A stretch of DNA of 28,309 nucleotides from IMG/VR virus record IMGVR_UViG_3300046804_006052, positions 1 to 28,309 of that record. One strand, 5' to 3'. The position numbers were made by a program, and so were the translations under genes. This DNA comes from a virus. The notes beneath the pieces were generated by a model. It worked only from the letters and a program-made list of their open reading frames with translations. It was not told the origin of the DNA and made no database searches. Shown piece by piece: positions 1-28,309 of this stretch (position 1 is its first letter; every line of letters begins with the position of its first letter).

Positions 1-232
1 ATATTACACTCTCGCGTATCTGCGCAGAATCGATAAACATCTCACTTGCAACCATGTTGAGATAAAAAGAATTCAAGTATGTGTTATATGCAAGTACATC
101 TAACAACACGTTCATATTATTGCCATCGAAATCGACTTGACTGAAAGTCGGCTTAGACTTCATGAAAGTCTTTAGGTTTTGCTTTATTTCGTCGAAATCG
201 AGCGATGTTAAATTAAGTGTCGTATTAGCCAT
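1..232 (-). CDS. 6: Baseplate wedge subunit gp6, N-terminal 77 residues (gene runs off the window)
   Basis: Partial gene. Reading the minus strand from the ATG at 232-230 gives a protein beginning MANTTLNLTSLDFDEIK, with VLLDVLAYNTYLNSFYLNMV further in and no stop before the window edge. This is the conserved start of T4-family gp6, which joins gp7, gp10, gp25 and gp53 in the baseplate wedge and forms the ring that controls baseplate expansion. The start overlaps the stop of gene 25 as TGATG, so the two genes are translationally coupled. An AATAAATA octamer on the minus strand at 286-279 could act as a local late promoter. The rest of the protein, normally about 650 residues, is outside the window. 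Confidence 0.9.
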   Translation of the reverse strand, partial: MANTTLNLTSLDFDEIKQNLKTFMKSKPTFSQVDFDGNNMNVLLDVLAYNTYLNSFYLNMVASEMFIDSAQIRESVI

Positions 233-654
233 CAGCGGACCTTAGTTAAAACTAATTGTAGTGTAATCGGTGTTTGATTATTTATTAGAGAAAAAACAAC
301 TGCAATTTCCAGGCCATTTTCATCCGGGGTAGGTGACACGACTACAGATAATACCTTTGCTCTCGGTTCATAGAGAGCTATCGCATCTAGTATAACTCTG
401 CGAGCCATTCTTACAGTTTGGAAATCTTGATTCTCAAAAAGTAAATCAGTAATCAAACATCCAAAGTTAGGTTGAAATGGTCGCTCATACCGAGAGGTTT
501 TAATTATATTAATAACGCTTTGCTTGACAGCGTCCTCGTCCCGCAATGCAATCAAATCGTTTGATCCTGGATGAACATCAAACGTGGTTTTGAAATCTGT
601 ATACAGCTCTTGATTGCGAGCTCGTGTGTGTCTATCTGCTAATATTGTTGCCAT
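232..654 (-). CDS. 25: Baseplate wedge subunit gp25
   Basis: A 140-residue protein of the gp25-like family, the short lysozyme-fold-related wedge component found in T4 baseplates and as TssE in type VI secretion. It contains the family core: an N-terminal helix rich in charge, 'AVKQSVINIIKTSRYERPF', 'FGCLITDLLF' and a strand near 'LEIAVVF'. In T4 it nucleates sheath assembly together with gp6 and gp53. A GGGAA ribosome-binding site lies about 7 bases before the ATG at 654. Length is typical for the family (about 130). It sits between the PAAR gene and gene 6, the usual baseplate context, and shares one base with gene 6. Confidence 0.93.
   Translation of the reverse strand: MATILADRHTRARNQELYTDFKTTFDVHPGSNDLIALRDEDAVKQSVINIIKTSRYERPFQPNFGCLITDLLFENQDFQTVRMARRVILDAIALYEPRAKVLSVVVSPTPDENGLEIAVVFSLINNQTPITLQLVLTKVR
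279..286 (-). promoter_or_regulatory. Possible late promoter for gene 6
   Basis: The minus strand reads AATAAATA, one base off the T4 octamer, about 48 bases before the gene 6 start and inside gene 25. Some T4-like marine phages accept any base at the first position. Chance occurrence in AT-rich DNA is possible. Confidence 0.35.
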
Positions 655-668
655 GTGTTTTCCCTATG

Positions 669-983
669 TTAAGGAGCTTCGCCAATCCATACGGTCGGAC
701 TGCCGGTAACTGGAAGTGTTACTGCATGAGAAGGATCCGTCGAAACTAAAGGATCAGGCCCTCCTGTATTCAATCCTCCCATCCCCACAACCGGCACTCC
801 ATTAACAAAAACTCTATTCGTGGCTCCTACCAACGCCCCTCCCCCATGGGAATTCAAATCTCCGGTTAGAGATATAAGTTGACCGTTCACGTATACACGG
901 CGGGTAGCTGCTGTTGCTGGATTAGGAACAGTAACCGCTCCACATGAACGTAAATCTGCGACTCTATGTACTGGTATACTCAT
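669..983 (-). CDS. 5.4: PAAR-domain spike tip protein (gp5.4-like)
   Basis: A 104-residue protein with the repeating glycine-rich PAAR pattern: 'RVYVNG', 'NSHGGGALVGATNRVFVNG' and 'VPVVGMGG'. PAAR proteins form a sharp, often metal-bound cone that caps the central spike and first touches the host envelope. In T4 this is gp5.4, sitting on the gp5 trimer. The start codon overlaps the stop of gene 5 as ATGA, so the spike and its tip are made together. No effector extension is present. The protein consists of the PAAR fold only, slightly longer than gp5.4 of T4. Confidence 0.88.
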   Translation of the reverse strand: MSIPVHRVADLRSCGAVTVPNPATAATRRVYVNGQLISLTGDLNSHGGGALVGATNRVFVNGVPVVGMGGLNTGGPDPLVSTDPSHAVTLPVTGSPTVWIGEAP

Positions 984-1855
984 ACTAACGGGTTCAAATC
1001 TATTCTAACTGTACTACGCAAAGTCATATTTCCTTGCGACTCTAAAGTGAGAGCACCTCCAGCTGTAAGCGTGAGGTCTCCCTGCGAACTAACAGTAATA
1101 TCCCCGTCCGGATTGGTGAGCTTTACATCTTTTGCAGCAACAATGTTGGTGCCGCCCATCAAATATGCTCGCGTTTCTCCATCGACGTCAACTTGCGCAT
1201 CCCCAGCCACGCTTATATCCGCATCTCCTTCAACCACTATACGCATAGTGCCTTTGAGATACACATATTCGCTGCCAACCATTATACTATACTTATCACC
1301 AACTGTTTTATCTACGCGCGTACCTTCGTTATCAATTTCAACATACGTTCCGCTTTTGTGGAAGATGTGTATACGCTCTGCACCAGGAGTATCATCAAAT
1401 TCAACAGCATGACCACCCTCGGTAGTAAATGTTTTATTGTATGGATACTTCGCTGCATACGCACTATCGGGCTCTGGACCGGCCAATCCCTTTTCAATGT
1501 TATTCTTTCCGCGGGCCAGTTGACTGACTTCGTGATTATCGTCATTGCCGTCCGGTATACTAGCCAGCGTACCAAGTATCATTGGCAGCTGGGAATTTTC
1601 ACCGTCTGCAAAAAATCCAAATACGGTTGTTCCAACCATTAACCCTGTAGGAGATATTCCCACTTCGTTTATTCCGGCACTTGTTGGGGAGTTTATGATA
1701 AACGCCCAAGGTAGCATATCTGTTGGCGAGTCAGTTTTACTCAAACTATTTACGTTGTACACTCTCACTCGCACTCTTCCAAGTTTCTTTGGATCGTCCC
1801 GGTCCTCTACTACTCCAAAAAACCACTTAAAATCATTGCCGTATGTGTTTATCAT
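980..1855 (-). CDS. 5: Baseplate central spike gp5 without a lysozyme domain
   Basis: A 291-residue protein. Residues ~8-110 form the Gp5/VgrG OB-fold ('FFGVVEDRDDPKKLGRVRVRV', then 'VGTTVFGFFADGENSQLPMILG'). From ~150 to the end it has a regular strand-rich repeat typical of the triple-stranded beta-helix needle ('GDADISVAGDAQVDVDG' and similar). T4 gp5 carries a lysozyme domain between these parts. That domain is absent, because the OB-fold runs almost directly into the helix. The gene lies between the gp27-like hub and the PAAR tip and overlaps both by ATGA, consistent with a hub-spike-tip complex. Wall-degrading activity may instead be supplied by the tape measure protein at 7952-10210. 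Confidence 0.9.
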   Translation of the reverse strand: MINTYGNDFKWFFGVVEDRDDPKKLGRVRVRVYNVNSLSKTDSPTDMLPWAFIINSPTSAGINEVGISPTGLMVGTTVFGFFADGENSQLPMILGTLASIPDGNDDNHEVSQLARGKNNIEKGLAGPEPDSAYAAKYPYNKTFTTEGGHAVEFDDTPGAERIHIFHKSGTYVEIDNEGTRVDKTVGDKYSIMVGSEYVYLKGTMRIVVEGDADISVAGDAQVDVDGETRAYLMGGTNIVAAKDVKLTNPDGDITVSSQGDLTLTAGGALTLESQGNMTLRSTVRIDLNPLV

Positions 1856-3108
1856 CCTATATTCTCCAATAACGATCCTCTCATCAAATCACAACTCATT
1901 CTATGGATTGGTGTGCCTTTTGATATTTGTATTTCATGGACTACCTTTTTAATCATATAATATCCGCTCTTACCTTTATCTAGTTCGGGTTGTCCATTAG
2001 TGTTGTTTTCAGCGCTGAAGTTGACGTATATTGCATCTCCTGCAGACAAGACGCGCTTGCCAGCCAAGCCTATCAACTGAGCGTGCGAAAATTGTTGAAA
2101 TATTAAATTAGCGTAGGAGCGCTTATCACCAAACCGATCGACGTGGAAGTTTGGTCTGGAGCTATCTACGGGAACAAAATATGTGCGTGAAGGCTTATTG
2201 CTATATTTTTGCACAAAAGCAGTAGTGTGTGGAGCAGATTTGTTAAAGTATTCAAACGTTTTCATTTTATCTGCTAAAGAATATTCGTTGGTAGTTACTT
2301 TTTTTGTCATTAAATCAAAAGTATACAGCTTATTGTTAAACGCCCCATCATTGAGCTGTTGGAATATATCTGCTCGTTCGGGAGCTATAAAATTGAAAAG
2401 CACCGATCCTTTATCGTTGTTTGTGGCATCCGACAACCCAACATTGCCATAATCGAATGTAATATCTTGTCTTGGGTACTTTTTCTTTTGATCTTCAAAC
2501 AATGATACAAGGTCCTTAAAATAAAACCCATTTTTTGTTTCGAAGAAAAGCATTGGCGAGAAAGGAAATTTTACAGAGGTACTACGCAACCGCAGCATAT
2601 CAATTGCTTGCAATGGTTTTGTGTTTGGCACCGTTACTTCCTGCACGCCTAGTGTTGGATCTTTAAATACAGGCTTGCTACTTTTTAGGTATTGCTTTAC
2701 AATATTATCAATTATATCTGAATAAGGAGCTTTGTAGCTTTTTTCAATAAGAGTAGCCGCATTCTGAATTACTTCTGAGCTTATACATTTGAGCGTATAA
2801 AAAGTTGCGTTATTTCGTTGATTAGTTTTAAGATTGCTGACAGCATAAACTGCAAATTTATACTTTACCCTAGCATCTACATGATCAAATACAAACTCAA
2901 TATCCAACGTCTCTTCGCCTATGATTGGAAAAGTTTGCAGTAAGTTTATACCATCCATCAGGTCAACTTCTGCAGTGACGTACGGCGAAAGGATATCTTC
3001 TTGTATTCGTATTGCTAGCGCCTGCGGGCCTATTACTTGAACCCTCCCCGATGGGCTAGTCAAGGATAACGTATCAATACTTACGTTATCTGGATCATAT
3101 TGTTTCAT
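1852..3108 (-). CDS. 27: Baseplate hub protein, gp27-like
   Basis: A 418-residue protein placed directly upstream of gene 5. Its pattern fits the gp27/VgrG N-terminal hub fold: an early strand-rich domain ('VQVIGPQALAIRIQEDILSP', 'AEVDLMDGINLLQTFPIIG'), a helical insertion ('IDNIVKQYLKSS') and a second barrel towards the C-terminus. gp27 trimers form the hub cylinder that docks the gp5 spike to the tail tube. The call rests on overall pattern and gene position, since sequence identity to T4 gp27 is low. The 5' end overlaps gene 53 by 14 bases. An AAGGAA site precedes the ATG at 3108. Confidence 0.75.
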   Translation of the reverse strand: MKQYDPDNVSIDTLSLTSPSGRVQVIGPQALAIRIQEDILSPYVTAEVDLMDGINLLQTFPIIGEETLDIEFVFDHVDARVKYKFAVYAVSNLKTNQRNNATFYTLKCISSEVIQNAATLIEKSYKAPYSDIIDNIVKQYLKSSKPVFKDPTLGVQEVTVPNTKPLQAIDMLRLRSTSVKFPFSPMLFFETKNGFYFKDLVSLFEDQKKKYPRQDITFDYGNVGLSDATNNDKGSVLFNFIAPERADIFQQLNDGAFNNKLYTFDLMTKKVTTNEYSLADKMKTFEYFNKSAPHTTAFVQKYSNKPSRTYFVPVDSSRPNFHVDRFGDKRSYANLIFQQFSHAQLIGLAGKRVLSAGDAIYVNFSAENNTNGQPELDKGKSGYYMIKKVVHEIQISKGTPIHRMSCDLMRGSLLENIG

Positions 3109-3955
3109 TCAACAATTCCTTGTGCGTCTGAATGGCCTCGCGCGCAAAACTTGGCAACAACGCTTTCAGTACCTTTCTTTGCTCGTTGCGCTCGAGCTCA
3201 TACTCATAATAAGATACAGGACCCCAATAAGCCTGCTCTTCCAAAGGGATCGATCTCGCTACTAGCGTAGCTTCAACTAAGTTTCCAGTAATATCACTAC
3301 TCATGCCAATCACATTGCCAGACGTAAATGTTCCGACAATATGATTAACCGTTACAATATTATTTTTTACTCTTACTACATCACCACTAGCTGCCACTAC
3401 GCTACCACTACGTTGAATGACGTGCTCACCAACTTGGAATATTTTGGAATCAGCTAACCGCAATTCAACAATTGAGTTTGTATGTGTAGTAGATTCATCT
3501 CTTCTGCGTCTATAGTGAAGAATGCGCCCAGTAGAGTCATCTACAACAGACTCCCAGTATTTTTTTACTGCAGGAATTAGAGCTTCATATGCAGCTACTG
3601 GCAACTGACGATCATCTGTAACCCAGTTGTTGCGATAAAAGATCACCCGCTCAGATGCTTCTGCAACGGATCCATATTTAATTTTAATCATTTCAATGAA
3701 ACGATCGTGCGACAAATACCATTGATCATACGGATCAACTACATCATTGGAATAATACAACAACCAATCGTAGTACTGGTCTCCATACAACTGGTACGCA
3801 ACTACATCAGGTCGTTCACCTTCATCAACGAGCACGTCATAAAAATTAATGTAGTTTTTCTTTATATCCTCACGCATAGTGGTTCGTTGCATTATGTTTT
3901 TACATAATGCACCATCATAATAATATAAAGGAAAAGATTGAAAATATTTTGCCAT
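3095..3955 (-). CDS. 53: Baseplate wedge subunit gp53
   Basis: A 286-residue protein. The N-terminal third carries the gp53 signature: 'FYDVLVDEGERPDVVAYQLY' followed by 'YDWLLYYSNDVVDPYDQW'. These form the LysM-like DNA-packing-independent core of the wedge protein. In T4, gp53 binds between adjacent wedges and closes the baseplate ring with gp25 and gp6. The C-terminal half is more variable and strand-rich (about residues 150-230), longer than T4 gp53 (196 residues), so an added domain is likely. It lies between genes 48 and 27 in the leftward operon. Confidence 0.88.
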   Translation of the reverse strand: MAKYFQSFPLYYYDGALCKNIMQRTTMREDIKKNYINFYDVLVDEGERPDVVAYQLYGDQYYDWLLYYSNDVVDPYDQWYLSHDRFIEMIKIKYGSVAEASERVIFYRNNWVTDDRQLPVAAYEALIPAVKKYWESVVDDSTGRILHYRRRRDESTTHTNSIVELRLADSKIFQVGEHVIQRSGSVVAASGDVVRVKNNIVTVNHIVGTFTSGNVIGMSSDITGNLVEATLVARSIPLEEQAYWGPVSYYEYELERNEQRKVLKALLPSFAREAIQTHKELLNETI

Positions 3956-3956
3956 A

Positions 3957-5105
3957 TTATTTTATTAGTTTTTTATAATCTTCCGCGGTGCGAATTTGAA
4001 TTTCTTGAAACGAAATGGCTAAGTCTATTTCTACTGGAAGTCGAGTACCCTTAAAAAAAGCAGGAGTTCCCTGGGGTGCATAATTTACATTCACGCCAGT
4101 TACAACACAAGGCTTGAACGCAAACAACTCACTTATTTTATCCGGCACAATTTCTAACGCACATTGGTTGGGGTATTTTAAAAGCAAGTCTCCTTGCTTC
4201 TCTGGCAAAGACCTAGATTGTATTTGAGCAATAATATTTTGTAATTCCGCACTCTCATCTGGACTGTTTGGAGACATCTTCCAAGCATACGTAAACGTCC
4301 GCAATTTAACATTATTGAATGCAACAGCCATGTGGGGGTTGAGGGTTGCCCCAGTCGTCAAATCAAACGCCGATCCTAACGTCGGAGACACACTCGAAAC
4401 AAGTCGTCGAGCCAATACTTGCCGAAGGTCGCTACGATCGCCAACTAAATTTTGAACAAGGTCGTTGGTTTCCTTCTTTAACTGTTGAAACACATCACCA
4501 CTTTTATACGCATCAGAGAGCCGTACGAGACTCTGCAGCATCTCTCCCCCAAGTGCACCTAGCTCAACGTTACTATAATCTAATGAAGTCGCATCTATTA
4601 GATTTGATGGTAAGGGAAGACTGATCATTAGATCATTAGCCACAGTCATTTTAGTCGAGAGAGCTACATCCCTATCATACTCTCCAAACATCATATTAAA
4701 ATGGTAGTTTTTTGGAAGGTCCATTGGGTATTTGTAGGTTTTAACAGTTTTTTGCTTATTTACTTTTGGAGCTTCACCGCCAACGACCGGCGCAACTTTC
4801 CTTTCACTGTCTTTACTGCTGACTGCTTTTTGCACTGTGTTAGATTGACCCTTTTTATTATTACTTTCAACTACTTTGCTTGCTGGGCCAGTCTTGACGT
4901 CCGCTGAAGATGTTGCAGCGGGGCTAGCATTACGGGCGTTTGTTATGGCCGCAGCATCTCCTGTGCCCATTGGGTCCGAAAACGTAGAAGCGGCAGGCTC
5001 TTCTACGTTTGGTTTTGCGGAAGTGACCGTTTTCGTAGGTAAGTGAGTTGTATTCAGCGAACTCGGATTACGGACAATGTCATTATAGGTTACTGGTCGG
5101 ACCAT
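3957..5105 (-). CDS. 48: Baseplate tail tube cap gp48
   Basis: A 382-residue protein with an N-terminal low-complexity stretch (residues ~15-120, rich in Ala, Ser, Thr, Lys), then the tail-tube-like domain of gp48: 'YPMDLPKNYHFNMMFGEYDR', 'FNNVKLRTFTYAWKMSPNSP', 'LEIVPDKISELFAFKPCVV' and 'VEIDLAISFQEIQIRT'. gp48 caps the hub and, with gp54, starts polymerisation of the tail tube. The first gene of the leftward baseplate operon starts only 10 bases from the divergent gene 4. The only late promoter octamer suitably placed for it lies inside gene 4 (5188-5181). Confidence 0.85.
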   Translation of the reverse strand: MVRPVTYNDIVRNPSSLNTTHLPTKTVTSAKPNVEEPAASTFSDPMGTGDAAAITNARNASPAATSSADVKTGPASKVVESNNKKGQSNTVQKAVSSKDSERKVAPVVGGEAPKVNKQKTVKTYKYPMDLPKNYHFNMMFGEYDRDVALSTKMTVANDLMISLPLPSNLIDATSLDYSNVELGALGGEMLQSLVRLSDAYKSGDVFQQLKKETNDLVQNLVGDRSDLRQVLARRLVSSVSPTLGSAFDLTTGATLNPHMAVAFNNVKLRTFTYAWKMSPNSPDESAELQNIIAQIQSRSLPEKQGDLLLKYPNQCALEIVPDKISELFAFKPCVVTGVNVNYAPQGTPAFFKGTRLPVEIDLAISFQEIQIRTAEDYKKLIK

Positions 5106-5115
5106 AAATATTTGT

Positions 5116-5553
5116 ATGAGTTATAATGGAAAATTTCGGCCACGACATCCTTCCAAATACAAAGGCGATAGTGGTAATATTATTTATAGGAGCCTTTGGG
5201 AACTCAGGCTTATGTCATATTTAGACACTCACCCTGACGTTATGCAGTGGGCCAGCGAGGAGTTTTGCATTCCTTACCGGTCTCCGATAGACGGCAGGGT
5301 GCATCGGTATTTTCCAGATTTCTGGATAAAGCAGCGGGATAAGCACGGAAATATCGACATCAAAGTGATTGAGGTCAAGCCACTTGCGCAAACTAAACCT
5401 CCCGTACCGCAAACTAGAAAAACAAAAAGATACATTAATGAGGTCGTTACGTGGGGAATAAACGAAGCAAAATGGAATGCTGCTAAGAAGTTTTGCGACA
5501 CAAAAGGTTGGAAATTTGTGGTTATGACAGAAAAAGAGCTAGGAATAAAATGA
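5116..5553 (+). CDS. 4: Head completion protein gp4 (gp50/gp4)
   Basis: A 145-residue protein closely matching T4-family gp4: 'FRPRHPSKYKGDSGNIIYRS', 'LWELRLMSYLD', 'YRSPIDGRVHRYFPDFWIK', 'IEVKPLAQTKPP' and a C-terminal 'FVVMTEKELGI'. The D-x(n)-E-x-K arrangement (the Asp of 'FPDF', then 'IEVK') is the PD-(D/E)XK-like nuclease core of this family, which trims packaged DNA ends before neck attachment. No Shine-Dalgarno is visible before the ATG, and a CATAAATA octamer ends only 5 bases upstream. Initiation may therefore be leaderless or weak. The stop overlaps the next gene as ATGA. Confidence 0.92.
   Translation: MSYNGKFRPRHPSKYKGDSGNIIYRSLWELRLMSYLDTHPDVMQWASEEFCIPYRSPIDGRVHRYFPDFWIKQRDKHGNIDIKVIEVKPLAQTKPPVPQTRKTKRYINEVVTWGINEAKWNAAKKFCDTKGWKFVVMTEKELGIK
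5181..5188 (-). promoter_or_regulatory. T4-type late promoter for the baseplate operon
   Basis: The plus strand reads TATTTATA, so the minus strand carries a perfect T4 late octamer TATAAATA about 76 bases upstream of the gene 48 start and inside the coding region of divergent gene 4. Late promoters of this class need gp55/gp33-modified polymerase. A gp33 gene is present in this window. Confidence 0.65.
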
Positions 5554-6137
5554 CATACGGCGTATTTCAAACAATTCTCAATGCCGGCATCAAGGCTGGA
5601 ACAGAAGAAATGTCGACCAATCAAGCGCGGGACTGGTTTCGGCAGAAAGCAGCAACAGTCAAGGTAACGCCATCTTCGGTCATATCAACAGCCACCAACA
5701 AGACCACGTCAATTGAGAATATAATTGGCAGCATGGTATTGTTTTCTTACGACCCGAAGACGAAAGCTACATTGCCTTTTTATGATAGGTACCCGTTGAT
5801 TTTTATCACCGGCGTTCTGCCTGACGGATTTACAGGAATCAATTTTCACTATTTGCCACTCACGTATAGAGCAATTTTAATGGATGGTCTTTATCAAATT
5901 GCCTTAGATGAACCGAACCCAACCAAACCAACATACGAGCTGTTGAGATCTTACGCCAGGTTGAGGTACTACAAACCATGCTTCAAACGGTATCTAAATA
6001 CGTACGTGCGCTCCAACTTCGCCATTATCGATAAAAGCGACTGGGACAAAGCGTTATTCTTACCGCTGGATAGATTCAAAAAAGCAGGGCGCGAGCTTGT
6101 CCACATCGATTCAATACAAAAAATAGTTTATGGCTAA
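5550..6137 (+). CDS. 2: Probable DNA end protector protein, gp2-like
   Basis: A 195-residue protein, starting at the ATG that overlaps the gene 4 stop. An in-frame ATG further upstream lies inside gene 4 and is less likely. Segments such as 'ARDWFRQKAATVKV', 'FSYDPKTKATLPFYDRYPL', 'GINFHYLPLTYRAILMDGLY' and 'YKPCFKRYLNTYVRSNF' match a conserved protein that T4-like marine phages carry next to gene 4 and that is usually annotated as gp2. gp2 binds the packaged DNA ends and protects them from host RecBCD. In T4, genes 2 and 4 are also neighbours. Name assigned from family memory and synteny, without visible catalytic motifs. Confidence 0.6.
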   Translation: MTYGVFQTILNAGIKAGTEEMSTNQARDWFRQKAATVKVTPSSVISTATNKTTSIENIIGSMVLFSYDPKTKATLPFYDRYPLIFITGVLPDGFTGINFHYLPLTYRAILMDGLYQIALDEPNPTKPTYELLRSYARLRYYKPCFKRYLNTYVRSNFAIIDKSDWDKALFLPLDRFKKAGRELVHIDSIQKIVYG

Positions 6138-7053
6138 CTTTTCAGACAATTTAAACAAAACAATAGCACAAGGGTACAATACCTATGGCCAATTGCGCGC
6201 TATAGGGGATGCCCTCGGAATATTGTCAGGCGGTAAGCCGCGTGGCCGCTCATTGACTAGTATCGTTGGTGCAGAATTTAGACAAAACGGGGTCGCGAGA
6301 CCTACTCTAGCTTTCACAGAAGTGGCGTTGCCTCCTTGCATGACACGAGATTCATTCGAATTTGGTGATAAACTGAAACCTGGTACGGCTGGAAACTTTA
6401 TTGCAATGGCGGGATCGGATAGGGTTCGTTTTCTTTCATACCGCAACGATTCGTTTTCTACACCAGGTATGTCGATAGCGACTACCGATATCAGAAGATA
6501 CGGTGTCGGTCCAACCGAAAAAAAACCATACGGCGTAATATACCAAGACGTGACTTTCAACTACATTCTTGATACGCAAAACAGCCAACACAAATTCTTT
6601 TATCGCTGGATGGACAGCATTATAGATCACGATCGTAAAACATCGGACGTTAGTAGACCAACATATGAAGTTGGATATAAAAAAGACTTCCAAACTACAA
6701 TCAATATCCACGCGTTTGACGACCGCTTCGATCAAGGACAAGCTGCTACCGATCTAAAAATGCAAACTGTCACACTAGAACAAGCGTACCCCATTTTCAT
6801 AGGTGACATACAGTATAACTGGGGCGGTATCGACACCCTTATTAGACTTCCAGTCACATTTACATTCAGTAGATGGGAGACTATAGTCGGTAAAGTGGAG
6901 GATGTAAGAACGACCGCAAATCCAGGCCTTGGATTATTCGGTCAGCTATTGAAAGCTGGTACTGCTCTTCAAGCGCTTTCAACTCTCCGCAATCCGCGGA
7001 ATATATCAGATGTCCTCAATGTTGTCAATACAGGGTCTATCATCACTAAATAA
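6130..7053 (+). CDS. 54: Tail-tube-fold protein, probably baseplate tail tube initiator gp54
   Basis: A 307-residue protein whose start overlaps the previous stop by 8 bases. The region from ~125 to 255 resembles the gp19/gp54 tube fold: 'YQDVTFNYILDTQNSQHKFF', 'WMDSIIDHDRK', 'TINIHAFDDR', 'TLEQAYPIFIGDIQYNWGG' and 'LIRLPVTFTFSRWE'. In T4, gp54 sits on gp48 and seeds tube and sheath growth. The length (320 in T4) and a distinct N-terminal domain favour gp54 over the tube protein gp19 (163). In T4, 54 lies next to 48. Here the two are separated by the strand switch and genes 4 and 2. Confidence 0.6.
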   Translation: MANFSDNLNKTIAQGYNTYGQLRAIGDALGILSGGKPRGRSLTSIVGAEFRQNGVARPTLAFTEVALPPCMTRDSFEFGDKLKPGTAGNFIAMAGSDRVRFLSYRNDSFSTPGMSIATTDIRRYGVGPTEKKPYGVIYQDVTFNYILDTQNSQHKFFYRWMDSIIDHDRKTSDVSRPTYEVGYKKDFQTTINIHAFDDRFDQGQAATDLKMQTVTLEQAYPIFIGDIQYNWGGIDTLIRLPVTFTFSRWETIVGKVEDVRTTANPGLGLFGQLLKAGTALQALSTLRNPRNISDVLNVVNTGSIITK

Positions 7054-7074
7054 TTGTTTTATAATGGAGTAACA

Positions 7075-7785
7075 ATGAATCTTCCAAAAATTAGCCACCC
7101 AACCTTTTCCGTCACGATCCCCTCTACGCAAGAAAAGATCAGAATGCGTCCCTTTCTTGTTAAGGAGGAAAAGATATTGCTGATGGCACAAACATCCGAA
7201 AACTCAAAAGACATCGTCCTAGCAATTCAACAAGTAGTCAACAACTGCCTCGTGGATGACGTCAAGATCGAAGATCTAACAACATTCGACATCGAATACT
7301 TGTTCCTTAAATTGAGAGGAAAGTCAGTCAGCAATACGATTGAATTGAAATACACCGACCCTGTGGATAATGAGCGGTATGATATTATTATCGATGTTGA
7401 CGATGTTGAGATTAAATTCGACGACGAGCACACAAACAAAATACAAATAACCGATAAGACTGGTATCATCTTGAAATATCCAAAAGCGGATGTGACAGAA
7501 AAAATGTCAACCGATCTTGGATCTGAAGTTGAGCTAATGTTCGAACTAATGAAGTATTGTATTGACAAATACTACGATGAAAATAACGTGTATGATATGG
7601 CTAGCAATACTTCTGAGGACATTGCAGAGTTTATTGACGGATTAGATATTGAAACATTCAATCAAATTCAAAAGTTTATGAGCACAATGCCACGTCTATA
7701 CCACGAAGTGTCTTACATGAGAAAAGACGGCTCTGAAGGCAAGCTCATATTACAGACACTGAATGATTTTTTTACATTGCGCTGA
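7075..7785 (+). CDS. 26: Baseplate hub / tape measure chaperone gp26 (zero-frame product)
   Basis: A 236-residue product. Start chosen at the ATG at 7075, which has GGAGT 5 bases upstream. An in-frame TTG at 7054 lacks a site. It begins 'MNLPKISHPTFSVTIPSTQ' and contains 'FLVKEEKILLMAQ' and 'VNNCLVDDVKIEDLTTFDIE', as in the gp26-like hub proteins of T4 relatives that act as assembly chaperones near the tape measure gene. It ends with 'LNDFFTLR'. The last codons run over seven T residues (7767-7773). The -1 frame opens exactly there and encodes a conserved-looking extension, so a longer frameshifted form is likely. The shape parallels the G/GT chaperones of other long-tailed phages. Confidence 0.82.
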   Translation: MNLPKISHPTFSVTIPSTQEKIRMRPFLVKEEKILLMAQTSENSKDIVLAIQQVVNNCLVDDVKIEDLTTFDIEYLFLKLRGKSVSNTIELKYTDPVDNERYDIIIDVDDVEIKFDDEHTNKIQITDKTGIILKYPKADVTEKMSTDLGSEVELMFELMKYCIDKYYDENNVYDMASNTSEDIAEFIDGLDIETFNQIQKFMSTMPRLYHEVSYMRKDGSEGKLILQTLNDFFTLR

Positions 7786-7955
7786 GCCATAACAATATTT
7801 CAAATTATTACTATTTGAATTTTAATTTGGCTCAGCACCATAAATATTCGATTGCAGAGATAGAAAATTTAATGCCATTTGAGCGTGACATATACGTTGA
7901 TATTCTAAAAGATTTCTTAGAAAAACAAAAAGAAGGCGCTAGCAGACAAACATGA
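7767..7955 (+). CDS. -1 frameshift extension of gp26 (gp51-like C-terminal segment)
   Basis: There is no good independent start for this frame. It has a TGA at 7764-7766 and then stays open to a TGA at 7953-7955, which overlaps the tape measure ATG as ATGA. The junction is T TTT TTT (7767-7773), a classical simultaneous-slippage heptamer in the correct zero-frame register. Slippage gives a fusion of about 293 residues whose added 60 residues include 'HHKYSIAEIENLMPFERDIY' and end 'LEKQKEGASRQT'. This charged segment resembles the small hub-assembly proteins of T4-like phages. An ATG at 7872 inside the segment could alternatively yield a 27-residue peptide. Confidence 0.7.
   Translation, partial: FFYIALSHNNISNYYYLNFNLAQHHKYSIAEIENLMPFERDIYVDILKDFLEKQKEGASRQT
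7839..7846 (+). promoter_or_regulatory. Possible late promoter upstream of the tape measure gene
   Basis: CATAAATA, one base from the T4 late octamer, about 105 bases before the tape measure ATG and inside the frameshift extension. Supported only by the motif. Confidence 0.3.
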
Positions 7956-10210
7956 ACCCAATAACAGCTGTAGTAAAAGGCACACAAAACACAGTCGATC
8001 AAGCACGGAAAAACGTTGCTCAAGCGGCTAGATCGGCCATGCCTTCTCCGTCAGAGGCTGTATATAATCTTGGAATGGGAATTGGTCCTCTGTTGCGCAA
8101 CATTGCTTCTGAAATGAAAAAGGAGCAAGATAAGGACAAGAAAGATAAAAAGGATACAACTAATCCAGCAAATCCGAAGAGTGGATTAGTGGGTAAAAAG
8201 GAGTTTAGCGCGCTAACAACTCAAATTGGCTCTATGATTACCGTATTGAAAGATATACGCGAAATTGGTCGTATGCAGCTCCGAGCTGATCAGCAGCGAT
8301 TATTTGAAGCTCGTAGGCAACAATATCTTGGTAAAGAGGCTGAACAAGAAAGTGGGTTGCTAGAAAAACCAAGCGCTGCTGGCAGCGGTGGTAAGGGCGG
8401 TACCGGGTCTGGTCTTCTTGGAGCATTAGGTTCAATAAGCGATATGGTTCCTGGATTACTTAAACTCGTGGCCGCAGGATTCGCAGGTAAGTGGGTTTGG
8501 GATAACGTGTTTGATGAAAAAACACGTAAGATGATTAAAGATCGACTCACATCGTTGGTTGGTGATTTGGGGGAGAAGCTTGCCGACAGTATGTGGACGG
8601 CATATAAGAACGCGTTCGAATCTGCTCCCATAACAACAGCTCTTACAACAGCCGCGACTGCCTATCTTGCTGCCAGAATAACTGGCTTAGCGGCTGGCAT
8701 GGGACTCGTGTTCAAGGGTGGAAAGTGGGTTGGTGATCAGATGGTCGATAAACCGCCGCCTTCAAAAGTTAACCCAAAAGGATCAACTGCGGTTGGTCTT
8801 GAAAGTGGTGCCGCTGCGGCAATGACAGCCGAAGAACAAATTGCCCAACGTCTAGCTGCTCAGACAGCACAAGCGGCTGGCGTACGCCAATCGACTGTCG
8901 ATACAAAAGGAATGAGCAAGGCCGAGAGAATAAAATATGAAAGAGCTGCTCGAGCAGAAAGAGCAGCCATACGTCAAGAGATTGAAGCTTTAGAGAAAGC
9001 TAAAATAAGCGCTGGTCCACCATTTAAACCAGGAGGTGGTACGAGTTGGGGTACAAAGTTTGCTCGAGGGCTCGGCGTCCTTGGTGGGGGTCTCAGTTTG
9101 TATGGCGGATATGAAAATTGGCTGGATGATAAGAAATGGTCAGCCAGTCTCTATGGACTTTCCGGAACTTTAGGTCTTAGTGCTGTTGGAGCTGGTATGA
9201 CTGGCGTCGGTGCACCAGCTGCTCCATGGTTGGCTGCGGGGTCGGCCGTTACTGGAGTTGCAGGTCTCGGAGTCGATTGGCTCGAGACGTGGATGCAGAA
9301 CCGCGACAATCAAAAGAGGCAAGAAGAGATTGATAAGCGCCTGGGAGAGCTCAAAAAAGCAGAAGTAGCTGCGTCGATGAAATCCAACGAAGGCAGATCG
9401 AGCGATTCTGGAAGATTCGACACCAAAGATTACGAAAAGTATAGAGAAGGTATTGGATACAGAGAAAATGGTGGCAAGTATAGCGGTAGCAACACGTTGG
9501 GGTATCTCGGCAAGTATCAATTTGGCGTTGCTGCTTTAGAAGATCTTGGCTATATCAAAAAAGGTTCTGCTAAAAAATTAGGTGGTAATAAAAACCAGGA
9601 TATTATTTTCAAAGATCCTAAAAATTGGACCGATGGTTGGAGCAAAGAGAAGTTCTTGAACGATACAAAAGCTCAGGACGATGCAATGCGGAGATTCACC
9701 TCAAATAACTTAGCTTGGCTTCGTAAAAATGGCTATCTAAAATCTGAATCAACCACGCAGCAGATATCAGGCTTGTTAGCAGCAATGCACATTGGAGGTC
9801 CTGGTGGCGTAATTAAAATGATGAAAGAGAATATCGATCGTCAAGATGCGTACGGCACAAAGGTGAGTGATTACATTAAGTATGGCGAGCAAATATTTGC
9901 TCAGAATGCTGAAGACAACAAAGGATTCCGAGATGCGTGGAAGACTGCTATAAACAAGATGACCCCATCATCAACGTTGTCTGCATCGAGCGTCGAAGGC
10001 CCAGATCAAAAGATGGCAAATGAATTGGCAGAAATGTCAAAGACAATTGCCGACTATCTAATGAAAGCTACTAGTGGTGTAATGTATAACAGTGTAGATC
10101 AATCATCTAAAGTCAATGTAATACAAGAAGGATCAAGTGGTGGCACACCAGTCACTGACATTAATCCTGCTAACATCAAAGAAGCTGTACAATCTGCAGT
10201 AGGAAAATAA
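7952..10210 (+). CDS. 29: Tail tape measure protein with C-terminal lytic (lysozyme/transglycosylase-like) domain
   Basis: A 752-residue protein directly behind the gp26 chaperone, the gp29 position. The first ~130 residues are polar and helical ('KKEQDKDKKDKKD' near 55). Hydrophobic glycine/alanine-rich stretches occur around 160-180, 225-255 and 365-445, typical of tape measures that enter the host membrane. From ~485 to 650 lies a wall-hydrolase domain: 'GIGYRENGGKYSG' with Glu505 in the catalytic position, then 'GYLGKYQFG' and 'SGLLAAMHIGGPGG'. This resembles goose-type lysozyme/lytic transglycosylase folds. gp5 here has no lysozyme, so this domain probably opens peptidoglycan during injection. 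The tail end (~690-752) is disordered. Confidence 0.78.
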   Translation: MNPITAVVKGTQNTVDQARKNVAQAARSAMPSPSEAVYNLGMGIGPLLRNIASEMKKEQDKDKKDKKDTTNPANPKSGLVGKKEFSALTTQIGSMITVLKDIREIGRMQLRADQQRLFEARRQQYLGKEAEQESGLLEKPSAAGSGGKGGTGSGLLGALGSISDMVPGLLKLVAAGFAGKWVWDNVFDEKTRKMIKDRLTSLVGDLGEKLADSMWTAYKNAFESAPITTALTTAATAYLAARITGLAAGMGLVFKGGKWVGDQMVDKPPPSKVNPKGSTAVGLESGAAAAMTAEEQIAQRLAAQTAQAAGVRQSTVDTKGMSKAERIKYERAARAERAAIRQEIEALEKAKISAGPPFKPGGGTSWGTKFARGLGVLGGGLSLYGGYENWLDDKKWSASLYGLSGTLGLSAVGAGMTGVGAPAAPWLAAGSAVTGVAGLGVDWLETWMQNRDNQKRQEEIDKRLGELKKAEVAASMKSNEGRSSDSGRFDTKDYEKYREGIGYRENGGKYSGSNTLGYLGKYQFGVAALEDLGYIKKGSAKKLGGNKNQDIIFKDPKNWTDGWSKEKFLNDTKAQDDAMRRFTSNNLAWLRKNGYLKSESTTQQISGLLAAMHIGGPGGVIKMMKENIDRQDAYGTKVSDYIKYGEQIFAQNAEDNKGFRDAWKTAINKMTPSSTLSASSVEGPDQKMANELAEMSKTIADYLMKATSGVMYNSVDQSSKVNVIQEGSSGGTPVTDINPANIKEAVQSAVGK

Positions 10211-10211
10211 A

Positions 10212-10235
10212 AAAGGCCCTTTCGGGCCTTTCCTT
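10212..10235. terminator. Bidirectional intrinsic terminator between tape measure gene and gene 32
   Basis: An 8-bp perfect stem (10212-10219 with 10224-10231) and a 4-base loop separate two convergent genes whose stops are 23 bases apart. On the minus strand the loop is GAAA and the stem is followed by a T-rich run (TTTTTTATTTT), a strong terminator for gene 32. On the plus strand the following run is weaker. Confidence 0.85.
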
Positions 10236-11154
10236 ATTCTTGAGCTAGCTTCTTAAAGAATGCCATGCTCTCATCGTCCTCATCATCTCCAAAACCTTCA
10301 TCCATCTTTGGAGCAGGTTTAGCGAATGCTGATTTAGGAGTTTTAGCAGGTGCCTGAGGAGCTTCATCGTCGCCAAAGTCAGCAGCAGATGAACGTGGCT
10401 TAGCACCACCACCAGCAAGGCCAAGTACGCGATGTAACTTAGTCTTCAACTCTTCGTAGGACTTAAAGTTCTTTGGATCGATAAACTCTTGCAAAGAGCT
10501 TTCTGATTTCCAAATCGATTCCAACTTATCGTCGCTATCAGACAGCGGACCAGCAGTATCAAATGCTGAGCTGTCATAGTTACGATACCCTTCCACTTGA
10601 CGAATCTTCAATTTGAAGTTAGCGCCAGTCCACAGATCGAATGGGTTGATTGGTTCTTCATCTTGGAATTCTGGATGCATTGCTGCATTCAACTTATCAA
10701 AGATTTTCTTACCATACTGGTACAAGAACACTTTGCCTTCATTCTCTGGGTGTGCTGGATCTTTCACAACATAGATGTTGGAAATAAAAGCCAAGCGGCG
10801 CTTCTGTTTACGAACGAGATCTTTGTTCGCTTCGATTCCGCTGTTCCATAGCTCAGAGTTGTATTCTGATACAGGATCTTTTTGTCCAAGTGTGGTGAGA
10901 GATTTTTCGATGTACCATCCTCCAGGTCCTTGGAATCCGTGATCCCAAATACGGACGAACGGAACATCTTCATCGCCAGGTGCTGGCAAGAAACGAATCA
11001 CTGCGTAGCCGTTACCAGCTTTATCGACCTCTGGTTTCCAGAAGCGGTCATCTGCACCACCTCCACCTTCAGGATTGCTGAGCTTAGTCAGTTCGTTGTT
11101 GATTTTCTCTAGCTGAGCGCTACGAGACTTTTTCATAGATGCGAAGTCTACCAT
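10234..11154 (-). CDS. 32: Single-stranded DNA-binding protein gp32
   Basis: A 306-residue gp32. Residues ~5-20 hold the basic LAST-type motif ('MKKSRSAQLEKINNE') for cooperative binding. The OB-fold core includes 'AVIRFLPAPGDEDVPFVRIW' and 'GFQGPGGWYIEKS'. The acidic C-terminus ('GFGDDEDDESMAFFKKL') recruits replication partners such as gp59. T4 gp32 binds zinc through one His and three Cys. Here His72 is kept but the region 'KSLTTLGQKDPVSEYN' has no cysteine, so the zinc site is lost, as in several marine T4-like phages. It coats single strands in replication, recombination and repair. Early and late promoter elements overlap upstream. Confidence 0.95.
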   Translation of the reverse strand: MVDFASMKKSRSAQLEKINNELTKLSNPEGGGGADDRFWKPEVDKAGNGYAVIRFLPAPGDEDVPFVRIWDHGFQGPGGWYIEKSLTTLGQKDPVSEYNSELWNSGIEANKDLVRKQKRRLAFISNIYVVKDPAHPENEGKVFLYQYGKKIFDKLNAAMHPEFQDEEPINPFDLWTGANFKLKIRQVEGYRNYDSSAFDTAGPLSDSDDKLESIWKSESSLQEFIDPKNFKSYEELKTKLHRVLGLAGGGAKPRSSAADFGDDEAPQAPAKTPKSAFAKPAPKMDEGFGDDEDDESMAFFKKLAQE

Positions 11155-11224
11155 TGTATTTCCTTTGTATGCGTTGTATTAAAATATATTGCGTCTTATT
11201 CACATATCACATGATGTATGATAT

Positions 11225-11258
11225 TATTTATAATAACTCAATACTCAAATAAAGTCAA
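11225..11258 (-). promoter_or_regulatory. Overlapping sigma-70 and T4 late promoters for gene 32
   Basis: On the minus strand TTGACT (11258-11253) is followed after 17 bases by TATTAT (11235-11230), a good sigma-70 promoter. A perfect late octamer TATAAATA (11232-11225) overlaps the -10 box. The element lies about 70 bases before the gene 32 ATG and partly inside the end of gene 59, so gene 32 can be transcribed early and late from nearly the same place. Confidence 0.75.
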
Positions 11259-11833
11259 CTGAATTTATCAATAACGATTTTCTTCAGTTTGTCTTTATCA
11301 TATTTCAGAAACGGTTTGTATTTTTTACATTTCTGATATATCGATGGCCAGATTACCTGGTCTTCAATCTTTCTATTCCAGTGTCTGAAGAACGAGCACA
11401 TATCGTTCAATATAACCATGGTTTCAATGCTGATATTACGTTGTATAACGTGTTTTAACAATGGAGGGTGCTGACCCTCTACTACAATAATGTTTTGATC
11501 GTATACCGCGTCTAGTTGGTTCAAATCATTGCTAAAAATGTATGTTATCGACTGCTGGCGTTTGACCCAGTTGCGATAGTTGTCCTCAGCTTGCTGCTCG
11601 CTCGCCAAGTCTCCCACCCACACAGTAGCGCCTTGTTCAATAATGTTGGCCAATATGAATTGTTCTACATTACGTTTACGTGACAGCTTTTCGAAGAAGT
11701 ACTTGTCCTTGCGTTGCTCGTATGTCTTGATACTAGCACGTGTCTTTCCTCCGTAACGAAAATAATCGTACGTTTCAGAGGTGAAATGATTTTTCAAAGC
11801 GACATACATCTTGTATGTCTGGAATCCATTCAT
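11255..11833 (-). CDS. 59: Helicase loader gp59
   Basis: A 192-residue protein matching T4-family gp59: 'GFQTYKMYVALKNHFTSETY', 'DYFRYGGKT', 'YEQRKDKYFFEKLSRK', 'TVWVGDL', 'GQHPPLLKHVIQRNISIETM' and 'KYKPFLKYD'. gp59 binds forked DNA and gp32 and loads the gp41 replicative helicase. Adjacent to gene 32, its functional partner. Length is close to T4 gp59 (217). The start overlaps the stop of the upstream cytidylyltransferase gene by ATGA. Confidence 0.9.
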   Translation of the reverse strand: MNGFQTYKMYVALKNHFTSETYDYFRYGGKTRASIKTYEQRKDKYFFEKLSRKRNVEQFILANIIEQGATVWVGDLASEQQAEDNYRNWVKRQQSITYIFSNDLNQLDAVYDQNIIVVEGQHPPLLKHVIQRNISIETMVILNDMCSFFRHWNRKIEDQVIWPSIYQKCKKYKPFLKYDKDKLKKIVIDKFS

Positions 11834-12303
11834 GGTTCAATCCATTTAGCCTTAACTTCTGGATGCTTTGCAAGCTCGGACAGATAGACACGATTCCTCA
11901 TATCGGTCGAGGAATAGCTATGGCTACGACTGTTGTAGTAAATGTCAATACTATTGTCTATGCAGTATTGTTTCGCGGTAAAATCTTTGCCGATGTAATC
12001 GGCTCCTACAATACGAACGTCGAATGGAAACATTTTAAATATATTTGTCAAGTCTTCTTCTGTGGTGTAAGGAATAATATCATCCACCCACTTGATTGCT
12101 TTCAATTTGACATATCGCTCTACGAGACTTTCGACGGGCTTGTTCTTTGATGGACGATCGATTGTTGGATCGGTTTGCAACCCAACAACTAACCGTTTAC
12201 ATTGCTCTTTCGCCTCTTGCAGCATCAAGATATGTCCTGCATGCATCACATCAAACGTCCCACACGTGAACCCACATTGATATAGATCTTCAAAATCATT
12301 CAT
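11830..12303 (-). CDS. Cytidylyltransferase-like nucleotidyltransferase (TagD / glycerol-3-phosphate CTase family)
   Basis: A 157-residue single-domain nucleotidylyltransferase. The HxGH ATP/CTP-binding motif is present as His21-Ala-Gly-His24 after 'GFTCGTFDV'. 'VGLQTDPTID' and the C-terminal 'SYSSTDMRNRV' (equivalent of the ISSTxxR motif) complete the active site. The family makes CDP-activated alcohols such as CDP-glycerol or CDP-ethanolamine. The substrate cannot be read from sequence. It lies between replication genes 33 and 59 with ATGA overlaps on both sides, so it is co-expressed with them. It might serve lipid, surface polymer or DNA-modification chemistry. Confidence 0.8.
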   Translation of the reverse strand: MNDFEDLYQCGFTCGTFDVMHAGHILMLQEAKEQCKRLVVGLQTDPTIDRPSKNKPVESLVERYVKLKAIKWVDDIIPYTTEEDLTNIFKMFPFDVRIVGADYIGKDFTAKQYCIDNSIDIYYNSRSHSYSSTDMRNRVYLSELAKHPEVKAKWIEP

Positions 12304-12539
12304 AACGGTAGTTTAGCACTCTTTGGAAAATAATTTAAATTCTCAGCATCGGTCTTAATCCGTGCTTTCATTTTTGCATTGCTACGAATCAGCTTGGCTG
12401 CAGTCTCAACCTCCAGCCCAGTTTTTTCACAATACAGTACAACCGCGTCAATATAATCGACGCGCTTCTCGATTGCAATTGTTTCTATCTTCTCGATGAA
12501 ATCTTTTAGATTAAGGATTGTGTTTAATTCGTCACTCAT
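12300..12539 (-). CDS. 33: Late transcription coactivator gp33
   Basis: A 79-residue protein with the pattern of exo-T-even gp33: 'LKDFIEKIETIAIEKRVDYI', 'DAVVLYCEKTGLEVETAAKLI' and a C-terminal 'NLNYFPKSAKLPL'. gp33 bridges the beta-flap of host RNA polymerase and the gp45 sliding clamp, and with gp55 it activates TATAAATA late promoters. Such octamers are present before genes 48 and 32. It sits in the usual region near 59 and 32 and overlaps neighbours by 4 bases at each end. Confidence 0.75.
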   Translation of the reverse strand: MSDELNTILNLKDFIEKIETIAIEKRVDYIDAVVLYCEKTGLEVETAAKLIRSNAKMKARIKTDAENLNYFPKSAKLPL

Positions 12540-12847
12540 TTGTACACCACCATTGCCAATAGCATTGCCTGTATGAAAAACGCTACAGCATTGGTGAACA
12601 TCATCATGCGGTTATTTTCCACGAATGATTTGAAAAAGTAAACGATTAATCCAGCCCACATAAACAATACCACTTCTACACTGGGCATTAAGTCACTAAC
12701 ACCACGTAAGAAAGCTAAAGTGGATGGAATACAAGCACAATGGATCAGAACGACCGAGATCCATTCGAGTGTATTTTGTGATACAGACTTTAATTTTTCC
12801 TTTAGGGCTTCAAATAAAAGCTGCGATTTAACTTTCATATCTGTCAT
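12536..12847 (-). CDS. Small membrane protein of unknown function
   Basis: A 103-residue protein not recognised. After a charged helix (residues 1-27) it has three hydrophobic segments: about 27-46 ('LEWISVVLIHCACIPSTLAF'), 55-73 and 80-101 ('MFTNAVAFFIQAMLLAMVVY'). A small polytopic inner membrane protein is the reasonable reading. It is the second gene behind the wall hydrolase, so a holin-like role in lysis is conceivable, but nothing in the sequence proves it. It overlaps gene 33 by ATGA. Confidence 0.65.
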   Translation of the reverse strand: MTDMKVKSQLLFEALKEKLKSVSQNTLEWISVVLIHCACIPSTLAFLRGVSDLMPSVEVVLFMWAGLIVYFFKSFVENNRMMMFTNAVAFFIQAMLLAMVVYK

Positions 12848-12849
12848 GT

Positions 12850-13416
12850 TTATCCTTTGTAAAAGATGTGCCGTCCAATCTTCGCAACTCTTTCTTTGCG
12901 CCAGCTTGGGTTAACGTAATCAGCGTGGTAGTAAATAGCGTCCTGTACTGACTCTATTCTAAAATTTTCTAAAAGCACTTTACGTGCAACAGCGGCCGCT
13001 TCCTCATACTCGCGACGGTGCACTGGCTTTACCAGATATGTTCTCTCACAAAACCATGAGAACTGACATACAATCTTATTTTGGATTGCTGTTTTTTGAT
13101 ACACAACTCCACAAATATCAGAAGGGAAGCTTGCGTGGTTGGTCCTGTTGAGAGTGACCTGCGCGACAGCGACCTTACCTTCGAAAGGCTCAGATGCTGC
13201 TTCCCAGTAAATGTTCTTCGTCAAACAATCGAGTTGTTTCGTGCGCACATCCGACGTAACATCTGAAGTGTTGAAGCTGTTAAAGAGATCTACCTTGCGT
13301 GTGACAGCATTAGTAATGCCACTAACACAAAATAAGATGACTACAATCATGACAGTTGCAATAATAGCCTTACAAAGCACATCGCTATATCTGTCAATGC
13401 GATTGGTTAATTCCAT
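12850..13416 (-). CDS. SleB-type cell wall hydrolase with N-terminal membrane anchor (candidate endolysin)
   Basis: A 188-residue protein. Residues 17-36 are a hydrophobic helix ('AIIATVMIVVILFCVSGITN') preceded by charged residues, a signal anchor or signal-arrest segment. From ~62 the Hydrolase_2/SleB domain follows: 'CLTKNIYWEAASEPFEGKVA' with Glu72 as the likely catalytic acid, 'VAQVTLNR', 'CQFSWFC' and 'DAIYYHADYVNP'. The family cleaves glycan strands of peptidoglycan. An unusually strong AGGAGG site precedes the ATG by 7 bases, indicating high expression. With the small membrane gene that follows it could form the lysis module. An accessory wall-remodelling enzyme is the alternative. 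Confidence 0.8.
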   Translation of the reverse strand: MELTNRIDRYSDVLCKAIIATVMIVVILFCVSGITNAVTRKVDLFNSFNTSDVTSDVRTKQLDCLTKNIYWEAASEPFEGKVAVAQVTLNRTNHASFPSDICGVVYQKTAIQNKIVCQFSWFCERTYLVKPVHRREYEEAAAVARKVLLENFRIESVQDAIYYHADYVNPSWRKERVAKIGRHIFYKG

Positions 13417-13475
13417 TTGGTACCTCCTTTGGAATTTGTTGAGTACATGATATAGAAATTTTCAACTCACACAAA

Positions 13476-13545
13476 GTGGCCTTGGCCACGAGGAAAGGGG
13501 TCAGCAGAGACCCCCAGAAATGGCTCTAGTGAGCCATGTTTTTAA
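13476..13545 (+). ncRNA. Three consecutive hairpins ending in a plus-strand intrinsic terminator
   Basis: Within the 169-base gap between two minus-strand genes the plus strand has three clean hairpins: 13476-13480/13485-13489, 13497-13502/13509-13514 and 13520-13526/13531-13537. The last has a TAGT loop and is followed by GTTTTT. No plus-strand gene precedes it, so a short plus-strand RNA or structured leader on the minus-strand mRNA is likely. No clear promoter was found. Confidence 0.4.
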
Positions 13546-13585
13546 TGGTCGTAAGTATATTTAGCAATAGGAAAACGGCGGGGGA

Positions 13586-13816
13586 TCAGAACCCGGCGTA
13601 CATGCCACGGAAACTTAACGGCTGGCCAGGACGAAAATCCTTCTCAAAATACTCTGCAAGCATCTCCAAACGGAATGCAGAATCTTCTTCACCAGCTTGC
13701 TCACAGTGCTTTTGAGCATCCTTTAAAAACGTTACTAGCTGATTTGGTCGAATGTATCCACCATCCAATGTCTTGGATGGCTTCTGAAGACCACGGGGCT
13801 TGTAAAGTGTTACCAT
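13586..13816 (-). CDS. Hypothetical protein, 76 residues
   Basis: Not recognised. A soluble, mixed-charge small protein beginning 'MVTLYKPRGLQKPSKTLDGG', with a helical middle ('LVTFLKDAQKHCEQAGEEDS') and no membrane segment. An AAGG site is 6 bases before the ATG. It lies downstream of the DUF932 gene behind an attenuating or full terminator (13837-13850), so it may be expressed by read-through. Confidence 0.65.
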   Translation of the reverse strand: MVTLYKPRGLQKPSKTLDGGYIRPNQLVTFLKDAQKHCEQAGEEDSAFRLEMLAEYFEKDFRPGQPLSFRGMYAGF

Positions 13817-13825
13817 TTTTATACC

Positions 13826-13850
13826 TTAAAAAGAACGGGGCCGAAGCCCC
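13826..13850 (-). terminator. Intrinsic terminator after the DUF932 gene
   Basis: A GGGGC/GCCCC stem (13837-13841 with 13846-13850) closes a TTCG tetraloop on the minus strand, followed by GTTCTTTTT. It sits 9 bases after the DUF932 stop codon and just before the next small gene. Confidence 0.75.
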
Positions 13851-13858
13851 TATTATAC

Positions 13859-14809
13859 TCAAGCTGCTTCAGCAAATTCAACAGCTGTTTCCAGCGCTTT
13901 AACCTTGAGGTTCTTATTAGGACCGAACCAAGCAGAGGTCAGTCGGTTGTCAGCACTACGACCGATTTCATGGTCAGTCAAATACGTGACAGCGTTAAAT
14001 GCTTGCCACCAGGATCCCTCAGCAAAGCGAGCTCCAGGTTGTGTTCCCACAACTTCCAATGCGCGGGTAGCAGACTTGGAAAGATCTTTACGTTGAGGAC
14101 CTTTTTCCTTGTTGTAAGCCAACACAGGGAAGATGCGATTGAAATATTCTTTCAAATTCTCGTCTGAGTAGCGTTTCGAACCCAAAAATTGAGCCATCTC
14201 TTTGTACTTGGCGAGTTTGTGTGTAGCAATGCCCAACTGCTCTTTCACTTGCGCAGCGTCGAACTCTGTACGGTGACTCTTCTTAACCATACGGTCAGAT
14301 TGTTGAGAAAGCGACAATGTCAGCGTGTTATTACATACCACACGAATGGGGGTAAAACGGACATCGATAGATTGACCAAACTTATGAGGATTGGTGAATA
14401 GAAGATATGAATCAACTTGGTCTCCTTTAAATAAATCAAACGATTCTTTGATCTTAGCAAGCACCCACACGATCTGACCATCGCGCAATGAACCTGCAGT
14501 ATGCATTTCCATATCACCAGCAGCGCAGTACTCATGGAAGAATTCAAACGCTTCGTGGTTCTGAACGGGATTCCAATCGTTGCTCACAACAGACAACATC
14601 TGCTCGTCAGTATTACGAACCAATGCAGACCAACCAACAGCAGTCTTCTTACCGCCGATTTCAGCAAAAGCAGGAACCTTTTGTACAGTCCAATCCAGGC
14701 CTGCCTTTTCCAGCATCTGTGCTGGGGACAGATCTGCCGGAACTTTAACACCCAAACCGTGCCAAGGAGTTTCGCCAGCGTAAGCCATTGTTTCGATCAT
14801 GTGAGCCAT
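13859..14809 (-). CDS. DUF932 family phage/plasmid protein
   Basis: A 316-residue protein of the DUF932 (TIGR03299-type) family. Typical features are 'GETPWHGLGVKVPADLSPAQ' near the N-terminus, 'WNPVQNHEAFEFFHEYC', 'LFTNPHKFGQSIDVRFTPIR', 'VCNNTLTLSL' and a C-terminal 'WQAFNAVTYLTDHEIGR'. Members occur in many phages and plasmids and are often expressed early. Their biochemical role is unknown. A TTGACT-16-TATAAT promoter is directly upstream and a terminator directly downstream, so it forms a monocistronic early unit with some read-through. Confidence 0.85.
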   Translation of the reverse strand: MAHMIETMAYAGETPWHGLGVKVPADLSPAQMLEKAGLDWTVQKVPAFAEIGGKKTAVGWSALVRNTDEQMLSVVSNDWNPVQNHEAFEFFHEYCAAGDMEMHTAGSLRDGQIVWVLAKIKESFDLFKGDQVDSYLLFTNPHKFGQSIDVRFTPIRVVCNNTLTLSLSQQSDRMVKKSHRTEFDAAQVKEQLGIATHKLAKYKEMAQFLGSKRYSDENLKEYFNRIFPVLAYNKEKGPQRKDLSKSATRALEVVGTQPGARFAEGSWWQAFNAVTYLTDHEIGRSADNRLTSAWFGPNKNLKVKALETAVEFAEAA

Positions 14810-14844
14810 AATATAAACCTCAAGAAGTTGTTGAAAGAACCTTA

Positions 14845-14872
14845 ATTATACGCGTTCCTGACAAAAAGTCAA
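14845..14872 (-). promoter_or_regulatory. Sigma-70 promoter for the DUF932 gene
   Basis: Minus strand: TTGACT (14872-14867), 16-base spacer, perfect TATAAT (14850-14845). It lies about 36 bases before the start codon and overlaps the stop region of the upstream gene. Confidence 0.8.
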
Positions 14873-15120
14873 CAGGGTTGGTCAAATTGAATTTCCCACA
14901 GGAAACAGTTACCGCGCTCATCCCACTGCACATCAGAAACTAACACTTTTGAACCAAAGTATGCTAGCAGTCCATTTGCATATGAGATTAGTTGGTCTTG
15001 GCTCATTCCAGTATTGAGGTCGTCCCTCCAAATACCCCATAGCTCAGCTCGAGTATCTTCATCGATATCATGTGCAATCATGTTGAACTGTCGTTCGGAA
15101 ACAATATCAATGTACTTCAT
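14869..15120 (-). CDS. Hypothetical protein, 83 residues
   Basis: Not recognised. Soluble acidic protein with a helical N-terminal half ('FNMIAHDIDEDTRAELWGIW') and a strand-like C-terminal half ('GSKVLVSDVQWDERG'). It is the last gene of a tightly packed minus-strand operon (metallophosphoesterase, a 47-residue peptide, then this gene). Its first 14 bases overlap the end of the 47-residue gene. Confidence 0.65.
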   Translation of the reverse strand: MKYIDIVSERQFNMIAHDIDEDTRAELWGIWRDDLNTGMSQDQLISYANGLLAYFGSKVLVSDVQWDERGNCFLWEIQFDQPC

Positions 15121-15250
15121 TTGGTTTCTCCATGTGGTAGTACTTGTACAACTTTACATAATAAGCAAACTCAATTGGACAATGGTCAAGATCGGGGAGC
15201 TTGTCTCCGAAGATCCTGACCATGTCCTCATACATTTCCTGAGGCGTCAT
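15107..15250 (-). CDS. Small acidic protein, 47 residues
   Basis: A short gene supported by its packing. The ATG overlaps the metallophosphoesterase stop as ATGA, and its TGA lies inside the next gene. The peptide begins 'MTPQEMYEDMVRIFGDKLPD' and contains 'PIEFAYYVKLYKYYHM', an amphipathic, tyrosine-rich helix. Function unknown. No signal or membrane segment. Confidence 0.6.
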   Translation of the reverse strand: MTPQEMYEDMVRIFGDKLPDLDHCPIEFAYYVKLYKYYHMEKPNEVH

Positions 15251-16149
15251 ACTTCAACGAACTTGAGTTGAAATACATCAGCTTGATGCTCGTACATATG
15301 GTAGCCACGTGGATTACATACAATACGGCACGAGTTAATCATATAATCAAACTCATGGTGAGTATGTCCATGTGTCCATAATTTGATTTTTGGATTGTCG
15401 AGCATGAATTCAGACAAATCGGAACTGTAGGCACCATTGACAATTACGTCCCTTTCATATTGAGGCTTCGTCGACATCTTGCTAGGAGCATGATGACCAA
15501 CAACCACTACTTTTTGAGAAGGAGGAGCAGCAGCAACGCTTTCGGCAATGAACTTCATCATGGCCTTATGATCAACAACAGATTTCTCTGGTGAGAATTT
15601 CGCACTGCGAGTATGGAACTCCACGCTAACGACATTGTCCATATCGTAAGCACCGTTCTCCTTGACAGCATAGATTGGTGTCTTGTAATGCACCACTTCG
15701 CTAGAGTCTTCAATGATGCGATAGTCGTTCATGTACCCTTTGATTGTATACAAGGTGTGAGGGTCTTCTTTGTTCATGTCCGTCCACAATGTGCCACCAA
15801 CAAATAATATACCATCAATCTCGATCTTTTCTTTATCGAGAATATGGAGGTTGCCCAAATACTTGAGGCGTTCCTTTAAATTGGGAATTGTGGATGGGTA
15901 GTCACCGTGGTAGTGCTCGTGGTTGCCAGCGATGTAAATCACATGCGGAAACCGCTCACAACATTCTTGGAAGAATGTATGGATCATCGAGCTCTTGGTG
16001 TGTGGAATAATATCATGTGGGTCGTTGTTCATGACATCTTTCGCAACGCAAATGTCGCCTGAAAGAATCAACACTTTCGCACCCTCAGTATTCTCCAAAG
16101 AGATTGTACCAAATTCAAGGTGGAGATCAGAACAGATAGCTATTTTCAT
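15247..16149 (-). CDS. Calcineurin-like metallophosphoesterase
   Basis: A 300-residue enzyme with all canonical metal-binding motifs in order: 'CSDLHLEFG' (D-x-H, near residue 8), 'LILSGDIC' (G-D, ~30), 'YIAGNHEHYHG' (G-N-H-E, ~73), 'VVVGHHAPSK' (G-H, ~218) and 'LWTHGHTHHEFDY' (G-H-x-H, ~258). These bind two metal ions and hydrolyse phosphomonoesters or diesters, possibly nucleic acid ends or cyclic nucleotides. The actual substrate is not evident. ATGA overlaps at both ends place it in one operon with small genes. A second, shorter paralogue-type enzyme lies at 24254-24844. Confidence 0.88.
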   Translation of the reverse strand: MKIAICSDLHLEFGTISLENTEGAKVLILSGDICVAKDVMNNDPHDIIPHTKSSMIHTFFQECCERFPHVIYIAGNHEHYHGDYPSTIPNLKERLKYLGNLHILDKEKIEIDGILFVGGTLWTDMNKEDPHTLYTIKGYMNDYRIIEDSSEVVHYKTPIYAVKENGAYDMDNVVSVEFHTRSAKFSPEKSVVDHKAMMKFIAESVAAAPPSQKVVVVGHHAPSKMSTKPQYERDVIVNGAYSSDLSEFMLDNPKIKLWTHGHTHHEFDYMINSCRIVCNPRGYHMYEHQADVFQLKFVEV

Positions 16150-16439
16150 TTTGCAAACATCACTTCCTTAGTTACATTGACAAGAGCCGGATGACTCTTA
16201 AATTTTTGGAGGGGTGCTGGTGTCGCCAGCACATCATGGCGTACGGGCTGTTGGTAGAATTCTGGAATATGCTTTCCAGTCAAATACGATAGCGCTTGCA
16301 TGCCATTGTTGTGTTCTGTAAGATCGTCCTGTTCAATTAGAACAAACTTACCGTTTTCATATTCCCCCTCACCAAGAATTACATCATCGAGGAGAAATTT
16401 ATACCCTTGCGGTGTATGGATTGTGTTAATTCTTTTCAT
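16146..16439 (-). CDS. Hypothetical protein, 97 residues, probably leaderless mRNA
   Basis: Not recognised. A soluble protein beginning 'MKRINTIHTPQGYKFLLDDV', with a strand-rich N-terminal half and Pro/Lys-rich C-terminus. The start was set at the ATG at 16439. An in-frame GTG at 16454 lies inside the -10 box of the promoter and cannot be in the transcript. No ribosome-binding site is visible, and the predicted transcription start coincides with the ATG. The stop overlaps the metallophosphoesterase start by ATGA. Confidence 0.65.
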   Translation of the reverse strand: MKRINTIHTPQGYKFLLDDVILGEGEYENGKFVLIEQDDLTEHNNGMQALSYLTGKHIPEFYQQPVRHDVLATPAPLQKFKSHPALVNVTKEVMFAK

Positions 16440-16445
16440 GAACTT

Positions 16446-16474
16446 ATTATACACTAAGTCCAGAAAAAAGTAAA
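16446..16474 (-). promoter_or_regulatory. Sigma-70 promoter giving a near-leaderless transcript
   Basis: Minus strand TTTACT (16474-16469), 17-base spacer, perfect TATAAT (16451-16446). The ATG begins 7 bases after the -10 box. The -35 box is part of the T-tract of the preceding terminator. Confidence 0.75.
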
Positions 16475-16489
16475 CCCCGCAAAGCGGGG
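16461..16489 (-). terminator. Intrinsic terminator after the RNase H-like gene
   Basis: A CCCCGC-TTT-GCGGGG hairpin on the minus strand (16489-16475) followed by TTTACTTTTTT, about 25 bases after the RNase H-like stop. Its tail contains the -35 box of the next promoter. Confidence 0.8.
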
Positions 16490-16511
16490 CTACTTAGTGT
16501 TATTTCTTCTT

Positions 16512-16982
16512 CTATGCAGCAAGAACAAACTTTAATCTGTCTGCAGCGTACGAAGCAGCAAAAGCTCTTGGCTTAACCATAGGAACGACGTTACACGTAC
16601 CTTTGATGTAACCTACAGCTTGCTGAATAACACAGCTTGAACCATATCTTTCGTCTGGGTTGATATCCAAGTGAACTTCAACATGACGTTCTCCAATCGC
16701 TTCTACTATTTCCTGGAAAAGAGCAGAGACTTTGTAAACTTCATTCATCAGACGCAAGGCTGGCTTGTTCTTTTTCTGGTCGTAGTCGAGTTCTCTTTGA
16801 ACTTCGCCAAAGATTTTACATCCATGGCAACCATCAATATGAACAACAACAGCGAGTGTATAATCAGCATGCCATTTACCGTCCATTTTAAAACGTTCGG
16901 AGTCGGCGCCAATATAGATCTTTGTGGATGGTGATTGAGCTTGAATAAAGCTCTTGACTTCTTCTAAGTCCATCTTCAACAT
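16512..16982 (-). CDS. RNase H-like nuclease of the YkuK/DUF458 family
   Basis: A 156-residue protein. The ATG at 16982 has GAGGTG 5 bases upstream. Further upstream in-frame codons run into tRNA-Gly and were rejected. 'KIYIGADSERF' supplies the first catalytic aspartate (D27) on a central strand. 'LALVVHID'-type strands, 'EIVEAIGERHVEVHLDINPD' and 'VQQAVGYIKGT'-like segments fit the RNase H fold of the YkuK family, whose substrates are unknown. It ends in TAG, with a second stop (TAA) three codons later. That is notable because the phage encodes a tRNA with a CUA anticodon. Followed by a terminator. Confidence 0.75.
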   Translation of the reverse strand: MLKMDLEEVKSFIQAQSPSTKIYIGADSERFKMDGKWHADYTLAVVVHIDGCHGCKIFGEVQRELDYDQKKNKPALRLMNEVYKVSALFQEIVEAIGERHVEVHLDINPDERYGSSCVIQQAVGYIKGTCNVVPMVKPRAFAASYAADRLKFVLAA

Positions 16983-17001
16983 GATACACCTCAGTTCAAT
17001 T

Positions 17002-17076
17002 TGGAGCGGGTAGCGAGGATCGAACTCGCAACTCAACCTTGGCAAGGTCGTGTGTTACCACTAGCACCATACCCGC
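17002..17076 (-). tRNA. tRNA-Gly (GCC)
   Basis: Full cloverleaf on the minus strand with GCGGGTA/TACCCGC acceptor, loop TTGCCAA (anticodon GCC), T-loop TTCGATC and encoded CCA. It lies between the 2OG oxygenase and the RNase H-like gene, apart from the main array. Confidence 0.93.
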
Positions 17077-17091
17077 ATTATTGTATATATC

Positions 17092-17670
17092 TCACGGTGG
17101 CGTGACATAATTCAGCCAGCCTGTAATGATATATTTCTCTTTAGTTGGGGACGTCAAACCTCTGTGAGTAAAAGTCCAATCGCTAGGCCATATTACTGTT
17201 AAGCCTTTGCGTGGTTGTATTTTTACTCGTTGATGAAACCATTCAGTCTCACCTCCATCGTCAACGTCATTAAGATATGTCATGAACACAAGGTGACGAT
17301 CGCGTATCCATTGCTGGTTGCTTGATCGTTCCGTGTGCCATGCGAAATATCCGGCTGTCGGTCTGTAGTACTGGATGTTAATGTTCTCTACTATTCGCCA
17401 TGGAGCATATTGATCGCACCATGGATACTTTCTAATGTAATGTTCTAATACAGTCTGCAACGCTGTTGTATATTTTTGCAACAACAATGCATCTTGCAAT
17501 AAACAGTCTACACTATCTTTTCGAGACTTATCAACACCACCCGTACGTACACCGTCTCCCTTGTGGGGGCTTGCTTTGTGATAAGCAATAAGCTCATCAC
17601 ATACAGAGAGGTCATTTAATAACCAACCCCCGATAAAATTATCGAGGGCGGTTACCTCATGTTCTACCAT
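17092..17670 (-). CDS. 2-oxoglutarate/Fe(II) oxygenase, prolyl-4-hydroxylase type
   Basis: A 192-residue enzyme. The ATG at 17670 overlaps the stop of the TROVE-like gene (TGATG). Iron ligands are His112 and Glu114 of 'YFAWHTERS' (an H-x-E variant common in phage members) and His169 in 'WTFTHRGL'. 'RHLVFMTYLNDVDDGGETEW' and the 2OG-binding Lys179 ('KEKYIITGWLNYV') complete the double-stranded beta-helix. The family hydroxylates protein side chains or other substrates. The target is unknown. Translational coupling to the Ro-like protein is suggestive but may be chance. The iron site is complete, so the enzyme is probably active. Confidence 0.88.
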   Translation of the reverse strand: MVEHEVTALDNFIGGWLLNDLSVCDELIAYHKASPHKGDGVRTGGVDKSRKDSVDCLLQDALLLQKYTTALQTVLEHYIRKYPWCDQYAPWRIVENINIQYYRPTAGYFAWHTERSSNQQWIRDRHLVFMTYLNDVDDGGETEWFHQRVKIQPRKGLTVIWPSDWTFTHRGLTSPTKEKYIITGWLNYVTPP

Positions 17671-19088
17671 CAAGCAAGCGCGTAACGGTCAACCATAACA
17701 GTGCGAAGCATGATTCCCTCTGGAGTGAATTGCTCCGTGTCCGTAGACAACACAGCCTTCACAACAGCAGGCGAGAATCCAGATACCAATGCTACGCCCG
17801 ACGCGTCGTGCTTAACAGGTACGTTGTCCTTCGCATTCAGGTTCCAGAATACAATTGCAGGAACCTTGTAACCAGCAGCAGTGAACTTATGAGTGATCAT
17901 CTCCATTGCGGAGTGATCCATACGTGCACATTGGTTGAACTGCATGTCAGACAAGATCAACAACATCTCTGGCATTTCAGATTGAGGTACTTGACCTTCA
18001 ACTGCAGTCTTCAAGATCTTATCCATTGCCTTGTGCAGGTCAGTGGACATATCCCAGCTAGACTTAACCATTTGTTGAGCCTTTTGAACAATATTACCCT
18101 TTAGGTGCAAAAGTTCTGGCTTTGAAGAGAAGGTCAGGAACGTGTCCTTGAACTTACCCTTGTTCTTTTCTGACAAATACAATCCTAGCGAAACCGCTAC
18201 ATCGATGCACGTTGTCTTTCCACTACCGATGCCCGTGTTCATAGAACCCGAAACGTCAACAAGTGGAAGGATGTTCGCATCACCAACATAGTTAGGAAGC
18301 GCTTCCCATTGAGCTACGATATGATCTAGCTCTGTCTTACCGTAGTTGTTGTTGTAATGCATAGACATTACACCCTTCAACACATCGTATGGGTACACTG
18401 CAGCAGCGTTAACCTTAACAGTTGGGTCATCTCCCTTTACGAGCTTAGCAACATACTCAGCAAACTTTGACGTATTGCGAGTAAATGCCTTCTTGTAACG
18501 AGAAGCTGCCAACGAAGGTACGTGGCTGAAGTTAATGCTATCCCAGTCCTTTGCGCACATCTTTTGTTCAACGACGTTAGTCAGTTCAACAAGAGACTTA
18601 CGGTAAAACTTAGGGGACATTCCATAGAAGTTACGGATTTCAACTGCCAATGGTCCTTGACGTGGCGTCCACTTTGCTGCTAGGCCGTTCTTCTCGCGAA
18701 GAGCGTCTCCCAACATAGTGAATGCTTGAGTCTTCAACTCCTTGTCCGTAAAGACAAAGATGTCGTCCCAACGACCGAGCTCTGGAGTCTTAGCCAACAG
18801 CTGCGATGCCGCTTGCTTGTCGTGCTTTTCCAAGTACTTCAAGATTTGGCGATACAACTCACGTTCACCGGATCCACCACGAACGTCACGCACCCATTGG
18901 GCAATACGCAACGCCACGTCCTTATCCTCAACGTAAGCTGCTACGAAGTCCGCAGTAATATCCTTACCACGAGATGCTCCGATTTTGAAAAACAAATCCA
19001 CGCACGCATTGGCTGTAGACTTGCGCGCACGCATGCCGTTTTCAGTGCGTGCAGATTGGTTCTTAACGGCTTCGACAAATGTTGACAT
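17670..19088 (-). CDS. TROVE/DUF2828-type von Willebrand A protein (Ro60-like architecture)
   Basis: A 472-residue protein. The ATG at 19088 was chosen because AGGAGT precedes it; an upstream start lacks a site. Residues ~25-260 form a helical repeat region with 'WVRDVRGGSGERELYRQILK', 'PELGRWDDIFVF' and 'DWDSINFSHVPSLAASRYKK'. Residues ~272-470 form a vWA domain with an intact MIDAS (Asp278, Ser280, Ser282 in 'LVDVSGSM'). This is the layout of Ro60/Rsr, a ring that binds misfolded RNA and small Y RNAs, and of the related DUF2828 family. RNA binding is inferred. A ~400-nt structured leader with a consensus promoter precedes it. The next gene is coupled. Confidence 0.8.
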   Translation of the reverse strand: MSTFVEAVKNQSARTENGMRARKSTANACVDLFFKIGASRGKDITADFVAAYVEDKDVALRIAQWVRDVRGGSGERELYRQILKYLEKHDKQAASQLLAKTPELGRWDDIFVFTDKELKTQAFTMLGDALREKNGLAAKWTPRQGPLAVEIRNFYGMSPKFYRKSLVELTNVVEQKMCAKDWDSINFSHVPSLAASRYKKAFTRNTSKFAEYVAKLVKGDDPTVKVNAAAVYPYDVLKGVMSMHYNNNYGKTELDHIVAQWEALPNYVGDANILPLVDVSGSMNTGIGSGKTTCIDVAVSLGLYLSEKNKGKFKDTFLTFSSKPELLHLKGNIVQKAQQMVKSSWDMSTDLHKAMDKILKTAVEGQVPQSEMPEMLLILSDMQFNQCARMDHSAMEMITHKFTAAGYKVPAIVFWNLNAKDNVPVKHDASGVALVSGFSPAVVKAVLSTDTEQFTPEGIMLRTVMVDRYALA

Positions 19089-19110
19089 AATGAACTCCTT
19101 TTTTATCAAC

Positions 19111-19171
19111 AGGTTAATTTTTACGGTTTAGATTAGAAGTCTAATGTAATTTTGTTTGCGGAATTTAACCT
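19111..19171 (-). ncRNA. Leader unit L2 (61 nt)
   Basis: Terminal helix AGGTTAA/TTAACCT (19171-19165 with 19117-19111), then ATT and CCGCAAAC. The interior holds the hairpin TTAGA-CT-TCTAA and GTTG follows. Located directly in front of the ribosome-binding site of the TROVE-like gene, so its folding could affect translation. Confidence 0.5.
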
Positions 19172-19180
19172 AAATTCAAC

Positions 19181-19265
19181 AGATTGGTATCATCGGGCAT
19201 ATCACGCTCCCAGCCAGATTCGGGCTATCTTTATGGTGATTAGTTTGTGCTGCTGCACCCAATCT
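19181..19265 (-). ncRNA. Leader unit L3 (85 nt)
   Basis: Terminal helix AGATTGG/CCAATCT (19265-19259 with 19187-19181), then GTG and CAGCA. The motif is expanded into a GTGC-AGCA-GCAC hairpin before ACAAAC, and GTTG follows the 3' strand. It lies 14 bases after unit L1. Confidence 0.5.
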
Positions 19266-19279
19266 ATATTCAGATCAAC

Positions 19280-19483
19280 AGAGTAGGCGAGGCAGTAATT
19301 TATTGTTCTGGTCGCCTACTTTGAGCACTTGCTCTAGCCTCACGACCCTATCACCAATCGTTGGTGCCCGATCCTTGCATTCAGCTAGGCTATAGTTTGT
19401 GTTCTACAAACACTATTCACCTTACGGTGACGAGTCAATCAGGACGTTACTCCTAGATTAGTTTGGTTTGCTGAATCTACTCT
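19280..19483 (-). ncRNA. Leader unit L1 (204 nt)
   Basis: Terminal helix AGAGTAG/CTACTCT (19483-19477 with 19286-19280), then ATT and CAGCAAAC, and GTTG after the 3' strand. Internal hairpins include a CACC-GTAA-GGTG tetraloop stem (19432-19421), CACCAA-CGA-TTGGTG (around 19352-19366) and GAGC-AAGT-GCTC (around 19323-19334). An 8-bp stem GTAGGCGA/TCGCCTAC competes with the terminal helix for CTAC, so two folds are possible. Confidence 0.5.
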
Positions 19484-19498
19484 AAATTCAATACGACA

Positions 19499-19527
19499 AT
19501 TATAATGCAGTACAAAACAATTGTCAA
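19499..19527 (-). promoter_or_regulatory. Perfect consensus sigma-70 promoter for the TROVE-like transcription unit
   Basis: Minus strand TTGACA (19527-19522), exactly 17 bases, TATAAT (19504-19499). It begins 6 bases after the CCA end of tRNA-Thr. It is the strongest promoter seen in the window and predicts transcription from about 19492. Confidence 0.88.
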
Positions 19528-19532
19528 CAGTG

Positions 19533-19606
19533 TGGTGCTCCCAACAAGAATTGAACTTGTGTTTCATCCTTACCAAGGATGTGTAATGCCATTATACTAT
19601 GAGAGC
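19533..19606 (-). tRNA. tRNA-Thr (GGT)
   Basis: Acceptor GCTCTCA/TGGGAGC, anticodon arm CATCC-TTGGTAA-GGATG, T-loop TTCAATT, encoded CCA. It lies between a conserved hypothetical gene and the strong leader promoter. Confidence 0.92.
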
Positions 19607-19608
19607 AA

Positions 19609-19992
19609 TCAGTCCGGCAACGTGGCCCATTCGATTATGACCTTTTTATCAGCCTGTCGTTGGACTCCTTTACCGTACTTTGTAACCATTGCAACCACTC
19701 TTGGAACGATATACTGCTTGAAATAGCAGTCGTCATTACGCTTGAGCTCAGCTCGAGTGTAAGGTTTCCCTGCAAGATATGTTCTTGCTAGGTGAGTTGC
19801 TCTTGATTCGTTACGGACATCTAACTTGCGATGGTTGGTCAAGCTATGCAGCTTCCACTCCAACGAGATAGAACTTGTTTGATCACCACTACGGTGATGT
19901 TTAATTTGATGCTTGAGCTTCTTCTCTTCGTGGCGAATGATTGCTGGCTCAAGTGCGAGATGCTTTGCTTTAATTTTTAATTCGATACACAT
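19609..19992 (-). CDS. Conserved hypothetical basic protein, 127 residues
   Basis: Not assigned. Strongly basic and helical: 'MCIELKIKAKHLALEPAIIR', 'HEEKKLKHQIKHHR', then 'LHSLTNHRKLDVRNESRATH', 'LARTYLAGKPYTRAELKRND' and a short strand-rich end. The Arg/His/Lys-rich composition and its place between tRNA genes suggest nucleic-acid contact, but no known fold is evident. I recall similar small proteins in other large phages. AAGGAAA precedes the ATG. Its stop is 3 bases from the 5' end of tRNA-Thr, so processing of that tRNA would cut at the end of this message. Confidence 0.65.
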   Translation of the reverse strand: MCIELKIKAKHLALEPAIIRHEEKKLKHQIKHHRSGDQTSSISLEWKLHSLTNHRKLDVRNESRATHLARTYLAGKPYTRAELKRNDDCYFKQYIVPRVVAMVTKYGKGVQRQADKKVIIEWATLPD

Positions 19993-20066
19993 ATTTTATT
20001 TTCCTTGTTTATTAAATGTTAAAAAATACACTTTGAACAAAGAAAATTTTACGGTGGTCGAATAAT

Positions 20067-20084
20067 CTATGAGTAATTCCTCAT
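20067..20084 (-). other. Five-codon mini-ORF ending in amber, behind the CUA tRNA
   Basis: AAGGAGT followed by ATG and the codons for MRNYS, then TAG. Read-through would add five residues before TAA. It lies 24 bases after the CCA of the CUA-anticodon tRNA. ATGAG/CTCAT also forms a hairpin over it. A leader peptide or decayed gene. Little can be said. Confidence 0.25.
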
Positions 20085-20107
20085 GATAGTACTCCTTATA
20101 ATATAAT

Positions 20108-20182
20108 TGGTGACCCTAATGGGAATCGAACCCATTTCAATGCGTTTTAGAGGCGCTTGCATAACCAACATGCTCTAGGATC
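20108..20182 (-). tRNA. tRNA with CUA anticodon (apparent amber suppressor)
   Basis: 75-nt cloverleaf with canonical spacing: acceptor GATCCTA/TAGGGTC, D-stem GCAT/ATGC with GG in the loop, 17-nt anticodon arm AGCGC-CTCTAAA-ACGCA, T-arm ATGGG-TTCGATT-CCCAT, A73 and CCA. U33 is followed by CUA. The loop CTCTAAA equals that of classical amber suppressors. The stem has mismatches at 27:43 (A.A) and 31:39 (C.A). The amino acid identity cannot be told. Confidence 0.7.
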
Positions 20183-20209
20183 GATGTAAGTATATAGCTT
20201 ACAAATTTA

Positions 20210-20285
20210 TGGTACCTCGTGACGGGATCGAACCGCCGACCTTCTCCGTGTAAAGGAGCTACTCGTACCGCTGAGTTAACGAGGC
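20210..20285 (-). tRNA. tRNA-Val (TAC)
   Basis: Acceptor GCCTCGT/ACGAGGT (G.U at the first pair), loop TTTACAC with anticodon TAC, T-arm GGCGG-TTCGATC-CCGTC, CCA. Its 5' end overlaps the last 10 bases of the neighbouring coding gene. Confidence 0.88.
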
Positions 20286-20782
20286 ATCTTATATTTAATA
20301 CGCTCTGCCAATTCTTCGAAAGAAACATCAAATATTGATATCTTCAATAAAATCCTTTCCTCTGGTCCGTTATGGACTGAGTGTGGAATCGAAGTATTGA
20401 GCAAAGCTTGTTTGTAGTGATACAATCTATTATCAAATTGTACAGGTGCTGCATTATCTGATAATACAAAATTAATACTACAAGTTGTCTTATGGTCTAC
20501 ATGAACAGGCAATTTAAAATACGGCTCTTGAAAATAAAACCGTGGCTTCCCATCCACTCCAAAATCATCCATTATCTTTTGAACAAATGGCGAATTATAT
20601 TTTGATATTTGCCATTCGTTCATGTTGTATCCTTTTAACCGATCGTCCGTATAGGATACAGCTCTATGTCTTGCATGTTCTGCTTCAATCAGAGCTCGAT
20701 CGATATCAAGCGGATAATCAAGTACTAGAAGATCCATTAAACTTAGCTGCTTCTTGCGTTTCTTGATTGCTTCGGAGAGCAT
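20276..20782 (-). CDS. 2OG/Fe(II)-oxygenase-like beta-helix protein
   Basis: A 168-residue protein, or 153 if translation starts at the in-frame ATG at 20737, which would cut the overlap with the upstream gene from 65 to 20 bases. 'YFKLPVHVDHKTTCSINFVL' (His94-x-Asp96) and 'SIPHSVHNGPEERILLKISI' (His137, Arg143) give the H-x-D...H...R pattern of the cupin-like 2OG oxygenase fold. Two strands between them fit the jelly roll. Subfamily not recognised. It is one of four such genes in this window. The 3' end overlaps tRNA-Val, an unusual coding/tRNA overlap. Confidence 0.6.
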   Translation of the reverse strand: MLSEAIKKRKKQLSLMDLLVLDYPLDIDRALIEAEHARHRAVSYTDDRLKGYNMNEWQISKYNSPFVQKIMDDFGVDGKPRFYFQEPYFKLPVHVDHKTTCSINFVLSDNAAPVQFDNRLYHYKQALLNTSIPHSVHNGPEERILLKISIFDVSFEELAERIKYKMPR

Positions 20783-20936
20783 CTTCAGTCGTCAGCACAT
20801 CATAATATTCATTCTTCGATGTGCCAGTGTTATCATCCTTCAAATCACGACTAAAAATAGCATCCCATCGCGTATCATACTCTTGCTGACTTATGCTAAG
20901 TGGTCTTGGTTTACTGCCTTTTCCGCCATCACTCAT
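20718..20936 (-). CDS. Small conserved phage protein ('MSDGGKGS' type), 72 residues
   Basis: Begins 'MSDGGKGSKPRPLSISQQEY' and continues 'DTRWDAIFSRDLKDD'. This N-terminal pattern recurs in small proteins of many T4-like phages and is of unknown function. GAGGAAC lies 5 bases before the ATG at 20936. A longer upstream reading would run through a tRNA and was rejected. The C-terminal half is polar and probably disordered. It overlaps the start of the oxygenase-like gene. Confidence 0.75.
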   Translation of the reverse strand: MSDGGKGSKPRPLSISQQEYDTRWDAIFSRDLKDDNTGTSKNEYYDVLTTEDALRSNQETQEAAKFNGSSST

Positions 20937-20949
20937 ATTTGTTCCTCTA

Positions 20950-21024
20950 TGGTGGTGATAGAAGGTACCGAGCCTTCCTCGTCGGCTTATGAAACCGCTA
21001 CGCATCCGTCTACGTCATATCACC
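20950..21024 (-). tRNA. tRNA (CAT), Met or Ile2, with divergent T-loop
   Basis: Perfect 7-bp acceptor GGTGATA/TATCACC, D-stem ACGT/GCGT, loop TTCATAA (anticodon CAT), perfect T-stem GAAGG/CCTTC, CCA. The T-loop is CTCGGTA, lacking T54 and A58 of the normal TTCRANY loop. Confidence 0.75.
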
Positions 21025-21031
21025 AATAAAA

Positions 21032-21105
21032 TGGATGCGGGTCGTGGTAACGCTCCACACTCGGTAAGGCTTATGAGACCTTCCGGGTCACTTGACCTAC
21101 CCGCG
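21032..21105 (-). tRNA. Initiator-like tRNA-Met (CAT) with aberrant D- and T-loops
   Basis: Acceptor CGCGGGT/ACCCGCA leaves a C1.A72 mismatch, the hallmark of bacterial initiator tRNA. The anticodon loop CTCATAA equals that of tRNA-fMet. CCA is encoded. However, the D-arm is a 4-bp stem with a 4-base loop without GG, the T-loop is AGCGTTA, and the three G:C pairs of initiator anticodon stems are missing. Functional initiator or decaying gene. Confidence 0.6.
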
Positions 21106-21111
21106 CAAAAC

Positions 21112-21345
21112 TTATTTTCTAAACTTCATCCCCACGTAGGTACCCAAAAAGGCACCAGCGCAGGCTGGAATTAACAACCAATGGTTAGTCGTATAATTGA
21201 TTACAGCCACACTGGCAATAATAAAAACTACAACGGCCCAACCGCTTGCCAAAAGCGGTTTGCTATCGCTCACCGCTCTCAGATAATATGTATAAAATAC
21301 ATCAGTAAAAAACAATGCAAAAAAAGTAACAATGTATTCTAACAT
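21112..21345 (-). CDS. Small membrane protein, 77 residues
   Basis: Not recognised functionally. Three hydrophobic segments: ~3-23 ('EYIVTFFALFFTDVFYTYYL'), ~34-50 ('GWAVVVFIIASVAVINY') and ~54-73 ('HWLLIPACAGAFLGTYVG'), ending with basic residues 'KFRK'. I recall similar small three-helix proteins in other phages, without known function. Flanked by tRNA genes on both sides. Confidence 0.7.
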   Translation of the reverse strand: MLEYIVTFFALFFTDVFYTYYLRAVSDSKPLLASGWAVVVFIIASVAVINYTTNHWLLIPACAGAFLGTYVGMKFRK

Positions 21346-21352
21346 AGTTGAA

Positions 21353-21426
21353 TGGTGCCCCCTGAGAGAATCGAACTCCCGTACCCGGATTACAAAACCG
21401 GTGTAATGCCATTATACTAAGAGGGC
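21353..21426 (-). tRNA. tRNA-Thr (TGT)
   Basis: Acceptor GCCCTCT/AGGGGGC, anticodon arm CCGGT-TTTGTAA-TCCGG (U.U mismatch at 31:39), T-arm with TTCGATT, CCA. Confidence 0.9.
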
Positions 21427-21434
21427 GTATTTTG

Positions 21435-21511
21435 TGGCTCCCCGAGCTGGGCTCGAACCAGCGACACCTTGATTAACAGTCAAGTGCTTCTACCAACTGA
21501 GCTATCAGGGA
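21435..21511 (-). tRNA. tRNA-Asn (GTT), first copy
   Basis: Acceptor TCCCTGA/TCGGGGA, loop CTGTTAA with anticodon GTT, T-loop TTCGAGC, G73 and CCA. A second Asn tRNA is at 28227-28301. Confidence 0.93.
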
Positions 21512-21541
21512 ATGTAATAGAGTATTATATATGACTACAAA

Positions 21542-22159
21542 TTAAAAATCAACTGTAGTTGGTCCAATATTTCCTGCTACCGATATTCGCGTCCCATCTA
21601 CTGTGAGGAACGGATACACCTGATGCTTCATATTTGCAGTAAACATGATCATCATGCCTTCATACTCCTTTGAGACCGGAATATCATATACAAGTTGGCT
21701 ACCATCAATCGCATTGTACATCAACTGAAAGGCTGCGCTCGACCGAACTCCGTCTTTTTTCCTACTTGGAAAAAAGTTTCGTTCTTCCTCAATATCGTAG
21801 GGAATGGAAACCCAAATGACAAACGACAACATTCCTGTGTGATCGTGAAGTGGATTGTATTCGTATCTTTGTTGATAGTTGACCCAAGCAGTTGTTATGC
21901 TTGCATCTACTATTTGTTCGTCTGGAATATATTTGTCGAAAAATTGATCTGCAACTTCTAGAACAAACGATTCTAATGCAGGCTCTAAAATTAATAGATC
22001 TTCTCTTTTGAGAGCACCCACCAGCATGTTTGTATACGAAGTGCCTGGAACACATTGAGCACGTTCAACCTGCTGCTTCAATCTTTGAAGCAATGCGTCA
22101 GGTATCTTTGCTAAAAGCACCCCATAATTGGGTAATTTTAATTCTCGTGTTTCTATCAT
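21542..22159 (-). CDS. 2OG/Fe(II) oxygenase (TIGR02466-like)
   Basis: A 205-residue protein. 'YNPLHDHTGMLSFVIWVSIP' carries the N-P-x-H-x-H-type iron site (His105/His107) of the TIGR02466-like putative oxygenases. The distal ligand and 2OG arginine are in 'MKHQVYPF...GTRISVAGN' (His179, Arg191). The N-terminal ~90 residues are helical, and the domain ends shortly after the last strand. No ribosome-binding site is obvious before the ATG at 22159, which starts 11 bases after tRNA-Val (GAC). Substrate unknown. Confidence 0.8.
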   Translation of the reverse strand: MIETRELKLPNYGVLLAKIPDALLQRLKQQVERAQCVPGTSYTNMLVGALKREDLLILEPALESFVLEVADQFFDKYIPDEQIVDASITTAWVNYQQRYEYNPLHDHTGMLSFVIWVSIPYDIEEERNFFPSRKKDGVRSSAAFQLMYNAIDGSQLVYDIPVSKEYEGMMIMFTANMKHQVYPFLTVDGTRISVAGNIGPTTVDF

Positions 22160-22169
22160 AATAAAAATA

Positions 22170-22244
22170 TGGTGGTCGGTACAAGGTTCGAACTTGTGAC
22201 CTCTTCCATGTCAAGGAAGTATTCTACCGCTGAAATAACCGACC
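22170..22244 (-). tRNA. tRNA-Val (GAC)
   Basis: Acceptor GGTCGGT/ACCGACC, anticodon arm CTTCC-TTGACAT-GGAAG, T-loop TTCGAAC, CCA. The second Val isoacceptor in the window. Confidence 0.9.
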
Positions 22245-22249
22245 TAAAA

Positions 22250-22324
22250 TGGTGGGCTGACTAGGAATTGAACCTAGACTCAATCGATTATGAGTCGACT
22301 GCTTTACCATTAAGCTATCAGCCC
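22250..22324 (-). tRNA. tRNA-Met (CAT) or tRNA-Ile2
   Basis: Acceptor GGGCTGA/TCAGCCC, arm GTCGA-CTCATAA-TCGAT, normal T-loop TTCAATT, CCA. Its first base overlaps the TAG stop of the next gene. Whether C34 is modified to lysidine (Ile) cannot be judged. Confidence 0.88.
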
Positions 22325-22656
22325 TAAATGTCTTTGCACTCATTCAACAATGGTTGCATCTTCTCATTATCTAATATCATTGCCTTCTCAGGCAACTGCA
22401 AATATACCAACTTACCGCTAGCAGTCTCGTACCGACGAACATTAGTAACGCCTTTGTTGGTAGGTTGACTGTGCATTACAAACGCCGTATCTCTGACCTT
22501 AACATAAATCTTTGTCGGCGTCTTCTCTAGTACTTTGATGACAGCAAAATCACACTGCTTCGTTCCCTCAAGTTTTTGAGGTTTGTAAGCGTAAGAAGGA
22601 CCAATCAGCAAAGTATATGCAAGTCCAGCTACGGATAGTATTGCGGTAGGCTCCAT
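22324..22656 (-). CDS. Exported or membrane-anchored hypothetical protein, 110 residues
   Basis: Not recognised. Residues ~4-22 are hydrophobic ('TAILSVAGLAYTLLIGPSYA') and resemble a signal peptide with possible cleavage after 'SYA'. The remainder is a soluble, lysine-rich, strand-rich domain ('CDFAVIKVLEKTPTKIYVKV') with two cysteines (residues ~35 and ~107) that could form a periplasmic disulphide. It ends in TAG, with TGA two codons later. It lies directly after another anchored protein gene, with a two-base gap. Confidence 0.65.
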   Translation of the reverse strand: MEPTAILSVAGLAYTLLIGPSYAYKPQKLEGTKQCDFAVIKVLEKTPTKIYVKVRDTAFVMHSQPTNKGVTNVRRYETASGKLVYLQLPEKAMILDNEKMQPLLNECKDI

Positions 22657-22658
22657 GG

Positions 22659-23174
22659 TTATCTCTTCTTAAACTTTGCGTCAAAATGCTTATCGAACAC
22701 CGTCGATGATACATTATCATCTTCAAATTCAAACTCATCAAACGATGGTACTTTTGGTGGTAGATCTAGTCGACGTCGTACAATTGGATCCGTACCATCA
22801 TACTTGACAAATTCTTCCAGAATCTTTTGTCTTGCTAGAGCTTCTTGGTATGCAATCTCCTTCGGAGTCTTCGGTGGAAGCACTTCAGCTCGGGCTTGCT
22901 TTGCAGTAGCCTTTACACTCGGAGATGGTGCCAGCGGCCCTAGTTGAACTTTATCAACTTCGTCCTCTTCCTCTTCGGATTTGGCAACAATAGGTTCCAA
23001 CTCTACCCCACGCGGAGCAAACGAAGTGTTAGGATCAACCCTAATCTGATTATGTTCAGCCATTGCTGCAGCAGCAGTTTGCATGCCCTCTGCAAAAATA
23101 CCAAACAACGCTACACCTACTTGCGGCTTTAACACCATAAGCATGAACAACATTCCAATTCCAAAATATCTCAT
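22659..23174 (-). CDS. Membrane-anchored acidic/proline-rich protein, 171 residues
   Basis: Not recognised. An N-terminal hydrophobic segment (residues ~4-28) is followed by a highly acidic, Pro/Lys-rich, probably disordered region ('IVAKSEEEEDEVDKV', 'PSPSVKATAKQARAEVLPPK') and a charged end. Topology suggests an inner-membrane anchor with a long periplasmic or cytoplasmic tail. A spanin-like pair with the next gene was considered because the two are adjacent, but no lipobox or spanin coiled coil is visible. Confidence 0.6.
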   Translation of the reverse strand: MRYFGIGMLFMLMVLKPQVGVALFGIFAEGMQTAAAAMAEHNQIRVDPNTSFAPRGVELEPIVAKSEEEEDEVDKVQLGPLAPSPSVKATAKQARAEVLPPKTPKEIAYQEALARQKILEEFVKYDGTDPIVRRRLDLPPKVPSFDEFEFEDDNVSSTVFDKHFDAKFKKR

Positions 23175-23240
23175 AACAAATCCCTCAAATGGATGTCGTT
23201 ATTATAATGGTGTCCAACATTCGAGACAACCATTTGGTCT

Positions 23241-23323
23241 TGGTACGGGTATCCGGACTCGAACCGGAACGCTGAAGGCGGGAGATTTTAAGTCTCCTGT
23301 GTCTACCATTCCACCATACCCGC
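23241..23323 (-). tRNA. tRNA-Leu (TAA)
   Basis: Class II tRNA with long variable arm, anticodon loop CTTAAAA (TAA), acceptor GCGGGTA/TACCCGT, T-loop TTCGAGT, CCA. Confidence 0.93.
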
Positions 23324-23333
23324 AAAAAATAAT

Positions 23334-23423
23334 ATGATGTGCCTGGACGCCATCTCCAGGTAAGTCTCCGCAGCCGCGAGAAAGAGCAGCCCGTACACAC
23401 TATAGCCTATGAATTCACATCAT
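23334..23423. ncRNA. tRNA-sized inverted-repeat element between tRNA-Leu and tRNA-Arg
   Basis: An 8-bp terminal inverted repeat ATGATGTG/CACATCAT (23334-23341 with 23416-23423) encloses a hairpin CCTGGA/TCCAGG (23343-23348 with 23356-23361), placed like a T-arm next to an acceptor. No recognisable anticodon loop and no CCA. A decayed tRNA or a stable RNA such as T4 RNA C and D, which also sit in the tRNA cluster. Confidence 0.4.
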
Positions 23424-23427
23424 AACT

Positions 23428-23502
23428 TGGCGCGCCCAAGAGGAATCGAACCTCTATCCACTCCTTCGGAAAGAGCTATTCTATCCATTGAACTATGGAC
23501 GC
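23428..23502 (-). tRNA. tRNA-Arg (CCG)
   Basis: Acceptor GCGTCCA/TGGGCGC, anticodon loop TTCCGAA (CCG), T-loop TTCGATT, G73 and CCA. Confidence 0.92.
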
Positions 23503-23508
23503 TTTGTT

Positions 23509-23583
23509 TGGTCCGGCGTAGAGGAATCGAACCTCTATTAATAGCTTAGAAGGCTACTGTTCTATCCATTGAACTAACGCCAG
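23509..23583 (-). tRNA. tRNA-Arg (TCT)
   Basis: Acceptor CTGGCGT/ACGCCGG, arm GTAGC-CTTCTAA-GCTAT, T-loop TTCGATT, CCA. Reads the AGA codon typical of AT-rich phages. Confidence 0.93.
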
Positions 23584-23585
23584 AA

Positions 23586-24059
23586 TTATATGTACCAAAG
23601 AGCCAGCGTGTACCGACTATGGTTCAAAACTTCTGATACACCATGAGCATGCAACTTACCATTAAAGTAAATTGTTCTACCAACCTTCGGTTCTATTATG
23701 CGGCCATTTTCAAAATAAGTCTCCCCACCACCACACTCATTCAAATATGTAATTGAAGTTAGTAGCGTGTGCTGTTCTGTATCATCGATGTGCGTTGGGT
23801 GAAAACTTCCTACTGGACGACACACCAGATATCCCCAGTCAATTTTAATTTTTTGTTTGATTGTTTGTGCAGACGCCTCGATATCTTTGAGTACAGAATG
23901 CACATATGGATCTGGAACAATCTCAGTTCGATATGCTACTGAAAGATTGTACGAGTTCAAATATTCCCTTGCATTACTTTTATACTCTTCGTATATCAAT
24001 GTTAGATCTTTGCACTCTTGTTCAGTGATGTGATTGTCAATTACTACAATATCTTGCAT
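23586..24059 (-). CDS. 2OG/Fe(II) oxygenase, short prolyl-hydroxylase-like
   Basis: A 157-residue enzyme. 'PVGSFHPTHIDDTEQHTLLT' gives the iron ligands His90 and Asp92. 'SITYLNECGGGETYFENG' is the GGET turn of the family. 'GKLHAHGVSEVLNHSRYTLA' supplies His139 and the 2OG-binding Arg149, and the chain ends right after the last strand ('LWYI'). All active-site residues are present. It is framed by tRNA-Arg and a class II tRNA with only a few bases on each side. Substrate unknown. Similar small enzymes in phages are annotated as prolyl hydroxylases. Confidence 0.85.
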   Translation of the reverse strand: MQDIVVIDNHITEQECKDLTLIYEEYKSNAREYLNSYNLSVAYRTEIVPDPYVHSVLKDIEASAQTIKQKIKIDWGYLVCRPVGSFHPTHIDDTEQHTLLTSITYLNECGGGETYFENGRIIEPKVGRTIYFNGKLHAHGVSEVLNHSRYTLALWYI

Positions 24060-24060
24060 G

Positions 24061-24152
24061 TGGTACCTCGACCGAGATTCGAACTCGGATGAACCAATTA
24101 TCTGTTGCTTACGGGATATAAATCCGCCGTTTTACCATTAAACTATCGAGGC
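24061..24152 (-). tRNA. tRNA with apparent UAU anticodon (Ile) and long variable region
   Basis: 92 nt: acceptor GCCTCGA/TCGAGGT, D-stem GTTT/AAAC, arm GCGGA-TTTATAT-CCCGT (A.C mismatch at 31:39), T-arm CCGAG-TTCGAAT-CTCGG, CCA. The variable region is about 22 nt, expected for Leu/Ser/Tyr but not Ile. No Leu, Ser or Tyr anticodon fits the loop. Confidence 0.65.
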
Positions 24153-24156
24153 AATT

Positions 24157-24246
24157 TGGCGGTGCGACTGAGACTCGAACTCAGAAACCGGCTTTCGCCG
24201 ATCGACGGATTAGCAATCCGCTCCAATACCATTATGGGACCGCACC
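24157..24246 (-). tRNA. tRNA-Ser (GCT)
   Basis: Class II, arm GCGGA-TTGCTAA-TCCGT, long stable variable arm (CGGC-GAAA-GCCG core), T-loop TTCGAGT, G73 and CCA. Confidence 0.93.
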
Positions 24247-24253
24247 AAAAAAA

Positions 24254-24844
24254 TTACATGGCAGGACCGTTGCCATTTTTAAACCCTACGGTCCCACCTT
24301 CCGATTGGATTCTCTTTATCACGTCCTCAAAGAGGATTGGACGAAAATCAGTTTGCTCTACACAAACACAATGATACCGAGGATCAATCGTTTTGTCAAC
24401 ATATTCGGTTTTTCCCCACCGCGTCGTCGACATAACTCTGTTGCTATGCAAATGACCGTGAATGTTAACACCGAACCGACCAAGACTTTCAGTATGGATT
24501 GGAATGTGACTAAGAATCATTCCATTCATTACATGGTATGCCCTGAGCTCTCGAAAATGCTGACGATATTCTTCGTCACGAAAAATATCATGGTTACCTC
24601 GAATCAATACCTTATCGCCATTGAGTCGATACATGATGTTAAGAGCTTTGCGGTTGATCACAACATCGCCGAGATGATACACTTTATCGTTCGGGCGTAC
24701 TGTTTCGTTCCAACGCTTAACCATTTCTTCATCCATTTCATCAGGATCGTCCCATGGTCTCAACTTCGTTCCATCGTCACGCAAAAATCTGCACACACCA
24801 GCGTGACCAAAGTGTGTGTCACTTACTAAAAATACTGCTGGCAT
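24254..24844 (-). CDS. Calcineurin-like metallophosphoesterase, short form
   Basis: A 196-residue enzyme with motifs 'VSDTHFGHAG' (D-x-H, residue ~8), 'VYHLGDVVINRKAL' (G-D-V, ~59), 'LIRGNHDIF' (G-N-H-D, ~81), 'LSHIPIHT' (~112) and 'NIHGHLHSN' (G-H-x-H, ~128). This is the compact phosphoesterase type often carried by T4-like phages. Two metal ions and a phospho-substrate are expected. Longer and distinct from the enzyme at 15247-16149, so the two are not recent duplicates. Located between tRNA-Ser and a glutamine-amidotransferase-like gene. Confidence 0.88.
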   Translation of the reverse strand: MPAVFLVSDTHFGHAGVCRFLRDDGTKLRPWDDPDEMDEEMVKRWNETVRPNDKVYHLGDVVINRKALNIMYRLNGDKVLIRGNHDIFRDEEYRQHFRELRAYHVMNGMILSHIPIHTESLGRFGVNIHGHLHSNRVMSTTRWGKTEYVDKTIDPRYHCVCVEQTDFRPILFEDVIKRIQSEGGTVGFKNGNGPAM

Positions 24845-24845
24845 G

Positions 24846-25484
24846 TCAATTCTCCATTAATTTTTTTGCGAAATCAGCTAACAACTTATAATGTTTACCT
24901 TCATGCCAGTGTCGTAACAAGTACGGTTTATTGTACCAGTGCAATTCACTTTCAGGATGGCACCCTATTAAGCCTATATTATCCTGCATTACAGCCATTG
25001 GGTCACCGTTAGCATAAGTAGCTACTATTTTCATTTTACCGGCACCAATGTAAGTACATCCATCGTAAAAGTACATATGGTAAGGAGCCCCGTCCCAAGT
25101 GATGGGAGCAGCTTTACCGTATGAACGTCTGATGTCTGCTGTTGGACGCTTGATGTATTGCACGACTCGAATGCCATCCAATATATCAAGGTATGTTTTG
25201 TCGGCCCAATATGCACCCATGCATATGCCGAGATATTTTCCGCCACGAGCTAGGAATGCTTTGATTGCTTTGGAATTGCGCTTCATTAAGAAATCATATG
25301 AATCGCTGTCTCCAATTCCACCAGGGAATATCACCATATCGATATCGTCTAAGAACGTATCTTCTAGTTCGTGTTGTGTAAATATTTTAAAATCAAAATG
25401 GGGTGAAAGCGACTTTATGATTCCATTGCACGAGTCAATAGAGCATCTTGGATGATATAAAAATAAAGCGACTTTTGGTTTCAT
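24846..25484 (-). CDS. Glutamine-amidotransferase-like protein (BPL_N / DJ-1 type)
   Basis: A 212-residue protein. The ATG at 25484 was chosen, as an upstream reading runs into tRNA-Ser. It begins 'MKPKVALFLYHPRCSIDSCN' and has 'DMVIFPGGIGDSDSYDFLM', the nucleophile elbow 'YLGICMGAYWA' (Cys88) and a late 'GCHPESE' (His176, Glu178), which together form a Cys-His-Glu triad of class I glutamine amidotransferase/BPL_N-like domains. Standing alone without a synthetase partner, it may hydrolyse a gamma-glutamyl or related amide, or act as a stress-type DJ-1 enzyme. The target is unknown. Confidence 0.75.
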   Translation of the reverse strand: MKPKVALFLYHPRCSIDSCNGIIKSLSPHFDFKIFTQHELEDTFLDDIDMVIFPGGIGDSDSYDFLMKRNSKAIKAFLARGGKYLGICMGAYWADKTYLDILDGIRVVQYIKRPTADIRRSYGKAAPITWDGAPYHMYFYDGCTYIGAGKMKIVATYANGDPMAVMQDNIGLIGCHPESELHWYNKPYLLRHWHEGKHYKLLADFAKKLMEN

Positions 25485-25489
25485 GATTA

Positions 25490-25577
25490 TGGCGGAACAC
25501 TGAGGTCTCGATCCCCAACCCCGTAAGGAGTCCAACTGTTTTCGAGGCAGTGCTGAGTCCTACTCAGTTAATGTTCC
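25490..25577 (-). tRNA. tRNA-Ser (CGA)
   Basis: Class II, acceptor GGAACAT/GTGTTCC, arm ACTGC-CTCGAAA-ACAGT (C.A mismatch at 31:39), G73 and CCA. The T-loop reads ATCGAGA-like rather than TTCGANN. Confidence 0.85.
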
Positions 25578-25585
25578 TTTATATA

Positions 25586-25675
25586 TGGAGGAAGATAGGA
25601 GAGTCGAACTCCGGCCGGCTCACACCAACCGTCCGCGTTCCAGGCGGATGCAATGACCACATTGCTGTATCTTCC
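25586..25675 (-). tRNA. tRNA-Ser (GGA)
   Basis: Class II, acceptor GGAAGAT/ATCTTCC, perfect arm TCCGC-CTGGAAC-GCGGA, long variable arm, T-loop TTCGACT, CCA. Confidence 0.93.
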
Positions 25676-25680
25676 GATTA

Positions 25681-25908
25681 TGAACGTTCCGTAGCCGGGA
25701 TTCTGTTCTATGCTAACATTAATCTTTGCCACAACCCGGACCAATAAGGCAAGTGTTCCCTAGTCCTGTTTGTGTTGCTTGTTCTATCACGGTAGTTTAA
25801 CGAAATACGAAAGTAAATTTTTAGATAATACCAAAGTAAATTTCTCCTACACGCACTTGCCACAAGTCCCGAACTTCCTCAGTTGCCTGCGTTAGCTCGA
25901 ACGTTCGA
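25681..25908 (-). ncRNA. rnpB: Candidate minimal RNase P RNA
   Basis: A ~228-nt RNA on the minus strand. The terminal helix P1 is GAACGTTC paired with GAACGTTC (25906-25899 with 25689-25682). GAGGAAGTTCGGGAC (25880-25866) corresponds to the conserved GAGGAAAGUCCGGGC of bacterial RNase P RNA. ACAGAATCCCGGCTAC (25706-25691) corresponds to the universal 3' ACAGAAyCCGGCUUA, and CGGGA/TCCCG between them forms P4. GTGATAGAACAAGCAACAC (25790 onward) resembles the CR-II/P7 region, flanked by GTAG/CTAC. CCGGGTTGTGGCAAAGAT (25739-25722) resembles the GGAGCAAGGCCAAAUAG region. It is much shorter than host RNAs (350-400 nt), with the specificity domain reduced to an AT-rich segment. Its task would be 5' maturation of the phage tRNAs. 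Confidence 0.75.
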
Positions 25909-25909
25909 A

Positions 25910-25973
25910 AATGGCGGGGAATTACAAGTTATTTGCTGCTAATATTCTTTGGACAGAATACGATTTTTATTCC
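25910..25973 (-). ncRNA. Mini tRNA-like element with CCA end and permuted CAGCAAA motif
   Basis: About 64 nt: perfect acceptor-like stem GGGGAAT/ATTCCCC followed by G and CCA, hairpin TATTCT-GTCCAA-AGAATA, then TTAGCAGCAAATAAC and a weak GCAA/TTGT stem. No D-arm and no normal T-loop. The helix plus CAGCAAA arrangement matches the leader-unit family, but the helix is closed by a loop and the outer end is the CCA-bearing stem, as if circularly permuted. It ends directly before the RNase P RNA. Confidence 0.5.
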
Positions 25974-25981
25974 CCATAACT

Positions 25982-26102
25982 TGGTTGCGCACCCTGGATT
26001 TGAACCAGGACCTCCTCCTTATGCATGGATTGAAATGTATTGCTGAACGTATCCTTTACAGGATCACCTTCTTTAAGCGTGCTACCATTACACCAATGCG
26101 CA
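25982..26102 (-). tRNA. tRNA-like gene with ~45-nt extra segment in place of a normal anticodon arm
   Basis: 121 nt: acceptor TGCGCAT/GTGCGCA, D-arm GTGT-AATGGTA-GCAC, T-arm CCTGG-TTCAAAT-CCAGG, A73, CCA. The ~69 nt between D- and T-arm lack a standard 5-bp/7-nt anticodon arm. Instead they contain ATCCT-GTAA-AGGAT, then ACG, TTCAGCAATAC, the same helix-plus-CAGCAA motif as the leader units. Intron, very long extra arm or tRNA mimic. Identity cannot be assigned. Confidence 0.55.
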
Positions 26103-26114
26103 ATTAAAAATAAC

Positions 26115-26220
26115 AGGATGAGCTGTCATGGCCGGGAATCGAACCCTATTTCAGACAATGTCCCCTATTGGACGGCCTCGCAGATTGTGGAGCGAGTAAG
26201 TTGTTTGCTGTAATCATCCT
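26115..26220 (-). ncRNA. CAGCAAAC-family element Q (106 nt) with T-arm-like hairpin
   Basis: Terminal helix AGGATGA/TCATCCT (26220-26214 with 26121-26115), TTA, then CAGCAAAC, and GTTA after the 3' strand. The interior has TCGC/GCGA, GTCC-AATAGG-GGAC, a T-arm-like GGG-TTCGATT-CCC and a GGCC/GGCC pairing. It begins 5 bases after the CCA of tRNA-Ser (TGA). Confidence 0.5.
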
Positions 26221-26225
26221 AAATT

Positions 26226-26318
26226 TGGCGGAAACGGTGAGACTCGAACTCACACACCCCTTTCGGAGCCTACTGTGTTCAAAACAGTTGCCGCTATGCC
26301 GATTCGGCTAACGTTTCC
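26226..26318 (-). tRNA. tRNA-Ser (TGA)
   Basis: Class II, acceptor GGAAACG/CGTTTCC, perfect arm ACTGT-TTTGAAC-ACAGT, long variable arm, T-loop TTCGAGT, G73 and CCA. Fourth Ser tRNA in the window. Confidence 0.93.
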
Positions 26319-27104
26319 TTATAACTTCCAATAATCAATCTCGCGATTCAAGTCTACAAGATGATTATGTAATAAATTCTCTACGGTTTTAATACGATCG
26401 TTTTTACTTTTAGCGCCGAGCACTACAACGAAGTATTTTTGTTTGTATCTTTCTACGATCATGGCTACACACCAACCAGCAGGTGATGTGTATCCTGTTT
26501 TACTAAGCGCAACGTCATCAAACTCTAACAATATTACACTGTTAGTATTTTTAAGAACAACACTTCTTGGTTGTTTCTTAGTTGCTGTATCAATAACTAC
26601 TTGCGGTTTTGTTGCAGCGTTCGTGATAGGCCAATATTCAGAGGCAGCATTTAACATCAATATGATGTCTTCTGCTGTTGATATATTTTTTATCCCGAGC
26701 CCTGTCGGGTCTTCAAAATGAGTATATCTCATGTGAAGTTTTGTTGCAGTGTCGTTCATTTTATCAATGAACATTTTACGTCCTCCAGGATAGTTTTCTG
26801 CAAACGTCTCAGCGGCTGCATTATCACTTCGAACTAGCATTGCATTCAACAATTCATATCGAGTGTATTGTCCTGGAGGTAGATTACTTTTAACGGAATG
26901 ACTTAACTTCAATCGTTTTGAAAGGTCTTGTTCGCTCTCTAAGGTCACTATAGCTGTCATCAGTTTCGTGACGCTGGCTATTGGTCTTATTTGCGAAATG
27001 TTATCCGCTACTAATTGCGTGTTATTCGTTTGCAATGCAATACTCGGCATTGCTTCAGCTACTAGAGCCAAGCACACTAACACAATTACAAGTATTTGTT
27101 TCAT
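26319..27104 (-). CDS. D-alanyl-D-alanine carboxypeptidase/endopeptidase (peptidase S11, PBP-type)
   Basis: A 261-residue serine peptidase. The ATG at 27104 has AAGGA 5 bases upstream and yields a clean signal peptide ('MKQILVIVLVCLALVAEA'). A longer start runs into tRNA-Trp. The three penicillin-binding motifs are in order and at normal spacing: Ser44-Val-Thr-Lys47, Ser93-Asp-Asn95 and Lys202-Thr-Gly204. Such enzymes trim or cleave D-Ala-containing peptides of peptidoglycan in the periplasm (PBP7/DacA class). It is a full-length catalytic domain, unusual for a phage, and could remodel the wall of the infected cell or assist lysis. Probably host-derived and inserted in the tRNA array. Confidence 0.88.
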   Translation of the reverse strand: MKQILVIVLVCLALVAEAMPSIALQTNNTQLVADNISQIRPIASVTKLMTAIVTLESEQDLSKRLKLSHSVKSNLPPGQYTRYELLNAMLVRSDNAAAETFAENYPGGRKMFIDKMNDTATKLHMRYTHFEDPTGLGIKNISTAEDIILMLNAASEYWPITNAATKPQVVIDTATKKQPRSVVLKNTNSVILLEFDDVALSKTGYTSPAGWCVAMIVERYKQKYFVVVLGAKSKNDRIKTVENLLHNHLVDLNREIDYWKL

Positions 27105-27116
27105 ATGATCCTTTAG

Positions 27117-27191
27117 TGGCATCCCGCGAGGGATTCGAACCCCCACCCACGGTTTTGGAGACCGTCATGCTGCCGTTAACACCAGCGAGAC
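27117..27191 (-). tRNA. tRNA-Trp (CCA)
   Basis: Acceptor GTCTCGC/GCGGGAT, perfect arm ACGGT-CTCCAAA-ACCGT, T-loop TTCGAAT, G73 and CCA. Confidence 0.93.
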
Positions 27192-27209
27192 ATTATCATA
27201 TTATTTAAC

Positions 27210-27300
27210 AGGATAGTTTAACACAGGATTCGAACCTGCTAGGTTTGATTTTCAGTCAAATTGCGAACCAATCGCGTTTATTGTTTGCTGTAACTATCCT
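27210..27300 (-). ncRNA. CAGCAAAC-family element P (91 nt) enclosing a tRNA-Phe-like core
   Basis: Terminal helix AGGATAG/CTATCCT (27300-27294 with 27216-27210), TTA, CAGCAAAC, and GTTA after the 3' strand. Inside lie a D-arm-like GCGA-TTGGT-TCGC, a perfect anticodon-type arm TTTGA-CTGAAAA-TCAAA (GAA, Phe) and a T-arm GCAGG-TTCGAAT-CCTGT, but no own acceptor stem and no CCA. It starts 6 bases after tRNA-Phe. Could be an aberrant second tRNA-Phe or a tRNA-mimicking RNA. Confidence 0.55.
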
Positions 27301-27306
27301 AAAACT

Positions 27307-27382
27307 TGGTGCCAAGAGACGGGATCGAACCGCCGACACACGGATTTTCAATCCGCTGCTCTACCAACTGAGCTATCGAGGC
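27307..27382 (-). tRNA. tRNA-Phe (GAA)
   Basis: Arm GCGGA-TTGAAAA-TCCGT, T-arm GGCGG-TTCGATC-CCGTC, CCA. The acceptor GCCTCGA/TCTTGGC has two adjacent mismatches (pairs 4 and 5), so the gene may be partly decayed or the RNA may need special handling. Confidence 0.88.
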
Positions 27383-27390
27383 ATTTAATT

Positions 27391-27468
27391 TGGTACCCCT
27401 TCTCAGATTCGAACTGAGAGAACTTCTCCTTTTGAGAGAGACGACTTTGCCAATTTGTCCAAAGGGGC
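27391..27468 (-). tRNA. tRNA with CAA anticodon (Leu), short variable loop
   Basis: Acceptor GCCCCTT/AAGGGGT, arm TCTCT-CTCAAAA-GGAGA, T-arm CTCAG-TTCGAAT-CTGAG, CCA. The anticodon reads UUG (Leu), but the variable loop is about 6 nt instead of a class II arm. Confidence 0.82.
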
Positions 27469-27473
27469 TTAGC

Positions 27474-27548
27474 TGGTCCCGCCAGCAGGAATCGAACCTG
27501 CATCCCTCCCTTAGGAGGGGAGTGTTCTATCCATTGAACTATAGCGAG
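27474..27548 (-). tRNA. tRNA-Arg (CCT)
   Basis: Acceptor CTCGCTA/TGGCGGG with several G.U pairs, perfect arm CTCCC-CTCCTAA-GGGAG, T-loop TTCGATT, CCA. Third Arg isoacceptor. Confidence 0.92.
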
Positions 27549-27551
27549 AAT

Positions 27552-27628
27552 TGGTGCCCTGGGTGAGACTCGAACTCACACTCTACACCCCCTCAAGATG
27601 GTGCGTCTACCAATTGCGCCACCAGGGC
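27552..27628 (-). tRNA. tRNA with GAG anticodon (Leu), short variable loop
   Basis: Perfect acceptor GCCCTGG/CCAGGGC, arm CCATC-TTGAGGG-GGTGT (pair 27:43 mismatched), T-arm GTGAG-TTCGAGT-CTCAC, CCA. The loop matches that of bacterial tRNA-Leu (GAG), yet the variable loop is only 5 nt. A Lys (CTT) reading fits the stem less well. Confidence 0.75.
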
Positions 27629-27638
27629 AATTAAAATT

Positions 27639-27714
27639 TGGGGTGATATATGAGGATCGAACTCATACTAAGGCGTTCACAGCACCCTGTGCAGACCACT
27701 ACACTAATACCACC
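27639..27714 (-). tRNA. tRNA-His (GTG)
   Basis: Extra G at position -1 pairing with C73, as expected for His. Acceptor GTGGTAT/ATATCAC, loop CTGTGAA (GTG), T-loop TTCGATC, CCA. Confidence 0.93.
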
Positions 27715-27978
27715 ATAGAAAAGGATTTGCAAGTATTGGGACCTCGCTCATTTCCCAACATTTTACCGGTATTTTCTTTAACGCCGCGGACCGGTTAGAG
27801 GTACGTAGTGCTAGTTGATACTTGGTCTACGGTTCCAGCGCATGACCTTTCTTTATTGTATGCCTACATTAGATTTCTCAACATCTACACTTGCAAAACT
27901 GGAATGTGGCAGGTGCGGTATCTGGCCAGTTGCAACTGACTTGCCCATGCTCCTTTTGCTTTCCTTACCACAAAAACT
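27715..27978. other. 264-nt gap between tRNA-His and tRNA-Thr (CGT)
   Basis: No tRNA or convincing gene found. It contains palindromes and helices (CAGTTG/CAACTG around 27927-27938, two ACCGGT copies near 27765 and 27790 flanking CCGCGG, CGTAG/CTACG around 27803-27830), suggesting another structured RNA. A 31-codon minus-strand ORF (27948-27853) has a ribosome-binding-like AAAGGAG one base before the ATG, too close to be convincing. Confidence 0.35.
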
Positions 27979-28054
27979 TGGTGCCCACGTCAGGCCTCGA
28001 ACCCGATCCTCAACGTTACGAATGTCGCGTACCACCAGGGAATACTTCGCGGGC
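27979..28054 (-). tRNA. tRNA-Thr (CGT)
   Basis: Acceptor GCCCGCG/CGTGGGC, arm CGACA-TTCGTAA-CGTTG (A.C mismatch at 31:39), T-arm TCGGG-TTCGAGG-CCTGA, CCA. Third Thr isoacceptor. Confidence 0.88.
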
Positions 28055-28064
28055 ATGATACAAC

Positions 28065-28132
28065 AGAATAGCTTTTGCCGACTAAGACAAAGTTACAGTT
28101 TGGAAGTCGTTTAGAGTTGCTGCAACTATTCT
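28065..28132 (-). ncRNA. CAGCAAAC-family element S (68 nt), compact form
   Basis: Terminal helix AGAATAG/CTATTCT (28132-28126 with 28071-28065), TTG, CAGCAAC, and GTTG after the 3' strand. Inner helix CGACT/AGTCG encloses CAAA-CTGTAAC-TTTG. There is no T-arm and no CCA, so this copy is not a tRNA. It begins 6 bases after tRNA-Pro. Confidence 0.5.
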
Positions 28133-28138
28133 AAAAAA

Positions 28139-28214
28139 TGGTCTCCGTACTAGGATTTGAACCTAGACCACATGACCCCAAATCACGGACGCTACCAGAT
28201 TACGCCATACGGAG
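28139..28214 (-). tRNA. tRNA-Pro (TGG)
   Basis: Acceptor CTCCGTA/TACGGAG, arm CGTGA-TTTGGGG-TCATG, T-loop TTCAAAT, CCA. Confidence 0.92.
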
Positions 28215-28226
28215 AAAAACTAAAAT

Positions 28227-28301
28227 TGGCTCCAGTGGCAGGGATCGAACCTACGACCAATTGATTAACAGTCAACTGCACTACCGCTGTGCTACACTGG
28301 A
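28227..28301 (-). tRNA. tRNA-Asn (GTT), second copy
   Basis: Acceptor TCCAGTG/CACTGGA, arm GTTGA-CTGTTAA-TCAAT, T-loop TTCGATC, G73 and CCA. It differs widely from the Asn tRNA at 21435-21511, so it is not a recent duplicate. Confidence 0.93.
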
Positions 28302-28309
28302 ATAAAACT

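Follow-up and report, generated by a model that had tools for sequence, protein, structure and literature searches.

The window analysed here, a viral record of 28.3 kb which may be a fragment, carries a gp26-like gene whose end is followed, in the −1 frame, by an open stretch resembling T4 gp51. The question is whether this stretch is a gene of its own or the C-terminal part of a longer gp26-like product made by ribosomal frameshifting. Judged by its sequence, the locus very probably encodes a λ G/GT-type tail assembly chaperone with a programmed −1 frameshift, giving a short and a long form. This reading, put forward in the initial annotation, is supported by a fixed heptamer, a conserved −1 peptide, the scarcity of independent starts and a downstream stem. 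The features concerned are:

6130–7053 (+): tail tube-type protein, directly upstream of the chaperone gene (PF23849, phrog_45)
7075–7785 (+): short form, gp26-like tail assembly chaperone (TAC-N), 236 aa, stop TGA at 7783–7785 (PF12322, phrog_150, predicted fold)
7764–7766 (+): TGA closing the −1 frame, adjoining the slip site on its 5′ side (sequence)
7767–7773 (+): slippery heptamer T_TTT_TTT (in register in 91/91 relatives; codon fixation)
7767–7955 (+): −1 extension, putative gp51-like C-terminal part of the long form, 62 codons, stop TGA at 7953–7955 (phrog_634; codon-position changes)
7781–7789 (+): 5′ arm of the downstream stem, GCTGAGCCA, with the zero-frame stop inside the arm (fold, pair counts, codon shuffle)
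7828–7836 (+): 3′ arm of the downstream stem, TGGCTCAGC (fold, pair counts, codon shuffle)
7799–7819 (+): inner hairpin within the stem loop, arms 7799–7805 and 7813–7819, less conserved (fold)
7952–10210 (+): next gene, tape measure candidate, 752 aa, its ATG overlapping the extension stop (position, phiM12 counterpart, lysozyme-like match)

The chaperone gene thus sits between the tail tube gene and the gene starting at 7952. The product of the latter is a candidate tape measure protein, as suggested by its position, by the phiM12 gene at the corresponding place, which is annotated as similar to tape measure proteins, and by a lysozyme-like profile match in its C-terminal part. Its residues 487–646 match positions 336–488 of phrog_27932 (“baseplate hub subunit and tail lysozyme”), and a gp5-like ORF (980–1855, −) matches positions 522–676 of the same profile; the tail lysozyme domain may in this phage be carried on the tape measure protein rather than on gp5. 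A gp4-like head closure protein (5116–5550, +) matches the N-terminal domain of TnsA-like endonucleases [PF08722, 1.8e-21].

At its 3′ end the zero frame of the chaperone gene reads CTG AAT GAT TTT TTT ACA TTG CGC TGA, with GAT at 7765–7767 and TTT TTT at 7768–7773, and the seven Ts at 7767–7773 lie in X_XXY_YYZ register. After a TGA at 7764–7766, the −1 frame is open from 7767 to 7952 (62 codons) and ends in a TGA at 7953–7955 which overlaps the ATG at 7952–7954 as ATGA. The initial annotation had described this same layout, with the zero-frame stop soon after seven in-register Ts, the −1 stop right before them, the 62 open codons and the ATGA overlap, and every element proved exact when the sequence was read again. 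Runs of seven Ts are by themselves unremarkable, there being nine on the two strands of the window versus 15.4 expected; it is the register, position and conservation of this run that go beyond chance.

A comparison of homologues, which had been suggested as a check on the slip site, covered 91 relatives, isolates included (80 viral-contig relatives from one scan and 11 database phages). All 91, as well as the window, keep T_TTT_TT(T/C/G) in register. The zero-frame stop follows 10, 13 or 16 nt past the heptamer start (87 relatives tabulated), and the −1 frame is open in all 91, for some 50–65 codons beyond the stop except in contigs L008, L017 and L041, which end within the extension. In a set of 65 non-redundant sequences including the window (median identity 45%), the heptamer's codons take the first three places among 62 conserved codon columns for fixation beyond codon usage, with counts of GAT 55/55, TTT 65/65 and TTT/TTC 56/8. 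The same loci contain 465 other ORFs of 120 codons or more, and not one combines a slip site with an open −1 frame; an X_XXY_YYZ sequence of any kind occurs near the stop in 21 of them, and never with a −1 frame that stays open over a further 45 codons.

Over its whole length the short form matches PF12322 [3.5e-51; 174 bits, cut-off 24.5]; it also matches phrog_150, gp26 “baseplate hub” [8.5e-61]. VIA-align comparison of its AlphaFold2 model (pLDDT 90) with solved structures returned 3fgx (Z 8.2), the HK97 tail assembly chaperone 2ob9 (Z 7.5; 84 residues, rmsd 4.4) and 5ir0 (5.5), the next row scoring 2.9; the matches to 2ob9 and 3fgx are moderate and confined to the N-terminal domain (~85–94 residues). 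The Foldseek match of the short-form model was insignificant (E about 1), and gp26-like baseplate hub proteins predominated among its named matches in a viral structure library. In the structure model of the gp51-like form, confidence is low over the extension (pLDDT block means 51–63), and the structural matches of this model include no tail assembly chaperone. Searches of the PDB found no sequence relative of either the short form or the extension.

The extension had been likened to the hub-assembly peptides of T4-like phages, a resemblance supported by its match over residues 2–61 of 62 to phrog_634, gp51 “baseplate hub assembly catalyst” [5.6e-24]. A further match, to phrog_150 at positions 231–277, takes up where that of the short form stops (position 234). 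Beginning at the slip site, the consensus of the −1 peptide is FFYxxLSHNxLxNYYxxxFSLxQHHKYSIxEIENLIPFERD. Third-position changes dominate among its codons, the value for the first twelve codons being 0.52 versus 0.36 and 0.27 at first and second positions. Gp51-type extensions lie unannotated in the −1 frame of Aeromonas phages Ah1, AS-yj and avDM6 and of Vibrio phage VH7D (loci L087, L099, L102 and L103).

The initial annotation had proposed looking for a downstream stimulatory structure and described none itself; a conserved stem was found. It comprises nine base pairs (7781–7789/7828–7836) and begins 7 nt 3′ of the heptamer, with an inner hairpin in its loop. The fold of the window's sequence has an energy of −21.7 kcal/mol (z −5.6), no shuffle being equally stable. 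As a stimulator we counted a stable structure 5–9 nt after the heptamer that is conserved beyond coding constraint; here the spacer is 7 nt and the conservation exceeds what coding imposes. In 63 sequences the region from +12 to +72 has a mean z of −3.24 against dinucleotide shuffles, versus −0.30 and +0.16 for control regions. Because both arms encode conserved residues (LSH and LAQ), codons were also shuffled without altering the encoded protein. For the 50 loci with a stop 13 or 16 nt beyond the start of the slip site, the mean z is still −3.38 (window −7.15), and 7.70 of the 9 stem pairs are formed against 5.19 expected. In counts made on the named structure, 87% of pair cells are standard versus 20–36% in slid controls, and compensatory cells number 16 versus 6.2 when shuffled.

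This stem is missing from the 13 loci with a stop at 10 nt, which often form local hairpins of their own (mean z −2.30). The stem is broken in part of the relatives, and the inner-loop region folds differently among them. RNAalifold gave no consensus pairs for 49 sequences, so that the stem rests on per-sequence folding, the named-structure counts and the codon shuffles, and is well supported as conserved beyond protein constraint within the window's clade rather than universally. That it is a hitherto undescribed frameshift stimulator, common to a large clade of T4-superfamily tail chaperones, is a tentative proposal, somewhat more apt to fail than to hold; the stem-loop itself may be new to the literature. 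It is not a terminator, the T-tract being absent and a terminator scan finding none, nor a known Rfam element, since no match comes near a gathering score (the rows for mir-3473 and Teg23 fall well short of the threshold).

In cyanophages and Straboviridae (loci L083, L085, L086, L087, L088, L099, L101 and L103), purine runs resembling Shine-Dalgarno (SD) sequences (GGAGGG, AGAGGC, AAGGGG) lie some 10 nt 5′ of the slip site; the window has none there. A strong sequence of this type precedes the slip in 12 of the 13 loci with a stop 10 nt after the slip start versus 3 of the 50 others. As an upstream stimulator of the dnaX type these runs were set aside, being mostly accounted for by conserved Glu-Gly/Arg-Gly codons (mean z −1.0); a dnaX-like role is possible, and we note it as a lead only.

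Three other origins of the −1 extension were weighed against frameshifting. It could be a separate small gene, gp51, with its own start, translated by re-initiation after the gp26 stop, and it is so annotated in several cyanophages, KVP40, phiM12 and RL2RES, where an ATG is present. We surveyed −1 codons 3–15 of 63 complete non-redundant extensions. An early ATG was found in 12, some overlapping the stop as TAATG or TGATG, against 51 without one; 42 of the 63, the window among them, have no ATG, GTG or TTG there. Anti-SD pairing before the early ATGs is weak, S-ShM2 excepted (−3.8 kcal/mol), and the ribosome-binding sites of the candidate starts are mostly weak too. The earliest candidate start of the window, a TTG at 7815, falls within the conserved motif. 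The peptide, moreover, is already conserved 5′ of any start, fixation of the heptamer holds at the codon level, and a strong stem spans the stop region. An independently started gene is therefore rejected for most relatives by the start-codon survey, and as a general account it seems very improbable. The initial annotation had held that homologues encoding the extension as a separate gene would tell against a frameshift; these exist as annotations, but the phages concerned retain the slip site and mostly have poor ribosome-binding sites, so the objection stands in name and fails in substance.

Slippage of the polymerase on the T run, leaving some mRNAs frame-shifted, is favored by the homopolymer of six to seven Ts, which is nevertheless short for transcriptional slippage. 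The heptamer variants found (T6C, once T6G) are only those that tandem tRNA re-pairing tolerates, and a stem after a 7-nt spacer has the geometry of a ribosomal stimulator, so this origin has as slight a chance as re-initiation. Least credible of all, indeed hardly conceivable, is an assembly or sequencing indel that split a single gene; while a homopolymer in a metagenomic contig invites that suspicion, it is refuted by the 91 other records, all of which show this arrangement, isolates such as S-PM2 and KVP40 among them. Programmed frameshifting by the ribosome accounts for the locus far better than any of these.

How the locus relates to T4 follows from the two T4 proteins, gp26 and gp51, which both belong to PF12322, as does the window's chaperone, and whose genes lie on opposite strands. 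T4 gp51 covers phrog_150 to position 280 of 282, and T4 gp26 ends at 235. In profile comparisons the short form aligns with residues 12–202 of gp51-type proteins [3.9e-12], and the extension, from the slip position on, with their C-terminal residues 200–245 [7e-7]. On this alignment gp51 is the in-frame counterpart of the predicted fused product, with the junction at the slip position. T4 thus has the same two forms, gp26 being the short and gp51 the fused long one, but it differs in that the long form has a gene to itself, encoded on the other strand. The slip site is absent from T4-type gp26 genes (T4 reads GAG TTC TTT GAG), and their −1 frame enters a different downstream gene, gene 25 in T4. 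The initial annotation noted that the T4 functions are described as separate genes; the two proteins are, however, homologs, gp51 being the in-frame long form. Phylogenetically, gp26 and gp51 fall into one group each. As the rooting of this tree is uncertain, which of the two states, two-gene or frameshift, gave rise to the other can only be inferred. The 28-kb record, possibly only part of a genome, contains a single PF12322 match.

The likeness to λ G/GT is one of arrangement: a locus between the tail tube and tape measure genes, an in-register heptamer near the 3′ end, and a short −1 extension which gives two forms from one gene. The heptamers differ, that of λ being G_GGA_AAG and that of the window T_TTT_TTT, with T_TTT_TTC in relatives. 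Lambda tail assembly chaperones use a programmed −1 frameshift (Xu, Hendrix and Duda 2004, reviewed in PMC5009743), and this G-T frameshift is described as widely conserved “except T4” (PMC5009743). Passages of two further papers, both citing Vladimirov, Gautam and Davidson 2022, report that some T4-like phages have a short chaperone gene together with a long, fused one (PRFect, PMC10885494) and that poly-T slippery sites occur in the TAC-N genes of T4-like phages (PMC12846349). The chaperones of Vandenendeviridae and Andersonviridae, as presented in the relevant passages of PMC12846349, share a poly-T −1 site located upstream of the tape measure gene and an extension routinely annotated as a separate gene; they differ in having a GTTTTT motif, and those passages describe no downstream structure. 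Both the frameshifted chaperone and the T4 two-gene version are therefore already published, and, given the λ-type and T4-like poly-T cases, the gene in the window belongs to a known kind.

We propose that most ribosomes would stop at the TGA at 7783–7785 and release the 236-aa TAC-N, while a minority would slip back one base at U_UUU_UUU (7767–7773), aided by the stem-loop beginning 7 nt downstream. Having bypassed the stop, the latter would complete a long form (TAC-NC) of a predicted 293 aa, short form plus gp51-type C-terminal extension. The sequence itself shows the slip site, the open and conserved −1 frame, the conserved stem and the homology between the fusion and T4 gp51; the occurrence of frameshifting and its rate are inferred. 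By analogy with λ gpG/gpGT, the two forms would act as a chaperone pair on the tape measure protein, which would be coated by many short and few long forms, the extension presumably recruiting tail tube subunits.

The conserved chaperone frameshift is usually said to have an exception in T4. The frameshift signal is nonetheless present across the wider T4 superfamily, in cyanophages, KVP40-like, Aeromonas and rhizobial phages and many uncultured ones, and T4 gp51 corresponds to the predicted frameshift product. In several records “gp51” has probably been misannotated as a separate gene, or missed, and “baseplate hub subunit gp26” would probably be better named tail assembly chaperone. If the stimulator reading is true, it and the two-gene state of T4 would together make this family a natural experiment: a duplicated gene would have taken the place of programmed frameshifting, and the slip site would have decayed afterwards.
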